A stretch of 64,000 nucleotides of DNA from Gemmatimonas groenlandica (GTDB taxonomy: Bacteria > Gemmatimonadota > Gemmatimonadetes > Gemmatimonadales > Gemmatimonadaceae): contig NZ_CP053085.1 of the NCBI RefSeq assembly GCF_013004105.1, positions 4,898,001 to 4,962,000 of the forward strand. The letters are read 5' to 3'. The position numbers and the translations under genes were made by a program. Under the pieces are notes generated by a model. It searched no databases, had not been told where the DNA came from, and worked only from the letters and a program-made list of their open reading frames with translations. Positions 1-64,000 of this stretch are shown here, one piece after another; positions within the stretch are counted from its first letter, which is position 1; each line of letters starts with the position of its first letter.

Positions 1-2991
1 CATCGCGTACTGCGCGCGTCCGATGTGCGTTCGCGCCTTGACGGAACCGCCCACGCCGGGCTCACGCCCTTCGTCGGACGCGCCCGAGAGCGCGCCACCC
101 TCGACGATCACGTCGACGCGGCGCGGGCAGGCATGGGCCGCTTCACGGTGCTGATCGGCGAAGCCGGCGCCGGCAAAAGTCGCCTGCTTCACGAACTGCG
201 TGACATTGCGGCAGCGCAGGCGCTGCGCGTCATCGTCGGGGGCTGTGATGCTTACGGAGGCAACACGCCATTTCTCCCCTTTGTCGATGCCACCCACGAC
301 GCGCTCGGCCTGCCCCGGGAGGACTCGGCGCCAGAGCGTCATGAAGCGGCGGTCGCCGCCGTCCGCGCCATCGATCGGTCGCTCGAAGAGTATCTGCCCT
401 TTTTTCTCACGCTGTTGGCGATTCCGAGCGAAGCGCATCCAGTGCCGGAAGCGCTGCGGGGTGAGCGGTTTCAGGGCGCCATGCTCGAGGCGATCGCAGC
501 GCTGTTCACGCTGGGATCCCGCGCGACGCCGACGCTGCTGCTCCTCGAGGACTGGCATTGGGCAGATGACGCCTCGCGTGCCGCGCTGCGGCAGCTGGCC
601 GAAGTCGTGCCGGCGTTTCCGCTGCTGCTGGTGGTCACCTCTCGCCCCGATGGCGTCACCGACTGGGGGAGCGCCGAACATCAAACGTTGATGCACTTGC
701 CGCCGCTCGACGGCGCCGCGACGGCCGCCATCGCGCGCGCCGTGCTCGGGGCGGAGCGACTGGCCCCTGCGCTGTTGGCACGACTGCACGAGCGCACCGG
801 CGGCAATCCGTTCTTTCTGGAAGAAGTCTGCGAGGCGTTGCGCGAAGACGGCAGCGTCACGGTGCGCGACGGAGAAGCGGTCGCCGCCGCGGCCGACAGC
901 GCGCTGCATGTGCCGGAGACCGTGCAGGGGGTGCTCCGTACCCGCATGGACCGGCTCGACGACGAAGCGGCCGAGGTGCTGCGCGTCGCCGCCGTGATCG
1001 GCCGGGAGTTCTCGCGTGGTGTGTTGGACGACGTCGTCGAGTCCCCTGGTGATCTCACGCGGTCGCTGGAGCGCCTGAAAACGTCCGGCCTGGTGCAGCA
1101 GATCGCCGTGGTGCCCGAACCGGCCTTCCGCTTCAAGCATGCCCTCACGGAGGAAGTCGCGTACGACAGCCTGCTGGAACACCAGCGCGCCACGCTGCAC
1201 GACGCGGTCGGCCGCGCGATCGAACGACGCTACGCGGCGCGTATCGACGAACATGTCGAACGACTCGCCCATCATTTCAGTCGCGCCGATGCATGGGCCG
1301 ATGCCGTGCGCTACGGCATGCAGTCCGCCGATCGCGCCATGGGGCTGAGCCAGAACGCCGATGCGCTCCTTACGCTCGCGCGCGTCGAAGAGTGGGTAAT
1401 GCGCCTACCCGACGATGACGTGCGTCGTGAACTGCTGTCCGATACGCTGCTCCGTCAGGAACGCCTCAGCGAAATGCTCGGCCTGCGGGCGCGACAGTTG
1501 GCCATTGTGGATGGCCTCATCGCGCTGCTCGCCCCATTCGGTGCGTCGGCCCGCCTGGCGCAGGCGTATCTGCGGCAGGGCGATGTGTTTACGCTGCTCA
1601 AGCGATTCGAAACCGCCGAGCGGGCACTCAAGACCGCCTTGCACCTGTCCCGCGAACTCGGGGACTCGCAAGGGGAACGGAACGCGCTACGTAGCATCGC
1701 CTTCCTCCGGTCGCACGAAGGACGTCACGACGACGCGCTGGAAATGATCGAGGAAGTGATGGCGCTCGGCACCGCCGCGGGTGATACGCGTGCCCAGGCC
1801 GGCGACCTTGCCACGATGGGCAACATCCTGCGGGCGCTTGGCCAGCTGGAGCGCGCGCTCGCCGTGCTCGAGGCCGCGCTGGAACGGACGGCCGCCAGCG
1901 ATCACCCGGCCCGCTACGGCGCGCTCCTCAACGTGATGGGCTCGATTCACCGGGATCTCGGAAACCTCGATACCGCGCTCGAGTTCTTCCGGCGCACCGA
2001 GGCATACCTCACGGTCACGGTGTATGCGTCGTTCACGCAGACCGCCATCGCGCACATCCAGTTGCAACAGGGGCGCGTCGAAGAAGCGCTGGACACGTAC
2101 CGCGATGCGCTGCGCCTGAATCGTCAGGCCAGTTACGTCGAAGGTATCGCGCAGGCCTGCCGCTCGTTGGGTGATGTGCTGGCTGGCCTCGAGCGACACG
2201 GTGAAGCCGTGCCGTATCTGCAGGAGGCCGCCGTGCTTTTCGGGCAGATCGAGGATTTCCGCAACGAGGCACTCGTCTGGCGCCGTCTGGCAGCCGTCCA
2301 CGAGCACATGCGTGCGCCGGCAGACGCACGGGAGGCCTGGATACGGATGCGGGATCTCTACCGCGACCGGTTGAACGAGAGTGGCGAGTCGGAAGCCGTC
2401 GAAGGCATTGCACGCGCTGAGCGTCAGCTCGATACCAGTGCTGAAGATGTCGTGCAGCGGTACGAAGAGGCCCGTGTGCTCGCCGTCCGCCAAGGTGATC
2501 GTGCCCGCGAGTTGGCGATTGGGAATGCGCTCGGCATCGTGCACTGGCAGCGCGGCGCGTTCGCGGATGCGGTGCGCGAATACGAGGCGGCGCTGCGCAT
2601 TTGCCGTGAGACCTCCGACACGGTGCATGAAGGATTGATCCTGAACAGCCTCGGCGCGTCGCTCAATAAACTGCGCCGATGGGACGAAGCACGGACGGCG
2701 CTCACCGATGCGGTGCGGGTGACGACGGCCACAGGCGAGCAGCAGCTGCTCGGTCACGCCCTGTCGGCGCTCGCCGACGTCTGTATCGGCCGTGGACAGT
2801 ACCTCGAGGCATTCGAGCATCTTCACCCTGCGATGCACATCCGACGCGCGCTCGGCGATCGCCGAGGCGAAGGATGGCTGTTGGAAAAGATGGCGCGTGC
2901 CCACAGCGCCCTCGGCAATTCCGCCGAAGCCGCCGAGGCCGCGTGTGCGGCCGAGGTGATCGCGCAGGATGTCGGTTCACTTTCACACTGA
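1..2991 (+). CDS. AAA ATPase/TPR signalling protein, 5' end outside window
   Basis: Large regulatory ATPase of the kind found behind adenylate cyclase or Ser/Thr kinase domains. Counting from the GTG at base 25, the motif LTPFVGR opens the AAA module, a Walker A GEAGAGKS lies at residues 45-52 and a Walker B-like LLLLEDWHWAD near 171-181. The second half (about 500-970) is a series of TPR-like helices. The frame is open to base 1 and the residues before the GTG (HRVLRASD) continue the linker that normally joins a cyclase or kinase domain to this module, so the true start and a catalytic N-terminal domain probably lie upstream. It ends 6 bases before the DUF4242 gene. Which N-terminal domain it has cannot be decided here. 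Confidence 0.85.
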   Translation, partial: HRVLRASDVRSRLDGTAHAGLTPFVGRARERATLDDHVDAARAGMGRFTVLIGEAGAGKSRLLHELRDIAAAQALRVIVGGCDAYGGNTPFLPFVDATHDALGLPREDSAPERHEAAVAAVRAIDRSLEEYLPFFLTLLAIPSEAHPVPEALRGERFQGAMLEAIAALFTLGSRATPTLLLLEDWHWADDASRAALRQLAEVVPAFPLLLVVTSRPDGVTDWGSAEHQTLMHLPPLDGAATAAIARAVLGAERLAPALLARLHERTGGNPFFLEEVCEALREDGSVTVRDGEAVAAAADSALHVPETVQGVLRTRMDRLDDEAAEVLRVAAVIGREFSRGVLDDVVESPGDLTRSLERLKTSGLVQQIAVVPEPAFRFKHALTEEVAYDSLLEHQRATLHDAVGRAIERRYAARIDEHVERLAHHFSRADAWADAVRYGMQSADRAMGLSQNADALLTLARVEEWVMRLPDDDVRRELLSDTLLRQERLSEMLGLRARQLAIVDGLIALLAPFGASARLAQAYLRQGDVFTLLKRFETAERALKTALHLSRELGDSQGERNALRSIAFLRSHEGRHDDALEMIEEVMALGTAAGDTRAQAGDLATMGNILRALGQLERALAVLEAALERTAASDHPARYGALLNVMGSIHRDLGNLDTALEFFRRTEAYLTVTVYASFTQTAIAHIQLQQGRVEEALDTYRDALRLNRQASYVEGIAQACRSLGDVLAGLERHGEAVPYLQEAAVLFGQIEDFRNEALVWRRLAAVHEHMRAPADAREAWIRMRDLYRDRLNESGESEAVEGIARAERQLDTSAEDVVQRYEEARVLAVRQGDRARELAIGNALGIVHWQRGAFADAVREYEAALRICRETSDTVHEGLILNSLGASLNKLRRWDEARTALTDAVRVTTATGEQQLLGHALSALADVCIGRGQYLEAFEHLHPAMHIRRALGDRRGEGWLLEKMARAHSALGNSAEAAEAACAAEVIAQDVGSLSH

Positions 2992-2997
2992 GGCTTC

Positions 2998-3264
2998 ATG
3001 CCGAAATACATCATTGAGCGTAACGTCGGAACCCTTACCGCCGACCAATTGAGCGCCGCCGGGCGCATGTCCAATTCCGTGCTCGCCGGGATGCCCGAGG
3101 TAGTCTGGGTGAAGAGCTACGTATCCGATGCCGAGGGGAAGATCTACTGCGAGTACATGGCGCCGAACCCGGAGGCGGTACTCGAGCATGCGCGCCGAAG
3201 TGGTATGCCCGCGAACAAGATTTCCGAGGTCTCCCTCGAGATCAATCCGGCGATGTTCATGTAG
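2998..3264 (+). CDS. DUF4242 family small protein
   Basis: An 88-residue cytoplasmic protein of the DUF4242 family, whose characterised member SCO4226 is a nickel-binding ferredoxin-like-fold protein. The opening PKYIIERNV, the central VVWVKSYVSDAEGKIYCEY and the closing INPAMFM are typical of the family, and the length fits a single domain. The ATG lies 6 bases after the preceding AAA/TPR gene, so the two are probably co-transcribed. No signal peptide is visible. Metal binding and the biological role in this organism are inferred only from the family. Confidence 0.85.
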   Translation: MPKYIIERNVGTLTADQLSAAGRMSNSVLAGMPEVVWVKSYVSDAEGKIYCEYMAPNPEAVLEHARRSGMPANKISEVSLEINPAMFM

Positions 3265-3371
3265 TCCCGGTGGTGGACGGCGGTATGAAGGTTGTGCCGG
3301 CGCCGAGCGGGTAGCCCATATTTGAGGGGTGCCCGCCGGCCCCGACCCGTCTTCATTTTCGGAGTTGCAGG

Positions 3372-5105
3372 ATGATTACTCGTTCGACGTTCCGCGTAGC
3401 CGTGCTCGCCGCGCTGCTCTCTCCTGTAATCACGCCGCGCATCGCGATGGCGCAGGATCGCTCGCAGTCGCGATCCATGGTGTCGTCCAAACAGGGCGTC
3501 GTGGCCAGCGAGAGCGTACTGGCCTCGCAGGTCGGTGCCTCGGTGTTGGAGCGAGGTGGCAATGCCATCGACGCCGCCGTCGCCATGAACGCGATGATGG
3601 GACTCGTCGCTCCGATGAACGACGGGATTGGTGGCGATCTGTTCGCGATCATCTACGAAGCGAAGACGGGAAAGCTCTTCGGGTTGAACGCGTCAGGATG
3701 GGCACCGAAAGCTCTGACGGTGGAGCACCTGCGCGCCAAGGGGCGCACGTCGATGCCGGCCCGCGGGATCGATGCCGCCACGGTGCCGGGCGCGGTGAAT
3801 GGCTGGGAGAAGTTGCTCACCCGTTTCGGGAAGAAGCGCTTCGCCGATGTGCTGGCGCCATCGATTGCCTACGCGGAGGCCGGCTTCCCGGTGGGCGAGG
3901 TGGTCAGCGTGTATTGGAAGGACAGTGAGAAGGTGCTACGCGAAGACGCCGCCACCACGAAGACGTTCCTTCCCGGTGGCCGCTTGCCGCAGTCAGGCGA
4001 GCTGTTTCGTAATCCCGAGCTGGCGTGGAGCTATCGGCAGATCGCGAGCGGCGGCGCGGCCGCGTTTTACAAGGGCAGTGTCGCCGCCAAGCTGCTGGCC
4101 AGCAGCAAGACGCATGGCGGCACGATGACGGCCGCCGACCTGGCGGAGTTCGACAGCGAATGGGTGGAGCCGATCTCCACGACGTATCGCGGGTGGACGG
4201 TCTATGAGCTGCCGCCGAACGGGCAGGGCATCGCCGCGCTCGAGATGTTGAATATCATGGAGACGTTTCCGTTGGCCACGATGGGCCACAACTCCGCGCC
4301 GGCGTTGCATCACATGATCGAAGCAAAGAAGCTTGCGTACGCCGACATGCAGCAGTACGACGGCGATCCGCGCTTCGTGAAGATCCCGGTGACCGCGATG
4401 CGATCGAAGTCGTACGCAGCCGAACGGGCCAAGCTGGTGAATGCGTCGAAGGCCACGTGCGATCTCAGTGCTGGTACGCCCGGCGGCACCGACAACGGCA
4501 CGACCTATTTGAGCGCGGTGGACAAGGAGGGGAACATGATTTCCCTGATCCAGAGCAACTACTCCACCGTGGGTTTTGGTGCTGGCATTACCGTGGCCGA
4601 TGCCGGTTTTGTGTGGCACAACCGCGGCGCCGGCTTCTCCTTCGATCCCGCCAGCGCCAACGTGCTCGCCGGACGCAAACGGCCGCTGCATACGATCATC
4701 CCGGCGTTCATGGAGAAGGGCGATACGCGTGTGGCGTTCGGGATCATGGGTGGCTGGAATCAGGCCCAGGCGCACGCCCAATTCGTGTCGAACATCGCCG
4801 ACTTCGGCATGAACATTCAGGGAGCGCTCGATGCACCGCGCTTTTCCAAGGAAACGTTTCCTGGATGCGACGTAAACTTCGAATCACGTATCCCAGATGC
4901 CGTGCTGAAAGCGCTGGCCGCGATGGGACACGAGATCGTGATGCGCGGCGACTACTCGAGCACCCGCATGGGGGCCGGTCAGGCCGTTATGCGCAACTAC
5001 ACCACGGGGATCAACTCCGGCGCGTCGGATCCGCGCAAGGATGGTTCGGCCGTGTCGGAACTGCTGCCGGTTCGACCGAACACGCCGGCTGCTGCGAAGC
5101 GCTGA
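3372..5105 (+). CDS. ggt: gamma-glutamyltransferase precursor
   Basis: Secreted gamma-glutamyltransferase (glutathione hydrolase), an N-terminal nucleophile enzyme that cleaves itself into two subunits and removes gamma-glutamyl groups from glutathione and related peptides. The 577-residue precursor begins with a signal peptide ending near residue 26 (AMAQ). The large-subunit hallmark GGNAIDAAVA follows. The autoprocessing and catalytic site is the first Thr of DNGTTYLSAVD, Thr377, and the small subunit carries the GAGITV and TRMGAGQAV segments. A GGAG at 3361-3364 sits 7 bases before the ATG. It stands alone, without glutathione genes next to it. Length and motifs are those of an intact family member. 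Confidence 0.93.
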   Translation: MITRSTFRVAVLAALLSPVITPRIAMAQDRSQSRSMVSSKQGVVASESVLASQVGASVLERGGNAIDAAVAMNAMMGLVAPMNDGIGGDLFAIIYEAKTGKLFGLNASGWAPKALTVEHLRAKGRTSMPARGIDAATVPGAVNGWEKLLTRFGKKRFADVLAPSIAYAEAGFPVGEVVSVYWKDSEKVLREDAATTKTFLPGGRLPQSGELFRNPELAWSYRQIASGGAAAFYKGSVAAKLLASSKTHGGTMTAADLAEFDSEWVEPISTTYRGWTVYELPPNGQGIAALEMLNIMETFPLATMGHNSAPALHHMIEAKKLAYADMQQYDGDPRFVKIPVTAMRSKSYAAERAKLVNASKATCDLSAGTPGGTDNGTTYLSAVDKEGNMISLIQSNYSTVGFGAGITVADAGFVWHNRGAGFSFDPASANVLAGRKRPLHTIIPAFMEKGDTRVAFGIMGGWNQAQAHAQFVSNIADFGMNIQGALDAPRFSKETFPGCDVNFESRIPDAVLKALAAMGHEIVMRGDYSSTRMGAGQAVMRNYTTGINSGASDPRKDGSAVSELLPVRPNTPAAAKR

Positions 5106-5246
5106 GCGTTTCGACCGGTCACGTCGCTCGGAGCGAACGGGGGCACGGACATGGCGAAAGGTTTGGAGCGAACCAGCTGAGTTTGCCAGCGCCGTTGACG
5201 AAACGACGACCCGTCGTGATGAGCCAAAACGAACGCCGCACTCAGC

Positions 5247-5278
5247 TTGCTCCGCGCAGCGCACGAGACGGGTATATT
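5247..5278 (+). promoter_or_regulatory. possible promoter of the KaiC-like operon
   Basis: A TATATT at 5273-5278 is an AT-rich hexamer in a very GC-rich intergenic stretch, with TTGCTC at 5247-5252 as a possible -35. The 20-base spacer is longer than optimal, so only the -10 is at all persuasive. If real, transcription would begin near 5285 and place an AGGGAG ribosome site at 5307-5312 in the leader. Confidence 0.35.
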
Positions 5279-5287
5279 CCACTCACG

Positions 5288-5782
5288 ATGCCGGGCCTTC
5301 GTCAGCAGGGAGCGTTGGTGGTGTCACCGAGTACCGATCCAGCGAGCGACGAGACGCCGAAGTCATTGGCGCGTCGACTCGTCGAGCAGGAGCTGTCAGG
5401 GGCGAGTGGAAACGAAGCGGCGGCAACGTCGCTGCTCGTGGAGCGCGTGTACGTCGGGCTGTCCCGATGGTTTGGTCCCTACGGAGCGCACGCGCTTGTG
5501 ATGCGCGCCGTTTCGCGCGCACGCACCCAACATGCGTTGTTAGCCGACGTTGCCGTGAGTGCCTCGGACGTGCCGCATGTCACCGGTTGGACGAGCGGCA
5601 GCACTGCCGGAGGATCCGTGGCGACCAGGGAAGCGGCGATCGCCGTGCTTTCCTCGCTGCATGAAGCACTGATCCGACTGATTGGAGATGACCTCGCCGA
5701 AACGCTGCTGACACAGCGCGACGTGGCAGCGGGTCCAAGCACTACGGAGATGCCTGTCTCCTCGAACGCGAGCGATCCATGA
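5288..5782 (+). CDS. unknown protein, first gene of the KaiC-like operon
   Basis: A protein of about 160 residues that I do not recognise. It has no signal peptide or clear membrane segment; two helical stretches stand out, around SLLVERVYVGLSRWFGPYG and in the C-terminal SLHEALIRLIGDDLAETLL. Its stop overlaps the ATG of the KaiC-like gene (ATGA at 5779-5782), so the two are translationally coupled. The start is uncertain: ATG 5288 is in frame, but AGGGAG at 5307-5312 sits well for the GTG codons at 5318 and 5321, and another in-frame ATG lies at 5219. Tight coupling suggests a partner or regulator of the downstream ATPase and kinase; this is inference. Confidence 0.6.
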   Translation: MPGLRQQGALVVSPSTDPASDETPKSLARRLVEQELSGASGNEAAATSLLVERVYVGLSRWFGPYGAHALVMRAVSRARTQHALLADVAVSASDVPHVTGWTSGSTAGGSVATREAAIAVLSSLHEALIRLIGDDLAETLLTQRDVAAGPSTTEMPVSSNASDP

Positions 5783-7341
5783 ACGACGAAGCAACTCGTA
5801 GCGACCGTACGGAAGGCGCTGATTCGCCTACCCGCCGCCCGGCACCTGGCCAGAAGGTGCTGAGGCACCTGCGCACGGGAGTCCCGGGACTCGATGCGGT
5901 GCTCGGCGGCGGCCTGCCGGAGTTTTCGTTCAACATGCTGGCGGGCGGTCCCGGTGCGGGCAAGACCACTTTGGCGCAACAGATTCTGTTCGCCAACGCC
6001 ACCAGAGAGCGACCGGCGCTGTACTTCACCGTACTCGGTGAACCCACGGTGAAGATGCTCCGCTATCAACAGCAGTTCAGCTTTTTCAAGCCTGAACTTG
6101 TTGGGAACGCCGTGCACTATTTGAATCTCAGCGAGGAAGCGCTTGCCGGCGACCTGAGCGCGGTACTCGGCCGGTTGACCAGCGAGGTGGAGCGGCTGAA
6201 TCCCGGTATCGTGGTGGTGGATTCATTCCGTACCATTCAGCCTTCCGCCGGCGAGCGGGCGAGCGGGATCTCGGCGCCGGCCACGTTCAGCGCCGTGGGT
6301 CTCGAGCAATTTGTGCAGCGACTGGCCCTGCACCTCACCTCGTGGGAAGTGACCTCGCTGCTAATCGGCGAATACGATGAGCCGGAGCAGCGCCAGCCGC
6401 TGTTCACGATCGCCGACGGCATCGTTTGGCTCACGCAGGAGACTCACCGGAACTCGGTCGTGCGCAAGCTGCAGGCGGTGAAAGTGCGTGGCCAGGCGCA
6501 GATGCCTGGACTGCACACCTTTCGCATCACTACCGACGGGTTGCAAGTCTTCCCGCGGATTCCTGAACAGCAGGCCGATCGGCGCCGTACGTATCCGGCG
6601 TCTGCTGTTCGCCTCAGTTCGGGTGTGCCCGGACTCGACGCGATGCTGGGCGGTGGCATTCCCGTGGGCGACGCGGTGATGGTCGCCGGCGCCACCGGCA
6701 CTGGCAAATCTACCTTCGGCATGCAGTTCGCTGCCGAAGGACTTCGGCAGGGCGAGTCGGTCGTGGTGGCGGTGTTCGAGGAGTACCCGGAGGCCTACCT
6801 CGCGCGGCTCCGTGCTCACGATATCGATCCGGACGCCCTAGTTGCCGCCGGGAAGCTACGGGTGTCGTACCTGCGCCCTCTCGATCTGTCGGTCGATGAA
6901 ACGCTGGCCGATATTCTGTCGAACGTGAAAGAAACCGGGGCGACGCGCGTGGTGATCGACTCACTCACCGGTTTCGAGATCGCGCTAGCCCCGACCTTCC
7001 GGGAAGATTTCCGCGAGTCGCTGTATCGTCTGGTTGGTGCACTGACGGCAACCGGCGTGACGGTATTCATGACTCTCGAGGCCGTGTCGACCTCGGATGA
7101 GGTTGGATTTACCGGCGAGCGCGTGTCGTTCATCACCGACGATATCATCGTGCAGCGGTACGTCGAAGTCGAGGGGAAATTGGTGAAAGTCGTCTCGATA
7201 ATCAAAATGCGAGGGAGCGCTCACAGCACGGAATTCCGCAAATATCAGATCACCGACCGAGGCGCCACGATCGGCGACGCGATCACGGATATTGACGGCC
7301 TTCTCACTGGGAGCCCCACTCGGCGTTCGTCCGCACTATGA
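5779..7341 (+). CDS. tandem KaiC-like ATPase (RecA superfamily)
   Basis: A 520-residue protein with two RecA-like KaiC domains, resembling the circadian clock ATPase KaiC but found widely outside cyanobacteria as a signalling ATPase. Walker A motifs are GGPGAGKT at 56-63 and GATGTGKS at 304-311. The second domain has the paired acidic residues FEEYPE, whereas the first has only GEPT in the matching place, so the domains may differ in hydrolysis. In the C-terminal part VSFITDD aligns by eye with the KaiC phosphorylation segment, putting Ser450 at the KaiC Ser431 position but Phe451 at Thr432. It overlaps the unknown gene upstream by ATGA and runs into the histidine kinase gene. No kaiA or kaiB is visible. 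A clock role is not supported by context. Confidence 0.88.
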   Translation: MNDEATRSDRTEGADSPTRRPAPGQKVLRHLRTGVPGLDAVLGGGLPEFSFNMLAGGPGAGKTTLAQQILFANATRERPALYFTVLGEPTVKMLRYQQQFSFFKPELVGNAVHYLNLSEEALAGDLSAVLGRLTSEVERLNPGIVVVDSFRTIQPSAGERASGISAPATFSAVGLEQFVQRLALHLTSWEVTSLLIGEYDEPEQRQPLFTIADGIVWLTQETHRNSVVRKLQAVKVRGQAQMPGLHTFRITTDGLQVFPRIPEQQADRRRTYPASAVRLSSGVPGLDAMLGGGIPVGDAVMVAGATGTGKSTFGMQFAAEGLRQGESVVVAVFEEYPEAYLARLRAHDIDPDALVAAGKLRVSYLRPLDLSVDETLADILSNVKETGATRVVIDSLTGFEIALAPTFREDFRESLYRLVGALTATGVTVFMTLEAVSTSDEVGFTGERVSFITDDIIVQRYVEVEGKLVKVVSIIKMRGSAHSTEFRKYQITDRGATIGDAITDIDGLLTGSPTRRSSAL

Positions 7342-7348
7342 GACGCCG

Positions 7349-8761
7349 GTGATCGAGTTGCAGCACCTCACCGAGCGCATCCTGCTCAGCGCACTGCGTG
7401 AGCAGGATGCTGCCGACGCGGCCGAGCACAAGCGGGGCGACGCGCAATTCCTGGCCGACGCTGGGTTCGAGCTCAATGCGTCGCTCGATCAGGAGACGAC
7501 CTATAGTGCGATTGCCAATCTCGTGCTGCCGCGTCGTGCGGCGTGGTGCGTCGTCGACGTCGTCGACGTGGAAGGACTGCTGCGTCGCGTCGCGGTCATT
7601 CATCCCGACCCGCTCAAGCACGCGGCCGCCCTTGCCCTGGCGAGTTCCTGGACGCCAGCGGACGACGACGTCATCGGCGTTCCCGCTTTGCGACTCGCAC
7701 ACACCACGGTGGCGCTGGTCGATACGCGAGCGATAGCAAAGGCGGCGGAACGCGTTCCCGGCGCAATTCGCGTGGTCGAATGGCTCGGCGTCGGCCCGGT
7801 GTTGATCGTGCCGCTGCTCGGGGAGGACGGATTGCTAGGGGCGATCACGTTCGTGGGACCGGACTCCAACGCGCCATTCAGCGTCGAGGAGATCGCGCAC
7901 AGCGAGGCGTTGGCCGCACGCTGCGCCCAAGCGCTGGAAGGAGCGCGGCGCTTCGAGACGGAGCACGCCATGTCAGTCACGGCCGATATCAGTCGATTCG
8001 AGGCCGAGGCCGCACGCAACGTGGCGCAGACGGAGAACATCGCGAAGGATGGCGCCATCGCCATGATCAGCCACGAACTGCGTTCACCGCTCGGTGCGAT
8101 CGCCAACAATATTGAGATCCTGCAGCTCGAGATCTGCGGCCCGGTTACGGCGTTGCAACGGGCCGTCCTGGATCGCATGGCGACAAGTCATGAGCACGTG
8201 ATGTCGCTGGTCGATCAACTCTTGGATCTGCAGCGCATCGCCGTCGGCAAGATGCACTTCGAGATCGCGCCGGTATCCGTCACGTCGGCCGTCGCGGTCG
8301 CCGCCGACATGGCGACATGGCAGTTCACGCAGGCACATGTGCAGCTGGAGCTACGCGTCGATGAGACGCTGGGGGCGCTGCACACCGACAGTCGCAAGTT
8401 CACGCAGATCATTTTGAATCTGCTGTCGAACGCGGCCAAGTATACGCCCGCCGGGGGGCATGTGCTGCTCGTCGCGGACCGGCTCGACGGCGCGATTCGA
8501 CTGCGCGTCCACGACACCGGGATCGGCATCGCGGTCGATCATCACGAGGAGGTGTTCGAGCCGTTTGTGCAGGTGCGCGATTCCGCCCACCGGCACTTCG
8601 GCGGCGCCGGCCTCGGTCTCGCCATCAGTCGGCAATTCGCGCGTGGGCTCGGCGGTGACCTCACGGTGGAAAGTGAACAGGGCGTGGGGAGCACGTTCAC
8701 ACTCACGATTCCGGACACACGACCGAATGCCGGCGCCGACGGTGCGGACCCGCAGGCGTAA
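7349..8761 (+). CDS. GAF-domain sensor histidine kinase
   Basis: A cytoplasmic histidine kinase of about 470 residues. A GAF-like sensor fills roughly residues 40-210, followed by a HisKA domain with AMISHELRSPLG (His242 counted from this start) and a HATPase domain with NLLSNAAKYTP, DTGIGI and GGAGLGLAIS boxes. No membrane segment is seen, so it likely senses an internal cue or the neighbouring KaiC-like protein. The start is uncertain: GTG 7349 lies 7 bases past the KaiC-like stop, while TTG 7292 in the same frame would overlap that gene. There is no receiver gene next to it. The order KaiC-like ATPase then kinase suggests one signalling unit. Confidence 0.85.
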   Translation: MIELQHLTERILLSALREQDAADAAEHKRGDAQFLADAGFELNASLDQETTYSAIANLVLPRRAAWCVVDVVDVEGLLRRVAVIHPDPLKHAAALALASSWTPADDDVIGVPALRLAHTTVALVDTRAIAKAAERVPGAIRVVEWLGVGPVLIVPLLGEDGLLGAITFVGPDSNAPFSVEEIAHSEALAARCAQALEGARRFETEHAMSVTADISRFEAEAARNVAQTENIAKDGAIAMISHELRSPLGAIANNIEILQLEICGPVTALQRAVLDRMATSHEHVMSLVDQLLDLQRIAVGKMHFEIAPVSVTSAVAVAADMATWQFTQAHVQLELRVDETLGALHTDSRKFTQIILNLLSNAAKYTPAGGHVLLVADRLDGAIRLRVHDTGIGIAVDHHEEVFEPFVQVRDSAHRHFGGAGLGLAISRQFARGLGGDLTVESEQGVGSTFTLTIPDTRPNAGADGADPQA

Positions 8762-8772
8762 GGAGCGACCAA

Positions 8773-8806
8773 CGGCGCCCCCTACCTCATGTGGAAGGGG
8801 ACGCCG
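8773..8806. terminator. hairpin between convergent genes
   Basis: A 10-base inverted repeat with one mismatch (left arm CGGCGCCCCC, right arm GGGGACGCCG) and a 14-base loop lies between the kinase stop and the stop of the small membrane protein on the other strand. There is no clear T-tract. Its position between convergent genes suggests a terminator. Confidence 0.4.
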
Positions 8807-8821
8807 CGTGCGCGAACGAGG

Positions 8822-8971
8822 CTAGAGGACCTTCCGTCCCTGAATCACGCGCACGAGGATCACGATCACGGCGATGACGAGCAGGATATGGATGAGGCCG
8901 CCCATCGTGTAGGCGCTGACCATGCCGAGCAGCCAAAGGACGACGAGGATAATGGCGAGTGTCATGAGCAT
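8822..8971 (-). CDS. small Lmo0937-type membrane protein
   Basis: A membrane peptide of 49 residues made of two hydrophobic helices, LAIILVVLWLLG and ILLVIAVIVILV, with a basic end (RVIQGRKVL). This layout and the WLLGMVSAYTMGGLIH centre match the Lmo0937 family of tiny membrane proteins, often stress-related, of unknown function. I start at the ATG at 8971; a second ATG follows two codons later, and an upstream in-frame start at 9031 would add 20 hydrophilic residues unlike the family. It is convergent with the kinase gene. Confidence 0.75.
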   Translation of the reverse strand: MLMTLAIILVVLWLLGMVSAYTMGGLIHILLVIAVIVILVRVIQGRKVL

Positions 8972-9076
8972 GGTGCGTTCCCGAAAGAGGTGGTCATTGG
9001 TATCCGGCGCGGCGTACCCAAGTGTGGGCACATCGCACCGATCGACGATTCTCAGTGCAATGGTGGTGCCACGAGC

Positions 9077-10264
9077 TCAGGAGGCCGCCCCCTCGCCCTC
9101 AGAGTCGCGCGCCCAGCGCAGCATGCCGCCCGCCAGCGATGTCACGCCGGAGAACCCTGCCGCCTGCAGCAGTCGGGCTGCATCAGCGCTACGCTTGCCA
9201 CTTCGGCAAATGACCACCACATCGCGTGTCCGGTCGAGCGTCTCGAGGGCGCCGGGCAAGCTGCCCAGCGGAATCAGGCGGGACCATGCAATACGGGACT
9301 GTGCTGCCTCGTGTGGCTCGCGCACGTCGATCACGTCGAAATCGTCTCCACGCGCATGGCGCAACGCTAGCGCAGCCGGTGTGATCTCAGTGACCGCCGC
9401 AAGGGCGGTCGCGGTCGCCGGCCCCGCGACGCCGCAGAACTCGTCGTAGTCGACGAGCTGCGTGAGCGTGCGCGTGCCGCACGCCGGGCACTGTGGATCG
9501 CGCGTGATCGTTACCGAACGGAATTGCATCGCGAGTGCGTCGATCATGAGCAGGCGTCCGGCCAGCGTCTCACCGGTTTGCAGAATGAGCTTCAGTGCTT
9601 CGGTGGCCTGGATGGTCCCGATGAGTCCCGGCAGCACACCGAGCACGCCACCTTCTGCGCAGTTCTGCACCATCCCAGGCGGTGGCGGCTCGGGATACAG
9701 GCAGCGGTAGCAGGGACCATGTTCGGTCGCGAACACCGACGCCTGGCCGTCGAACTGAAACACCGACCCGTGCACGTTCGGCTTGCCCAGCAGCACGCAC
9801 GCGTCGTTCACGAGGTAGCGCGTATTGAAGTTGTCAGTACCGTCGATGATCACATCGTAGCGACCCAGTAACTCGAGCGCATTTTCTGACGTCAGCCACG
9901 TCGCGTGCAGCTCCAGCTGCACATGCGGGTTCACGTCGAGCAGGCGGTCACGGGCCGACTCGAGTTTCGGCCGCCCGACATCGCGCGTGCCGTGCAGCAG
10001 TTGTCGCTGCAGATTCGTCACGTCGACCTCGTCCTGGTCTACCAGCCCGAGAGTACCGACGCCGGCCGCCGCGAGGTAGAGCGCGGTGGGAGAGCCGAGT
10101 CCCCCGGCGCCGACGATGAGCACCCGCGCGGCCTTGAGCCGCTGCTGCCCTTCGAGGCCGACGCCGGGGAGGGTCAGATGCCGGCTATAGCGGTTCAGCT
10201 CGTCGGTGCTGAGCGGCGGGAGCGCCGAGTGGGCACCAGCGTGGCCGTGATCTTGTCCGTCCAC
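9077..10264 (-). CDS. moeB: MoeB/ThiF-type adenylyltransferase with rhodanese domain
   Basis: An E1-like enzyme (395 residues) that adenylates the C-terminal Gly-Gly of a ubiquitin-like sulfur carrier, fused to a rhodanese domain that can hand on persulfide sulfur; such MoeZ-type fusions serve molybdopterin, thiamine or thio-amino-acid synthesis. The ATP site GAGGLGSP and the [11 protein letters not shown] motif mark the ThiF fold, CPACG with a later Cys suggests the structural zinc site, and [14 protein letters not shown] holds the rhodanese Cys. The GTG start is followed by a His-rich tail ([11 protein letters not shown]). A MoaD-like carrier gene lies 1.2 kb away on the other strand and is its likely substrate. 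Confidence 0.9.
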
Positions 10265-10333
10265 GATGAATTCCGGAAGGAAGTGGAGTCAAACCCAGGA
10301 ACACGTTGGTCACGCGCGAGGCGTCTCGCAATC

Positions 10334-10362
10334 GTGACGATTCCAGAAACGACCCATATACT
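10334..10362 (+). promoter_or_regulatory. promoter of the propeller/MoaD pair
   Basis: GTGACG at 10334-10339 and TATACT at 10357-10362 are separated by 17 bases, a good sigma-70 layout with four of six matches in the -35. It lies in the gap between the divergent moeB-type and propeller genes, 31 bases before the propeller ATG. Confidence 0.55.
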
Positions 10363-10393
10363 TGCGGACATCACCGCAAGCGAGGAGCCTGTC

Positions 10394-11509
10394 ATGAGCC
10401 GAGTGCGTGTACTGGTTGGGACGCGGAAGGGTGCCTTCATCCTGACGTCGGACGGTGCGCGAAAAAACTGGTCGGTAGATGGTCCTCACTTCCCCGGCTG
10501 GGAGATGTACCACCTCAAGGGCTCTCCGGTCGATCCCGATCGCATCTACGCGTCGCAGTCGAGTGGCTGGTTCGGGCAAGTCATGCAGCGCTCCGACGAC
10601 GGCGGTAAGACGTGGGCGCCGGTGGGCAACGCGTTCGCTTACGATGGCATCGCCGGCACACACATGTGGTACGATGGCACGCCGCATCCCTGGGAGTTCA
10701 AGCGCATCTGGCATCTCGAGCCGTCGCTCACCGATCGCGACGTGGTCTTTGCCGGCGCCGAAGATGCGGCGCTGTTCAAGTCCACCGATGGCGGTGTCAC
10801 CTGGCACGAACTCTCGGGACTGCGCAAACATGGATCGGGCGCCCACTGGCAGCCCGGCGCCGGTGGTATGTGCCTGCACACGATCGTGCTCGACCCCACC
10901 GACGAGAATCGCATGTACGTCGCCATCTCGGCCGCCGGCGCGTTTCGCACGGTCGACGGCGGCGTCACATGGACACCCATCAACAAGGGATTGCGCTCGG
11001 GAGGCATCCCCGACGAAGACGCAGAAGTGGGCCACTGCGTCCATCGCATTGCCATGCATCCGTCCAACCCCCAACGCCTCTTCATGCAGAAGCACTGGGA
11101 CGTGATGCGGAGCGACGATGGTGGCGATCAGTGGCGCGAGGTCAGCGGCAATCTGCCCAGCGACTTCGGGTTTCCCATCGATGTGCACGCGCACGAGCCG
11201 GATACGATCTACGTAGTGCCGATCACGAGCGATGCGCATCACTTTCCGCCCGACGGCAAGCTGCGCGTGTATCGCAGTCGCACGGGTGGCGATGAGTGGG
11301 AGGCCCTCACCGACGGGTTGCCGCAGCAGGACTGTTATGTGAACGTGTTGCGCGATGCCATGGCGGTGGACACGCTCGATTCGTGCGGCATCTACTTCGG
11401 CACCACCGGTGGACAGGTATACGTGTCGAGTGATGCAGGCGACCACTGGGACACGATCGTCCACGATCTGCCGGCCGTGCTCTCGGTCGAAGTGCAGACG
11501 TTGTCATGA
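10394..11509 (+). CDS. Asp-box (BNR) beta-propeller, sialidase-like fold
   Basis: A 371-residue protein with six Asp-box repeats, including [36 protein letters not shown] and SSDAGDHW, spaced as in a six-bladed propeller of the sialidase/VPS10 type. The set of catalytic residues of true sialidases is not evident, and there is no signal peptide (it opens [17 protein letters not shown]), so a cytoplasmic binding or scaffolding role is as likely as hydrolysis. GAGGAG at 10382-10387 fixes the ATG; the frame is open further upstream but that part is antisense to the moeB-type gene. The stop overlaps the MoaD-like ATG (ATGA). Confidence 0.82.
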
Positions 11510-11802
11510 TCCGTGTGGTCCTTCCCTCGCCGTTGCGGGCACTCGCCCAGGTGGGCGCGGAGATCTCCGTGCCCGTCAGCGGCGAGGTCACCCTGCGCCG
11601 CGTACTCGATGTGATCGAAGCGCAGCATCCCGCGCTACGGGGGACGATTCGCGATCAGGTCACACAACAGCGGCGGGCGTTCGTCCGGTTTTTCGCCTGC
11701 GAGCGCGATCTGTCGCATGACTCGCCTGACGCGCCGTTGCCGCCGAGTGTGGCGGCGGGGAACGAACCGCTGCTCATCATTGGTGCGATGGCCGGCGGAT
11801 AG
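11506..11802 (+). CDS. MoaD/ThiS-like ubiquitin-fold sulfur carrier
   Basis: A 98-residue beta-grasp protein ending in AMAGG, the di-glycine tail that E1-like enzymes adenylate and thiocarboxylate. The opening [13 protein letters not shown] and the segment [20 protein letters not shown] match the MoaD/ThiS family. It is translationally coupled to the propeller gene by an ATGA overlap, and the MoeB-type enzyme that could activate it is encoded divergently. No other molybdopterin genes are in the window, so whether it serves MPT synthase or another thio-transfer pathway cannot be told. Confidence 0.85.
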
Positions 11803-11852
11803 CGAGGTCTGCCGAGCCTTACTCGGTGTAGGCCTGCTGGCTAACCTTGAGT

Positions 11853-13007
11853 ATGTCCAACTTCAGTTTCGAAACGACGCCGCGTGTGATCTGTGCTGAC
11901 GGCGAGAGCGAGCGATTGGGTGGTCTGCTCCGTGAGTTTGGGATCAACCGGCCACTGGTCGTCACCGATCCTGGCATCGTGAGCGCGGGGCTGCTGGAGC
12001 CGATGCTCGCATCGCTTCGGGCATTGGGTATCGACGTGACCGTGTTCGACGACGTGGTGGCTGATCCGCCTGCGTCATGCGTCGAGGCCGCGGTGGCGAC
12101 GGCGCAGGCGTCGCACATCGACGGCGTCATTGGCTTTGGCGGGGGAAGTTCGCTCGACGTGGCCAAGTTGGTGGCGCTCCTGTCGCGCTCCGGAGAGTCG
12201 CTCGAGGCAGTCTACGGCGTGGGTCTCGCGGGTGGCCCGCGTTGGCCGCTCATTCAGGTGCCGACCACCGCAGGCACGGGTTCGGAAGTCACGCCGATCG
12301 CGATTGTCACGACACCAAGCGGCGAAAAGCAGGGCGTCGTATCGCGGCTGCTGTATCCCAACGTAGCGGTGCTCGATGCGACGCTCACGCTCGGGCTACC
12401 GGCGCGCGTCACGGCGATGACCGGCATCGACGCGATGGTGCACGCGATCGAAGCGTACACCAGCCGTCACGCGAAGAACGTGCTCTCCGACACGCTGGCC
12501 GTGCGCGCGCTACGGTTGCTGTCGGATCATATCGGCGTGGCGATCGAGAATGGTACCGATCTCGCCGCGCGTCGCGCGATGCTGCAGGGTTCGATGCTGG
12601 CCGGCATGGCGTTCGCCAACGCGCCCGTCGGCGCCGTGCATGCGCTCGCGTATCCGCTCGGCGGTCAGTTCCATGTGCCACACGGCTTGAGCAACGCGCT
12701 CGTGCTGCTGCCGGTGCTCGAGTTCAACTTGTCGGAAGCGGAGCCACTGTATCGCGAGCTGGCCGATGCCGTGCGGGCTGGTGAGCGCACGTGGCACCGG
12801 AGCGCGAGCGGCCGCGCCTTCGTCGATGCGATGGCGACGATCGTGGGCGAACTCGGCCTCGAGCGCACGCTCGGCGAGGTGGGCATCATCGAAGCTGACC
12901 TGCCGAGTCTCGCGACCGACGCCATGAAAGTGCAGCGACTGCTGGTGAACAACCCGCGCGACGTGGACTACGACCAGGCGCTGGCCCTCTACCGCGAGGC
13001 GCTGTGA
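11853..13007 (+). CDS. iron-containing alcohol dehydrogenase / maleylacetate reductase-like
   Basis: A group III metal-dependent dehydrogenase (384 residues). The NAD(P) site GFGGGSSLD, the PTTAGTGSEVT loop and metal-ligand regions GIDAMVHAIEAY and GAVHALAYPLGGQFHVPHG are all present and the length is standard. I start at ATG 11853 rather than the TTG two codons earlier. The stop overlaps the GTG of the thioesterase gene, and the quinone reductase and GNAT genes follow in the same closely spaced run. The real substrate (short alcohol, maleylacetate or another carbonyl) is not indicated. Confidence 0.9.
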   Translation: MSNFSFETTPRVICADGESERLGGLLREFGINRPLVVTDPGIVSAGLLEPMLASLRALGIDVTVFDDVVADPPASCVEAAVATAQASHIDGVIGFGGGSSLDVAKLVALLSRSGESLEAVYGVGLAGGPRWPLIQVPTTAGTGSEVTPIAIVTTPSGEKQGVVSRLLYPNVAVLDATLTLGLPARVTAMTGIDAMVHAIEAYTSRHAKNVLSDTLAVRALRLLSDHIGVAIENGTDLAARRAMLQGSMLAGMAFANAPVGAVHALAYPLGGQFHVPHGLSNALVLLPVLEFNLSEAEPLYRELADAVRAGERTWHRSASGRAFVDAMATIVGELGLERTLGEVGIIEADLPSLATDAMKVQRLLVNNPRDVDYDQALALYREAL

Positions 13008-13468
13008 GTACGGCCTCGGATGCACGTGCGGACTACGCGCACCTGACGGCGATCGATACGCGGTGGATGGACAACGACGCGTATGGGCACGTCAATAACG
13101 TGGTCTATTACAGCTTCTTCGACACGGCGGTGAATCGCTGGTTGATCGAGCGTGGCCTGCTCGACATCGCCGGCAGTGAGGCCATCGGCCTCGTGGTGGA
13201 AACGCAGTGTCGGTACGCCTCGCCGATCACGTTTCCGGATCGTGTGACGGCTGGTATTCGCGTGGTGCATCTCGGCCGTTCGAGCGTGCGCTACGAGCTG
13301 GCGCTCTTTCGCAACGACGACGAGGCGCCGGCGGCGACCGGGCACTTTGTGCACGTGTACGTCGATCGTGGCTCACGCACGTCCGTGGCGATTCCCGATA
13401 CGGTGCGTCGCGCCCTCGAGACGTTGCGCGTTGCGCCTGCGCCAACACTTCCGACTTCGACCGGCTGA
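13004..13468 (+). CDS. acyl-CoA thioesterase, 4HBT hot-dog family
   Basis: A 154-residue single hot-dog thioesterase of the 4-hydroxybenzoyl-CoA/YbgC type. The active-site stretch RWMDNDAYGHVNNVVYYSFFD carries the usual Asp and the YGHVNN motif. It begins with GTG overlapping the stop of the dehydrogenase (GTGA), which implies coupled translation, and lies 5 bases ahead of the quinone reductase gene. Substrate chain length cannot be inferred. Confidence 0.88.
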   Translation: MSTASDARADYAHLTAIDTRWMDNDAYGHVNNVVYYSFFDTAVNRWLIERGLLDIAGSEAIGLVVETQCRYASPITFPDRVTAGIRVVHLGRSSVRYELALFRNDDEAPAATGHFVHVYVDRGSRTSVAIPDTVRRALETLRVAPAPTLPTSTG

Positions 13469-13473
13469 TCCGT

Positions 13474-14454
13474 ATGCGTGCTGTGCTGTGTAGTGCCTTC
13501 GACCAACCCGAAACGCTCACGGTAAACACCGTGGCTGATCCCGTAGCCGCGGCCGGTGAGGTGGTCATCGCCGTGCACGCCGCCGGTGTGAACTTTCCCG
13601 ACGCCCTGATGGTGCTGGGACAGTATCAGGTGCGTCCGCCGCTACCATTCACGCCCGGCGGCGAAGCGTCTGGCGTGATCATCGAGGTGGGCTCGGGCGT
13701 GAGCCACTTGCACGTGGGTCAGCGCGTGGTGGCGTTCACGCGAACGGGTGCATTCGCCGAACGCCTCAGTGCGCCCGCGTCGGCCGTCACGGCGATTCCC
13801 GAGGCGCTGTCGTTCGATGTTGCCGCCACGCTGCCGCTGGCCTTCGGCACGGCGATGCACGCCCTGATCGATCGTGCGCACCTCGCCTCGGGCGACACGT
13901 TGCTCGTGCTGGGCGCATCCGGTGGCGTCGGACTGGCCGCCGTCATGATCGGCAAGGCACTCGGTGCGCGCGTGATCGCGGCCGCGAGCACCGACGACAA
14001 GCTGGCGCTGTGTCGCGCCCACGGCGCGGATGAGGTGATCAATTACACCACGGAGTCGCTGCGCGATCGGCTCAAGGCACTCACCAACGGGGTCGGGCCC
14101 GACGTGATCTGCGACCCCGTGGGGGGCGATTTCACCGAGTCCGCCTTCCGCAGCATCGCGTGGGGTGGGCGGTACCTCGTGGTCGGCTTTGCCGGCGGCA
14201 CGATCCCGTCGTTACCGCTCAACTTGCCGCTGCTGAAGGGCGCCTCGGTAGTCGGCGTGTTCTGGGGTGCGTTCGAACAGCGCGAGCCGGCCGCAAATGC
14301 GCACCATCTCGCACGGTTGATGGAGTGGGTGGTGGATGGTACGATCGCGCCGGTCGTCAGCGCGCGCTATCCGTTGGAGCAGAGCGCCGCCGCGCTGCGG
14401 GCGATGTTGGAGCGACGGGTGGTGGGGAAGGTGGTGGTGGTACCGATCACGTGA
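13474..14454 (+). CDS. NADPH:quinone oxidoreductase-like MDR protein
   Basis: A zinc-free medium-chain dehydrogenase/reductase of 326 residues, quinone oxidoreductase subfamily. It shows AAGVNFPDALMVLG at the substrate pocket, the FTPGGEASGVI segment and the nucleotide site LGASGGVGLAAV; zinc-binding Cys ligands are absent. Related proteins reduce quinones or enoyl-type bonds. The ATG follows the thioesterase stop by 5 bases, and its own stop overlaps the GTG of the acetyltransferase gene. The frame is open further upstream but overlaps the thioesterase gene. Confidence 0.88.
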   Translation: MRAVLCSAFDQPETLTVNTVADPVAAAGEVVIAVHAAGVNFPDALMVLGQYQVRPPLPFTPGGEASGVIIEVGSGVSHLHVGQRVVAFTRTGAFAERLSAPASAVTAIPEALSFDVAATLPLAFGTAMHALIDRAHLASGDTLLVLGASGGVGLAAVMIGKALGARVIAAASTDDKLALCRAHGADEVINYTTESLRDRLKALTNGVGPDVICDPVGGDFTESAFRSIAWGGRYLVVGFAGGTIPSLPLNLPLLKGASVVGVFWGAFEQREPAANAHHLARLMEWVVDGTIAPVVSARYPLEQSAAALRAMLERRVVGKVVVVPIT

Positions 14455-14972
14455 TACCGTCCGCCGCAGTCGTCATCCGTTCAGCCACGAAGACCGATCT
14501 GCCGGCCCTCGGACGCCTCGCCGTGCTGCTGGTGCGTCTGCATCACGACTTTGACCGCGCACGGTTCATGGCGGCCACCGACCAGACCGAGCGCGGTTAC
14601 GGATCGTATCTCGGTTCGCAACTCGCTGAGCGGGATACGACGGTGCTCGTGGCTACCGTCGAGGAAACGGTGGTCGGCTACGCGTGGGGCAGTTTGGAGG
14701 GAATCGATTACATGTCGCTCCGCGGCCCGGCCGGCGTGTTGCACGATCTCGTCGTTGACGAGTCGTACCGACGACGCGGCATCGGCAGTCTGCTGCTCGA
14801 GGCGGCCATCGTCGCGCTGGAAGCGGCTGGAGCCCGACAAGTGGTGCTGTCCACCGCCGCCCGCAATGCGCACGCGCAACAACTGTTCGCGCGTCACGGA
14901 TTTCGCCCCACCATGCTGGAAATGACACGAGACATGGAACGCCATGAATCCGAGCGTCGCGGCGAGGCGTAG
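14451..14972 (+). CDS. GNAT family N-acetyltransferase
   Basis: A 173-residue GNAT acetyltransferase. The acetyl-CoA loop is [18 protein letters not shown], preceded by a beta strand LHDLVV and followed by [24 protein letters not shown], all standard for the fold. The GTG start overlaps the stop of the quinone reductase gene (GTGA), so it is the last of four coupled genes from 11853. The substrate is unknown. Confidence 0.85.
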
Positions 14973-15033
14973 CCCTCGCACAGCGCAGCCGACCGGGCTG
15001 CCTCCTCAACGCGACTTTCCGGAGATTTTTCCA

Positions 15034-15600
15034 ATGCGCAGCGTACTCAAGACATTCGCCGTATCCGCGATGTTGATTCTCCCCGCCGCCGTGCAGGCGC
15101 AGGGCATGTCGGACGGCACCAAGATGGTGGGCGGTGCCGCGATGTACCCCACCAAGGACATCATCGACAACGCCGTCAATTCCAAGGACCACACCACGCT
15201 CGTCGCCGCCGTCAAGGCTGCTGGCTTGGTCGAAACGCTGAAGGGAAAGGGGCCGTTCACGGTCTTCGCGCCCACGAATGCGGCCTTCGCGGCGTTGCCG
15301 GCCGGCACGGTGGACAACCTGCTCAAGCCCGAAATGAAGGGCGCGCTCACCGGCGTGCTCACGTACCACGTGGTGGCCGGTAACCTCGACGCCGCCGCGA
15401 TCGTGAAGGCCATCAAGGCCGGCAACGGCACCGCTACGCTGACGACCGTGAACGGTGGCAAGCTCATGGCCATGATGCAGGGCGCGAACGTGGTGGTGAA
15501 GGATGAGAAGGGCGGCGTGGGCACGGTCACGATTGCCGATGTCAAGCAGTCGAACGGCGTGATCCACGTGATCGACCACGTGCTGCTGCCGGCCAAGTAA
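15034..15600 (+). CDS. secreted fasciclin-domain protein
   Basis: A 188-residue exported protein: signal peptide to about residue 23 (PAAVQAQ), then one fasciclin (FAS1) domain with the two conserved boxes [17 protein letters not shown] and the C-terminal [16 protein letters not shown]1 domains act in adhesion or surface contacts. A GGAG at 15021-15024 supports the ATG. The gene stands apart from both neighbours by short gaps and is probably its own transcription unit. Confidence 0.9.
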
Positions 15601-15656
15601 GCAGCGACTCGATACCAATGTCTGCGGTGGGGTGGCTCCATTACGTTTGATGGAGC

Positions 15657-17222
15657 ATGCCCCACACGCCTTCCGCCACGTCACGCACACCCGAAGATGT
15701 CCTCCGCGACGTCTTCGGGTTTGACGAGTTCAGACCGGGACAGCGCGAGGTCATCGACGCGGTGCTGGCCGGCAAGGATTGCATTGCGCTGATGCCGACG
15801 GGCGCGGGCAAGTCGCTCACCTACCAGCTCCCGGCACGATTGCTCCAAGGCACCGTGCTGGTGATTTCACCGCTGATCTCGCTCATGAAGGATCAGGTCG
15901 ACGCGGTGGCCGGACTCGGCTTCAAGGTCACCGCGATCAACTCCACGCTGGAGTTCGACGAGCGTCGCGCCCGCATGGACGCGTTTCGCGCCGGCGAGTA
16001 CGAACTGGTGTTCCTCGCCCCCGAAGCACTCGATGGCTACCTCGGTGATTTCGTGCGCGATTGTCCGATCTCGCTTCTGGTGGTCGACGAAGCCCATTGC
16101 ATCAGCCAATGGGGACACGACTTCCGCCCGTCGTACCGTCGCCTGCAGGGACTCAAGGAGCAACTCGACGTCCCGGTCCTCGCGCTCACCGCGACCGCAA
16201 CACGACGCGTAGCGCTCGACATTCTGCGACAGCTCGGCATGCGAAAGCCGGCTGGTTTCAAGGGCTCATTCTTCCGCCCGAACTTGCAGATCGCGACGCG
16301 CAAGAAAGGGCAGGGGGGCAACACCCGCGCCGAGATTCTCGCGCTCATTCGCGCGCACGACGGCGAGAGCGGCATCGTGTATTGTCAGAGCCGCAAAGGG
16401 GTGGATCAGACGGCCGATTTCCTCGCCGCACAGGGCGTTCGCGCGCGGCCGTATCACGCGGGTCTCGAGCCCGACGAGCGCGCCCGCAATCAGGAAGCCT
16501 TCCAGCGCGATGACATCGACGTGATCGTCGCGACGGTGGCATTCGGCATGGGCATCGACAAGTCCAATGTGCGATTCGTGATTCATCGCGATATGCCGAA
16601 GGACATCGAATCGTGGTACCAGGAGATCGGCCGTGCCGGTCGCGATGGATTGCCCAGCGATTGTGTGATGTTCTACTCCTGGGCCGACGTGAAGCTGCAC
16701 GAGCGCTTTCTGGACAATCTCGATGACGACGGTGTTCGTGAACGGACGCGCCTCGCGACCGTCGCGCTGTTCGATCTCGTGGAGCGCTCGCGGTGCCGCC
16801 ATCAGGCGCTGGTCGCGCATTTCGACGAAGTGATCGCATCCTGCGGATCGTCGTGCGATGTCTGTACGGGACATCGCGCCGACGAGCGCATCGCGGAGCT
16901 GGTGGAGTCGCAGGTGGGCACGGCGCGTGGTCGTCGGGCGGCGGTGCCAGCCGGTACGGGCGGGCGCACATCGCGTGGTCCCGACGCGGCCATGCTCGAC
17001 GACGATGAACGCGAGCTGTTCGAGCGGCTACGCGCGGTACGGCGTGAACTCGCCGATGAAGCGGGCGTGCCGGCGTACATCGTCTTCGGCGACAAGGTAT
17101 TGCTCGAGATGGTCGCCCGACGGCCGGCCAGCCCGCGCGAATTGCTGCAAGTGCCGGGAGTCGGCGAAGCAAAACTCGAGCGGTACGGCTCGGCGTTTCT
17201 GGATGTGTTGATCGGACGCTGA
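15657..17222 (+). CDS. recQ: RecQ family ATP-dependent DNA helicase
   Basis: A 3'-5' DNA helicase for recombination and fork repair. The 521 residues contain Walker A MPTGAGKS (46-53), DEAH at 144-147, the aromatic-rich loop and arginine finger region [10 protein letters not shown], four Cys of the zinc module (RCRHQ then SCGSSCDVC) and a C-terminal HRDC domain ending [11 protein letters not shown]. Only about 45 residues separate the zinc module from HRDC, too few for the winged-helix part of a full RQC domain, so it is shorter than the 610-residue E. coli enzyme. A copy of part of its 3' coding region reappears at 17861-17898. Confidence 0.92.
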
Positions 17223-17332
17223 TTTCCACGTACTCGCACCGCTGAGCTGGCTCAAAAGCTGCGGTGTAGAGTAGTAGTCACCCGCCGCACCGTATCGGCG
17301 CGGGATGATATTCTCTTCAGGGAGGGCTTCGT

Positions 17333-17743
17333 ATGCGTCATGCATTCATTCGCGCTATCGCGCTGTCGACCTTTGCGCTGACCGTCGGCGGCGCGTCCGC
17401 TCACGCGCAGGGCGCGAGCCACGGGAAGGCAAAGAAGTCGGGCAACACTTCGGGACAAAACATTCCGCCTGGGCTCGCAAAGAAGCCCGGTGGCATGCCA
17501 CCCGGTCAGTACAAGAAGCGCTACGGCACGCGCGAGGGCGCGACGGTGCTGGGCGATATCTTCGGCCGGAACGGCTATCCCGTGCGTCGCATCACACCGT
17601 ATGGTGAATCACAATACGTGTACTACCGAATGCCCGACGGCTCGGAGCGTCGGGCCATCGTGAGCCCCGGCACTGACCAGTTGCGATTCAGCAATGTGCC
17701 GGCGACGCTACTGCAGCAGGTGATCGCGCAGCTGTATCGGTAG
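17333..17743 (+). CDS. secreted basic protein with PPGLAKK/PPGQYKK repeats
   Basis: A 136-residue exported protein. The signal peptide ends near residue 26 (ASAHAQ); a basic linker carries IPPGLAKKPGG and MPPGQYKKRYG, a repeated pattern reminiscent of RcnB/CigR-like periplasmic proteins, and the rest is a small beta-rich domain (YVYYRMPDGSERRAIV). Function unknown. GGAGGG at 17321-17326 gives a good ribosome site. Its TAG stop coincides with the first bases of the tetR-like repeat described at 17740, so its 3' end may have been redefined by that insertion. Confidence 0.75.
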   Translation: MRHAFIRAIALSTFALTVGGASAHAQGASHGKAKKSGNTSGQNIPPGLAKKPGGMPPGQYKKRYGTREGATVLGDIFGRNGYPVRRITPYGESQYVYYRMPDGSERRAIVSPGTDQLRFSNVPATLLQQVIAQLYR

Positions 17744-17898
17744 CGTTCAATGCCGTCGAGCACGCGCGCGAGTCCGAACTCGAACGACTCGTCCATCGTG
17801 CGCGACGGCCTGCCCGGCGGCGTCGTGAGCAGCGCCGCGAAGTGCGGGAATCGCGGTGCTGCTGGAGATGGTCGCCCGACGGCCGGACAGCCCGCGCG
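17740..17898. pseudogene. mosaic of tetR 3' end and recQ fragment
   Basis: Bases 17740-17856 are a near-identical copy of 30968-31084, the 3' coding end of the tetR gene; read on the minus strand they encode FALLTTPPGRPSRTMDESF-like sequence. Directly beyond, 17861-17898 copies recQ around 17102-17139 on the plus strand ([12 protein letters not shown]) with two or three mismatches. Neither part can make its protein: the tetR piece lacks the DNA-binding domain and the recQ piece is about 13 codons. It is a scar joining two unrelated chromosomal fragments. Confidence 0.8.
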
Positions 17899-18032
17899 GC
17901 CAAATGAGATGCAGCCGCTTCGTTCAAGACGGTCGATGTGATGGTGATCAAGATTGACCTTCACGCTGCACGGGTGCATGCCCGAGCGCGCAGCACAGGT
18001 CAGATCCCAACCGTCAACAGTCGGAGTGCATC

Positions 18033-18749
18033 ATGTTGAAATGGTCAGTTCGCCGAGCGGCATCGCTCGCGATGATAGTGGCCGCACCGGCGGCAGCGCA
18101 AAGCACTGGCGTTGCATCAGAACTCGCACGGCGAAGCGCCGCGAGTCTCTCGGTCATCCAAGGCCGACCGCAGGGTGGCTTCGCACGCCATGTGGCTCTT
18201 GGCTATGGAATCGACGGCGCGTATCTGCTGCGTCTCGATCGCGCCGGCATCGTCAGTGTTCGTGCGAGCGTGGGCGCGCTGAGCTACGGAAACGAGTCGC
18301 GCGAGAGCGCGCTGAGCGAGTCGGTTGGCGGTCGGGTGCAGGTCAAGGTCACGACCAGCAACTACATCGTGCCGATGAGCATCGGGCCGCAGGTGAGCTG
18401 GCCGCGAGGTCCGGTTCGCCCATACGCGCACGTCGGCGTGGGCGGGCAGCTCCTCTTCTCGGAGAGTCGCGCTCAAGGCACCACGTCCGGAACTGTGCTG
18501 GCCAGTACCACGAATCACTCCGCGTCGGCCGCTGCGTGGTCGCTTGGTGGTGGCGCGTACATGCCGCTCGTTGCCGGCCGAACGCGGGTGCAGCTCGATC
18601 TGGGTGTGCAGTATGTCGGTGGCCGATCCGCCCGCTATCTCACCAAAGGCAGCATCGTCGACTTGCCTGGCGCGCAGATCGCCGTGACGCCGCGCGAGAG
18701 CCGCACACACATGGCCATCATCCGCCTCGGCGCGCGCGTGCAGCCATGA
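18033..18749 (+). CDS. outer-membrane beta-barrel protein
   Basis: A 238-residue exported protein with a signal peptide to about residue 23 (APAAAQ) and alternating aromatic/aliphatic beta strands through to a final MAIIRLGARVQP, as in OmpA/opacity-type small barrels. The glycine-rich GGGAYMPLVAGRTRVQLDLGVQYVG segment is a typical barrel hairpin. It overlaps the downstream lipoprotein hydrolase by ATGA. The role is unknown; export and fold are predictions from the sequence pattern. Confidence 0.72.
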   Translation: MLKWSVRRAASLAMIVAAPAAAQSTGVASELARRSAASLSVIQGRPQGGFARHVALGYGIDGAYLLRLDRAGIVSVRASVGALSYGNESRESALSESVGGRVQVKVTTSNYIVPMSIGPQVSWPRGPVRPYAHVGVGGQLLFSESRAQGTTSGTVLASTTNHSASAAAWSLGGGAYMPLVAGRTRVQLDLGVQYVGGRSARYLTKGSIVDLPGAQIAVTPRESRTHMAIIRLGARVQP

Positions 18750-19789
18750 AATCGACCACCGTGCGTGCGCTCAGAGTCGTGGGCTTGGGCGCACTCGCGC
18801 TGGTGGCCATGCTGGTCGGTTGTGGCGCGCGCGCCGAACGGGATGCGCGACGCCAAGCGGCGGCCGATACCCCGCTTCGCGGTCGCATGGTGACTACGCA
18901 TGATCGACAGCAGCTACAGATCGATTGCCGTGGCGCGGGGGCGCCCACCGTCGTGCTCGAATCGGGTTTGGATAATCTTGGTTCGCTGAGTTGGCTCGCG
19001 GTACATGACACTCTCGCGCGCACCGCTCGAGTGTGCGCGTACAGTCGTTCGGGCATCATGTGGAGCCATACGGCCAGCACCGCGTTCGCCAGCCGCGACG
19101 CTGCGCGACAACTGCACGACGCGCTACGTGCCGCGGGGGAGATCCCGCCCTGGGTGATGGTCGGGCACTCCATCGGCGGGGCGTATGTGATGCGCTTCGC
19201 CGCGATGTACCCCGATGAAGTGAAAGGGCTGGTGCTGGTCGATCCATCGCATCCGGATCAGTTTGCGGCGTTCAAGGCCGTCACGGGAAAGTCCCTCGAG
19301 CCGTCGACCACGATTGTGCGTGTGGGGGCAGCGCTGGCGTGGACAGGACTTCTGCGCCTCCTGCCGCTGCAAAGCCCGCCGAACTGGCCGTTGGAACTCC
19401 GCGCTGCGTCGGCGGCCTTTCTGCCGACGTCCCTCGCTGCGCTTGGCGACGAGGCCGCAGCAATTCCGGCCACTCTGCGCGACGTACGGACGATTCGCGA
19501 TTTCGGCAGTCGGCCAATCGTCGTGCTCAGCGCGGCGAACCCGCAGTCTGTGGCGGCACTCGATGCGATGAGACTGTCGAAGGCCCAAGGTGATCGCTTG
19601 CTCCAGGTTCAACACCAGCTCCACGCCGAGCTTGCCGGCCTCTCGTGCCGCGGCCGTCATCAGATCGTGCCGGGAAGCTCCCATTTCATTCAGATCGATC
19701 GGCCCAATGCCGTGGTCAATGCCATTGTCGAGGTGGTCGAGGCGGTGCGTCAGGACGCAGACACGGTCCACCGGTGCGCTCGCGGATAG
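18746..19789 (+). CDS. alpha/beta-hydrolase lipoprotein
   Basis: A 347-residue alpha/beta hydrolase anchored as a lipoprotein: the N-terminus ends in the lipobox LVGC. The nucleophile is Ser142 in GHSIGG, with an acid candidate after LVLVDPS or in IVVLSAANP and the late His in PGSSHFIQID. The family includes esterases and haloalkane-type hydrolases; the substrate is not predictable. Its ATG overlaps the stop of the barrel gene, so an envelope role together with that protein is plausible. The frame is open far upstream but that part overlaps the barrel gene. Confidence 0.82.
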   Translation: MKSTTVRALRVVGLGALALVAMLVGCGARAERDARRQAAADTPLRGRMVTTHDRQQLQIDCRGAGAPTVVLESGLDNLGSLSWLAVHDTLARTARVCAYSRSGIMWSHTASTAFASRDAARQLHDALRAAGEIPPWVMVGHSIGGAYVMRFAAMYPDEVKGLVLVDPSHPDQFAAFKAVTGKSLEPSTTIVRVGAALAWTGLLRLLPLQSPPNWPLELRAASAAFLPTSLAALGDEAAAIPATLRDVRTIRDFGSRPIVVLSAANPQSVAALDAMRLSKAQGDRLLQVQHQLHAELAGLSCRGRHQIVPGSSHFIQIDRPNAVVNAIVEVVEAVRQDADTVHRCARG

Positions 19790-19794
19790 TCGAA

Positions 19795-19818
19795 TGGCCA
19801 CGTCGTGTGGACGTGGCC
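19795..19818. terminator. hairpin between convergent genes
   Basis: TGGCCACGTC and GACGTGGCC form a 9-base perfect stem with a 5-base loop, placed between the stop of the hydrolase and the stop of the FAD oxidoreductase on the other strand. No strong T-tract follows. A similar stem occurs at 30841-30865. Confidence 0.5.
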
Positions 19819-19884
19819 GTTGGTATGGGATCCGACGTCGGCGATCTTGGGCGAAGAGGCCGACTCTCCACAGGCGATGCCCAC

Positions 19885-20997
19885 CTACCGCAGCAGGGCG
19901 GCCTCGGTTCGGCGGGCGATGTGCTCGGCGATGAATTCGGCATCCGCCCCTACGCCGCCGATGAGTGACGAGTTCAATCGGTGCTGGAATCGCAATCCAA
20001 CGAAGTACAGCCCGGGAATGCCACTGAGCACGCCTCGCTCGTGCGTAATTCCCCCGGTGGCGTCGAAGCCGGGGAGATCGATCCAACGATAGTCCGCCTG
20101 GAAGCCGGTGCACCAGATGACCACACGCGGATCGAAGACCTCGTCTCCGCATACCGGAAGGCCACCGCGCGCTTCCGTCACACGGCCTACCCGCTGTACG
20201 TTCGCCGCGCGGAGATCGCGCTCCGAAATGCCGATACGCGCATCGCTGGTGCGCTCTGTGTTGGCGCGCATGCGTTGCCCTAACCGCGTCTGCACGCTCG
20301 AACGCGTGATGATGGGCCAGATCCAGTCGAAGATGTCGCGGCCCAGCAGTCGTCGCGGCATGTGCCCCGCGACGCTTCCGGCCAGCCAGACTTTCCGAAA
20401 GCGCGACAGCTCCATGGCGATCTGTGCACCCGAGTTCCCGGCGCCGACAACGAGCACGGGGCCGTCGGGCAGGGCGAACGGATTGCGGTACTCGCTCGAA
20501 TGCAGCTGGTGAATCGCATCCGACAGGTGTGCGCGCACATCCGGGATACACGGGATCTGCAGAGGCCCCGTAGCGACCACCACGTTGTCGGCTTCCAGCA
20601 GAGCCGTCCCGTCGTCGACCACAAGCTGAAAGCGCGTCCCACGCGCAGTGAGCGCGCGTACCCGCGAATCGAGCCGGACGGGCAGGTCGAAGCGCTCGGC
20701 GTACCGCTCCAGATAGTCGGCAACTTCGTCCTTGTCGGCCAGATGCGTCGGCGCCGCCGAAAACGGCATCGACGGTAGTCCACTGAATCGGGCCGGCGTG
20801 AACAGACGCAGGGAATCCCATCGTCGCCGCCAATTATCACCGACGCGTTTCTCATCGCTGAGGATGGCGAAATCGACGCCACGTTTGGCAAGCTGCATGC
20901 CGACCGCGAGGCCGGCCTGTCCGCCGCCGATGACGAGCGTTTCGTATCGCTCGACGCGCGTCGGTGTGACGGGCGCTGCGGATCGCGAAGAGGGCAT
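19885..20997 (-). CDS. CzcO-like flavin-dependent monooxygenase/oxidoreductase
   Basis: A 370-residue NAD(P)/FAD-dependent oxidoreductase of the flavin monooxygenase (CzcO) type. The FAD site VIGGGQAGLAVG is near residue 23, GDNWRRRWDSLRLFTP is the usual following motif, and a second Rossmann site VVGAGNSGAQIA binds NAD(P)H. ATGPLQIP and WCTGF are the other family marks. Members oxygenate small molecules, but this one has no pathway neighbours. It is transcribed toward the hydrolase and away from the AraC gene's promoter. Confidence 0.88.
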   Translation of the reverse strand: MPSSRSAAPVTPTRVERYETLVIGGGQAGLAVGMQLAKRGVDFAILSDEKRVGDNWRRRWDSLRLFTPARFSGLPSMPFSAAPTHLADKDEVADYLERYAERFDLPVRLDSRVRALTARGTRFQLVVDDGTALLEADNVVVATGPLQIPCIPDVRAHLSDAIHQLHSSEYRNPFALPDGPVLVVGAGNSGAQIAMELSRFRKVWLAGSVAGHMPRRLLGRDIFDWIWPIITRSSVQTRLGQRMRANTERTSDARIGISERDLRAANVQRVGRVTEARGGLPVCGDEVFDPRVVIWCTGFQADYRWIDLPGFDATGGITHERGVLSGIPGLYFVGLRFQHRLNSSLIGGVGADAEFIAEHIARRTEAALLR

Positions 20998-21105
20998 GGG
21001 AGGTCGAACCGGTGAAGGACATGAGTCTGCGTGTCGATGTGACGTGAACTCATGCTACCGATTCCCTCACGATGCGGATTGAACGCAGCGGCTGTCCTCT
21101 CGCTG

Positions 21106-21897
21106 CTAAAACCGCTCACTACCCGGCGAGGGTGTATTGATCTGCAACGCCGACGGCGGAAAGCCGAACATGCGGTGCGACGTACGGGTCAGATGCGCCG
21201 CGTCGGCAAAGCCGGCGGCGTGCGCGGCGGTGGAGAGTGACTCGCCACGCATGACGAGTTCCCAGGCCAGCAGGAATCGACGCCACAGCAGGTAGGGGCG
21301 CAGCGCTGTTCCCGTCTGCTCTACGAAGAGGTGCCGGAAACGGCTCGGAGAAAGACAGGCCACGTCGGCGACCTGCTCCAGCGTCAACGGCGCATCAAGG
21401 TGGCTCTTGATATATGCCACCGCGCGAAGGATGCGCTCGTCGGACACCACCGCTGCTCGGGCTCCATGGGTAAGCACGTCGATGGCGCGCTGCAGTGCGG
21501 TGACGGTGGGCGGGGCATTCCCATGGGCGAGCCATGTGTCGAAGAGGGCGGTCGATGCCGCCGTAAACGATTCGGCGGTAATCGGTGCGATGCCGCCGTC
21601 CAGGTAGCGCTCCACCAGTGCGCGTCCTTGAGGCGTTTCCGGTTCGACGAAGATGACGGCATCGTACGTCACGCCCGTCGCGTCCATCATGTGCGGCTGT
21701 CGGGAGGCAATGATGGCCGCCTGATACGCCGTCCATTCCGATTCTTCGTCGGGCCGGAAGCGGATTCCATATTCGGACCCGACGCCGATCTGAATCGCGT
21801 AGTGGGCGTGCATGGGCGTGATGCTGAGCGCCCGCCCGATGAGCGCACAGCCACCCTCCCAGGGAATGAAATCGCCGGCGCCGATCATCGCACTCAT
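21106..21897 (-). CDS. AraC family transcriptional regulator
   Basis: A 263-residue regulator with a variable N-terminal sensing half and an AraC-type double helix-turn-helix at about 160-255 (TLEQVADVACLSPSRFRHLFVEQTG and LSTAAHAAGFADAAHLTRTSHRMFG). It is divergent from the DJ-1/PfpI-like gene with a 173-base gap, a layout usual for a regulator and its target; the target assignment is inference. The inducer is unknown. Confidence 0.87.
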   Translation of the reverse strand: MSAMIGAGDFIPWEGGCALIGRALSITPMHAHYAIQIGVGSEYGIRFRPDEESEWTAYQAAIIASRQPHMMDATGVTYDAVIFVEPETPQGRALVERYLDGGIAPITAESFTAASTALFDTWLAHGNAPPTVTALQRAIDVLTHGARAAVVSDERILRAVAYIKSHLDAPLTLEQVADVACLSPSRFRHLFVEQTGTALRPYLLWRRFLLAWELVMRGESLSTAAHAAGFADAAHLTRTSHRMFGFPPSALQINTPSPGSERF

Positions 21898-22070
21898 ATG
21901 GTCTGCTCGTGATGAGGTCCGAACATCTTATCATCTGCTGCCCCGCTCGGCGAATGCGAGGTGCCGACCGATCCTCGCGGCAACAATAGCCCGTCTATTC
22001 AAGCTCCCGCAGCGCCGGCGTCCATAGACTGGAGGATGCGCAGTCGCCTCCCTTCACCAGCGAGAGCTTT

Positions 22071-22766
22071 GTGAATTCAGCGTGGAAGCCAGTAGACGTC
22101 GGGATCCTGCTCTTCGATGGGGTTACCCAACTCGATCTCACGGGACCATACGAGGTGTTTTCCCGAATGCCGAATACCCACGTTCACCTCATCGCGGCGA
22201 GTTTGGCTCCGGTGCGAACGGAGTGGGGTCTGCGCATCTCGCCGGACACGACCCTCGAAGACGCCCCGCGGCTCGACCTGCTCTGTGTGCCCGGCGGTTG
22301 GGGCGTGGACGACTGCCTCGAGGACGAGCGCATCCTTGGCTTCCTCCGCGCGCGAGCCGTGGACGCGAGATATGTCACATCCGTCTGCAGCGGAGCATTG
22401 CTGCTCGGCGCTGCGGGCCTGCTGCGCGGCTATCGCGCCACCACACATTGGATGTCGCTCGATCTGCTCGCATCGTTCGGTGCCGAGCCTGTGCACGATC
22501 GAGTGGTCCGCGATCGTAATCGGATCACCGGAGGGGGGGTGACGGCTGGCATCGACTTCGCCCTCCTGGTGGCGTCGGAGCTGTTCGGCGTCTCGGTCGC
22601 GCAAAGCATCCAACTCGCGATCGAATATTGTCCCGACCCTCCGTTCGACAGCGGGTCGCCGCAGCACGCGCCTGCCGACATTGTTCGCGCCCTGCTCGAG
22701 CGGAGCGCCGGCAAGCTGAATCGCCGTCGTGACACTGTCGCGCGGGCGTCCGCCCGCATCCCGTAG
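22071..22766 (+). CDS. DJ-1/PfpI family protein, isonitrile hydratase-like
   Basis: A 231-residue DJ-1/PfpI (class I glutaminase-like) protein. The nucleophile elbow is VCSGALLLG with Cys106, followed by the LLRGYRATTHW segment seen in isonitrile hydratases (InhA) and in the sensor half of GATase1-AraC regulators, and GGVTAGIDFAL. There is no helix-turn-helix at the C-terminus, so it is a stand-alone enzyme. It starts with GTG after a GAGAG site and lies divergent from an AraC regulator. The exact reaction is not certain. Confidence 0.82.
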   Translation: MNSAWKPVDVGILLFDGVTQLDLTGPYEVFSRMPNTHVHLIAASLAPVRTEWGLRISPDTTLEDAPRLDLLCVPGGWGVDDCLEDERILGFLRARAVDARYVTSVCSGALLLGAAGLLRGYRATTHWMSLDLLASFGAEPVHDRVVRDRNRITGGGVTAGIDFALLVASELFGVSVAQSIQLAIEYCPDPPFDSGSPQHAPADIVRALLERSAGKLNRRRDTVARASARIP

Positions 22767-22801
22767 CAATTCACCACATATCAACCGCACGGAGAGGAAT
22801 T

Positions 22802-23230
22802 ATGGGGATCATTATCGGCGTAGGTCTGGCCTGCGCCATCGGACTACTCGCCAGTCGATTCGGCGTTGACCGCGACCTCAGCTTCTATCCTGTCGTGGCG
22901 ATGATCGTGGCATCGTACTATGTGTTGTTCGCGCTGATGGGCGCGCCTACCGAGGTCGTCGCAGTCGAGCTGCTGATCGGGGCGATGTTTCTCGTCGCGG
23001 CTGCATGGGGATTCGCGCGGTCACTCTGGCTGGTGGTCGGCGCGCTCGCGCTCCACGGACTGCTCGATATTGGCCATGGCAGCATCATCGACAATCCCGG
23101 AGTTCCCGCGTGGTGGCCCGCGTTCTGTTCGACGTACGACGTGACGGCGGCGGCGTACTTGGCCTGGCGCATCACCACGCGCAGGATTCGCGCCCGCAGG
23201 TCGTTGCCGGAAGTGCTGGCCATAGCCTGA
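22802..23230 (+). CDS. small integral membrane protein
   Basis: A 142-residue protein with four predicted membrane helices (for example IIIGVGLACAIGLLA, VVAMIVASYYVLFALMG, VELLIGAMFLVAAAWGF and SLWLVVGALALHGLLDIGH) and a basic tail. I do not recognise the family. A GGAGAGG lies just before the ATG. It follows the DJ-1-like gene by 35 bases in the same direction and may be co-transcribed with it. Confidence 0.7.
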   Translation: MGIIIGVGLACAIGLLASRFGVDRDLSFYPVVAMIVASYYVLFALMGAPTEVVAVELLIGAMFLVAAAWGFARSLWLVVGALALHGLLDIGHGSIIDNPGVPAWWPAFCSTYDVTAAAYLAWRITTRRIRARRSLPEVLAIA

Positions 23231-23278
23231 ATGGTGCGACGTAGGGACGCTGTCACCCAGCTGACGGCTCCAGTACAA

Positions 23279-23308
23279 ACGGGGCGCGACTTTCGAGTCG
23301 TGCCCCGT
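23279..23308 (+). terminator. 13-base stem with TTCG tetraloop
   Basis: Two 13-base arms, one mismatch, close over a TTCG loop about 50 bases after the membrane-protein stop. The stable stem and UUCG loop fit a transcription terminator for the DJ-1/membrane-protein unit, though no long T-run follows. Confidence 0.6.
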
Positions 23309-23495
23309 CTGTGCGTAGCGCACCGACGACGGAGCGTGATGCCACGATAGCCTCTGCGTTCAACGACGCAGCCTTTCCGTTCAAGGATGCTCGCCTCGCG
23401 AGCGGTAGACTCGGCATGTGAGCCCGACGCGTGATGACGTGCGCGGTACGGGACTCGATTCACTGCACCTGTCCCGCTACCGTCACGAGGCTTTC

Positions 23496-24716
23496 ATGGG
23501 CTTTACCATGCACCCGCTCCGCGTCACCCCGGCTGCCGTCGGCCTTACTTCGCACCGCGCGTCACCGCCACGCGTGTGGCGACGCTCAGCGGAGCTCGGC
23601 GAACTCGCGTGGCGCATGCTCTTCGATGCGCCGGTGAAAAGTCTGGGCACCCTGATCGGGGTCATTGTGTCGGTGTTTCTCATGGCACAGCAGCTTTCGC
23701 TGCTCACCGGAATTCTCGGCCGCGTCACGTCGTTCATCGACAACACCGGCGTTGACATCTGGGTCGTCTCGCCCGCCACCGAAAGCACCGACGCTACGGG
23801 CAGCCTGCCGGCGAGCAAGGTGGCGGCCGTGGCGGGGACCGCAGGCGTCGCGTGGGCAGCACCGATTGTTCAGGGACTGGGTCGCGTCACGCGTCCCGAT
23901 GGTGTGCAGGAGAACGTGAAGGTGCTCGGCGTCGAGGCACCGCGCTACGCGGGACTCCCGCGCACCCTGGCGGGCGGCACCACCATCGCTGCGCTGCGCG
24001 GCTCCGGCCGCATCCTGCTCAACTGGGTCGATCGACCCACGTTCGCGGACGCGCGCGTCGGTGACCGCATCGAGATCAACGGTCGTGCGAGCGTCGTCTC
24101 GGGGTTCTTCGCCAGCGTCAATCCGCACAATCCGTTCTACTACGTCTTCGCGAATCTCGACGACGCTCGATCGCTCACCAGCTTTCCGCTCGATCGCGTC
24201 ACCTACGTCGCCGTCGGGCTCGCGCCAGGCGCACACGCGGACGAGGTGAAGAACCGTCTGCAGGCGCGCGTGCCTGAAGTGCTGGTGCGCACGCGCGACG
24301 AGATGCGCGAGATGGAAAAGCGCTTCTTCCTCGTGCGCACGCCTGTCGGTGTGCTGTTCGGTCTCGGGACGGCTGTCGCGGCGCTCATCGGGGCGGCCAT
24401 TGTCGCCGTCACGCTGTATTCGACCGCAGTGGATCGCTCGCGCGACTACGGAACGTTGAAGGCCATCGGCGCCCGACGCGCCGAGATCGTGCAGCTGTTG
24501 CTGATGCAGGCGTGGCTCTTTTGCGCCGCCGGGTATCTGATCGGTATGGGCGCCTTCTTCGCGATGCGCGCCACGTTTACTGAACTCGCGATGGCGGCAT
24601 CACCGCATCTTGTGTTCGGTGTGGGTATCGGCGCGTTCGTCGCGTGTACGCTGGCATCGCTCGTCGCGGTCCGCCGCGTCCTGAGTGTCGATCCCGCCAT
24701 CGTCTTCCGCGGATAG
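23496..24716 (+). CDS. DevC/FtsX-type ABC transporter permease
   Basis: An ABC exporter permease of the MacB/DevC family (about 406 residues): one helix near the start (LGTLIGVIVSVFLMAQQ), a large extracytoplasmic domain, then three C-terminal helices including GVLFGLGTAVAALIGAAIVAVTLY with the DYGTLKAIGA coupling motif. I prefer ATG 23496, which has an upstream GAGG; an in-frame GTG at 23418 would add 26 residues. It is the first gene of a four-gene exporter operon with its ATPase, membrane fusion protein and outer-membrane channel. Confidence 0.88.
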   Translation: MGFTMHPLRVTPAAVGLTSHRASPPRVWRRSAELGELAWRMLFDAPVKSLGTLIGVIVSVFLMAQQLSLLTGILGRVTSFIDNTGVDIWVVSPATESTDATGSLPASKVAAVAGTAGVAWAAPIVQGLGRVTRPDGVQENVKVLGVEAPRYAGLPRTLAGGTTIAALRGSGRILLNWVDRPTFADARVGDRIEINGRASVVSGFFASVNPHNPFYYVFANLDDARSLTSFPLDRVTYVAVGLAPGAHADEVKNRLQARVPEVLVRTRDEMREMEKRFFLVRTPVGVLFGLGTAVAALIGAAIVAVTLYSTAVDRSRDYGTLKAIGARRAEIVQLLLMQAWLFCAAGYLIGMGAFFAMRATFTELAMAASPHLVFGVGIGAFVACTLASLVAVRRVLSVDPAIVFRG

Positions 24717-24720
24717 CCCG

Positions 24721-25464
24721 ATGACAACCCATTCCCGCACGATCGCCCTCGAGGGGCGTGGCCTGACGAAGGTGTTCGGCGCCGGTGAACTCGCGGTTAC
24801 GGCATTGCATCCCACCGATATCGCCGTGCACGAAGGCGAGGTGCTCGTCATCATGGGACCGTCTGGCAGCGGCAAGACCACGCTCCTCAGTATGCTCGGC
24901 CTGGTGCTGAGCCCGAGCGGTGGAGAGGTCCGGCTCGGCGGCGACAACGTCACACACGCGTCGGCCGATGCACTCGCGCTGATTCGCCGCCAGCGCCTTG
25001 GATTCGTGTTTCAGCAGTTCAATCTCCTGCCGAGTCTCTCCGCGCTCGAGAACGCGGCCGTACCGCTGCTGCTTGCGGGCGTTCCGCGCCGCGAGCGCCT
25101 CGCGCGCGCCGCTGATGCACTGGCGTTGGTGGGGGTGAGCGCGCGCGCGTCGCACCGGCCTCGGCTCCTGTCGGGCGGCCAACAGCAACGCGTGGCGATC
25201 GCACGGGCGCTGGTCGCCGGTGCTCCGGTACTGCTCTGTGACGAGCCAACCGCGTCGCTCGATGGGGAGACCGGCCGCGGCATTCTCGCCGCGCTTCGGG
25301 AACTCGCCGATCGCGAGAGGCGTGCTGTGGTGATCGTGACCCACGATGACCGCGTGCGCGCCATCGCTGACCGCTTTGTCCACGTCGTAGATGGCCGCGT
25401 CACCTCCGACGACGGCTCCATCCATCACGTCTCTTCGACCCACTCAGAGGTGCAGCATGACTGA
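24721..25464 (+). CDS. DevA/LolD-type ABC transporter ATPase
   Basis: A 247-residue ATP-binding subunit. Walker A GPSGSGKTT, Q-loop FVFQQFNLLPS, signature LLSGGQQQRVAIARAL, Walker B VLLCDEPTASLD and H-loop VTHDD are all intact. It lies 4 bases after the permease stop, and its end overlaps the membrane fusion gene by 8 bases. It powers the exporter built by the neighbouring genes. Confidence 0.92.
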   Translation: MTTHSRTIALEGRGLTKVFGAGELAVTALHPTDIAVHEGEVLVIMGPSGSGKTTLLSMLGLVLSPSGGEVRLGGDNVTHASADALALIRRQRLGFVFQQFNLLPSLSALENAAVPLLLAGVPRRERLARAADALALVGVSARASHRPRLLSGGQQQRVAIARALVAGAPVLLCDEPTASLDGETGRGILAALRELADRERRAVVIVTHDDRVRAIADRFVHVVDGRVTSDDGSIHHVSSTHSEVQHD

Positions 25465-26608
25465 TATGACACGCGCGCGCGACACGCGCCGCCAGATCTC
25501 CATCGCGCGGACCGTATGCGCCGCGATCCTGCTCGTCTCGATGGCCGCCTGCGGACTTCACGACCGGCCGAAAGTGGAGCGGAGATCAGCGGACAACGTG
25601 CGCAACGCTCCCCCACTCGCGACCACAGCGGGCGGGCTGTCCACCGACAGTAATAGTGCAGCGCCTGTCGTCGCTCCCGGCGTCGTGGAGCCGTGGGACG
25701 CGCAGGTCGAGCTGGCGGCTCAGGAACCCGGCTGGATCGATAGCATCCTCGTGCGGGAGGGCGAGGAGATTCGCGCCGGACAGCTGCTGGCCGTGCTGGC
25801 GGATGCCGCACAGCGTCATGGGGTCGATGCGGCACGGGCGGATCTTGCCGAGGCCGAAGCGGTGCGCGCCAAACAGGCACGTGGTGCGACGGCGGAAGAG
25901 TTGCAGCAGGGGGAAGCGGATCGCCTGGCCGCGCGGTCGCGGGCCGTCTTTGCAAAGTCGAATGCGGCCCGCCTTGGCAAGCTACGGGCGACGTCTGGCA
26001 CGTCGGTCAATGAAATCGAGCGAGTCGAGGCAGAGGCAGCCGCGCAGGGGGCGCTGGCCGAACACGCCGATGCACGGCTCCAGGAGCTTCGCCGTGGTGC
26101 ACGCCGCGAGGACCGTGACGCCGCGGCCGCGCGGGTTGATGCGGCGCGCGCCCGACTCGCCATGGCGACGAGCGCGCTCGCTCGGCGACGTGTGCATGCG
26201 CCACGCGCCGGCACGGTGCTGCTCAGTCGCTTCCATGCCGGTGAGTATTACGATCCCCACGTCGCCCCACTGTTCGCGTTGGGCGACCTCACTCGATTGC
26301 AGGTGCGGCTCGAACTCGACGAGATCGACGGGCAGGACATACGTGTTGGTGCGCGCACGTCAGTTGTCTCCGATGCCGGTGCACCGCTGGCGACCGGGAC
26401 GATTGTCCGGCTCGCGCCGCGCATGGGTCGCCGCGCGCTGACACTCGAGTCGCCGACCGCCCGCGCTGATGTTCGCATCCGTGAAGTCTTCGTGGATGTG
26501 CCGGCATCGCCTGCCCTCGTTCCGGGTCAGCGGGTGTGGGGATACACGCCACGCGCACGCCGCGTGATCCCGTCATCCGCGACGGCCTCAGTCGGGCCGC
26601 GCTCATGA
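25457..26608 (+). CDS. HlyD/DevB-like membrane fusion lipoprotein
   Basis: Periplasmic adaptor of a tripartite exporter (383 residues). The N-terminus carries a lipobox SMAAC, followed by a biotinyl-lipoyl half-motif (EPGWIDSILVREGEEIRAGQLLAVL), a long Ala/Arg/Glu-rich coiled coil at about 120-230, the second half (RRVHAPRAGTVLL) and a beta-barrel part. It overlaps the ATPase gene by 8 bases and the TolC gene by ATGA, so the set is tightly coupled. The cargo is unknown; DevBCA homologues export glycolipids and MacAB homologues export peptides or lipoproteins. Confidence 0.88.
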   Translation: MTDMTRARDTRRQISIARTVCAAILLVSMAACGLHDRPKVERRSADNVRNAPPLATTAGGLSTDSNSAAPVVAPGVVEPWDAQVELAAQEPGWIDSILVREGEEIRAGQLLAVLADAAQRHGVDAARADLAEAEAVRAKQARGATAEELQQGEADRLAARSRAVFAKSNAARLGKLRATSGTSVNEIERVEAEAAAQGALAEHADARLQELRRGARREDRDAAAARVDAARARLAMATSALARRRVHAPRAGTVLLSRFHAGEYYDPHVAPLFALGDLTRLQVRLELDEIDGQDIRVGARTSVVSDAGAPLATGTIVRLAPRMGRRALTLESPTARADVRIREVFVDVPASPALVPGQRVWGYTPRARRVIPSSATASVGPRS

Positions 26609-28059
26609 GCCCCCTCGTGCTGCGCTCACGAGGCGCTCGGCTCCGCAGGGGGGCAACGGCAGCAGTGTGCGTCGTCCTGGCCGAACTTGTCACGGTCATC
26701 ATCCCGACGCCCATCTCCGCGCAATCCATGGCGAAGGCGATGGGGGACGCCCAGGCGCCCGTGGCGCTCACGATGGATATGGTGGTACGGCGCGCGGTCG
26801 CGCAGAGTGCCGCCGTGGCAGTGGCGCAGCAGCAGGTCTCCGCGGCCGGCGCTCGCGTGAAGCAGGCGCGCTCGGCGCTGCTGCCTCAGGTGAACGCGTC
26901 GGCGGTGCGATCACAATGGACGAGGAACAGCGCCGAGTTCGGGTTCGTCATGCGCGACGCAGGCGGCCAGCCCCTGCTGAATCCGCCCGGCGAGATCCTC
27001 GGCCCGATTCGCGCTCTCGATGTGCGCGCGACCATCACGCAGCCACTGCTCGATCCCGCGGCAATCGCCCAGGTCCGTGCGGCCCAATCAGCGCAGGTCA
27101 CAGCCGAAGCCGCGACCGGCGCTGCGACGAGCAAGGCTGCCACGGCGGCGGCTCACGCGTTCATCAGCGTCCTGCGCTCGGCAGCGCAGCTCTCCGCGAT
27201 CACGGAGGACTCGAGCATGGCGGCGGAGCTTGCCGCCGATGCCGCACGCCGACAGGCGGCCGGTCTCGCGATCGCGCTTGATGTCACACGGGCGGATGCG
27301 CAGGTCGTGGGAACACGAGCGGCTCTCGTGGCAGCGCGGGCACAACGTGCGCGGGCGGATTTGAACCTGAAGCGTGCGATGGGACTCGCCGTTGACGCGA
27401 CTCTCGTACTCGCCGATTCCCTCGGCGCCTTCGCGCGCTCCGGCGACGAACCTTCAGGCATACCGACGGCAGCGGACAGCGACAGGCTGCGCCTCGCGGT
27501 CGCGAGTGCACTGCGAACGCGCGACGATATGCGGAGCGCCGACGCCCAGGTGACGGCTGCCAGGCGGGTGCGAAGCGCCTTGCGCGCAGAGTATCTCCCC
27601 ACGCTCTCCGTGGTCGCCGATCGCGGCGCGCTGGGCACGACGCGGAACCGCCTGCTGCCCACCTACAGCTGGGGCGTTCAGCTCTCCGTTCCCATCTTCG
27701 ACGGGTTGCGCCGCCTCCGTCGGGTCGACGAGCAGGAGGCGCTGCTCCAGATCACCGCCATCATACGACGTGACCTGGAGGAGCAGGTGGAGCTCGAGGT
27801 ACGTGAGGCACGGCTTGCGGAGGCGACGGCGCAGGCTGCGGTCGAAGCGGCAAATGAGCGACTGACACTCGCCGTACGCGAGCTCGATCAAACGCTCGAC
27901 CGCTTCAAGGCGGGCGTAGTCGGAAATGCCGAAGTGATCACGGCCCAAGCGTCGCTCTCGGCCGCGCGCGTGCAGCGCATCGAGCGCCTCGCCGAGATGG
28001 CGGCGGCGCGCATCGACGCGCGGTATGCGCGGGGCGAGCCGCAGGGGAGTCGCAACTGA
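26605..28059 (+). CDS. TolC family outer-membrane channel
   Basis: Outer-membrane efflux channel (484 residues from this start) of the TolC/OEP family. After a signal peptide (to about PISAQS) come two similar halves of long helices: VAVAQQQVSAAGARVKQARSALLPQV in the first and RVRSALRAEYLPTLSVVADRG in the second, with WGVQLSVPIFDGLRR as the typical strand before the last helices. The ATG overlaps the adaptor stop (ATGA); an in-frame start at 26536 would overlap that gene by 73 bases. It completes the exporter operon. Confidence 0.88.
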   Translation: MSPLVLRSRGARLRRGATAAVCVVLAELVTVIIPTPISAQSMAKAMGDAQAPVALTMDMVVRRAVAQSAAVAVAQQQVSAAGARVKQARSALLPQVNASAVRSQWTRNSAEFGFVMRDAGGQPLLNPPGEILGPIRALDVRATITQPLLDPAAIAQVRAAQSAQVTAEAATGAATSKAATAAAHAFISVLRSAAQLSAITEDSSMAAELAADAARRQAAGLAIALDVTRADAQVVGTRAALVAARAQRARADLNLKRAMGLAVDATLVLADSLGAFARSGDEPSGIPTAADSDRLRLAVASALRTRDDMRSADAQVTAARRVRSALRAEYLPTLSVVADRGALGTTRNRLLPTYSWGVQLSVPIFDGLRRLRRVDEQEALLQITAIIRRDLEEQVELEVREARLAEATAQAAVEAANERLTLAVRELDQTLDRFKAGVVGNAEVITAQASLSAARVQRIERLAEMAAARIDARYARGEPQGSRN

Positions 28060-28108
28060 CGTCGTATCAGGGGTTGTCGGCGTGACCGCCATGCGCGACG
28101 CCTTCGGG

Positions 28109-28130
28109 GGCGCAGACTTATGTCTGCGCC
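28109..28130 (+). terminator. hairpin after exporter operon
   Basis: GGCGCAGAC and GTCTGCGCC form a perfect 9-base stem over a TTAT loop, 50 bases after the TolC stop, followed by TCTTG. Its place suggests the terminator of the exporter operon. Confidence 0.6.
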
Positions 28131-28228
28131 TCTTGCGACATTCAACGTGAGCGACCCACGGTGGTTATCACCGCCGAACGCGATGTCGTACGTGCAATCC
28201 ACTGAGATCCCTCTCACTCGCCTGCAAT

Positions 28229-28263
28229 GAGCCCCTGCACACGTCCGTTGTGTGCAGGGGCTC
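28229..28263. terminator. 14-base perfect hairpin, bidirectional candidate
   Basis: GAGCCCCTGCACAC and its exact complement close over a 7-base loop between the exporter operon and the acetyltransferase gene on the opposite strand. The perfect 14-base stem between convergent units suggests a terminator for one or both. Neither side has a long T-run. Confidence 0.6.
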
Positions 28264-28293
28264 GTCACATCCTCACACTCCGTTGCGCACGGA

Positions 28294-28950
28294 CTAGTCG
28301 GCGCACGCGACTTCTGTCCGTTGGTAGTCGCAACGGCAGCTGCCCGGCGCACACGTCATTCCGGTGCGGCCTGCACGCACGCAGCGCCAGCACGGCGTCA
28401 ACGATTCGCTGGTTTCGCGCAGACCAAGCACGCGCGAGGCAATGGCGGCTCCGCCCTCGACCGTCGCCCTCAGTGCCGGGCGTCCGTCGGCGTCAAACGA
28501 CATCTCCGCAAGCGCATGGAAGCCGGCCTTTGCGATGCCAGCCCCCGACGCGTGATTTTCTGGTGCGTAGGCGATCCAGAAGCGCTCGGCGTCGATCGAT
28601 TCGGCACGAACGATGGCTTGGAGCAATTGCGGATAGATGCCGCGGCCGCGGTGCGCGGCCAGCGTCACAAAGTTCCAGAGGTAGCGCTCACTCGCCGGGA
28701 TGAGAAAGTTGGCACCGACTTCGCCGATCTCCGCCGTGCGTGTGGCGACCCACCCCCAGGCGGCGGGAATGTCGCCGAGCGTCGCGACGTACGCCCGGTG
28801 CCCCGCGTCGAAGCGTCGAGAGATGTCATCAATGGGTCGGCCTTGAAGTTGAGCCATCACGCCGGCGTCTGCTTCGGTGGTGACGTGCAGGGTGGGAAGC
28901 GGGCGGAGTAGCGGCATGGGGTCATCGCGATGGCGCGTGGCGAATGGCAT
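28294..28950 (-). CDS. GNAT-fold protein with Cys-rich C-terminal tail
   Basis: A 218-residue GNAT-type acetyltransferase. The central strand and acetyl-CoA loop are WNFVTLAAHRGRGIYPQLLQAIV and ENHASGAGIAKAGF marks the later helix. Unusually, the last 35 residues hold a Cys cluster (PCWRCVRAGRTGMTCAPGSCRC), two CxxC-like pairs that could bind zinc. The start could be residue 1 or the ATG at residue 12. Substrate and metal binding are not established. Confidence 0.75.
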   Translation of the reverse strand: MPFATRHRDDPMPLLRPLPTLHVTTEADAGVMAQLQGRPIDDISRRFDAGHRAYVATLGDIPAAWGWVATRTAEIGEVGANFLIPASERYLWNFVTLAAHRGRGIYPQLLQAIVRAESIDAERFWIAYAPENHASGAGIAKAGFHALAEMSFDADGRPALRATVEGGAAIASRVLGLRETSESLTPCWRCVRAGRTGMTCAPGSCRCDYQRTEVACAD

Positions 28951-29012
28951 GGCAAGAGTTCCGGCGTTAGGGGGCGAAGGATGCGTGCGTGAAGCGAGGG
29001 CGCGGCGACTCG

Positions 29013-30347
29013 CTATCGACGTGTAGCGGGCGGTTGGAGAAAATCGGCGGGTGCCGACAGCGGCCCCGTCAGAGTCTGCAGAAATGCGACGAGTTGTCGC
29101 CGTTCGGTCGCGCTCAGGCGCAGTGGTCTGAGTTCGGTGGTGCCGAATGGCGCCTGCGGTGCGTGATCGTAGTGCTCGACGACGGCCGTCAGCGACGTGA
29201 CCTGCCCGGCGTGCATGTACGGGGCTCGTGCGGCCACGTTCCGTAGCGAAGGCGTCTTGTACGCCCGCAGTAATTCGTCACCGTCGGTCACCGCGAAGCG
29301 GAGCTCATCGCACGCATCCGGCTTGGCGTCGCTGTAGCGGCTCGCGCAGTTGAACTCTCCGGTCAGGGCCTGGTGCACGCCGACCGCGCGACCGCTATCG
29401 GGCCCTGCCACCTCGCGAGACGCGGCAACGCCCGTGTTGTGAAAGTGGCTGTCCGTGAACAGCGCGCCGTTGTGGCAGTTCACGCAGTTGCCCTTGCCGA
29501 TGAACAGTTGCAGGCCGGCGATCTCGTCTTTCGAGAATGCACTCCGTGTGGTGTGCGGTCTGCGTGCGAGCTCCGCGTCCACGAAGTAGTCGAACCGTGA
29601 CGGCGCGTAGTTGATCGTTCGCTCGTACGCAGCGATGGCCTTTCCGATATTGGCATAGACGCGAGACACGGCGTCACGCCGGCTGCTGGGCATGCGGCCC
29701 CACGCGGCGCCCCACACTGTGTCCGCTACCGGGCCGGCGTTGCGCGGTAGTCCCGACAAATCCGGGAGCGCGCCGAAGAGGGCCGCATACTCGGCTCGGA
29801 AGGACTCCGCAATGACATGCGCGTAGCGCGTCCGGGTGCCGCCGTGCTCCACCGCGCTCTCGAGTGGACCGAGTGCCTGCGCCCACTGACTATCAGCGCG
29901 TCCGTCCCAGAACAGCCATGGACTGTACGCCGTACCGGCCACCGGCATGGTCCGTCGTGCTGTACGGCCCACGCCGTCGGCCAGCGGTTTTGCGTCCTGA
30001 AAGTCGCGCGTCGGCGAATGGCAGGTCGCGCACGAAACGCGGTCGTTGCCGCTCAGGCGTGGCTCGAAGAACAGCCGGTGCCCGAGTGCGGCGGCGCGTT
30101 GGTTGTCGCCGTATACATTCGAGGGATCGGCCGGCAGCGGCGCCAGTGACGCGATCGACAACGAGCGGAGCACCTCGCGCTGCCCAGCGGTCCAGCGCGA
30201 CGCAGGACCGGCGATCGCATCGGGAACCATCGTTAGCAGCAGTGTCCAGGCGGCCACCCCCATTAACGTCGCAATCGGCCGCGAGGGCAGCCCACCGAGC
30301 AGGCGTCGAAGACCCACGCGCGGCGTGCGTTCGGACGTCGAGCGCAT
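29013..30347 (-). CDS. di-heme cytochrome c peroxidase / MauG family
   Basis: Periplasmic di-heme peroxidase of the CcpA/MauG family, 444 residues from the preferred ATG. After an N-terminal hydrophobic segment come the two heme sites CATCH and CVNCH, the LGHRLFFEPRLSGNDRVSC lead-in, WDGRADSQWAQALGPL, and YKTPSLRNVAARAPYMHAG near the end, all standard. The ATG at 30347 overlaps the stop of the YtkA-like lipoprotein gene, so I prefer it to an in-frame start 24 codons earlier. It may detoxify peroxide or oxidise a partner protein; which is unknown. Confidence 0.9.
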   Translation of the reverse strand: MRSTSERTPRVGLRRLLGGLPSRPIATLMGVAAWTLLLTMVPDAIAGPASRWTAGQREVLRSLSIASLAPLPADPSNVYGDNQRAAALGHRLFFEPRLSGNDRVSCATCHSPTRDFQDAKPLADGVGRTARRTMPVAGTAYSPWLFWDGRADSQWAQALGPLESAVEHGGTRTRYAHVIAESFRAEYAALFGALPDLSGLPRNAGPVADTVWGAAWGRMPSSRRDAVSRVYANIGKAIAAYERTINYAPSRFDYFVDAELARRPHTTRSAFSKDEIAGLQLFIGKGNCVNCHNGALFTDSHFHNTGVAASREVAGPDSGRAVGVHQALTGEFNCASRYSDAKPDACDELRFAVTDGDELLRAYKTPSLRNVAARAPYMHAGQVTSLTAVVEHYDHAPQAPFGTTELRPLRLSATERRQLVAFLQTLTGPLSAPADFLQPPATRR

Positions 30348-30808
30348 CAGAGTGACAGGTTGAACACGAGTGAATCCCGGCCGCTCGCCGCGCTGATGCG
30401 AAACTTGACCACCCACCATCCACCCATGTTGAACTTCATCCCTTCCACCATGTGGTCTCCGTGGCCGAGGGCGCGCGTCACGCGAGGCTTGGTGGGGAGC
30501 CCGTGCCCATGCTGCGGCATGCCACCATCAATCGACACGTTCGCGCTGTCCACGGGCACGCCGGCAGACGTCTCAAGGTGGAGCGTCCACTGGTGCAGCT
30601 TGCCGCGCGGTATCGAATCGCCCGTCGGATGAATCGTGGCGACATACAGTCCGACTTCGCTTCGACGCGTCCGCGCGTAGTCGAGGTCGGACGGTGCCTT
30701 GGCGAACATCATGCAACCGGTGAGGAGACTGAGCGCGGTCAGAGCAAGTGCGACAGCGGCGGCGCGCGCCACGGAGCGACGTACGCGTGAGTCGATGAGA
30801 GTGGACAT
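30347..30808 (-). CDS. YtkA/FixH-like lipoprotein
   Basis: A 153-residue lipoprotein: lipobox LLTGC, then one beta-sandwich domain of the YtkA/FixH type with GGMPQHGHGLPTKP and GMKFNMGGWWVVKF. Proteins with this fold are often found near copper or cytochrome functions. It overlaps the peroxidase gene by one base and is probably the first gene of that two-gene operon. The His/Met-rich centre suggests metal contact, which is inference. Confidence 0.82.
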   Translation of the reverse strand: MSTLIDSRVRRSVARAAAVALALTALSLLTGCMMFAKAPSDLDYARTRRSEVGLYVATIHPTGDSIPRGKLHQWTLHLETSAGVPVDSANVSIDGGMPQHGHGLPTKPRVTRALGHGDHMVEGMKFNMGGWWVVKFRISAASGRDSLVFNLSL

Positions 30809-30830
30809 GTGATCCTCGAGAAGGGCGTTG

Positions 30831-30865
30831 GAAAACGAAAAGGCCACGTCTGGTAGACGTGGCCT
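30831..30865 (-). terminator. rho-independent terminator after tetR
   Basis: AGGCCACGTC and GACGTGGCCT form a perfect 10-base stem with a 5-base loop; on the minus strand it is followed by TTTCGTTTTC. It lies between the tetR stop and the YtkA-like gene, and so ends the tetR message. Confidence 0.75.
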
Positions 30866-30946
30866 CAGGTTATGGCATCGGGGATCGGCGCTCTTGGACG
30901 AAGCGGCTAACGCGTTGTACGTAGAGGCTGAGTTGACGACGGTGCG

Positions 30947-31747
30947 TTAGCGCCTGCCCCCGTTGACGTAGCGTTCAATGCCGTCAAGCACGCGCGCGAG
31001 TCCGAACTCGAACGACTCGTCCATCGTGCGCGACGGCCGGCTCGGCGGCGTCGTAAGCAGCGCCGCGAAGCGCGGGAATCGCGGATCGCCGATGGCGCGC
31101 CCGAGATCGGCGCCAACCGCAGCGGCCCACTCTGCATCCGAGGTGCCGCGCGCCCGCGCCCGCGCGAGTGAGATTGCGGTGTCCGACGCGCCGCGCGTGT
31201 AGCCGTCGAGCACACTGAGCATCTCGCCTATGTCGGCCGAATCCAGGCCGGTGGTCGAGAGGGCGTCGATCACCGCCTCCGACCAGCTCAGCCAGTTCGG
31301 TCCGTGCGGTGCCGCCACGAACGGCAATTCGGCCAGCCATGGGCGTGCACAGAGCATCGCGCGTTTCGCCCGCGCCCACCGCGCCAGCTCGCTCCGCCAA
31401 TCATCGCGTGGCTCCGAGGGGCGCGGCGGCAGGCCCAGTGCCGCATCCACGATCGCATCGAGGAGTGCTTCCTTGCTGGGGAAGTACCGATACACCGCCA
31501 TCGTCGTGTAGCCGATCCGCGTCGAGACCGCACTCATGGTCACGGCGCCGAGGCCGTCCTCGTCGGCGAGCTGCATGGCCGCCCGTACGACATCGTCCGG
31601 GGTCAGCGCCGCCTTCGGGCCACGCGTGGATTGGACCCGGTCCTCCCACAACAGCTGACTGCGCCGCCGCAGCTCCGGGTCGACCGTCGCCGCCGCCTGC
31701 ATGAGGTCGTCTCGAGTCAGTGCCTCCGGCGTCTTTCGCTTCGTCAT
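30947..31747 (-). CDS. TetR family repressor
   Basis: A 266-residue TetR regulator with a helix-turn-helix (AVTMSAVSTRIGYTTMAVYRYFPSKEALL) at about 65-95 and a C-terminal ligand domain of the tetracycline-repressor type (PF02909-like). I start at the ATG 31747, which has a GAGGTG ahead; an in-frame upstream start would run through the operator region. It is divergent from an outer-membrane barrel gene, with two matched GTGTA-N5-TACAC sites between. Its last 39 codons are duplicated at 17740-17856. Confidence 0.88.
   Translation of the reverse strand: MTKRKTPEALTRDDLMQAAATVDPELRRRSQLLWEDRVQSTRGPKAALTPDDVVRAAMQLADEDGLGAVTMSAVSTRIGYTTMAVYRYFPSKEALLDAIVDAALGLPPRPSEPRDDWRSELARWARAKRAMLCARPWLAELPFVAAPHGPNWLSWSEAVIDALSTTGLDSADIGEMLSVLDGYTRGASDTAISLARARARGTSDAEWAAAVGADLGRAIGDPRFPRFAALLTTPPSRPSRTMDESFEFGLARVLDGIERYVNGGRR
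30968..31084. repeat. tetR 3' segment duplicated at 17740-17856
   Basis: This 117-base segment of the tetR coding end is the intact parent of the copy at 17740-17856; only about six bases differ. The encoded protein segment is FPRFAALLTTPPSRPSRTM and onward to the end of the gene. Confidence 0.8.
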
Positions 31748-31768
31748 CGCACCTCGCCAAAGAAACTG

Positions 31769-31796
31769 TTGACAATCCTGAAACTGTGTATATGAT
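31769..31796 (+). promoter_or_regulatory. sigma-70 promoter of the barrel gene
   Basis: TTGACA at 31769-31774 and TATGAT at 31791-31796 with a 16-base spacer, the best promoter in the window. It points toward the barrel gene at 31893 and its -10 lies inside the first TetR-type operator. Confidence 0.8.
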
Positions 31797-31822
31797 ACAC
31801 CCGTACAGTGTATGTAGTACAC
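31786..31822. promoter_or_regulatory. two matched TetR-type operators
   Basis: Two palindromes with identical arms, GTGTA-N5-TACAC, at 31786-31800 (centre TATGA) and 31808-31822 (centre TGTAG). Their centres are 22 bases apart, two helical turns. The first covers the -10 of the barrel promoter and the second the start of its transcript, so binding of the adjacent TetR protein should block it. Confidence 0.75.
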
Positions 31823-31892
31823 TAATACAGGCGGCGCACGAACGGAAGCGCTCTCGCGCCGCTTCACCATCTCTCTCTACAAGGATATCCGC

Positions 31893-32552
31893 ATGTCGAT
31901 CTCATCCGCCGCCGTCGTACGGCATCGCGCGTTCGCCACCACGTTTCGCCGCGCCGCCGGCGTACTCGGATTCGCCGCCGCCTCGGCCGGAGTGGCATCC
32001 GCCCAGTCCGCGGCCACGACCGTCGCGCCGTCGTCGCCGACGTGGGAACTGCGCTTCACCAGCGGCGCCCTCGTTGCCACCGGCGAACAGCGTAACGCGG
32101 TCAAGGACGGCCAGTTGAGCGCCGTTCAGCTGTCGTGGCTTGTCCACCCCGCGATCGCGATCACCGGTACGGCCGGATGGGCGCGCAGCCGCGATCGCCT
32201 TCTCGTGAACACGCCGAAGCTCGACGTCTTCACCGGTGACCTCGGTGCGGAGCTCCGGCCAGCCCAGTGGTTCGCCGAGCGGAAGGTGTCGCTGAGTCCA
32301 TTCGTCGGCGCCGGTGCCGGCGTGCGGAGCTACAACTATCGCAAGCTCGACGTGGATGCCACGAACAACGTGGCAGGCTATCTCGCCGCCGGCGGTGAGT
32401 TGGGTTTCCGCCGCGTCGGCCTGCGCCTTGAAGTGCGAGACTACGCGACTGGCTTCAAGCCACTCATCGGCGCGGGGCGCTCCGACACGCGCAACGACGT
32501 AATGCTCATGGCCGGCGTGCGTTTCAATCGGCACCATGCCACGCCTGAGTAG
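31893..32552 (+). CDS. outer-membrane beta-barrel protein under TetR control
   Basis: A 219-residue exported protein with a long signal peptide (cleavage near ASAQS, residue 38), then amphipathic strands with a YGLR-type end (MLMAGVRFNRHHATPE). SPFVGAGAGVRSYNYRKLD and LGFRRVGLRLEVRDYATGFKP are typical barrel hairpins of the small porin/OmpA-like superfamily. AAGGAT precedes the ATG. It is the likely target of the divergent TetR protein through the operators upstream, and the DUF2306 gene overlaps its end. Confidence 0.75.
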   Translation: MSISSAAVVRHRAFATTFRRAAGVLGFAAASAGVASAQSAATTVAPSSPTWELRFTSGALVATGEQRNAVKDGQLSAVQLSWLVHPAIAITGTAGWARSRDRLLVNTPKLDVFTGDLGAELRPAQWFAERKVSLSPFVGAGAGVRSYNYRKLDVDATNNVAGYLAAGGELGFRRVGLRLEVRDYATGFKPLIGAGRSDTRNDVMLMAGVRFNRHHATPE

Positions 32553-33273
32553 CGCACGGGGCACGCCCGGGCGGGGTCAGCGCATGCGCCCGACGATCTT
32601 TGAATGGCGCATTCCCCTCGCCCTGGTCGCGCTCAGCGCTGTGCCGGCCATCGCCGGAACAGCACGACTCGTGGAAATCGCCAGCAATGCTGCTGTCACT
32701 CCGGCCAACGCCCGATTCATGGACGCACCGTGGCCGGTGGTACTCCACATCATCGCGGTCGTGATCTACAGCATGCTCGGCGCCGTACAGTTCTCGGCCG
32801 GCATCCGTCGTCGGTCGAGCCGCTGGCATCGCGCGTCGGGCCGGGTGCTGGTGGCGGCCGGCGTATTGGCGGCCACGACCGGGCTCTGGATGACGCTCCG
32901 CTACGCCTGGCCCAGCGGAGATGGGCAGATTCTCTATCTCGAGCGCCTCGTGTTCGGCACGGCCATGCTGCTCTCGCTCGTGCTGGCCGTCACGGCGATT
33001 CGGATCTGCGACTTCCACGCGCACGGACGCTGGATGATCCGCGCGTACGCCATTGGCCTCGGCGCGGGCACGCAGGTGTTCGCGCACCTGCCATGGTTTC
33101 TGCTGATGGCCGAGCCGCCCGGCGAGCTTCCGCGCGCTGTCATGATGGGCGCCGGATGGGTCATCAATGTGCTGGCGGCCGAATGGATCGTGCGCCGGCC
33201 GTCCCACGCCGACCGGCGTCGCCGCGATCCCAGTTTGCCCGCTGAGCTCGTGGTGGCACCACTTTCGCACTGA
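32536..33273 (+). CDS. DUF2306 multi-pass membrane protein
   Basis: A 245-residue integral membrane protein with six or seven helices, of the DUF2306 type. Conserved-looking His residues sit in the helices (VVLHIIAVVIYSMLGAVQF, RWHRASGRVLVAAG, DFHAHGRWMIRAYA, FAHLPWF), a pattern that could hold heme or metal. ATG 32536 overlaps the barrel gene by 17 bases; ATG 32584 is a possible alternative start. It would come under the same TetR-controlled promoter. Function unknown. Confidence 0.75.
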   Translation: MPRLSSARGTPGRGQRMRPTIFEWRIPLALVALSAVPAIAGTARLVEIASNAAVTPANARFMDAPWPVVLHIIAVVIYSMLGAVQFSAGIRRRSSRWHRASGRVLVAAGVLAATTGLWMTLRYAWPSGDGQILYLERLVFGTAMLLSLVLAVTAIRICDFHAHGRWMIRAYAIGLGAGTQVFAHLPWFLLMAEPPGELPRAVMMGAGWVINVLAAEWIVRRPSHADRRRRDPSLPAELVVAPLSH

Positions 33274-33379
33274 ACAGCACTTACGGCCGGGTCCGGTCGC
33301 AGACATCTGCTCATTTCGGAGGCTCGGCGTGGCACAACGGCTCATTCGACACGGAATCCCGGCGCGGCGAACTGGCGTC

Positions 33380-35098
33380 ATGAGCGCCACGCGACGCGGC
33401 GTGCTGCTCACCTGCAGCCTCGCGGCGCTACTCGTTGTCGGCTGCAAGGGGCGCACGGCACCTAATGCCGCCAAGGAATGGACGCCGAGCCCGGGCGACT
33501 TGGTGATGGGCGTGCCGATCGGCGACGTCACGTCATCGATTCAGGCGCAGCTCGCTACGCGGCCGGAAAGCGTCCCCGCCGACCGGTGGCGGCACATCAA
33601 GCAGCTGTACACGACGTACGGGAACGTTCCGCTCTGGCTTGAAAAGGACGGATTCAGTCAATCGCGCAGTAAGGCGTTGTTGCGCGCGGTGGTCGATGTG
33701 CGCACCGACGCCCTCCGACTCGACGGGTATCCACTTGATGAACTGGTCGCGACGGTGGGTGCCGTGCAGGCGACGAAACAGGCAAGTGCGACGCAGCTGG
33801 CGAACGCTGACGTACTTCTCACGGCGACCTACGTGGAGCTCGCCGAGGATCTCCTCACGGGACAAGTCGACCCCAAGTCGATCGAGCAGGACTGGCACAT
33901 TGCGGTGGGTCACGAGCCGATCGACAGTGCGGTCGCGCGCAGCCTTCGTGATCCGCAACTCGACTCGGCCATCGCTCGCATGCGTCCGCGTGACGCCGAC
34001 TACGACGCGTTGCGTCGGTCGCTCGTGCGCTTCCAGTCTATCGTGGCTGGTGGCGGATGGGCGGTGGTGCCGGCTGGGAAGGCACTCAAGCCCCGTCAGG
34101 CGGACAAACCGGCGCGCATCGCAGCGCTTCGTGAGCGTCTTCGGGTCGAGGGTTTCGGTGCACCGGGCGGTGCATCGGGGGCGGCATCGGACGTGGCGCC
34201 GTCCGGGGCGGCAGGCGCGAACGTCTACAACACCGAGCTGGCGGGGCTCGTCGCCGACTTCCAGGCGCGACACGGCATTGCCGTTGATAGCGCACTCGGC
34301 GCCGAAACGATGCAGTCGCTGAACGTGCCCGCGCAGTATCGACTGGCGCAGATTGCCGCCAATCTCGAGCGGTATCGCTGGCTGCCGCGCTCGTTCGGCG
34401 GTCGGTACATCATCGTGAATGTCCCCGCGTTCCGGCTCGAGGCGCACGATTCGACGAGTACGCTCGAGATGAAGGTGATCGTCGGCGAGGAATTCGAGGG
34501 CAAGACGACGCCCGTATTCGCCGACTCCATGGAGACCGTCGTGTTTCGTCCGTACTGGAACATCACGCCGGACATTCAAGAGAAGGAAACGGAGCCCAAG
34601 ATCGCTGAGGACTCGAAGTACATGGAGGCGAACGATCTGGAGTATTTCAAGGATGGTGGCGAGACGCGTATCAGGCAGAAGCCGGGGCCGAAGAACTCCT
34701 TGGGTCTGGTGAAGTTCCTGTTCCCGAACGCGTTCAACATCTACCTCCACGATACGCCCGACGATGCGCTGTTTGCGAAGGATGTGCGCGCCTTCAGCCA
34801 TGGGTGCATTCGTCTCGAGAAGCCCGACGAGCTCGCGCAGTGGGTACTCGGTTGGGAGCCAGCGCGCGTCGACTCCGCGATGCAGCAGGGCACGGACAAC
34901 CAGTCCACGAAGCTCGCGAAGAAAATTCCCGTGTACATCGTGTACGCGACGGCCTACGAGCGCGACGGACAACTCTACTTCGGCAACGATTTGTACAGCC
35001 GTGATGCGGCGCTGGTGAAGGCCGTGTCGGGGAGCATCGCACCGACGGAAACCGCGCTGCGGAGTCTCGAAGCACTGCGTAAGCTGGTGCAGGATTGA
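33380..35098 (+). CDS. YcbB-type L,D-transpeptidase lipoprotein
   Basis: Murein L,D-transpeptidase of the YcbB/LdtD class (572 residues). Order: lipoprotein signal with VVGC, a scaffold region, a peptidoglycan-binding PG_binding_1 domain (LVADFQARHGIAVDSALGAETMQSLN) and a YkuD catalytic domain with HGCIRL; His474 and Cys476 are the active pair. It forms 3-3 cross-links or attaches proteins to the wall in the periplasm. An Ala/Gly/Ser linker at about 258-278 separates scaffold and binding domain. I start at ATG 33380, directly before the lipoprotein signal; the frame is open upstream but overlaps the DUF2306 gene. Confidence 0.9.
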   Translation: MSATRRGVLLTCSLAALLVVGCKGRTAPNAAKEWTPSPGDLVMGVPIGDVTSSIQAQLATRPESVPADRWRHIKQLYTTYGNVPLWLEKDGFSQSRSKALLRAVVDVRTDALRLDGYPLDELVATVGAVQATKQASATQLANADVLLTATYVELAEDLLTGQVDPKSIEQDWHIAVGHEPIDSAVARSLRDPQLDSAIARMRPRDADYDALRRSLVRFQSIVAGGGWAVVPAGKALKPRQADKPARIAALRERLRVEGFGAPGGASGAASDVAPSGAAGANVYNTELAGLVADFQARHGIAVDSALGAETMQSLNVPAQYRLAQIAANLERYRWLPRSFGGRYIIVNVPAFRLEAHDSTSTLEMKVIVGEEFEGKTTPVFADSMETVVFRPYWNITPDIQEKETEPKIAEDSKYMEANDLEYFKDGGETRIRQKPGPKNSLGLVKFLFPNAFNIYLHDTPDDALFAKDVRAFSHGCIRLEKPDELAQWVLGWEPARVDSAMQQGTDNQSTKLAKKIPVYIVYATAYERDGQLYFGNDLYSRDAALVKAVSGSIAPTETALRSLEALRKLVQD

Positions 35099-35103
35099 GG
35101 ATT

Positions 35104-35157
35104 TTCAACGACTCTGACCCCTTGAACGCTCCGGTTCAAGGGGTCAGAGTCGTTGAA
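35104..35157. repeat. 24-base perfect inverted repeat, REP-like
   Basis: Two exactly complementary 24-base arms (35104-35127 and 35134-35157) flank a 6-base loop between the convergent transpeptidase and phosphoesterase genes. The right arm, including GGGGTCAGAGTCGTTGAA, recurs exactly at 57494-57517. A dispersed palindrome of this kind is REP-like; it may also end transcription from both sides. Confidence 0.75.
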
Positions 35158-35176
35158 CCGCGCGGCCGACGTCGGC

Positions 35177-36007
35177 TTACCGTGCGTGATCGCTGGGGGT
35201 CGACCGTGACCACCCGCCAGCCGTGCGCGTGAAGACATCCGCGTGGGATGCTGTGAACGTGCCGCTCTCGGCATCCCACCCGTACCGCTCGATCGTGATG
35301 TGCGACGGATCGAGGTGCACCAGATTGAACGCATTCACTTCGCCACGGCCACGCGTCGATGTGGCGGTACCGGCCTGCGCTGCCACGGCGACATAACCGC
35401 CGATACGATAACGCACGGCCGTGTCGCCCGCGTGGCTCGCGTGGAAATGACCGGCGAGCAGCAGGTCCACCCCGCATTCGGCAAACAGCTGCATCGCCGC
35501 CGGCGCGCGTCCGACGAGATTGCCATCGTGGTAATGGCTTGGTAAATCAAACGGGTGGTGCGTGACGACGACCTTGATCGTCCCTCCGGGAACGGAGGTC
35601 ATGCGCGCGCGCAGGCGACCGAGCTGGTCCTGATTGATCCGCCCGCCCTTGATCGTAGCCGAACGCGCGGTATTGACCCCCAACACGGCGATTTCACCAT
35701 CGACGTACGCCGGCTCGAGATCGTCGCTGATATGGCGGCGGTACTTCTGCAGCGGCCGGACGAATCGATCGAACACGTTGTGCAGGGGAATGTCATGATT
35801 GCCCGGAACGACAATCTGCGGACGTGGTAGCACGTCCAGGAATTCGCGCGCTGCCTTGAACTGATCGCTGCGCGCGCGCTGCGTCAGGTCGCCGGACACC
35901 ACCACCAGGTCCGGCTGGATCTTCACGATGCGATCAATCAGCGGCGCCAGGAGCCGCGTGTCGACGCGGCCGAAATGCAGATCTGACAGATGAACGAGCG
36001 TGCGCAT
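35177..36007 (-). CDS. calcineurin-like metallophosphoesterase
   Basis: A 276-residue cytoplasmic metallophosphoesterase. All five metal motifs are present: SDLHFG, SGDLTQRA, PGNHD, VTHHP and AGHFHASH. Related enzymes hydrolyse cyclic nucleotides, UDP-sugars or phospholipid headgroups. It is last in a run with a PAP2 phosphatase and a diacylglycerol-kinase-like gene, only 10 bases after the latter, so a lipid-phosphate substrate is a reasonable guess. Confidence 0.87.
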   Translation of the reverse strand: MRTLVHLSDLHFGRVDTRLLAPLIDRIVKIQPDLVVVSGDLTQRARSDQFKAAREFLDVLPRPQIVVPGNHDIPLHNVFDRFVRPLQKYRRHISDDLEPAYVDGEIAVLGVNTARSATIKGGRINQDQLGRLRARMTSVPGGTIKVVVTHHPFDLPSHYHDGNLVGRAPAAMQLFAECGVDLLLAGHFHASHAGDTAVRYRIGGYVAVAAQAGTATSTRGRGEVNAFNLVHLDPSHITIERYGWDAESGTFTASHADVFTRTAGGWSRSTPSDHAR

Positions 36008-36017
36008 TACCTCACAC

Positions 36018-36917
36018 TCAGGCTGATGTGGGTCGCGGCACGATCACGCTGAGCGCGCCGGCTCGGATCCGGTAGTGGAGCGGCGTGTTCATCGTCGTGA
36101 CTTCGCCGTCGGTGGCCACGTTCACTCGATCGGGTCCTGTCTTGATCACGATCCCCGCTGTCAGGAGCATGTCGAAATCACGCGCCTGTCGTAGTCGCCC
36201 GAACAGCGCGCGTAACGCGAACCCGAGCAGTCCCAGACGTCCCGTTCGCTGCGACACGTAGAGGCTCAGGCAGCCAGCGCTGAGCGTTGTTCGCTCGCCC
36301 AGCTCGAAACCGTCGATCAGGTATTCATTGTTGCCAATGAATACGAAACTCGTGTGCCTGTGGAGCCGTGTGCCGTTGACATCGAGTTGGACATTCAGGA
36401 ACGGATAGCGGTCGAGCGCCTTCAGACTCGCCCAGAAAAATGCGACCCACTTGGATCGGCCGAAGCGCCGCTGCGTCACTTCCCGCTCCCGTACCATCTC
36501 GGGATAAATGCCGATACTCGAATTGTTCAGAAAGATCGTGTCGTTGACCTCTCCGACATCCACCTGCGTGCGGTATCCCGCAACGAGCGTATGAATCGCG
36601 TCGTTCGGCTTCAGCGGAATCCCGAGGGCTTTCGCAAAATGGTTGAGGGTGCCGAGCGGAAGCACGCCGAGCGCGATGTCGGATCCGACCAGCTCCGCCG
36701 CGACCGCATTGATGGTGCCGTCTCCGCCACCGGCAACGACGATGTTCGCTCCGTCGGCGCGTGCGGCTTTCGCGGCCGTGACGGTGTCCGCGCCGTTTCG
36801 GCTCAGCGTGATGGATGGCTCGTACCCGCCCGCGCGCAACGACTCAGCCAGGTCCGCGACGTCGATGGCGTGGCTCGTCCCCGCGTCGTGGTTGATGATG
36901 ACGGCCATCTTCAGCAT
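36018..36917 (-). CDS. diacylglycerol kinase-like lipid kinase (YegS family)
   Basis: A 299-residue lipid kinase of the DAGK catalytic family. The nucleotide loop VVAGGGDGTINAVA is intact, followed by GVLPLGTLNHFAKAL and the later FLNNSSIGIYPEMV and ATDGE motifs. The family phosphorylates diacylglycerol or related lipids at the inner membrane. I start at ATG 36917; an in-frame start at 37037 would overlap the PAP2 gene. It lies 22 bases after that gene, suggesting a phosphorylation/dephosphorylation pair. Confidence 0.88.
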   Translation of the reverse strand: MLKMAVIINHDAGTSHAIDVADLAESLRAGGYEPSITLSRNGADTVTAAKAARADGANIVVAGGGDGTINAVAAELVGSDIALGVLPLGTLNHFAKALGIPLKPNDAIHTLVAGYRTQVDVGEVNDTIFLNNSSIGIYPEMVREREVTQRRFGRSKWVAFFWASLKALDRYPFLNVQLDVNGTRLHRHTSFVFIGNNEYLIDGFELGERTTLSAGCLSLYVSQRTGRLGLLGFALRALFGRLRQARDFDMLLTAGIVIKTGPDRVNVATDGEVTTMNTPLHYRIRAGALSVIVPRPTSA

Positions 36918-36939
36918 CGGCCTGTCAGGAATCGAAAGA

Positions 36940-37620
36940 TCATGCGCGGGTGAGGCGATGCCGGCCCCAGAGACCGACGACGGCGAAACAGAGCGCCAGC
37001 CACCCCGTGCTCGATACAAAGGCGGCCAACACGTCACTCAAATAATGCGCGCCAAGTACCATGCGACTGAATGCAACCAACACCAGCAACGTGATGGCGC
37101 TGGCGATCACGAGCGTGCGGCGTCGCCTCGACATCGTATTCGATGTCAGATACGCCGCGACGACGCCATAGAATGCCGTGGCGCCGGCGGTGTGGCCGCT
37201 GGGAAAGCTCCACGTCGCCAGGGTCAACAGCGGGTCGTCGAACATCGGTCGGGGACGACGGATGGTTTCCTTGAGCAGCACGTTCAAGAGCATGCCTCCC
37301 GCGACGGACAATATCAGTACCAGCAGCCAGTTCCATTCCCTCTTCCTAGCAAGGAACGCGCCCATCAGCAGCGACAGCACGCTAATCCCGGCAATGCCTT
37401 GCGCGTTGCTGACCCAGAACATGGCGGTGACCAACGCCGGCGACGCGTTGGCGTGAAGCCAACGCGCTATCTGGAGGTCGAGAGCTGCCAGTGCCCCGGT
37501 GGTCGAGACGTGTGACGCGAGGTAGGCAAAGGCCAGTGTGCACGTGGCAATCACCAGCACGGCCACGCCGGGGCGCAATGCGCAGGCCGAACCCGCATCG
37601 GTCTGAGATCGTTCTGCCAA
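36940..37620 (-). CDS. PAP2 family membrane phosphatase
   Basis: An integral membrane phosphatase (about 226 residues, five or six helices) of the PAP2/undecaprenyl-diphosphatase type. The three signature motifs are KETIRRPRP, PSGHTAG and SRMVLGAHYLSD. Its substrates are lipid phosphates such as phosphatidic acid or undecaprenyl diphosphate. The frame begins with TTG; another start within the next 20 codons is possible. It heads the lipid-phosphate gene run. Confidence 0.88.
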   Translation of the reverse strand: MAERSQTDAGSACALRPGVAVLVIATCTLAFAYLASHVSTTGALAALDLQIARWLHANASPALVTAMFWVSNAQGIAGISVLSLLMGAFLARKREWNWLLVLILSVAGGMLLNVLLKETIRRPRPMFDDPLLTLATWSFPSGHTAGATAFYGVVAAYLTSNTMSRRRRTLVIASAITLLVLVAFSRMVLGAHYLSDVLAAFVSSTGWLALCFAVVGLWGRHRLTRA

Positions 37621-37703
37621 TCGATATCGCGGAATGGGGCGGGCGAGGCCGTGAGCTAGGGATGGGGTAAAGATGGATGTGCAGCACGGCTCGCGCGCTG
37701 TGG

Positions 37704-38621
37704 TCAGCGGAGTAGCCGCCGCACCTGCTCCCCATAACTCCGGCTCGAAGTGAGTCGAGTGCCGTCGGTCATCGTCAGTTCGTACTCGCCGTGGCCACAG
37801 GGTTCCAGCCGTCGAATCCGGTTGATCCGCACCAGATGCGATCGATGCACCCGCACGAACTCCTCCGGATTGAGGCGCGACGCGAGGAGATGCAGCGATT
37901 CACGCAGGAGGTGGCGCCGCCCGCCGGCGACGACCGCCACGTAGTTGCCGTCCGCCTCCACACGATCGACGTCCACGACGGGCACGAAGTACATTCCGCT
38001 TGCGTCGCGGATCACGAATCGCTTTGCATACCCGGCCTCCGACGCGGCCTCACTTCCTGCGAGGGAAGCGGTGCGACTACCGGAATCGCCGGCCGGCGCG
38101 GAGGCGTCTCCCCGAAGCGCCTGCAGCGCAGCCCGAAGCGCGGTATCGGCCGCCGCAATGGCTCCGGCATCGGGGACTCGCGACGGTGCGCCAAGTTTTT
38201 CGAGCAGCCGCCGCATTGCGCGGTCAAATCGGTCGATGTCAACCGGTTTGACGAGGTAGTCGACCGCGTCGAGATCGAACGCCCGGATGGCGTGCTCCTC
38301 GCTCGCGGTGACGAAGACGATGCACGGCGGGCGGTCTAGCGACCATGGCGCCTGCTGGGCGAGCGCCTCCACCGTTGCCATGCCATCGAGGCCGGGCATG
38401 CGGATGTCGAGGAGCAGTACGTCCGCGGGTCCATCGCGGAGCGCGGCGAGAACTGCCGTACCGCTGCCGCATTCCGCACTGAGCTCGAACTCGGGGTGTC
38501 GCGCGAGTAGCGCACGAAGTCGTGCGCGGGCGAGCGGTTCGTCATCGGCGACGAGCACCTTCCAGGAACGTCCGTCGCTCGCGATGGGTCTCTCACCCCG
38601 AGTGCGCGTCGGTTCGTTCAC
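37704..38621 (-). CDS. LytTR-type response regulator
   Basis: A 305-residue regulator: receiver domain with VADDEPLAR, phospho-acceptor Asp72 in LLLDIRMPG and the late KPVD, an Ala/Ser-rich linker, and a C-terminal LytTR DNA-binding domain (VEADGNYVAVVAGGRRHLLRESL and VRVHRSHLVRINRI). It overlaps the upstream kinase gene by GTGA and is its cognate partner. Targets are unknown. Confidence 0.92.
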   Translation of the reverse strand: MNEPTRTRGERPIASDGRSWKVLVADDEPLARARLRALLARHPEFELSAECGSGTAVLAALRDGPADVLLLDIRMPGLDGMATVEALAQQAPWSLDRPPCIVFVTASEEHAIRAFDLDAVDYLVKPVDIDRFDRAMRRLLEKLGAPSRVPDAGAIAAADTALRAALQALRGDASAPAGDSGSRTASLAGSEAASEAGYAKRFVIRDASGMYFVPVVDVDRVEADGNYVAVVAGGRRHLLRESLHLLASRLNPEEFVRVHRSHLVRINRIRRLEPCGHGEYELTMTDGTRLTSSRSYGEQVRRLLR

Positions 38622-39766
38622 GCGCGAGGCCCCTCGCTCTCGTGCGGGCCGTCAATGAATGGCAGCGTTACCAGTGCACGCGTGCCGCCACCAGGCGTTC
38701 GCTCGAGCACCATCGAGGCGCGCGCGCCATAGAGCTGTGAGAGGCGATTGCGTGTGTTGCGCAGGCCGATGCCACTGCCCGTTTCCGCATTCCCCAGACC
38801 GATGATCGCCCGTGCCTCGACGTCGATTCCCTCCCCATCGTCCTCGACGATGAGTTGGAGCGCGTCGCCCGTTCGTGCGGCGCCGATTCGCACGCGTCCT
38901 CCCGTTTCCCGCTTTGCAAGCCCGTGTTCGTAGGCGTTTTCAACGAGAGGTTGCAACACCAGAAACGGCACCCGTGCGCCCCACGCCGCATCGGCCACGG
39001 CCCACTCCACGACGATGCGGTCACCGAAACGCAGTTGCATCAGCTCGACGTAGCGCGCGAGTAGATCGAGTTCGCGCTCGAGTGCGTGCTCCTCCGTCTC
39101 CTCGTGCAGGATCATGCGCAAGAGCGCGGCGAAGCGCGTGAGCATGCGGTCGGCTGCCATGGGATCGGCGTGCAGAAGGGTGGTGACCGCGTTGAGCACG
39201 TTGAAGACGAAGTGTGGTTGCAGCTGCGTCCGCAGCGCGGCGAGCCGCGCCTCGGCCAGTCCGCGGGTGAGCAAAGCCTCGCGCAGTTCACGGGCGCGTT
39301 CCGCGCGATAGTAGTGGACCGCGTGGAGGAGCGCGACCATCACGAGGAATACGGTGAAGTAGGTGAGGGTGCGTGCGGCAGCGCTCGCCGTGACGTCGGG
39401 GACGCCGGTGATCGCCACCACGACGGGGGTCATCAGGACGTGCCGGAGCCACGCAGCCGCCGTCGTGCCGAGCAGCAGGATGCCCGCGTTGCGCCATGGA
39501 CGAGGGCGTCCGACCGGAAAGCGCCGGACGAGAGCCGCGAGCGGCGGCAGCAGTGGCAAACACGTCCACCACATCGCGAGAGACCAGCCAACCTGCTGTG
39601 CCCAGCGCGGATCCTCGCCACGGTCGAGGAGCGCGATGCTGCCGCGCAACGCGTAGAGCAGGGCAAAGAACGTCGTCAGTACGACGGCCCCGACAGGCAC
39701 GATGCGCCGCTCCATGGACGGCTCCGGAGAGCCGATGTCCCCCGACCCCTGCGTGCTTGTCGTCAC
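38618..39766 (-). CDS. LytS/YehU-type sensor histidine kinase
   Basis: A 382-residue membrane kinase with about four helices in the first 165 residues, then the His_kinase domain whose phospho-acceptor lies in LQPHFVFNVLNAV, and a HATPase domain (ENAYEHGLAKRE, DDGEGID, GSGIGLRNTRNRL). There is no extra sensor domain. The GTG start stands alone; the stop overlaps the LytTR regulator gene. The signal is unknown. Confidence 0.9.
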   Translation of the reverse strand: MTTSTQGSGDIGSPEPSMERRIVPVGAVVLTTFFALLYALRGSIALLDRGEDPRWAQQVGWSLAMWWTCLPLLPPLAALVRRFPVGRPRPWRNAGILLLGTTAAAWLRHVLMTPVVVAITGVPDVTASAAARTLTYFTVFLVMVALLHAVHYYRAERARELREALLTRGLAEARLAALRTQLQPHFVFNVLNAVTTLLHADPMAADRMLTRFAALLRMILHEETEEHALERELDLLARYVELMQLRFGDRIVVEWAVADAAWGARVPFLVLQPLVENAYEHGLAKRETGGRVRIGAARTGDALQLIVEDDGEGIDVEARAIIGLGNAETGSGIGLRNTRNRLSQLYGARASMVLERTPGGGTRALVTLPFIDGPHESEGPRA

Positions 39767-39838
39767 GTTGCAATATCGAAGTCAGGACTCGGCGCGATCA
39801 AGGGTGGGCCAATCGGCACGCCGCGCGTTCGACCGGAG

Positions 39839-40357
39839 TCAGCGCGGCACGACGGGCGGCACGACGGGTTGAGCGCGGCGCGTGGCCGTCATCGGAAGAC
39901 GCGCGCCGCCGTGGTATTCCACGATGCCTTCCATCGTACGCGCGTCGTCGGTCAACCGAGCGCGGAACAGCACATCGCCTTCCCGCGAGGCAACGACCAT
40001 CCGGACCGAGTCCCGCTCAATAGTGAACTCGCGGACGGCCAGCGTGTTCGTGAGGTACATCGTGATTGAGCCTGCCCATCCCCGCTCAACCGGACCGAGC
40101 GCGATGAAGCCGGGGGAGGTCCGTTCACCCGCGCGGATCGTGAAGTCCCAAATCCCCTGCAGGTCGGCGTCGCCCCCGCGCGTGGGCGCAGTGGCGGCAG
40201 CCTGGTCGGGAGGCATCGCGGCCGTTGTCCGCGTCGACTGCGCGCCGGCCGCTCGGGATGCCAGCATACTGGCGGCCAGCGCCGCAACGGAGATCGCCGA
40301 GCGGCTCGCGACGAGCCACGTTGGGCGACGGCGGTGACGATTCATGGCATGGCACAT
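39839..40357 (-). CDS. exported protein of unknown function
   Basis: A 172-residue exported protein: a basic start, hydrophobic signal (ISVAALAASMLASRAAGAQS), then a small beta-rich domain with DLQGIWDFTIRAG and GIVEYHGGARLPMTATR. The pattern of short strands around tryptophan and ME(G)IVE resembles lipocalin-like exported domains, but no family is certain. An AGGAG 9 bases before the ATG at 40357 fixes the start. It is divergent from the FG-GAP lipoprotein gene. Confidence 0.65.
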   Translation of the reverse strand: MCHAMNRHRRRPTWLVASRSAISVAALAASMLASRAAGAQSTRTTAAMPPDQAAATAPTRGGDADLQGIWDFTIRAGERTSPGFIALGPVERGWAGSITMYLTNTLAVREFTIERDSVRMVVASREGDVLFRARLTDDARTMEGIVEYHGGARLPMTATRRAQPVVPPVVPR

Positions 40358-40572
40358 GGTGATGCGCTCCTGTTCGAGGTGAGTGATGCACCCAGAGTAG
40401 GCGCGCGCAGCGCCCGGTGTCCGCGCGAAGACGCGCGACGGACGTGAAGCGGGTCGAATGGGTAGCGGCGAGCCGCAGGCCGCCATCCGTGCGCTGGCAA
40501 AGCCACAACGCCATCGTCGCGCGATCGGCCATCGGGCCGTATAGTCAACCGACCCCAATCGAGTTGCCGATA

Positions 40573-42177
40573 ATGCGAATCGATCACCCACCCGTCGTGC
40601 CCCGTCATCTCGCCCTCGCCGCTGCCGTCGCGTTTCTCGTGGCGGCCTGCACGCCGCGCACTGTGGCCGGCCGGTCGGACGCCTCGGCGGCTCAGCCCCC
40701 CGTTCCCCGGGCGCTGTGGGTCGAAGCGACTGACGCGCTGCTCACGCCGACCGCCGAGTGGACGAACAAGGTCGAGCTGGCGGATCTCAACGGGGACGGA
40801 CTCCTCGACCTCCTGTTTGCGAACGGAGGCGACTACTCGACGCCCGGCAAGCCGGAGCTCAACCGGGCATTCTACAACGTCGGTGCGGGCAAGCCGTTCG
40901 TCGAGCGCACTACAGAGGTCTTCGGGAGAACGCCGGACCTTGCCCGTGTCGTGAAGGCGCGCGACTTCGACGGCGACGGTCGGGTCGACGTCTTTGTCGG
41001 GACGACGTATCAGACGCAGAGCCGGCTGTATCTAGCCGACGGCAAGGGCGGGTTCGTCGAGCGCACCGCGTCCCACCTGCCTGTCGCTCTGCTGAGCGTG
41101 GGCGACGCCGAGCCCGGTGATGTGGACGGTGATGGTGACCTCGACCTCGTGCTCGCCGACTGGGGGCCGGGCAACAACATGAGCAATGCGGGAGGTCGCG
41201 TCCGGCTCTGGCTCAACGACGGCGCGGGGCACTTCACCGACGCCACGGCCGCGCAACTCCCCGACGAACTGGTGCGGTTCTCGTGGGATCTCGAACTCGT
41301 CGACGTCGACAACGACTTCGACCTCGATGTCCTGGTGTCCTGCAAGCGCTGCGGCGGCGGATCGCTGTATCGCAACGATGGGTCAGGAAAGTTTGCCAAC
41401 GACCCTCGTGGCCTTCCGCAGTACACGAACAACTACGAGTACGAGGCGATGGACCTGGACGGCGACGGCTTCCTCGATCTGGTCACCGTGAACGACGGCG
41501 AGATCGTGGGTGGGGTCGGCTCCAGCCGCCGTGAGCACGTGCTCCGCAACGACGGAAAGGGCCGCTATCTCGACGCGACCGACGCCTGGTGGCCCGACCG
41601 CGAGAACATCGGCGAAGACGATAACGTCGTGGCGTTCCTCGACGTCGACTCGGACGGCGACGCCGATTTCGTGATCGGCTCGCTGAGTGGGCCGGACCGT
41701 CTCCTGCTGAATGACGGCCGTGGCCACCTCCGGACCGCCAACGACGTCTTCGTGGGAGACAGCACCCCGGGCACGCTTGGGCTAGCGTTGGGCGACCTGG
41801 ACGGCGACGGGAGGATGGACGTCGTGCAGGCGCAGGGCGAGGTGAAGGGCGCCGAACGTGAGCGGATCTATCTGGGCCGGGGCCTCGTGCCCGATGTCTC
41901 CCCGCCGGTCGTGGGGCCGGTCGCGCAGGTGCCGTCGAGCAACGGTGTGGTCGTCCGCGCGCGCGTCCACGACCGCAAGGGTCCGACGCTGTCGACCGAG
42001 TGGCGACGTGTCGAAGTGCGATGGACCTCTCCCGCTGGCGCGGGCGCGACACCGCTCTCCTGGTACGGGGAGTTTCTCTGGCGCGCGGTGGTCCCGACGA
42101 ACGCCGGCGGTCTCCGGGTCTGCGCGGTGGACGCCGCTGGAAACGAGAGCTGCCGCCCCGTGCCGGCCTCACGATGA
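40573..42177 (+). CDS. FG-GAP/VCBS repeat lipoprotein
   Basis: A 534-residue lipoprotein (lipobox FLVAAC) built of about seven FG-GAP repeats with calcium-binding DxDGDGxxD loops, such as DLNGDGLLDLL, DFDGDGRVDVF, DVDGDGDLDLV, DLDGDGFLDLV and DLDGDGRMDVV, which should form a beta-propeller. The C-terminal 100 residues are an Ig-like domain. A TATAGT at 40540-40545 may be its -10. It lies 34 bases before the DUF1549/DUF1553 cytochrome gene and in planctomycetes and relatives such proteins accompany that system. Confidence 0.82.
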   Translation: MRIDHPPVVPRHLALAAAVAFLVAACTPRTVAGRSDASAAQPPVPRALWVEATDALLTPTAEWTNKVELADLNGDGLLDLLFANGGDYSTPGKPELNRAFYNVGAGKPFVERTTEVFGRTPDLARVVKARDFDGDGRVDVFVGTTYQTQSRLYLADGKGGFVERTASHLPVALLSVGDAEPGDVDGDGDLDLVLADWGPGNNMSNAGGRVRLWLNDGAGHFTDATAAQLPDELVRFSWDLELVDVDNDFDLDVLVSCKRCGGGSLYRNDGSGKFANDPRGLPQYTNNYEYEAMDLDGDGFLDLVTVNDGEIVGGVGSSRREHVLRNDGKGRYLDATDAWWPDRENIGEDDNVVAFLDVDSDGDADFVIGSLSGPDRLLLNDGRGHLRTANDVFVGDSTPGTLGLALGDLDGDGRMDVVQAQGEVKGAERERIYLGRGLVPDVSPPVVGPVAQVPSSNGVVVRARVHDRKGPTLSTEWRRVEVRWTSPAGAGATPLSWYGEFLWRAVVPTNAGGLRVCAVDAAGNESCRPVPASR

Positions 42178-42211
42178 GGCCCGGACAACGAACTTCCTGT
42201 AGTTTAATGCC

Positions 42212-45200
42212 ATGAAGCCCCTCGTCACGCTCTTTGCGTCCTTCGCCACTGCCGTGGCTGCATCCGCCACTCCGCTCGCGGCGCAGTCAACCGACGACTT
42301 CTTCGAATCGCGTGTGCGCCCGGTTCTGGCCAGGCAGTGCGTCGAGTGCCATTCAGAGGCGCGCACGCGCGGCCGCCTGAAACTCACGACGCGTGCCGAG
42401 CTCCTCACCGGCGGGAAGTCGGGCCCCGCCATTGTCCCCGGTGACCCCGACGCCAGCCTGCTCATCAAGGCGGTTCGGCACCAGATCGCGAAGATGGAGA
42501 TGCCGCGAGATGCACCGCCCCTCTCGCCTCGCGATATCGAGGGGCTGGTGGAGTGGGTGAAAATGGGGGCGCCGTGGCCGGAGTCCGCGCCCCGTATCGT
42601 ACTTGCTGCCTCCGTGTCAGCAGAAGAAGGCGGGATGACACCCGGCGCCCGAATCTTCGTCAGCAAGGTCCGCCCGGTGCTCGAACAGAAGTGTTTCGCG
42701 TGCCACACCAGCGAGGAGCGTGGGGGCCTGCGCCTCGACTCGCGCGAGCGCGTCCTCAAGGGTGGGAAGCGGGGGCCCGCGGTCATTCCCGGCAACCCCG
42801 AGCAGAGTCTCATCATCGCGGCGCTGCGCCACGAGCGCGAGGATCTGCGCATGCCCCGCAACGCGGCCAAGCTGTCGGACGCGGAAATCCAGGGGTTCGT
42901 CGAGTGGGTCCAGGCCGGCGCCGAGTGGGCGAAGACCGAGGCGCCCATCGCCATGCAGCGCCGCGCCGTCACCAAGGTGGAGCGCGAGTTCTGGTCGTTC
43001 AGCCCGCACCCGGTGATCAAGGTCCCCACGCCGGCGAAATCCGACTGGGCCAAAACCGACATCGATCGCTTCGTGCTCGCCACGCTCGAGCAGCGCGGGC
43101 TCACCCCGGCCCGTGCTGCCGATAAGCGCACGCTCATTCGCCGGGCGACGTACGACCTCATCGGGCTCCCGCCCACGAGGAAGGAGGTGGACGCCTTCCT
43201 CGCCGACACCACCGTCGTCGCGTTCAAAAAGGTCGTAGACCGGCTGCTCGCGTCCGAACAGTACGGCGAGAAATGGGGCCGGCATTGGCTCGATGTCACG
43301 CGCTACGGAGAGGACGACACCCGCGGCCTGGCACAGGACGGCTCGGGTCGGGAGCGATACCCGATGGCTCACGTGTACCGTGACTGGGTGGTTGACGCCT
43401 TCAACGCGGACATGCCGTACGACACCCTCGTGATGGCGCACCTGGCGGCGGACCAGATGCCGGAGCCGCGCCGGAAGGATCTGCTCCCGGCCCTTGGTTT
43501 CCTCGGCCAGGGCCCCTGGTACTACGACCTCGCCGATCCCCCGGTGGCGCGCGCGGACGAGCGCCACGACCGTGTGGATGTGACGACGCGCGGCTTCCTC
43601 GGGCTCACCGTCGGGTGCGCGCGCTGCCACGACCACAAGTACGACCCCATCGGCACGCACGACTACTACGCGATCGCCGGCATCTTCAACAACGCCAACT
43701 ACCACGAGTATCCGATCGCCGACTCGGCTCGCGCCGACCGATTCAAGAAGGACAAGGAGTTCATCAAGAAGCTGAACGACGGCATGGGTGAGTACATGCG
43801 CACCGAGTCGGACCAGCTCGCGCGCGTGCTCACGCTCCAAGTCTCGAAGTACATGATGGCGGCGTGGCGGGTGACTGCCCGTGAGCAGCTCCCGAAGGAG
43901 CGCGCGGCCCTCGAGGCGCGCCTGGATTTGGAGACGCTGGAACGGTGGATCGACTTCCTGAACGATCCGCCCAAACACTACCCATTCTTGACCGATTGGC
44001 AGGCGATGATCGCCGCGCCGGTGGGCACGACCGACGAAGCCAAGGCCGAAGCGAAGAAGAAGGCCCAGGGGCTGGCCGATGCCTTCCAGCGCCTGCTCAT
44101 CGACGTGACGGCCGAGCAGAAGAAGCTCGAGGAGAAGAACAAGAGGATCATCGCCAAGGGCACGCCGCTCGATGAGGTGAAGTCCATCCCGATGCCCAAC
44201 GGCTTCGAGAGCTTCTTCGACCAGCACCAGCTCGAGCTGGCGACCATGGATCGGTCGCGCTTCAACCTGTACCTGGACGTGTTCGCCGTCGATCTCGACA
44301 ACGAGCTCGACACGTTCTTCCCGAAGCCGGCGCTGCTGCGCTTCAACGGCTGGGGGCTGGAGCGGCAGCTCAGCCGCGTCTCCGCGGACTACCTCGCCTC
44401 CATGCGCGAGGAAGTGAAGCGCCTCCAGAAGGCACTGCCGGACATCCCGTTCGTGATGGGCGTGCAGGACAAGCCGAAGGAGTCGCTCGATGACATCGCG
44501 CTTCACATCCGCGGCAGCCCGCTGAGCCTTGGTGAGCGCGTACCGCGCGGCTTCCCGCTCGTGCTGCAGCCCGGCACCCCGGTGGTCTATCAGGAGGGAA
44601 GCGGCCGGCTCCAGCTCGCCCAGGACATCGCCAAGCATCCGCTCGCCGCGCGCGTGATCGTGAATCGCGTGTGGGGCTGGCACATGGGTGCGGGCATCGT
44701 GCGCACGCCCAGCAACTTCGGCTTTGCCGGCGCGCGGCCCACGAATCCCGAGTTGCTCGAGTACTTGGCCGCGCGCTTTGTCGCGAACGGACGATCCATC
44801 AAGGGATTGCACCGGGACATCATGCTGTCTTCGGTCTATCAGATGGCGTCGGACCACGACGCGAAGTCGGCGGCGATCGATCCCGAGAACCAGTACCTGT
44901 GGCGTTTCAACCGTCAGCGCCTGAGCGCCGAGGGCATCCGCGACGCGCTGCTGTCGGTGTCCGGCCAACTCGTCGACTCGATCGGCGGGCCATCGCTCGA
45001 GCTCGATGACGAGAAGAACAACCGTCGCACGCTGTACGCGAGCGTGAGCCGATTCCAGCCGAACATCTTCCTGCAGACGTTCGACTTTCCGAGCCCGAGC
45101 CTGAGCGCTGAGCGGCGGTTCGCCACCAACGTTCCGCTCCAGAGCCTGTACTTCATGAACTCCCCGTTCGTGTTGCGACAGGCCCAGGCACTGGTGAGGC

Positions 45201-45712
45201 GCCTCGCCGACTCGACCGCGGCGACGGTCGTTGCGCAGGACTCTGGCACAGGCGGGCCGGCGGCCCCTCGCCGCACCGCCTTGAAGCCGATGGCGACGAC
45301 GTCGACGGACACGGGCGCGGCTGCCGCCGGCCCTCCGCCGCCAAAGCGATTCGACGATCGCGCGATGATACGGGCGGCCTATCCGCTGCTGTACGGACGG
45401 GAGGCGGCCGGGGAGGAGATAGAGCTCGGACTCGCGTTCCTCGCGAATCAACGCGCGTCGTTGCTGGTGAGCGAGACCGCGAAGGCCGCGGCCGAGGCGA
45501 AGAAAGCCGAGACGAAGAAGGCCGACGCCACGAAGGCAGACACCACGAAGGCCGACACCACGAAGGCCGACACCACGAAGGCCGACACCACGAAGGCCGC
45601 GGCCGAGGCAAAGAAAGACCAAGACCTGCTCGCGCGCAGAGTGTCCATGAAGGCGTGGACGCAGTACGCACGGGCGCTGTTCAGCGCGGCAGAATTCCGA
45701 TTCATCGATTGA
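42212..45712 (+). CDS. planctomycete-type cytochrome DUF1549/DUF1553 protein
   Basis: A 1166-residue exported protein of the PSD1 type. Order: signal peptide (ATPLAAQS), two c-type cytochrome domains with CVECH near residue 45 and CFACH near 166, a DUF1549 domain from about 285 (DIDRFVLATLEQRGLTP, WGRHWLDVTRYGE), and DUF1553 in the last third (RVIVNRVWGWHMGAGIV, SSVYQMAS). Near the end is a low-complexity Lys/Ala/Thr stretch made by a 15-base tandem repeat. It is 22 bases from a DUF1501 gene, its usual partner. Proteins of this kind are linked to polysaccharide or sulfated-glycan use, but the reaction is unknown. Confidence 0.9.
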   Translation: MKPLVTLFASFATAVAASATPLAAQSTDDFFESRVRPVLARQCVECHSEARTRGRLKLTTRAELLTGGKSGPAIVPGDPDASLLIKAVRHQIAKMEMPRDAPPLSPRDIEGLVEWVKMGAPWPESAPRIVLAASVSAEEGGMTPGARIFVSKVRPVLEQKCFACHTSEERGGLRLDSRERVLKGGKRGPAVIPGNPEQSLIIAALRHEREDLRMPRNAAKLSDAEIQGFVEWVQAGAEWAKTEAPIAMQRRAVTKVEREFWSFSPHPVIKVPTPAKSDWAKTDIDRFVLATLEQRGLTPARAADKRTLIRRATYDLIGLPPTRKEVDAFLADTTVVAFKKVVDRLLASEQYGEKWGRHWLDVTRYGEDDTRGLAQDGSGRERYPMAHVYRDWVVDAFNADMPYDTLVMAHLAADQMPEPRRKDLLPALGFLGQGPWYYDLADPPVARADERHDRVDVTTRGFLGLTVGCARCHDHKYDPIGTHDYYAIAGIFNNANYHEYPIADSARADRFKKDKEFIKKLNDGMGEYMRTESDQLARVLTLQVSKYMMAAWRVTAREQLPKERAALEARLDLETLERWIDFLNDPPKHYPFLTDWQAMIAAPVGTTDEAKAEAKKKAQGLADAFQRLLIDVTAEQKKLEEKNKRIIAKGTPLDEVKSIPMPNGFESFFDQHQLELATMDRSRFNLYLDVFAVDLDNELDTFFPKPALLRFNGWGLERQLSRVSADYLASMREEVKRLQKALPDIPFVMGVQDKPKESLDDIALHIRGSPLSLGERVPRGFPLVLQPGTPVVYQEGSGRLQLAQDIAKHPLAARVIVNRVWGWHMGAGIVRTPSNFGFAGARPTNPELLEYLAARFVANGRSIKGLHRDIMLSSVYQMASDHDAKSAAIDPENQYLWRFNRQRLSAEGIRDALLSVSGQLVDSIGGPSLELDDEKNNRRTLYASVSRFQPNIFLQTFDFPSPSLSAERRFATNVPLQSLYFMNSPFVLRQAQALVRRLADSTAATVVAQDSGTGGPAAPRRTALKPMATTSTDTGAAAAGPPPPKRFDDRAMIRAAYPLLYGREAAGEEIELGLAFLANQRASLLVSETAKAAAEAKKAETKKADATKADTTKADTTKADTTKADTTKAAAEAKKDQDLLARRVSMKAWTQYARALFSAAEFRFID
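45518..45592 (+). repeat. five 15-base tandem repeats in coding sequence
   Basis: Five units of a 15-base repeat (AAGGCCGACACCACG and close variants) encode KADTT repeats in the C-terminal part of the DUF1553 protein. The units stay in frame, so copy-number changes would only alter the length of a Lys-rich linker. Confidence 0.85.
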
Positions 45713-45734
45713 GAAGCGCTATCTAGGAGAACGG

Positions 45735-47222
45735 ATGTCAACAGGGCACGGGCAGGGCGGGCATGACGATGGCTGCGGGGTCAATTCCCAGCCACGCACA
45801 CGACGCGAGGCGCTCAGGACGATGGGCGCCGGATTTGGTATGATGGCGTTCGCGCAGATGGTGGGCGCCTCGATCGCGGAGGCGTCGAGCTCCGTGCTCT
45901 CGTCGATGGGTGAGCGGGTGATCAAGCCCGACTTCGCGCCGCGCGCCAAGCACGTGATCTTCCTGTTCATGAACGGGGGCGTGTCGCAGGTCGACACCTT
46001 CGACCCCAAGCCCGAGTTAACCAAATACGACGGGAAGCCGATTCCGAACGCCATCAAGACCGAGCGGAAGACCGGCTCGCTCATGAAGTCGCCGTTCAAA
46101 TTCTCGCGCTACGGGAAGTCCGGTCTCGAGGTCAGCGAGCTGTTCCCCGAGGTGGGGTCGATCGCGGACGACATCTGCGTCATCCGGTCGATGCACACGG
46201 AGATCCCGAACCACGAGCCATCACTGCTGATGATGAACACCGGGCACATCCAGCCCGGCCGGCCGTCGATGGGAGCGTGGCTCACGTACGGGCTCGGCAC
46301 CGAAAACAAAAATCTCCCGGGGTTCGTGGTCCTCTGTCCCGACCAGCCGACGGTGGTCGGGCCGCCGCTTTGGAGCAACGGCTTCCTGCCCGCGATGCAC
46401 CAGGGCACGTTCATCGCCGACAAGGCGCCGCGGCTCGCGGACGATTTCGACCCCTACGAGTTGATCCCCAACATCCACTCCGACTCGACGTCGCTCGACG
46501 ACCAGCGACGTGAGGTGGACTTGGTCGAGAAGCTGAACCGTATGCGCATGGCGCGCGTCGGGCCGCACGACGAGGAGCTCGAGGGCGCCATCAAGGCGAT
46601 GGAGACCGCCTACCGCATGCAGACGGAAGCGCCCGACGTCTTCGACATCCGCAAGGAGAGCGAGGCCACGCAGAAGCTCTACGGCCCGGGAAGCACCGCG
46701 CGAGGCTGTCTCATGGCGGTGCGGCTCGTCGCGCAGGGTGTGCGCATGGTGCAGGTCTACTACGCCAAGGGCGACCCTTGGGACCACCACGACGACATCA
46801 CCAAGCACCGCATCAACGCGAGGCACTCGGACCGGGCATTCGCCGCCGTGGTGAAGGACCTCAAGTCCCGGGGCCTGCTGGACGACACGTTGGTGGTCTG
46901 CGGCACCGAGTTCGGACGCACGCCGGTGCTCGAGACCGGCGGTGGTGGCGCCGGCGGCCGAGTCACGAACGGGCGCGACCACAATCCGTACGGGTTCAGC
47001 ATCTGGCTGGCGGGCGGCGGTGTGAAGGGAGGCATGACCTACGGCCGCACCGACGACTTCGGCTTCAAGGTCGCCGAGAACCCCGTGCACATCCACGACA
47101 TGCACGCGACCATCCTGCACCTGCTCGGCATCAACCACGAGAAGCTGACCTACAGCTACAGCGGTCGCGACTTCCGGCTGACCGACGTTGCCGGCAAGGT
47201 GGTCCACGACATCATCGCCTGA
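45735..47222 (+). CDS. DUF1501 exported protein
   Basis: A 495-residue protein of the DUF1501 family, exported by the Tat route (TRREALRTMGAGFG near residue 22). The fold is alkaline-phosphatase/sulfatase-like: VIFLFMNGGVSQVDTFDPKP, RSMHTEIPNHEPSLLMMNTG, CGTEFGRTP and GRDHNPYGFSIWLAGGG are typical. An AGGAG lies 5 bases before the ATG. It follows the cytochrome gene and the two are commonly paired across planctomycetes and related phyla. The biochemical role is unknown. Confidence 0.9.
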   Translation: MSTGHGQGGHDDGCGVNSQPRTRREALRTMGAGFGMMAFAQMVGASIAEASSSVLSSMGERVIKPDFAPRAKHVIFLFMNGGVSQVDTFDPKPELTKYDGKPIPNAIKTERKTGSLMKSPFKFSRYGKSGLEVSELFPEVGSIADDICVIRSMHTEIPNHEPSLLMMNTGHIQPGRPSMGAWLTYGLGTENKNLPGFVVLCPDQPTVVGPPLWSNGFLPAMHQGTFIADKAPRLADDFDPYELIPNIHSDSTSLDDQRREVDLVEKLNRMRMARVGPHDEELEGAIKAMETAYRMQTEAPDVFDIRKESEATQKLYGPGSTARGCLMAVRLVAQGVRMVQVYYAKGDPWDHHDDITKHRINARHSDRAFAAVVKDLKSRGLLDDTLVVCGTEFGRTPVLETGGGGAGGRVTNGRDHNPYGFSIWLAGGGVKGGMTYGRTDDFGFKVAENPVHIHDMHATILHLLGINHEKLTYSYSGRDFRLTDVAGKVVHDIIA

Positions 47223-47435
47223 GGCGACACTGCGGCCTGCGATCGCTACGCGCGAAGCGCCGGCACGATTTCTTCCAGCACCGCCGCCTCGGCTTCATCG
47301 GCCAAGCGGACGTCGGCCATCGACGACCGCGATCAAGATGTCCTGCACACCTCGCGTCTCCTCCCCACAGCCGCGAGTCGCGTCGCGCAGCAGGCGGAGC
47401 CGCGCGCGGCCCGTCAAATGGTACGGTTCGATCTG

Positions 47436-49445
47436 CTACGCAGTCGTGAGCTCGCGCGCCCGGAGTCGTGGAGCAGACGGATGCCGATGGCCGCGCTTTG
47501 GTGTGTGGTCGCCGTCCTCGAGCACAAACGAGGCGACGGTCGCTCGCAGCATTTGCGCCTGACTCGACAGCTCCTCGGCCGTGCTGGCCGATTGCTCGGC
47601 ATTCGAGGCCACATGTTGTGTCGTCGTATTGAGCTGATCCACCGACACGTTGATTTGCTGCACGCCGAGCGCCTGTTGCGCGCTCGCCGCCGAGATTTCC
47701 GAGACGACGCTAATCACTTCGGCCATTTGCGCGTGAATCTGCTGCAGGCTGCCCAGCATCTCGACGTTCAACGTGACGCCGCGCTCGGCGTTGCTCACAC
47801 CGCGCTCGATGAGATCGGCCGTCAGCTTGGCCGCGTCAGCGGAGCGAATGGCCAGGGCACGCACCTCGTCGGCCACGACCGCGAACCCACGGCCCGCATC
47901 ACCGGCGCGCGCCGCTTCGACCGCGGCGTTGAGCGCCAGCAAATTGGTCTGGAAGGCGATCTCCTCGATCGTCTTGACAATCTTGGCCGTCTCTCGGCTT
48001 CCCTGCTGGATGTCCTGTACGGCGGACGTAAGCTGGTTCATGCGCGTCTGTCCTTCGTCCACCTGCTCGCGCACGCGCTCAGTCAGCGTCAGCGCATGCT
48101 TCGTGCTGGTCGCCGTCTGCTGGGACATCGCGGAGAACTCGGTCGTGCTTGACGCAATCTCCTCGAGCCCGGCCGCTTGTTCGCTTGCGCCTTCGGCCAG
48201 CGACTGACTGGCGCTGGAGATCTGTGTGCCGGCGCTCGCGACCTGCTCCGCCGCGATGCGCACCTCCGCCAGCGAGGCTGAGACGTTTGCCACCGCCGTA
48301 TTGATCGCGGCCTTGAGCGTGTTGTAGTCGCCCTGATACGCGCCCGTCATGCGTGTCGATAGATCGCGCTCGGCGACTTTGGCAAGCACCGTGTTCGCTT
48401 CCGTCAGCGGCAACGTGACCGCGTCGAGCATGTGGTTCATTCCAGTCACCAGTTCGCGGTAGGCGCCGGCGTGCGTGTCCGCTGTAGCGCGCTCGCTCAG
48501 ACGACCCTGACGTGCCGTGTCGGTGAGTTGACGCGCGTCACCGATGACCGCGTTGATAGACTGCTGCGTGCGTTCGAACGACACAATCATCGCCTGCGTG
48601 GCGGCAATCATCCGATCGACGGTGCGGGCAATGTCACCGATTTCGTCGAGACTCGTGATGTTGATCGGTGTCGTGACCGGCTTTACTTCGGACGCGGTCT
48701 CGCCGCGCGCCAATGCCTCGAGTGCGTTTCGTAGTCCGGCCAAGCAGTTTTCCTGCAGCGAGCTGGCCTGCTTGATAATGCGCGCGGTGGACCGCGACAG
48801 GGTGCGTCCTACGAACCACGAGAACCAGAGGCCAAACAGCGCGCACACGAGAACGCCGGAGGTGATGCCGAGTTTGGCGGTGCTGTAGGCGCGGGCACTC
48901 ACGCTGGCGGCGCGCTGACTGGCCTCGCGATTAAACGTGACGAGCGTATCGATAGCGTCGTGCAGCTCGTCGTAGCGCTGTCGCATGCGGCCCCGCATGA
49001 GCTCGTGCGCCGGCGCCGCCTGACCGCTCTTGGCGAGCGACTGCACGGTGGGCCACTCATCAAAAAACGATACCAGCCGCGCCGAGTAGGTCGCGAAGCG
49101 CGTGCTGTCCGCGGCGAGCGTCATCGCACGGCCATACTCCGCCGTGGCCTCTGCAATCGCCGAACGCTCGGCGGCCATCTCGTACTCGAGTTGCAGGCGA
49201 CTACTGTCGCTGGCCGCATCGATGTTCGCGTACTGCAGTGCGCGATACGTCGCGACCGACGATCGCACGGCCGCGATGCGTTCCACGCCGGGTAGCCATT
49301 CGCGTGCAATGACATCCCCCTGGCGGCGAACCGTGGCGAGTTGCTGCAGCGAATAGGCGCCGAGCAGTGCGGTTGAGGCAAGGACGACGGCGACCGTCAT
49401 CTGCAGCTTGCTGCCAATTTTGAGATCGTTGAACCAGGATTGCAT
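47436..49445 (-). CDS. methyl-accepting chemotaxis protein
   Basis: A 669-residue chemoreceptor. A signal-anchor helix ([17 protein letters not shown]), a periplasmic four-helix-bundle sensor, a second helix ([18 protein letters not shown]), two HAMP-like segments and a long signalling coiled coil with the hairpin [22 protein letters not shown] start at ATG 49445, which gives the normal short N-terminus. There is no CheA, CheW or CheR gene nearby, so it must use a remote chemotaxis or other signalling pathway. Confidence 0.92.
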
Positions 49446-49713
49446 TGAATTTGCTCGGCGTCGTCGTCGATAATGGTCACTGACAGGGTCTCCGCCACGC
49501 ACGCGAAGCCTCTCACCGTTTCATCGACACGAACGCGGCGAAGCTAAAGTCACGACGGGTACCGACGGTGTAACGCGACTCTACGGTGAGTTTAGACCGC
49601 GAGTCCGATGCGAGTAACGCCCTGAGCGCGACCGGTGCCCGCACCAGCATGGGCTGGTGGACGTTCACGTATCAATGCCTTGCACGGCACTTGCCCGACG
49701 CGGCATACGCCAG

Positions 49714-51666
49714 TTAGAGCACGTCGTCGAGACAGGCCCGGAGCATGGCGAGGAGTGCGTCTACCGAATACGGCTTCGCGAGGAAGTAGCGGACGCCAAG
49801 ACTGGCGGTCGCGTCATGCCCGCTACGCACCAAGCCGCTCGCCGCAATGATGCGCAATGTCGGGTTCAGGGTGCGAAGCGCAAGGATGGCGGTCGGCCCA
49901 TCCATGACCGGCATCATCATATCGATCAGCACCAGGGCGATCTCGTCGGGATGCTGCTCATAGATCGCTAATGCCTGCGCCCCATCCGTCGCGACGATGA
50001 CGCGGTAGCCAAATGCCTCCAGCGTCTTCTGCGTGATCTGCCGGATCGAGGGCTCGTCCTCCACCACGAGCACGAGCTCTCCATGCCCATGCGGCCGTTC
50101 AACGGCACGGTCTTGGGCCACGTGCACGACGCTCGTACGCGCTGGCAGATACACATCGAACTTCGTGCCGTGGCCCGGCTCGCTATCGACGCGGACGAAC
50201 CCCCCATGACTCTTGACGATGGCCAGTGACGTAGAGAGGCCAAGGCCGGTGCCTTTTCCCACCGTCTTGGTCGTAAAGAACAGGTCGAAGATGCGCTCCA
50301 AGTCGTCAGGAAGAATTCCGGTGCCATTGTCCTCAACATGCAGCCGCACGTACGGTCCCACCTTCGCGCCGAGGTAGCGGCCCGCGTCATTCGTGTCGAG
50401 CGTGACGTTGTCGGCCGAGATGATGAGCGTGCCGCCGGTCGGCATCGCATCGCGCGCGTTGAAACACAGGTTGACGAGAACCTGCTGCAACTGCGTGGGG
50501 TCGCCGCCGACACGCCAGACATTGTCGGCCACCGACGTGCGCACCTCGATCTCCTTTGGGAATGTGCCAAGCGCCGTCCGCTCGACGTCACTGACGAGGC
50601 GATTGACGTTCACGTCGATGCGGTCTCCCTCGACGCCGCGGGCGAACGTAAGGATCTGGCGCACCAAGTCTGCGCTGTGCTGTGCGTTGCTGTCGATGGC
50701 ATCCAGTAACTCGCGACTCGACGCATCCTGGGGACTCATGCGCAGCAGATCCACCGCCAGCATGATCGGCGACAGCGCGTTGTTTACATCATGGGCGATG
50801 CCGCCAGCCAGCGTGCCGATGCCTTCGAGTCGCTGGGCCTGCAACAACTGTCGCTCCAGTCGTTTTCGATCCGAGATGTCGCGAGCCACGGTTGAGGCAC
50901 CGACGACCGCGCCGGTACTGTCGCGCATCGGCGACACCGTCAACGACGCCTCAATCGGTCGGCCATCCTTACGCACCCTGGACGTCTCGAAGTGCTCCGT
51001 GCTGTCGCCGTGACGAAGGCGGTCGAGAATGTCCGCCTCTTCCGCCAGACGCGTCACGGGAAAGAGTCGCGTGATGGACGTGCCGATCATTTCTGCGGCG
51101 GTGTAGCCAAACATGCGCTCTGCACCGCGATTCCAGCTGGTGACGCGACCGTCCAGCGTCTTGCCAATGATGGCGTCTTCCGACGATTCCACGATGCTCG
51201 CCAAGCGGTGCGCCTCTACCTCCGCGCGCCTGCGAATGGTGACATCGACGTGCATCGCGACCGCGCCTTGGTGCTCCCCGAGTTGTAGCGGCGCCACCAG
51301 GAGTCGGAACCAGCGCTCCTCGGTGGGTGAGTGGCAAGGATACTCAATATCGAACTCGGACAGCCGTCCGTCGAGGACGGCGCGGATCCCGACAGCGACC
51401 TCCGCGGCATCGTCGGCGTTTTCGCCTGTGGCGCCCTCGCACACGGCGAGATAGTCGTGGCCGGTCAGGAAGTCCTCCGACTGCAGCGAATTCGCGGTAC
51501 CGAATCGCCGCCACGCTTCGTTCACGACGAGGATCATCCCCATGTGATCGAGCACAGCCACGTGTGCCGGAATGGCGTTGAGGATCGCGATGTGCGAGCC
51601 CATGCCTTCGAAGGCGCTTCCCACGGCGTTCGGCGTCGCGGGCACGGCGGTGGGCGCGTCTGCCAT
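49714..51666 (-). CDS. PAS hybrid sensor histidine kinase with receiver
   Basis: A soluble 650-residue hybrid kinase: two or three PAS domains (the second with IGKTLDGRVTSWNRGAERMFGY), a HisKA region GGIAHDVNNALSPI, a HATPase domain (NARDAMPTGG, DNGTGI, GTGLGLSTS) and a C-terminal receiver (VEDEPSIRQ, IDMMMPVMDG). The GGIAHDxNN motif is of the NtrB-like class. It sits in a run of signalling genes with the GGDEF gene upstream and the chemoreceptor downstream on the same strand. Confidence 0.92.
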   Translation of the reverse strand: MADAPTAVPATPNAVGSAFEGMGSHIAILNAIPAHVAVLDHMGMILVVNEAWRRFGTANSLQSEDFLTGHDYLAVCEGATGENADDAAEVAVGIRAVLDGRLSEFDIEYPCHSPTEERWFRLLVAPLQLGEHQGAVAMHVDVTIRRRAEVEAHRLASIVESSEDAIIGKTLDGRVTSWNRGAERMFGYTAAEMIGTSITRLFPVTRLAEEADILDRLRHGDSTEHFETSRVRKDGRPIEASLTVSPMRDSTGAVVGASTVARDISDRKRLERQLLQAQRLEGIGTLAGGIAHDVNNALSPIMLAVDLLRMSPQDASSRELLDAIDSNAQHSADLVRQILTFARGVEGDRIDVNVNRLVSDVERTALGTFPKEIEVRTSVADNVWRVGGDPTQLQQVLVNLCFNARDAMPTGGTLIISADNVTLDTNDAGRYLGAKVGPYVRLHVEDNGTGILPDDLERIFDLFFTTKTVGKGTGLGLSTSLAIVKSHGGFVRVDSEPGHGTKFDVYLPARTSVVHVAQDRAVERPHGHGELVLVVEDEPSIRQITQKTLEAFGYRVIVATDGAQALAIYEQHPDEIALVLIDMMMPVMDGPTAILALRTLNPTLRIIAASGLVRSGHDATASLGVRYFLAKPYSVDALLAMLRACLDDVL

Positions 51667-51843
51667 CAGTTGTCCGTTGGGTAAAGCGGCGGGCCGCCGT
51701 CAGACGGACACGACGGGTTGTCGTGGCGAACGCAGGACCAAGGAACATCGTACAACGTGCTCTGCACAGCGATATCCGTGCCGCACCGGTAGGTTGTGTG
51801 TGGCAGGCATGGGGTGGCTCGCGACGGCGGAGAGGCCGTCGAC

Positions 51844-52797
51844 CTACGCGTCGCCGACGCCGGCGAGCTCGACGCGATCCCGGCCACCTTCCTTGGCGCG
51901 ATACAGCGCGCGGTCAGCGGCGTGACTGAGTCGGTCGGCGGCGAGCATCGATGGATCCGCGGTCGCGGCGCCCACGGAGATCGTGATGTCCAGCTCACCT
52001 GTATCGATCACGATGGGCTGGGCGGCGACGGTCGCGCGGATGCGTTCGCCGATGGCGGCGGCGGAATCTGCGCTCGTGACTGGCATCAGCATTGAAAATT
52101 CTTCGCCACCCGTCCGAGCGAGGAGGGCGCCTGGCGTCGATGCGGCAATAGAGGCCATGCGTCGGCTCACCTCGACGAGGACGGCGTCACCCGCGCCGTG
52201 TCCGTACGTGTCGTTGACGCTCTTGAAGCGGTCGATATCCATCGCCAGCAACCCCAACACCAGATCGGGCTGCGCGAGCATGGCAGACAATCGGGCATCG
52301 TAGGCGCGGCGATTGGCGAGCCCGGTGAGCGCATCCGTCCGCGCGCCTTCCTCTGCCTCGGCCAAGCGACGGCGAAACGCCGTGATGTCACGCTGCACCG
52401 CGACGAAGTATCGGGGCGCGCCGTCGTCGTCGGTGACGGCATTGATGCTCCACTCCATGATGAACGGGGAGCCATCGCGCCGATAGTTCACGGTGGAGCC
52501 TTGAAACGGCTCGCCGGCGCTCAGATTCGCGCGGAGACGCTGGAGTGTGGTGCGGTCTGTCTCGGGACCCTGCAGAATGCGCGGTGTGAGCGTCGTGAGC
52601 TCAGCGGCGCTCCATCCCGTCATGCGTTCAAACGCGGCGTTCACAAAGACGATGCGTGGGCCCGGCAAGTCGAGCCGCGCGTCCGTGATCATGACGGCAT
52701 CGTACGCCGAGGCCACGGCTTCGCCCAGAATGCGAAGGGTCGCATCGTCGCGGGAGGTGTTTACCAGCGCAGGCGTGGTACCATCACGGTCAGCCAT
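51844..52797 (-). CDS. PAS-GGDEF diguanylate cyclase
   Basis: A 317-residue protein with a LOV/PAS-like domain (VNAAFERMTGWSAAEL, RILQGPETDRTTL, VNYRRDGSPF) and a GGDEF domain with the active GGEEF motif and DIDRFKSVNDTYGH. It should make c-di-GMP. The PAS sequence resembles flavin LOV domains, but the usual photoactive Cys of NCRFLQ is replaced (RILQG follows TLTP), so light sensing is doubtful. I start at ATG 52797; an in-frame upstream start would add 76 residues unlike any domain. Confidence 0.88.
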   Translation of the reverse strand: MADRDGTTPALVNTSRDDATLRILGEAVASAYDAVMITDARLDLPGPRIVFVNAAFERMTGWSAAELTTLTPRILQGPETDRTTLQRLRANLSAGEPFQGSTVNYRRDGSPFIMEWSINAVTDDDGAPRYFVAVQRDITAFRRRLAEAEEGARTDALTGLANRRAYDARLSAMLAQPDLVLGLLAMDIDRFKSVNDTYGHGAGDAVLVEVSRRMASIAASTPGALLARTGGEEFSMLMPVTSADSAAAIGERIRATVAAQPIVIDTGELDITISVGAATADPSMLAADRLSHAADRALYRAKEGGRDRVELAGVGDA

Positions 52798-53204
52798 CGG
52801 CAGCAACTCGCTCGTGGAGTATGACGGTCGGCTGCTCACCGTCAACGATGGCGAGCAATGGGTGCCGCGTCGCATCCATTGGAACGTATCGGTTGCACCA
52901 GCCGGGCACTTGAGCCCCGCAGCCGTTGTTGCCGATCCACGAAACGCGTGAGGGCGACGAAAGCTAGGTGTCGGAGGAGCACGGCACGCCGGGCACGCTG
53001 CCAACGGTGCTGCAGGTCGATGCACGCTTCCACTGGGCAGGCGATTACTTGGCTGTCGCGCCCGTCAGGCAGGCAGCATGTCGCGCGCAGCTGTGGGCGC
53101 GTCAGGCGGTAGTAGACGCGCGGGCGCATCGCTGTTCAGACCGTACTTGTCGACCTATCTACGACAGCCGGCCTTCCAAAGTACGTTGAGCTTCAAGTAG
53201 GTCA
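52798..53204. other. intergenic, nothing recognised
   Basis: About 400 bases between the GGDEF gene and the first QueG fragment. Short open frames exist on both strands but none has a ribosome site or a recognisable protein. It may contain the promoter of the signalling block. Confidence 0.4.
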
Positions 53205-53671
53205 GCACACTTTGCGTCCCAGCGCGTCCATGATTTCCGAACGCACTGGCTCGGCGTCCTCGACGGGCAAGCGTGTGCTCAATGCGAGCAGGGCCTCGGC
53301 TGTACCGATCGCTCCGAGCGCCCACGCGACACGCATCGGACGAGCGGCTCCTCGTGTTTGAGCGAAGCAACTAGCAGTGGCACGTCGGCGGCGGAGCCCA
53401 CGTTGCCCAAGACTACCGCGGCGTTCCGTGCGAGTCCGCGGCGCTTGGCCCGCTTCATCGGGGAGCCTTTGAATGCCGATGTGTATTCGTCCGGGCAGAG
53501 CGCGAGTAGCCTGCGCGCTAATTGCACCGCATCGACGCCGTCGAGAAAGCGCCTCGCGTCAAATGCCGACTCGGACAGCGGCTTAGCGAATGTATGGTTC
53601 CACGGACACACCTCCTGGGAGGTCTGTCGGTATACCCATTTTGAGATTCCGCTGTCCACGGGCTCTCGCAC
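53205..53671 (-). pseudogene. QueG C-terminal fragment 1 (frameshifted)
   Basis: Remnant of epoxyqueuosine reductase (QueG). It begins at VYRQTSQEVCPWN, the last part of the iron-sulfur motif, and runs through MKRAKRRGLARNAAVVLGNVGSAADVP, the HEAT-like C-terminus. A frameshift after EEPLVR moves the rest (VAWALGAIGTAEALLAL, ending GRKVC) into another frame. The CxxxC pair upstream of QEVCPWN is missing and replaced by RQTS. The whole catalytic N-terminus is absent. It is the first of four such fragments on the same strand. Confidence 0.82.
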
Positions 53672-53881
53672 GCTCCATGCGAGCCAGCGGAACCTCTGAC
53701 CCGCGGGGAGCGGGCCGATCCACCCTGGTGCTGGCCGAGGAGATGGGGCGCAGCTGTGGCGAATGCACCCGACACCCTCCCGCGCTGCTCGAAGGCGGGC
53801 AGGCAGATGGCCTGCCGGGCCGATTTGCCATTTAATCTTTAACGGTGTAGTTTTTCTTCATATCCACCAAGAAGAGGCTCC

Positions 53882-54154
53882 GTGGCGGTCAATATCAAGA
53901 ACAAACGCGTGGAGCGGCTCCTCGACGAGGTGGCGGCGCTCACCGGTGAGACAAAGACCGAAGCCATCCGGCGCGCCCTCGAAGAGCGTCGAGATCGTCT
54001 CGCACGGAGCAGCGCACAACTCCATCCTGCCGACCGCCTCCGTCGACTGCTGGAACGCGAAATCTGGCCCTCCATTCCGGCCGACGTGCGCGGCACACGG
54101 CTCAGCAAAGCAGAAGAGGAGCAGATCCTCGGCTACGGACCCGACGGCGCGTGA
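53882..54154 (+). CDS. VapB-type antitoxin
   Basis: A 90-residue antitoxin of the VapB/Rv0623 (PSK) type: ribbon-helix-helix-like start (NIKNKRVERLLDEVAALTGETKTEAIRRALEERRDRL) and an acidic toxin-binding tail. GTG start with GAAGAGG at 53871-53877. The stop overlaps the GTG of the PIN toxin, the usual coupling. It lies between QueG fragments 1 and 2. Confidence 0.88.
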   Translation: MAVNIKNKRVERLLDEVAALTGETKTEAIRRALEERRDRLARSSAQLHPADRLRRLLEREIWPSIPADVRGTRLSKAEEEQILGYGPDGA

Positions 54155-54537
54155 TCCTCGACAGCTCAGCGCTGGTAGCCATCGTGCTGCAGGAACAGGC
54201 CGCCGAGCGACTGTTGCAGCGCATGCGCGATGCGTCCTTTCTGGCGATCGGTGCGGCCACGCTCCTCGAAACCGGCATCGTATTGTCCGCCCGCTTGCAC
54301 GATGACGCGCGCGGGCTCTTGGCGCGTGTGCTGCAGGAAAGCGGCATCACCGTCGTTGACGTGACAGAAGCGCACTTCGGCGTGGCGATGGACGCGTGGC
54401 TGCGCTACGGCAAGGGCCGACATCCCGCGGCGCTCAACTTCGGCGATTGTCTGTCGTACGCGATCGCGGTGGTGGCCGGCGCGCCGCTGCTGTGCGTGGG
54501 CGACGACTTTCCACAGACGGACTGCGTGCTCGCGTGA
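54151..54537 (+). CDS. VapC-type PIN-domain toxin
   Basis: A 128-residue PIN-domain ribonuclease. The acidic site is complete by eye: Asp4 in ILDSSALVA, Glu40 in LLETGIVL, Asp99 in NFGDCLSYA and Asp118/Asp119 in VGDDF. It would cleave RNA when free of VapB. It begins with GTG inside the antitoxin stop (GTGA). Both genes look intact, unlike the rest of the region. Confidence 0.9.
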   Translation: MILDSSALVAIVLQEQAAERLLQRMRDASFLAIGAATLLETGIVLSARLHDDARGLLARVLQESGITVVDVTEAHFGVAMDAWLRYGKGRHPAALNFGDCLSYAIAVVAGAPLLCVGDDFPQTDCVLA

Positions 54538-54547
54538 GTGCGACGGC

Positions 54548-55155
54548 GTGACCGACCTCCGCGCGCAACTCCTAGCCACGCTCGGTGACGGCTACACCCT
54601 CGAACGCGAGATCGGTGGTGGCGGCATGTCGCGCGTGTTCCTGGCGCGCGACGAGGCACTGCCGATGCTGCCACGCGCGCCATGCTGTCGATGCACTCCA
54701 CCTACGCGTTGGCGTGGGACGCGCGCGGCGAAATGCTGAGCTATCTCGGCCGTCACGACGAAGCGATTGCCGCGCTGCAGCACAACTTGGACCAGCTGCC
54801 GAAGAAGCTGCCGAATCAGACGGAAGGAATTCTCGCGTTTGTCTTCGCGCGCGCCGGACGCGCGGGCGATGCGCGACGGTCGATGGAGCACCTGCGCGTG
54901 GTGAACGGTGGCGAGCTCCCCGCCATGGGCGCGCTCGCCGCAGCCCTGGAAATGCTGGGCGATCATGCGGGCGCGCTGACGATGATCGAGCGCGCCGTGA
55001 AGCAGCCTGACGCCTGGTTGCAGATGTATAATCATGCCGAGCGATACGACGCGCTGCGCCGTGATCCGCGTGCCAACACGATGATGGCGAGCATCGAGCA
55101 GTGGGCCAACGTGCGCGTGCGGGGGAATGATTCGCTGATTCGTACGGTGCACAGC
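54548..55155 (+). pseudogene. Ser/Thr kinase-TPR gene with middle deleted
   Basis: The first 36 codons are the start of a Gemmatimonadota-type protein kinase (YTLEREIGGGGMSRVFLARDEAL). Near 54665 this joins, out of frame, the C-terminal TPR part (STYALAWDARGEMLSYLGRHDEAIAAL) of the same kind of protein. Nearly the whole kinase domain is lost, so it is dead. The end of the TPR part runs into QueG fragment 2. Confidence 0.78.
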
Positions 55156-55163
55156 ACTGATAC

Positions 55164-55361
55164 TCAGTCCGACGTCGTGCTCATGATTCGCGCGAGTGCC
55201 CACGTTGCATGCTCGCGCACGAGCATGCGTGCGTCACGCGACTCCAGTCCGGTGCGCGGCGCGAAGGCGGGTTCGGTGCGCGGCTGCGCGAACGTCACGT
55301 TCCACGGACACACCTCCTGGGAGGTCTGTCGGTATAACCGTTTTTCGATCCCGCTCCGCAC
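55164..55361 (-). pseudogene. QueG C-terminal fragment 2 (internal deletion)
   Basis: Begins at LYRQTSQEVCPWNVTFAQP, continues to FAPRTGLESRDARM and then jumps to LVREHATWALARI; about 170 bases present in fragment 3, including the KRAKRRGLARNAAVVLGN block, are missing. Outside the deletion it is about 97% identical to fragment 3 over the shared 100 bases by eye. Same strand as the others. Confidence 0.82.
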
Positions 55362-55449
55362 GAGCGCCCGGAGCGTCGCCCAGGAAGGTAAAGAGGGCTC
55401 CTGCCACCGTGGCCGCTCAACTCGTTGAGACCGGGTCGAGCGCGCGCGC

Positions 55450-56909
55450 TCAGGGAGCCGGGTTGGGCGCGCGCCGTGCCTGTATCAGGAGCCCGTCGAG
55501 CGCCGTGCGATCCAGCCAATGACCGTCCCGCACCACGCCGCGAATGCGCGTCGTATGACGAATGTCGACCAGTGGGTTGGCGTCGAGCAGCACGAGGTCC
55601 GCCAGCCTCCCGACCGCGACCGTGCCCAAGGAGTCGGTGGCGCTCAGGAAGCGCGCGGGGTTCACTGTGGCCGCTTGCAGCGCCTGCAGCGGCGTGAGGC
55701 CAGCCTGCACGAGCAGCACCAGCTCCTCGTGTAGGCTGCTGCCGGCGTAGACGAACGGCTCGTCGCTCGCATCGCTGCCAGCGAGCACACCCACGCCGGC
55801 GGCCACCATGCGCTGCAGCATTTGCCGCTCGTACATCCAGCGTGCGCGCCACGCCGCCCGACCCTGCACGCCGTACTCGGCCAGCAGTTCGGCGCGGGTG
55901 GTGTCCCAACCGGCCAGCACGCCGGCGGCCACCGATGCCCGCTCCGCGTCGCTCCCCCAGGTGGAGTCGGGGAACGAGTAACTACGGTTAATGACGAGCG
56001 TGGGGGTCTGCCACGTGCCGGCACGCCGGAGCTGCAGTGCCAGCGTGTCGGCACAGGCGGCGTCGTACCCGGCGAGCCAGCGCGACCACTGCCGCTCGCG
56101 CAGCGGGCGCCGCTCGGCGCGTCGGTCGCGTCGCGGCGGTCCAGCGCGGCGAGCGAGTCCCGCAACTCGCCGGCGCCGGGTACGCACCACTCGAACAGGT
56201 TCCACAGGTGCTCGAAGCTACGCATGCCCGCCTTCGCCGCCTCCGCGGGCGGGACACGGTCGGGGACCTCGCCGGCGATACGCACGCCGCGACGCTGTGC
56301 CTCGTCCGCGAGCGCGAGGAAGCTCTCCCGCGACAAGCCGCTGTAGACCTTGAGATAGTCGAAGTCGAGCGAGTCCATTCTCGCAACCACCGCGCGCGCC
56401 TGTGATGGAGTAGCGATCACGAGCGCATGTGCGTAGAGGGGCGGGTCTCCATCGAGCATCGGGCTCGACCAGATCACGCGGGGCGACGCGCGCGGGTTCT
56501 CACGCGCGACCCGGCGCCAGTGCAGTAGGCTGTCGAGGTAGCTGCCCGTCTCGCGCACACCAGTGACGCCGTGCGCCAAGAAGAGCGGCCAGAAGCGGGG
56601 CGCGCGTCCCCCACGCGCGGCGTGGACGTGCATGTCCCAGAGGCCGGGGATCACGTACTTCCCGGTGCCATCGACAACGGTCGCGCCAACGGGAAGCGTG
56701 GGTGCGCCGGAGTCCACGGACACGATCCGCCTGCCGCGTACTACCACCGTGCGGTCGCGGAGCAGCGCACCACGCTCCACGTCGACGACCGTGACGCCCC
56801 GGATGACGAGGGCGGTGTCCCCAAAGGGTGGGTGACGGCTCGTGTCAGCCGTCGGTGAACACGCGCTCGCGAGGATCAACGCGGCGACCAGCGGCAGCGC
56901 AGCGCGCAC
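55450..56909 (-). pseudogene. amidohydrolase lipoprotein with frameshift
   Basis: An amidohydrolase of the imidazolonepropionase/prolidase-like type: lipobox SACS, metal motif GLWDMHVHA, then Lys in DYLKVYSGL, His in FEHLWNLF and late GSDASDEPFVYAG. The frame breaks once near 56100-56130: DRRDATDAP in one frame continues as RRPLRERQWSRWLAGYDAA in another. The C-terminal part (LGTVAVGRLADLVLLDANPL) is normal. GTG 56909 has a GGAGG ahead. The single shift could be a sequencing error or recent decay. It is flanked by QueG fragments 2 and 3. Confidence 0.78.
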
Positions 56910-57066
56910 CTGACCTCCGAGAAGGGGTGAATGCCGAAGGAGGCGAGCCAAGGGCAAACCTACGAGTGCGATATGGCGGGAACAAGATGGCCTGATCGTC
57001 AGCCGATGGCGCGGCGCGAAGTCGCTTCCATCTCCAGTGCGACCCACACGCTCTCGGCCGATCCCT

Positions 57067-57450
57067 TCATGTCCAGCGAGCAGCCAGATCCGCCGGACGT
57101 CGCTTGATCCGTGCGAGCGCCCACGCCGCATGCTCGCGCACGAGCGACTCGTCGTGCGCGAGCGCTGCTTCGAGCAGCGGCACGTCGTCGCTCGTGCCGA
57201 CGTTGCCCAGCACCACCGCCGCGTTGCGCGCGAGCCCGCGCCGCTTCGCGCGTTTCATCGCGCTGCCCTTGAAGCGCGCACTGAACTCGGCTTGCGACAT
57301 CGGGAGCAACTCACGCGCGACCATGCGTGCGTCACGCGACTCCAGTCCGGCGCGCGGCGCGAAGGCGGGTTCGGTGCGCGGCTGCGCGAACGTCACGTTC
57401 CAAGGGCAGACCTCCTGGGAGATGTGTCGGCAAAACCGTTTACTGGTAGA
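57067..57450 (-). pseudogene. QueG C-terminal fragment 3
   Basis: The longest unbroken QueG piece: SQEVCPWNVTFAQP, then FKGSAMKRAKRRGLARNAAVVLGN and two HEAT-like repeats to REHAAWALARIKRRPADL. The N-terminal catalytic part is lacking and the residues before QEVCPWN (RFCRHIS) again lack the CxxxC pair. It has no proper start. Confidence 0.82.
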
Positions 57451-57493
57451 ACTCCGGACAGGCTCTCTAACTCTCCAAAAGACAAGGGGTTGA

Positions 57494-57517
57494 GTTCAAG
57501 GGGTCAGAGTCGTTGAA
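57494..57517. repeat. half copy of the REP-like palindrome
   Basis: Exact 24-base copy of the right arm of the inverted repeat at 35104-35157, without the matching left arm. It sits between QueG fragment 3 and the BrnTA module. Confidence 0.75.
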
Positions 57518-57539
57518 ATTGCACCGCAAGGGCGAATCG

Positions 57540-57953
57540 TCAGGTCTCCACGCCGCGCTGCCGTAATTGCTGCGCGAGGGCCAGCGTGCGTCGTGCAGAC
57601 GCTTCGATGTCGTCAACGACCGTGGAGACACTCGGCTCACTCGTGGAAACCGCGGCCGCCAGCACCTCATTCATCCGCGTTTGCCATCCTTTCCCGCTGC
57701 GGCGATAGGCGGCCAGTACGTTGGCGTCGACGCGCAGACTCAGTAGCACTTTTGGTGGTGCGTCGCGCAATAGGTGCATCGACGCAAGCTGCGCGGCCGT
57801 GAGTGGTGGGTTGTCCGGATCGTTCGCTGCCCGACGCTCGATCTCGGCGTCATCGGGTACGGGATTGCGCGCGGTCTTGCGCGGCCGCGGCGTGGCCAGC
57901 TCTGCCCGCACGCGTACGATCTTGGACTTACTCATCCCGTGGCGTTTGGGCAT
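57540..57953 (-). CDS. BrnA-type antitoxin
   Basis: A protein of about 131-137 residues of the BrnA family: PPKVLLSLRVDANVLAAYRRSGKGWQTRMNEVL is the ribbon-helix-helix DNA-binding end typical of BrnA. ATG 57953 or ATG 57935 may be the start; the latter overlaps the toxin stop by 8 bases. It should neutralise BrnT and repress the pair. Confidence 0.85.
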   Translation of the reverse strand: MPKRHGMSKSKIVRVRAELATPRPRKTARNPVPDDAEIERRAANDPDNPPLTAAQLASMHLLRDAPPKVLLSLRVDANVLAAYRRSGKGWQTRMNEVLAAAVSTSEPSVSTVVDDIEASARRTLALAQQLRQRGVET

Positions 57954-58230
57954 AGCGTCGGCGCTCCTCGCGGCTGGCGTAACGGGCAGAGATCAATCGA
58001 ATGGCCTGCATCCTGACGGTGAACACGACGGTCACGATGCGGTCGTCCAGCGCACCAAGCAGCAGATACCGCGCTTCCGACTCGTGTTCGACCGCGAGGA
58101 CCAACGCGTACGGATCGCGCCAGACCTGCACGATCTCACGGAAGTCGATCCCGTGTTTGGTCACGTTCGAAGCGGCTTTGCCCGGGTCCCACTCGAATAC
58201 CAGAGGAAAAGTACTACGCGGTATATACAC
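57928..58230 (-). CDS. BrnT-type toxin
   Basis: A ribonuclease toxin of the BrnT family, about 100 residues: FEWDPGKAASNVTKHGIDFREIVQVW is the family signature, followed by RYLLLGALDDRIVTVVFTVR and RLISARYASREERRRY. I take GTG 58230 as the start; other starts further upstream are possible as the frame is open, and no clear ribosome site decides. It precedes and overlaps BrnA, the normal order. Both appear intact. Confidence 0.83.
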   Translation of the reverse strand: MYIPRSTFPLVFEWDPGKAASNVTKHGIDFREIVQVWRDPYALVLAVEHESEARYLLLGALDDRIVTVVFTVRMQAIRLISARYASREERRRYAQTPRDE

Positions 58231-58445
58231 TGTCAACGCGTGGCAAAGGTCGTGTGGCAGCGCGGAATGGATGAGCTGCTCATGATACGATTGCCCTCGG
58301 TCAATGGCGGTACCGCGCGAGTGCGCACGGGGCACTCTCGACGCGCCGGGGTGGCCTTGTCTCAACCGAGGCAGGTCGCGCATAGGTGTGCCATATTGCC
58401 CCGCATGGGTGCCGCTCTGATCATCCTGCCCGCACGCATCGCCTC

Positions 58446-58748
58446 GTGAGTGACACGCTCTCGCGTCTTACCACCGCGCTCGTGGGCCGGTATCGCATCG
58501 AGCGCGAGCTGGGCGCGGGGGGCATGGCCACCGTGTATCTCGCGCACGACCTGCGGCACGACCGCGAGGTTGCGGTCAAGGTGATACGACCAGAGGTGAG
58601 TGCCGAACTCGCCGCGGACCGTTTCCTGCTCGAGATCCGCACGAGCGCGCGGCTGCAACATCCGCATATCGTGCCGGTGTTCGACTCGGGCGACGCTCCG
58701 CGTCGCGGACAGACGGACGAGGAGGCGCCTCCGTACGCCTCGCACTGA
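58446..58748 (+). pseudogene. truncated Ser/Thr protein kinase
   Basis: The N-terminal third of a eukaryotic-type kinase: YRIERELGAGGMATVYLAHD (glycine loop), VAVKVI with the ATP-binding Lys, and LQHPHIVPVFDSGDA. Homology stops after GDA near 58697 and the frame ends shortly after. The catalytic loop and everything beyond are absent. It starts with GTG. Confidence 0.82.
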
Positions 58749-59090
58749 GCGGCAGCGAGGCGGGCGAGGCTGCCGATGGTTGGCAGCCCAGCAGGTCCAC
58801 GCAATCAGCGTGCACCGTCTCGTGGAAGCGGCCGTGGAGTTCGTATGCAGCCGCCTCCACACCTGCCGATCTCGTTCGCCGCTCGATTTCGCCGCCTATC
58901 TCGAAAGCGTCTTTCACGAGACGAGGAATATTGCGGCAGCTTGGGAGACCTGCTCCGTCGAGAAGCGCGCAACACTTCTTGCTTACTGGGTTCACGACGT
59001 CTGGATCGTCGTCGAGCGCGTGCCCGGCATGCGGCGCGCAAACCGCAAGACCGCGGTGGTCGTCCTGCGCACCGCGCCCACGCTAGTCCA
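58749..59090. other. between kinase remnant and QueG fragment 4, unrecognised
   Basis: About 340 bases open in more than one frame on both strands, but no frame gives a protein I recognise or has a good start. Probably further decayed coding DNA. Confidence 0.4.
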
Positions 59091-59405
59091 TCACTTCCGG
59101 TTAGGCGGCGACGACCCCGTCGCGCCCGAGACGGCGGCGGCGATCTCGTCGAGCACGGCCGGGACCGGCTCCACGGATGCCCGGGCGCGCGGCGCATCAA
59201 GTGAGGCCGAGGTTGCGATCCTCCCCGGCGCCCAGGCAGCGTGGCCCCTGACGAGCGGCTCCTCATCTGACAATGCGCTCGTGAGCGCCGGTACGGACGC
59301 CGGGTCGCCCGCATTGCCCAGGGCCACGGCGACGTTGCGCAAAAAGCCACGCCGCTTGGTTCGTTTGATCGCCGACCCCTTGGAGAACACCCGCCACTCC
59401 TCCAC
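59091..59405 (-). pseudogene. QueG C-terminal fragment 4
   Basis: The most diverged QueG piece: WRVFSKGSAIKRTKRRGFLRNVAVALGNAGDPASVPAL and LVRGHAAWAPGRI, ending in an Ala/Pro-rich tail. It lacks even the QEVCPWN motif and abuts the IS91-type transposase remnant. Same strand as the other three. Confidence 0.78.
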
Positions 59406-59410
59406 GGACA

Positions 59411-59590
59411 GCGTACTGTCTCTACCGCCGTCGCCTGCTCGGCGAGATCGCCCGCGTCGCCGCCCGCACCGTCACGGCTGCCATTCGTACGCTGACCGGC
59501 GAGCGCGACCTCGCCGTTGGTATCGTCGCGTGCCTGCAGACGCACGGCTCCGGTGCCAACTGGCATCCGCACCTGGTTGAAATTCGTATC
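59411..59590 (+). pseudogene. IS91-family transposase, middle fragment
   Basis: About 60 codons of an IS91-type rolling-circle transposase: YRRRLLGEIARVAARTV, then VACLQTHGSGANWHPHL, which is the start of the HUH nuclease motif (normally NWHPHLHLLV). It breaks off at HPHL, so one of the metal-binding His residues is lost. It runs in the same frame into the UvrC-like sequence. Confidence 0.75.
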
Positions 59591-59596
59591 CCGCGC

Positions 59597-60199
59597 ATGC
59601 ACTTCCAGGATCAGGCCGAGCTCCCCGTGCTCGCCACGCCGCGCACCCCGGGCTGCATCCGTCACGAGATCGGTCGCTGCCTCGGGCCGTGCGTGCCCGC
59701 CGTCACGGAGCAGGCGTACGCGGCACAGCTGTCGATGGCGCGAGCCTTCCTCGACGGCACCAGCAACGGACCGATGACGGCGTTGCAGCACCGCATGGTG
59801 GCGCACAGCGACGCGATGGCGTTCGAGCGCGCGGCGCAGGTGCGCAACAAGCTGCATCGCCTCAAGCTGCTGCGGGCGCAGTTCGAGCGCCTGCGCTTCG
59901 CGGTGGAGACGCTGACCTTCGCCTATCCGATCACGGGCTACGACAACGAGACGCGTGTCTATCTCGTGAAGCGCTGCACGGTGCGCGCCGACCTCAAAGT
60001 GCCGACGTCGCGACGCGAACAGGAGGAGTTCACGGAATGGGCGCGTCGCGTGTTCGAGGCCCCCGAGCGCCCGTCGCGATCGATTCCGATCCACGAGATC
60101 GACGAGCTGCTGCTGCTCTCCAGCTGGTTTCAACGGCACCCGGATGAATTTGCACGCACGCTGGCTCCGGAGGTTGCAGTGCGCGAATTTGGCGCATGA
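59597..60199 (+). CDS. UvrC/Cho-like protein, 5'-truncated
   Basis: Two hundred residues matching the central part of UvrC/Cho-type nucleotide-excision nucleases: RTPGCIRHEIGRCLGPC and a UVR helical hairpin ALQHRMVAHSDAMAFERAAQVRNKL. The GIY-YIG nuclease part that should precede it is missing; instead the frame is joined to the IS91 fragment. The first in-frame ATG is 59597, with no clear ribosome site. The stop overlaps the cardiolipin synthase ATG. It is probably a remnant, though it may still be translated. Confidence 0.7.
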   Translation: MHFQDQAELPVLATPRTPGCIRHEIGRCLGPCVPAVTEQAYAAQLSMARAFLDGTSNGPMTALQHRMVAHSDAMAFERAAQVRNKLHRLKLLRAQFERLRFAVETLTFAYPITGYDNETRVYLVKRCTVRADLKVPTSRREQEEFTEWARRVFEAPERPSRSIPIHEIDELLLLSSWFQRHPDEFARTLAPEVAVREFGA

Positions 60200-61623
60200 C
60201 CTCATTCTTCACGCTCCCTGACTGGTTCGTGTTCCTCGAGGTGGCGTGGGTCATCGCCATCTCCGGGTACATCCTCACCGAGCGCCGGCCACCGCTGGCG
60301 ACGGTGGCGTGGATCGTCACACTGGCGGCGCTGCCGATCCTTGGTGTGCTGGTCTACTACTTCCTTGGCCCTCGAAGCCTCGAGCGGAAGCGTCGTCGGC
60401 GCGTCGTCGCACGGGCCGCGAAACGGCAGCGCCGCGGCGGCTCGCGGCCCAATCGCGCCTCGGCGGTGGAGGCGCTGGGCTCCGCCGGATCGCGGCTCGC
60501 CGCCGTCGCGGCGGGAGTGGAACAGGCACCACCACTACCCGCCCTCACGCTCGATATCTACGACAGTGGCTGCGAGACGTACACCGCGATCGTCGAGGCG
60601 ATCGCCGCCGCGCAGCATCATGTGCACCTCGAGTACTACATCTTCACGGAAGGCGAGGTCGCACGACGCTTTCGCGATGCGCTGATCGAGCGTGCGCAGG
60701 CCGGGGTGCAGGTGCGCCTGCTGCTGGACGGCCTTGGATCGAAGCGGATGCGGGCCTTCCTGCAGCCGATGCGCGACGCCGGCGTGCAGGTGGCGCGGTT
60801 CGGGCCGCGCATGCGTCCGGGCTTCGTGAACTTCCGCACCCATCGCAAGATCGTCGTCTGCGACGGCACCACCGGATTCACCGGCGGCATGAACGTCGAT
60901 GACTGCCACGACGAATCGGTGATCGGTGTCGACGAGTGCTGGCGCGACACGCATGCGCGCATCACCGGCGATGCGGTGGCGCCGCTGGCGCTGGCCTTCC
61001 TCGAGGACTGGCAGTATGCCACCGAGGAGGTGGTGGACGGCGTCGAGTACCTTCCCGAACTGACCGGCGCCGGCACGCACCAGGTGCAGATCTGCGCCTC
61101 GGGACCCGACGCCCATCCGCAGTCGATCCACGCCGTCTACTTCACCGCGATCACCTCGGCGCGTCAGCGCATGTGGATCTCGACGCCGTACTTCGTGCCG
61201 GACGAGGCGATGCAGTCGGCGCTCTCGTCGGCCGCACTGCGCGGGGTGGACATGCGCGTGTTGATCCCGACGCGCAGCGATCAGCGCCTGGCCGATGCGG
61301 CCGCGCGCAGCTACTTCCCCGAACTGCTGGCGGCCGGCGTGCGCATCTTCCTGTATGGGCCACGGCAGCTGCACGCCAAGACGCTGGTGGTGGACGACGA
61401 CGCGGCGATCGTGGGCAGTGCGAATCTCGACAACCGCAGCCTGCGCCTGAACTTCGAGGCGATTGCGATCTGCTACGGGCGTGAGCCGGTGGAGCAGCTG
61501 GTGGCGATGTACGAAGCTGACCTGCGGAAGGCGCGCGAAGTGACGGTCAAGGACATCACGCGGCTGTCGATTCCGGCACGACTGTACGAGGGCGCGGCAC
61601 GACTGTTGTCGCCGATGTTGTAG
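60196..61623 (+). CDS. cls: cardiolipin synthase (phospholipase D family)
   Basis: A 475-residue cardiolipin synthase. Two N-terminal helices (FVFLEVAWVIAISGYIL and TVAWIVTLAALPILGVLVYYFLG) are followed by two PLD catalytic motifs, THRKIVVCDG...GGMN and LHAKTLVVDDDAAIVGSANLD. It joins phosphatidylglycerol molecules at the inner membrane. Its ATG overlaps the UvrC-like stop. Length and motifs are complete, so it is an intact gene inside the rearranged region. Confidence 0.93.
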   Translation: MTSFFTLPDWFVFLEVAWVIAISGYILTERRPPLATVAWIVTLAALPILGVLVYYFLGPRSLERKRRRRVVARAAKRQRRGGSRPNRASAVEALGSAGSRLAAVAAGVEQAPPLPALTLDIYDSGCETYTAIVEAIAAAQHHVHLEYYIFTEGEVARRFRDALIERAQAGVQVRLLLDGLGSKRMRAFLQPMRDAGVQVARFGPRMRPGFVNFRTHRKIVVCDGTTGFTGGMNVDDCHDESVIGVDECWRDTHARITGDAVAPLALAFLEDWQYATEEVVDGVEYLPELTGAGTHQVQICASGPDAHPQSIHAVYFTAITSARQRMWISTPYFVPDEAMQSALSSAALRGVDMRVLIPTRSDQRLADAAARSYFPELLAAGVRIFLYGPRQLHAKTLVVDDDAAIVGSANLDNRSLRLNFEAIAICYGREPVEQLVAMYEADLRKAREVTVKDITRLSIPARLYEGAARLLSPML

Positions 61624-61813
61624 CGCCGCTCCGTCGCGCGATCAGTCCAGCGTGACCAGCTGCGCCGTCACCACGCAATAGCCACGCAGACCTTGCGTCG
61701 AAACAGCCCGTCGCGCAACGCAACGGTGACAGGCGGCACGGTCGGTGGGTGTATGCTCGGCGCTCCTCGGTCCCGGAGCGCGGATGCCCGACGCGTCGAC
61801 GGCGGTGCGTGGC

Positions 61814-61925
61814 GTCTACAAACCCCGACGGCCCCAGGCGTCGCCACTCTTTCGGTTGGTGGCCGATCATCTGCATTCTTGCAGACGGTCTACGACGACC
61901 GCTTCGCCCGCGAGAACGGCCCTTG
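61814..61925 (+). pseudogene. IS91-family transposase, N-terminal fragment (frameshifted)
   Basis: VYKPRRPQASPLFRLVADHL is the typical opening of an IS91-type transposase; the continuation FLQTVYDDRFARENGP is found in the next frame, so a frameshift lies near 61875. It is downstream of the middle fragment at 59411, the reverse of normal order. Confidence 0.72.
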
Positions 61926-62037
61926 CGCGCACGCAGCATCCCGCCCGCTTCGTGCGCGGCGCGCCCACCCCACGCGCGCCGCCGGCCGCGGTCTCGCTCA
62001 ACCCCTTCGCTGAGGAGAACGCCGTCGTCGTCGCGGC

Positions 62038-62169
62038 TCAGTAAACTCCACCACCCAGCGTCTCATATCTGTTGACAGGTTCCGCCTGCACCGCAGGAAC
62101 GCCTCGCTCCGTAAGCAGCTTCACTCCCTCAAGCTTGAACTCCCTGCTGCATTGACGTCTCGTTCCCAT
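62038..62169 (-). pseudogene. IS3-family OrfA remnant
   Basis: Forty-three codons with RRQCSREFKLEGVKLLTERGV, the helix-turn-helix start of an IS3-family OrfA transposase. The rest of OrfA and all of OrfB are missing. It lies just upstream of the end of the hybrid kinase gene. Confidence 0.7.
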
Positions 62170-62248
62170 GTCACGCCTCTGGCATGCCACCTTGACAAGG
62201 TGTCCATAAAATCGCCAGCAGAGCAATGCGCTTTTCAGCTGCGGCGTG

Positions 62249-63934
62249 TTAAGAGGTTGCGGCGCGTGCGGAGTGTACGGCTTCCAGTAGCGCATGAATC
62301 GCTTCGATGCCGGCTGGCTTGGTCAGGTGGTAGTCGAACCCTGCCTCGCGTGCCTGGTCTTGGTCGTGATGCGCTCCCCACCCGGTCAGCGCTACCAAAA
62401 CAGTCTGATTCGTCCCTGACGTCTGCCGGACCATCCGGGCCACTTCATAGCCGTTCAGCTCAGGCATGCCGATGTCGAGGAACGCCACGTCTGGTTGACG
62501 CTGTAACACCAGGCGCAGGGCATCGTGGCCGTCATGAGCGACGGTTGTCTTATGGCCACCGAGTTCCAACAGAGTCGCCAGGCTCTCCGCTGCGTCGACG
62601 TTGTCATCGGCCACTAGCACCTTGAGCACTGAACCGGTCTTGCCGATCGGCGCCACCTGATCCTGGCTTAGAGGGGCGTCAACTTGTTGCTGCTGCACGA
62701 CTGGCAGGCGCACTGTGAAGGTGCTGCCCTCGCCTTCTCCCGGGCTTGCAGCCGTTACGGTGCCGCCGTGCATCTCGACAAGGCGGCGAACCAGCGACAA
62801 GCCGATGCCCAGCCCACCCTGCGCGCGGCCAGCGCCGGCGGCGACCTGGGTAAACATGTCGAACACGCTTGGCAAAGCCTGCGGCGGGATGCCGATGCCG
62901 TTGTCTCTCACGGCGATGACGGCATGCTGTCCCTCGCGGTCCACCGACAACTTGATTCGCCCGTGCTCCGGCGTGTACTTCGCGGCGTTTGTCAGCAGGT
63001 TCCCGAGCACCTGCACCAGTCGCACCGGGTCGGCGTCGACCACCAGTGACTCGTCAGCCATGCTCAGGTCCAGCTCGTGATGTGCGGCTTCCATGACTGC
63101 CAGTGTCGACTCGACGGCGTTAGTCACGATTGTTCTGAGCTCCACCTGCTCCTTGCGCAGCTCCACTTTGCCGCTGTTGATCCGAGCAACGTCAAGCAGA
63201 TCGTCGACCAGGTGCACCAAGTGGCTGAGCTGCCGCTGCATCATGTCCCGCACTTTGGTTGCAATCTCCGGATTATTCCCGGCCAGTCGCAGCAGTTCCA
63301 GTCCGTTTTGAATAGGTGCAAGTGGGTTGCGCAACTCATGCGCCAGCGTCGCCAGGAACTCCGTCTTGCGATGATCTTCTTCGCTCAGTCGCGCTGCCAG
63401 CCTGCGTAGGTCGCCCTCTGCACGCTTGCGCTCCGTGATGTCCGTGTTGGTCCCCACCCACTCGCGGACCGATCCATCCTGCGCCAGCACGGGCACCCCC
63501 CGTACCGCGGTCCAACGATAGTCGCCGTCGGCGTGCAGAACCCGATACTCGGCCTCGAACCCGCTGCGAGTCGCCACGCTGGCTTGCCAGGTCGCAAACG
63601 TGGCTTGCCTATCGTCAGGGTGAAGTGCCTGGAGCCATCCGGTCTGGATCCATTCTTTATAAGTCTGCCCTGTAAACGCTCGCCACGACGGAGAGTCCTC
63701 GATGACATTCCCCTGCGCGTCTGTGGTCCAGGTAATCTGGGACGTGGCGGTCACAAAGGACCTGAACCGCTGTTCGTTGCGCAGGAGCGCTTCCTGAGTG
63801 GCCTGGCGTGCGTGGATCTCGCGTCGATAGTCCAAGATCAACGCTGCGGTATTGACCAGCAGCGCCATCGCGTTCTTCTCCGCCGATGTGGGGACATGGA
63901 CCTCGCGGCGGTAGCAGGCCAGCGTGCCGAGCAC
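62249..63934 (-). CDS. PAS hybrid histidine kinase, 5' part interrupted and outside window
   Basis: A hybrid kinase: end of a GAF domain (AVLGTLACYRREVHVPT), PAS domain (RFRSFVTATSQITWTTD) with PAC, HisKA (FLATLAHELRNPLAPIQNGLELL), HATPase (NLLTNAAKYTPEHG, DNGIGI, GGLGIGLSLVRRL) and a receiver (VADDNVDAAES, FLDIGMPELNG, LTKPAG). The coding frame continues to the window edge but has a TAG at 63968-63970 inside the GAF motif HGLRS-WSQPI. Either the gene is broken or translation begins at GTG 63934 without most of the GAF domain. Confidence 0.82.
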   Translation of the reverse strand: MLGTLACYRREVHVPTSAEKNAMALLVNTAALILDYRREIHARQATQEALLRNEQRFRSFVTATSQITWTTDAQGNVIEDSPSWRAFTGQTYKEWIQTGWLQALHPDDRQATFATWQASVATRSGFEAEYRVLHADGDYRWTAVRGVPVLAQDGSVREWVGTNTDITERKRAEGDLRRLAARLSEEDHRKTEFLATLAHELRNPLAPIQNGLELLRLAGNNPEIATKVRDMMQRQLSHLVHLVDDLLDVARINSGKVELRKEQVELRTIVTNAVESTLAVMEAAHHELDLSMADESLVVDADPVRLVQVLGNLLTNAAKYTPEHGRIKLSVDREGQHAVIAVRDNGIGIPPQALPSVFDMFTQVAAGAGRAQGGLGIGLSLVRRLVEMHGGTVTAASPGEGEGSTFTVRLPVVQQQQVDAPLSQDQVAPIGKTGSVLKVLVADDNVDAAESLATLLELGGHKTTVAHDGHDALRLVLQRQPDVAFLDIGMPELNGYEVARMVRQTSGTNQTVLVALTGWGAHHDQDQAREAGFDYHLTKPAGIEAIHALLEAVHSARAATS

Positions 63935-64000
63935 GGCACCACCCGGCGAGCGGATGGGCTGCGACCACTATGAGCGCAACCCGTGCGAGAGAGCCAGTTC

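Follow-up and report, generated by a model that had tools for sequence, protein, structure and literature searches.

A 159-base intergenic scar in Gemmatimonas groenlandica, apparently stitched from copies of two nearby genes

Introduction

Multi-join templated insertions have been described mainly in amplification assays with E. coli and in human disease. The FoSTeS/MMBIR features described in people and in E. coli are 2–5 bp of microhomology at the junctions, complex joins, and the insertion of nearby sequence (PMC2621351; PMC3161906), and the replication fork in E. coli is put at ~1.5 kb (PMC3161906). A different class of insertion is the filler DNA of Ku/LigD end joining, made of short ectopic fragments that lie at a junction with little or no homology. 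In naturally transformed Acinetobacter baylyi, double illegitimate recombination reportedly gives single patches from any source. The literature that we searched on short-patch illegitimate recombination and templated insertions in bacteria contained nothing directly on point.

The window that we analyzed is a stretch of 64,000 nucleotides from Gemmatimonas groenlandica (contig NZ_CP053085.1, positions 4,898,001 to 4,962,000). Within it, a segment of 159 bases between two genes is an old scar stitched from copied scraps of two nearby genes, a recQ helicase gene and the gene of a TetR-family regulator (tetR), and it clearly testifies to an accident of copying or repair. In common with the MMBIR/FoSTeS cases (lac amplification in E. 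coli and non-recurrent copy-number changes in humans), the scar has serial short nearby copies, a 2-base microhomology, and several joins per event. It differs from them in that its pieces are just 44 and 117 bases long and in direct orientation only, no large duplication or deletion remains, and its outer joins are not readable. Ku/LigD filler resembles the scar in its short ectopic fragments, and this genome encodes Ku and LigD; in contrast, both scar fragments come from the same 14-kb neighbourhood in the same orientation, and any tie to Ku would come from gene content. The short-patch insertions of A. baylyi share short ectopic DNA placed by microhomology but are single patches, whereas the scar joins two sources. 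The scar is a new example of a known rearrangement class, the complex templated insertion, and one gene shows a small, measurable effect of it.

Results

Layout of the scar and its sources

The genome of G. groenlandica is one contig of 5,179,092 bases, and the assembly of strain TET16 is hybrid and gap-free (PMC7844134). Positions are those of the window, and the gene upstream of the scar is called gene 17333 after its first base. The features are as follows.

15657..17222, plus strand: recQ helicase, source of the second piece (Pfam DEAD, Helicase_C, RecQ_Zn_bind, and HRDC)
17333..17743, plus strand: gene 17333, 136 aa, no Pfam family; its last codon CGG and its stop codon run into the scar
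17738..17739, no strand: left-edge bases CG, which match neither the gene 17333 homologues nor the tetR copy
17740..17856, plus strand: tetR copy; source 30968–31084, the C-terminal coding end of a TetR-family gene
17827..17862, plus strand: strong predicted hairpin; left arm in the tetR copy, right arm straddling the join into recQ
17855..17856, no strand: inner join of the tetR and recQ copies, a 2-base overlap, GG (sequence comparison)
17855..17898, plus strand: recQ copy; source 17096–17139, the recQ HRDC region
30947..31870, minus strand: TetR-family regulator, source of the first piece (Pfam TetR_N and TetR_C_1)

The tetR copy aligned with its source without gaps at 112 of 117 positions and an offset of 13,228, in agreement with the original prediction of a 117-base duplicate of a tetR end about 13 kb away. 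The recQ duplicate that had been reported next to it is real and longer than first given: it covers 44 bases rather than 38, with 40 identities and an offset of 759 (BLAST trims it to 17860–17898, with 37 of 39 identical). The coding senses are opposite, as had been noted, with tetR on the minus strand and recQ on the plus strand. Read on the minus strand, the tetR copy gives TetR sequence without the native start or stop, and its open reading frame there matches Pfam TetR_C_1 (E = 4.5e-7); the recQ copy encodes 14 residues as in RecQ. On the chromosome, each copy points the same way as its source, making both direct repeats, and the site is followed by the tetR end, the recQ piece, and then the site again. 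The join order, from 31084 to 17096, is also that of the tandem-duplication junction of a 13,989-base segment. No more duplicated fragments were found in 17899–18035 by self-comparison of the window or by a search of the organism's own genome. The TetR-family regulator has orthologues in three species of the genus.

Chance, assembly, and rarity within the genome

Chance similarity was ruled out by the self-comparison of the window and by shuffled windows. Both pieces that the original prediction had paired with their sources showed significant identity (E = 6e-48 for the tetR pair and 6e-10 for the recQ pair), and the 39-base core of the recQ copy had 37 identities, compared with a best of 28 in 50 shuffled windows. 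A widespread repeat family was also ruled out, as genome-wide matches consisted of the two source genes and one 24-base match; the mosaic itself occurs once in the whole genome. The 4–9% divergence of the copies from their sources, together with the gap-free hybrid assembly (PMC7844134), makes an assembly artefact unlikely.

In the 400 kb around the window, the tetR and recQ pieces were the sole gene-to-intergenic, single-copy duplications found between separate places, at an identity of at least 85% and a length of at least 30 bases, with crude gene calls; prevalence was measured on such 400-kb stretches. Because the two pieces abut and the 400 kb yielded no others of the kind, two independent events are very unlikely, and one event for both is by far the simplest reading. 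By our own arithmetic, the probability that two random fragments of a 5.18-Mb genome would both fall within 13.3 kb of the site is ~3e-5.

Self-comparison of the window also showed a palindromic element at 35104–35157 and 57494–57518, with a 24–25-base arm recurring exactly 22 kb off. A 43-base direct repeat with 88% identity lies at 45472–45513 and 45583–45625, 111 bases apart, and the three related segments in 53307–57441 (68–92% identity) are apparently a local gene-family expansion. Outside the window, an intergenic tandem repeat of ~159 bases is present in two copies (91%) at G000:C1:4774961–4775305 (locus L111).

The new end of gene 17333

Gene 17333 looks like a gene for a secreted or periplasmic protein. 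Six distinct 3′ ends of its homologues in other Gemmatimonadota all read Leu-Tyr-stop or Leu-His-stop (LY* or LH*), whereas the protein in the window ends Leu-Tyr-Arg-stop (LYR*), one arginine past the homologues' last residue. The stop codon in use, TAG at 17741–17743, falls within the opening bases of the tetR copy and was supplied by the copied DNA, replacing the original one. DNA similarity to the homologue in genome G092 extends to 17736. These results agree with the earlier proposals that the stop of gene 17333 falls on the repeat edge and that the event may have changed the end of the protein: homologues stop one codon earlier, one arginine and a copied stop codon were gained, and the effect is small. 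Gene 17333 thus lost its own stop codon and gained one residue, and is almost unharmed. In most homologues, a strong hairpin directly follows the stop codon; no hairpin with a T run was found right after the stop of gene 17333 in the window. Loss of the native terminator is plausible.

Relatives, the site, and the age of the event

Searches of the 29 other genomes of the genus and of a 295-genome sample of the class did not turn up the mosaic, and the only matches there were to the parent tetR-like and recQ genes; the conservation in distant species that would have spoken against a scar was thus not seen in this sample. With the mosaic unique among the searched genomes and its pieces abutting, the originally proposed scar of template switching or filler-DNA repair stays the best reading. 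Searches of other members of the genus did not find gene 17333. None of the relatives searched has this gene arrangement, and for this reason an empty site was not seen among them. The DNA downstream of recQ (17223–18032; loci L008–L024) differs among most of the relatives compared, and the place behind recQ seems to be a variable site.

When the differences between copies and sources were placed in the source reading frames, six of nine were synonymous, compared with 27% expected if they were random (P = 0.016). The resident recQ differs from the scar at 17099 and 17105. All six of the closest relatives share the scar's base at 17105, and the resident base at 17099 occurs in none of them. Several of the differences therefore arose in functional genes, or the alleles copied were diverged already. 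The synonymous excess and the recQ bases of the relatives together indicate that the event is not recent, or that the source alleles were not the resident ones.

Discussion

Template switching as the probable origin

We consider that a single complex rearrangement, a complex templated insertion made by template switching, put locally copied DNA behind gene 17333, and we give this reading a probability of roughly 0.55. The event would have started at a stalled or broken replication fork, or at a break near 17737. A new 3′ end would then have annealed to the end of tetR, 13.2 kb downstream, and copied 117 bases there before switching over the 2-base GG match 14.0 kb back to recQ, copying ~44 bases, and returning to the site. 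The native stop codon of gene 17333 was replaced in the process, and probably its native 3′ end too. The replicative origin of the copies and the loss of DNA at the site are, like the single event, what we infer from the arrangement.

Template switching is favoured by sources that are both local (0.76 and 13.2 kb) and direct and by the 2-base microhomology where the copies meet. The microhomology of 2–5 bases given for MMBIR/FoSTeS joins (PMC2621351) was found at the GG inner join, the sole readable join, and the two abutting copies match the description of nearby copied sequence with more than one join in one event. Against template switching, the jump to tetR is longer than the ~1.5 kb fork, so that a switch between forks would be needed; the 4–9% divergence has blurred the joins of the scar; and with Ku and LigD present, end joining was available as another route.

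Other origins of the mosaic

In that other route, Ku/LigD end joining would have closed a double-strand break and captured as filler two short fragments released nearby. The necessary genes are close together outside the window at G000:C1:365176–367811, with a Ku gene at C1:365176 (7.3e-44) and, 1.4 kb beyond it, a LigD polymerase domain at C1:367047 (7.2e-79). Ku was found in only four of 30 genus genomes, this one among them, and an inner join with an overlap of just 2 bases is what end joining could leave. Capture, however, requires extra breaks for each fragment, and both sources are local and direct, where the orientation alone has a chance of 1 in 4. A further point against it comes from the genome of the relative G041 (4,716,552 bp), in which an intergenic copy of 256 bases (L156, C1:1307319–1307574; 91%, direct) lies 4.3 kb from its source at 1303006–1303261, which looks like the 3′ end of priA. 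Neither Ku nor LigD was found in G041, so local copies of this type apparently do not require Ku. In 400 kb of each genome, we counted one mosaic here, where Ku is present, one priA copy in G041, and none in G021, with no Ku found in either of the latter, numbers that are far too small for a comparison. We regard end joining as possible but doubtful. A tandem duplication of the 13,989-base segment, joining 31084 to 17096 over GG, followed by two later deletions that left 117 and 44 bases, is unlikely. Such a join would give precisely this order and direction of the pieces, the position of the scar fits, and tandem duplications are common in bacteria. The route nevertheless takes three independent events, and homologous recombination normally reduces a tandem repeat of 14 kb to a single copy, leaving no scar; the self-comparison of the window and the own-genome search revealed no other trace of one.

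The divergence data bear on a further origin, in which the mosaic was made in a sister strain from that strain's own tetR and recQ alleles and arrived through homologous recombination of the surrounding DNA. The synonymous excess is what diverged functional alleles would give, and the scar carries recQ bases that are common to related species and absent from the resident recQ. The same pattern is accounted for if the event is old and the resident genes changed afterwards, and the mosaic would still have to be made by one of the other mechanisms; we consider a sister-strain origin improbable. More improbable again is the reading of the 159 bases not as a scar but as a conserved element with a regulatory or coding function. 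In its favour are the unusually stable hairpin made by the join and the prospect that a transcript reading through from gene 17333 would run antisense to the message of tetR, matching it perfectly over 52 bases (17759–17810). Against it, only the parent genes were matched in the genus genomes and the class sample described above, and the hairpin lacks a following T run.

The hairpin at the join

The hairpin is predicted at −36.8 kcal/mol over 17815–17875 (z = −4.9), and folds at least as stable were reached by 0.9% of chimeras in which the left part was kept and the right part was random. No T run was found behind it. The hairpin could be fortuitous, could be left over from switching guided by a hairpin, or could form a new end of the mRNA. 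Switching primed by a hairpin, with the tetR copy folded back (CGCGGCGCTGCT) against the scar (CGCGGTGCTGCT), was considered and rejected as too weak, arising in ~1% of cases by chance and proposed post hoc. There is a very slight chance that the scar is a working 3′ region of gene 17333, in which the hairpin ends or protects the mRNA and the 117 antisense bases act in trans on the tetR message; if true, a repair accident would have created a regulatory link. The scar is probably without function.

Conclusions

In a little-studied phylum, the scar offers a clean natural example of a templated insertion with several joins, in which the sources, their order, and the effect on the end of a gene are all readable. 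It holds recQ bases that were apparently lost from the resident recQ, and scars like it can serve to date events and to document old alleles. Since Ku and LigD occur in only some species of the genus, the genus can be used to ask whether end joining makes scars of this kind.

What the first reader, a model, noticed from the sequence alone, without database searches (positions are those of the whole stretch)
31769..31822. Two identical-arm TetR operators on a strong promoter
Both sites are GTGTA-N5-TACAC, 22 bases centre to centre, one covering the -10 and one the transcript start. Two turns of spacing on the same face suggests paired or cooperative dimers. The controlled genes are an outer-membrane barrel and a DUF2306 membrane protein, so the TetR ligand probably concerns the envelope.
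Basis: partly seen in the sequence, partly recalled or inferred. Interest (0 to 1): 0.5.

Follow-up and report, generated by a model that had tools for sequence, protein, structure and literature searches.

The report
Conserved paired TetR operators on promoter
Two adjacent copies of a repressor's DNA landing site sit on the promoter of an outer-membrane barrel and membrane-protein operon, and relatives in two bacterial phyla keep the same arrangement, so this is a real gene switch of an ordinary, well-understood type.

Summary
Confirmed as real regulatory DNA. The two GTGTA-N5-TACAC sites (31786-31800 and 31808-31822, 22 bp apart) lie on an 11/12 sigma-70 promoter between a TetR-family gene and a divergent barrel + DUF2306 operon. 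Comparison ties them to this TetR: of 36 orthologue loci with readable upstream DNA (Gemmatimonadota, Acidobacteriota), 35 carry a site and 27 the pair, always 21-23 bp apart; 1,800 shuffled regions gave no pair. A paired-site pattern hit 15 of 395 phylum genomes, all TetR carriers; the reversed control hit none. In one draft genome tetR and operon lie on different contigs: the operon keeps the pair, tetR a single site. Eight genomes with DUF2306 but no TetR orthologue found lack such sites. Best explanation: an inducible repressor blocking the -10 and first transcribed bases; self-repression is inferred. It works like SimR, its nearest solved relative. Cooperativity is possible, not shown: constant two-turn spacing favours it, natural single-site loci show it is dispensable. 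The envelope-ligand guess is weak, because the same regulator and site front a probably secreted repeat protein in some Acidobacteria, and an alpha/beta-hydrolase in distant relatives. New member of a known kind.

The parts
31786..31800 (.). Operator 1, GTGTATATGATACAC, overlaps the -10
   Evidence: conserved in orthologues
31808..31822 (.). Operator 2, GTGTATGTAGTACAC, about +6 to +20
   Evidence: conserved; not recognisable in 6 Holophagaceae loci
31781..31785 (.). Conserved outer flank AAACT of operator 1
   Evidence: Identical in 12 of 12 aligned loci; AACT...AGTT flanks in single-site relative L106
31823..31826 (.). Conserved outer flank TAAT of operator 2
   Evidence: Identical in 12 of 12 aligned loci; not kept in the 21- and 23-bp loci
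31769..31774 (+). -35 element TTGACA
31791..31796 (+). -10 element TATGAT
30947..31747 (-). tetR gene, 266 aa, TetR_N + TetR_C_1, with an N-terminal extension of about 50 residues before the HTH domain
   Evidence: start at 31747 by orthologue alignment
30840..30866 (-). Terminator-like hairpin behind tetR (12 pairs, T-rich tail)
   Evidence: 4 terminator-like sites found in the stretch, 1.1 expected; this is the longest stem
31893..32552 (+). Small outer-membrane barrel, 219 aa, 8 long strands predicted
   Evidence: orthologue alignment
32584..33273 (+). DUF2306 membrane protein (start 32584 preferred to 32536)

Best explanation
The two sites are operators of the TetR-family protein encoded next door (30947-31747, minus strand). 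Without inducer, one dimer on operator 1 covers the -10 element and a second on operator 2 covers the first transcribed bases, so RNA polymerase cannot use the strong promoter of the barrel-DUF2306 operon. Since the sites lie within 38-75 bases upstream of the tetR start codon, the repressor very likely limits its own transcription as well. A small ligand, most likely a hydrophobic compound as for SimR-type relatives, releases it. Shown here: sites, promoter match, conservation, co-occurrence with this TetR, and presence before the operon in a genome where tetR is on another contig. Inferred: binding itself, repression, autoregulation, ligand type.
For: Pairs (each site 8 of 10 or better) in 27 of 36 TetR orthologue loci with readable upstream DNA, at least one site of 9 of 10 or better in 35 of 36; spacing 22 (13), 21 (11) or 23 (3) although 18-27 was allowed; of 1,800 dinucleotide-shuffled regions 9 had such a site and 0 a pair. 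Pair pattern in 15 of 395 phylum genomes, all 15 among the 19 TetR carriers, reversed control 0. In G034 the pair fronts barrel-DUF2306 on contig C45 while tetR sits on C63 with one site. All 17 genomes with DUF2306 and TetR have a pair in front of that operon; 0 of 8 with DUF2306 but no TetR orthologue found have a site better than 8 of 10 in the fetched locus. In 12 loci with 22-bp spacing, TTGACA, GAAACT and TAAT, none of them used to pick the alignment, are 92-100% identical, against a mean majority of 0.51 upstream and 0.50 downstream. Not coding: the offset to the tetR start falls in all three frames. Seven paralogous TetRs with another recognition helix have no upstream site better than 8 of 10. 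TetR fold, best match SimR apo and DNA-bound.
Against: No binding or expression data. Genome-wide, the bare motif is at chance frequency. One orthologue locus (L098, N-terminally incomplete TetR) has no site though upstream DNA is present. In G315 no DUF2306 was found, and in G244 only a barrel remnant is left, so the controlled unit is not fixed. G034 is a draft genome, so wrong binning of a contig is not excluded. One search scored only the six best candidates in each genome, so an absent TetR there is likely but not proven.
Confidence: 0.87

Rival explanations
1. The two dimers bind cooperatively through contacts across the 7-bp gap, and cooperativity is what selection keeps.
For: All 27 pairs, and the four Streptomyces pairs, lie 21-23 bp apart, two helical turns, although four of the seven gap positions vary in the 22-bp loci (majority 0.42-0.67); on the tree the spacing largely follows TetR clades.
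Against: Operator 1 is tied to the -10 and operator 2 may simply be tied to the transcript start, which would fix the spacing without contacts. All six Holophagaceae loci keep only operator 1 although their neighbour is also the barrel; L106, L108 and L110 have single sites.
Confidence: 0.4
2. Two independent operators without contacts: both strengthen repression, and one of them serves tetR.
For: In G034 the tetR on its own contig keeps one good site in front of it while the operon keeps both.
Against: A purely tetR-directed second site would not be expected to stay with the separated operon, as it does in G034; the constant spacing is then unexplained unless tied to the transcript start.
Confidence: 0.45
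3. The palindromes are recognised by a different regulator and lie next to tetR by coincidence.
For: No direct binding data.
Against: Co-occurrence with this TetR in 15 of 15 pattern-bearing genomes, and no site beside the same operon in 8 of 8 genomes where no TetR orthologue was found.
Confidence: 0.05
4. The protein is an activator or acts in both ways.
For: Some TetR-family proteins activate (recalled general knowledge).
Against: Sites overlap the -10 and the first transcribed bases of a promoter with near-consensus hexamers, a repressing position.
Confidence: 0.04

Closest known systems
SimR (SimReg2)/SimX of Streptomyces antibioticus, PDB 2y2z, 3zql
   Same: Best sequence match in the PDB (E 2.2e-26) and best fold match (Z 19.8 and 19.6); repressor gene divergent from its target; two operators in the intergenic region (review PMC5812520, passages); N-terminal extension.
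   Different: About 29% identity; target here is a barrel + DUF2306 operon, not an MFS efflux pump; recognition helix TTMAVYRY here against GTMSLYYY in SimR; ligand unknown; SimR operator sequence not compared.
Tn10 TetR/TetA with tandem tet operators (recalled)
   Same: TetR_C_1 domain; divergent genes and two palindromic operators over the promoters (recalled for Tn10).
   Different: Operator sequence and spacing differ (recalled); no tetracycline pump beside this tetR.
PamR2 (5ojy) and ActR (2opt, 3b6a)
   Same: Same fold group, solved with pamamycin and actinorhodin.
   Different: Weaker matches (Z 18.3 and 17.5); their targets were not examined here.
DUF2306 protein PraC (pramanicin epoxidation, PMC12895699, passages)
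   Same: Same Pfam family as the second gene of the operon.
   Different: Fungal biosynthetic cluster; no evidence that the bacterial protein does this reaction.

Membership tests
TetR family of transcription repressors | TetR_N HTH domain plus alpha-helical ligand domain | tested here: met
   PF00440 5.6e-13 and PF02909 8.1e-22; fold
TetR family of transcription repressors | Palindromic operator near its own or the adjacent gene | tested here: met
   Site of 9 of 10 or better in 35 of 36 orthologue loci
TetR family of transcription repressors | Binding of the operator by the protein, released by a ligand | not testable with these tools
   Needs gel shift / footprinting
SimR-type repressor | Closest sequence and fold relative | tested here: met
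SimR-type repressor | Two operators between divergent genes | tested here: met
   SimR side from PMC5812520
SimR-type repressor | Target is an MFS efflux pump for the ligand | tested here: not met
   Neighbouring operon is barrel + DUF2306
SimR-type repressor | N-terminal extension contacts the minor groove | tested here: inconclusive
   Extension present in all 18 aligned orthologues, low model confidence there; contact untested
DUF2306 (PF10067) | Pfam match above gathering score | tested here: met
   108.1 bits against 31.6
Small 8-stranded outer-membrane barrel (OmpA/OmpX/OmpW/NspA type) | Export signal and eight long antiparallel strands | tested here: inconclusive
   N-terminal helix and eight long strands predicted, mean pLDDT 74.5; matches to OmpA, NspA, OmpW at E 7.8e-8 to 1e-3; no Pfam match

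The most novel reading that the evidence does not exclude
The regulator together with its two-operator promoter is a portable switch that has been joined to unrelated genes (barrel + DUF2306, a probably secreted repeat protein, an alpha/beta-hydrolase) in Gemmatimonadota, Acidobacteriota and Streptomyces, with the operator sequence and the recognition helix kept while the cargo changed; the cargos would then be alternative answers to one shared hydrophobic signal.
Probability: 0.3. Interest if true: 0.55.

Novelty: new member of a known kind. Interest (0 to 1): 0.4.

Why it matters
It gives a defined operator (outer flank AACT, core GTGTAYNNNRTACAC) to a TetR subfamily for which six full-text searches listed no published operator, and a ready promoter-repressor pair from Gemmatimonadota. 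It also ties two uncharacterised envelope genes to a probably ligand-responsive switch, so finding the ligand would be a direct route to the role of a bacterial DUF2306 protein. The natural series of single, 21-, 22- and 23-bp spaced sites is a good test set for whether neighbouring TetR dimers cooperate.

Tried and rejected
Coding explanation for the conserved stretch: the tetR reading frame is open through the operators (ORF 30947-31870), but the distance to the tetR start falls in all three frames among relatives, so the conservation is of DNA. A larger regulon in this genome: with up to one mismatch there are 24 places against 16 in the reversed control; I did not inspect the other places one by one, so a few further targets are not excluded. 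A separate promoter for tetR: none found on the minus strand by the sigma-70 consensus scan. Literature: six full-text searches, of which I saw the listings only, for this operator, for DUF2306 with TetR, for DUF2306 alone, for Gemmatimonadota TetR operators and for paired TetR operators listed nothing on this system; the PraC paper they listed was then read in passages. The SimR-DNA paper is not held, so the SimR operator sequence was not compared. Limits of the surveys: one search used two peptide patterns and kept 80 of 99 confirmed stretches, so it is a partial list of relatives; one search scored six candidates in each genome.

Full report
Observation. GTGTATATGATACAC spans 31786-31800 and GTGTATGTAGTACAC 31808-31822, 22 bp centre to centre. 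The promoter scan finds TTGACA-16-TATGAT, 11 of 12, as the only sigma-70-like site in 30780-33500. Of 20,000 dinucleotide shuffles of the intergenic stretch none had two exact sites and 6 had at least one. The bare motif is not rare in the 5.18-Mb genome: 3 exact places against 4 for the reversed pattern. The stricter GTGTAYNNNRTACAC occurs exactly only here, twice; with up to one mismatch there are 24 places against 16.

Neighbours. tetR (30947-31747, minus) has TetR_N and TetR_C_1 domains. It ends before a 12-pair terminator-like hairpin at 30866-30840, so it is probably transcribed alone. On the plus strand follow a 219-aa protein predicted as an N-terminal helix plus eight long strands (mean pLDDT 74.5), structurally nearest OmpA, NspA and OmpW, and a DUF2306 protein. 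By alignment the DUF2306 start is 32584 rather than 32536.

Conservation. I gathered 20 TetR loci with whole-genome searches (19 of 395 phylum genomes at E up to 1e-30; plus G007). L099 starts inside the gene, so 36 loci have readable upstream DNA. Recounted: at least one site of 9 of 10 or better in 35 (the miss is L098); both sites at 8 of 10 or better in 27, and although spacings of 18-27 were allowed, 13 are at 22 bp, 11 at 21 and 3 at 23. Of 1,800 dinucleotide-shuffled regions 9 had a site of that quality and none a pair. The nine without a pair are G034 (single site), G270 (44% identity; second site only 7 of 10), six Holophagaceae (operator 1 only) and L098. Beyond these, four Streptomyces relatives at 36-38% identity have pairs at 21 bp, and L106, L108, L110 have single sites, the first with the symmetrical flanks AACT...AGTT.

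The block as a whole. In 12 whole-genome loci with 22-bp spacing the block from the -35 to TAAT has mean majority 0.86 against 0.51 upstream and 0.50 downstream. That figure is partly circular, because the alignment was anchored on the sites. The 38 columns of the block that were not used for anchoring still average 0.80, and TTGACA, GAAACT and TAAT are 92-100% identical. In the 7-bp gap two positions are invariant and the others vary. The distance from site 1 to the tetR start falls in all three frames, so this is conservation of DNA.

Link to this TetR. A paired-site pattern, searched in 395 genomes without using the protein, hit 15 genomes, once each; the reversed control hit none. All 15 are among the 19 TetR carriers. 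In G034 the pair lies on contig C45 before barrel-DUF2306, while tetR lies on C63 with one site; it is a draft genome, so a binning error is not excluded. DUF2306 orthologues (E up to 1e-25) occur in 25 of 395 genomes. The 17 that also have the TetR all have a pair before that operon. In the 8 where no TetR orthologue was found, no site in the fetched locus (about 1.5 kb each side) is better than 8 of 10, although 6 of the 8 still have the barrel. One of them, G371, has a MalT/LuxR-type regulator upstream instead. These counts are not corrected for relatedness. Seven paralogous TetRs from relatives and this genome, with helices such as EAMSLYNH, have no site better than 8 of 10 in 400 bases upstream. 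In every close and distant relative read, the recognition helix is TTMA(L/I/V/T)YRY, or the variants TPMALYRY, TAMALYRY or STMALYRY.

Cargo. Barrel and DUF2306 lie beside the TetR in 16 of the 20 whole-genome loci; G315 has only the barrel, G244 has DUF2306 and a barrel remnant, G034 is split, G270 has neither. Of the 17 further loci, L081, L085, L088, L096 and L103 have both. L084, L093 and L095 have the barrel with no DUF2306 found; the contig ends inside the barrel in L084 and about 200 bases after it in L095. L086, L089, L091, L092, L094, L101 and L102 have a probably secreted repeat protein, with no Pfam match in the one tested (L091). L098 and L099 showed neither gene. The distant relatives L104-L110 have an alpha/beta-hydrolase (read by eye; Pfam tested on L106 only). 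On the TetR tree Acidobacteriota rows lie among Gemmatimonadota rows, but the forks that mix them have only moderate support (88/52 and 94/87), 13 forks are open and the root is a midpoint. Spacing largely follows the clades. The mixed cargo weakens any reading of the ligand from the target genes.

Mechanism. The positions of the sites, over the -10 and just after the start, are those of a repressor. SimR is the nearest solved protein by sequence and by fold (Z 19.8), and it also uses two operators between divergent genes (PMC5812520, passages). I therefore propose inducible repression of the operon and, by position, of tetR itself. The N-terminal extension, present in all 18 aligned orthologues, and the conserved A/T-rich outer flanks suggest a minor-groove contact, as the title of the SimR-DNA paper states for SimR (seen in the reference list); this is inference. 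Two dimers on one face is consistent with the spacing. Whether they touch is open: operator 2 is not recognisable in six Holophagaceae loci that keep the barrel.

Novelty. The kind of system is textbook. What is new is this operator, its conservation across phyla and its link to barrel-DUF2306; six literature searches, seen as listings, showed nothing on it. The only function for a DUF2306 protein that I saw is epoxidation by fungal PraC (PMC12895699, passages); it cannot be transferred without tests.

Noticed in passing
window 17740-17865 (minus): A 126-base copy of the tetR 3' end (residues 219-260, 88% identical) sits behind an unrelated ORF; a partial duplication.
   Followed up: partly
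window 29016-30811 (minus): A YtkA-like gene and a di-haem cytochrome c peroxidase gene (CCP_MauG) follow tetR beyond the terminator-like hairpin.
   Followed up: partly
L160 (genome G371), reverse strand: The same barrel-DUF2306 operon, without the TetR, has a MalT/LuxR-type regulator directly upstream: apparent regulator replacement.
   Followed up: partly
L102: A metagenome bin titled Bordetella parapertussis carries a TetR locus that groups with Acidobacteriota rows; the label looks wrong.
   Followed up: no
window 32584-33273: Four histidines (55, 82, 147, 168) are invariant or nearly so in 18 DUF2306 relatives, which might bind haem.
   Followed up: no
L043 and L044 (G099, G115): The outer half-sites of both operators read GTTTA and TAAAC, mirrored about the centre of the pair.
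   Followed up: no
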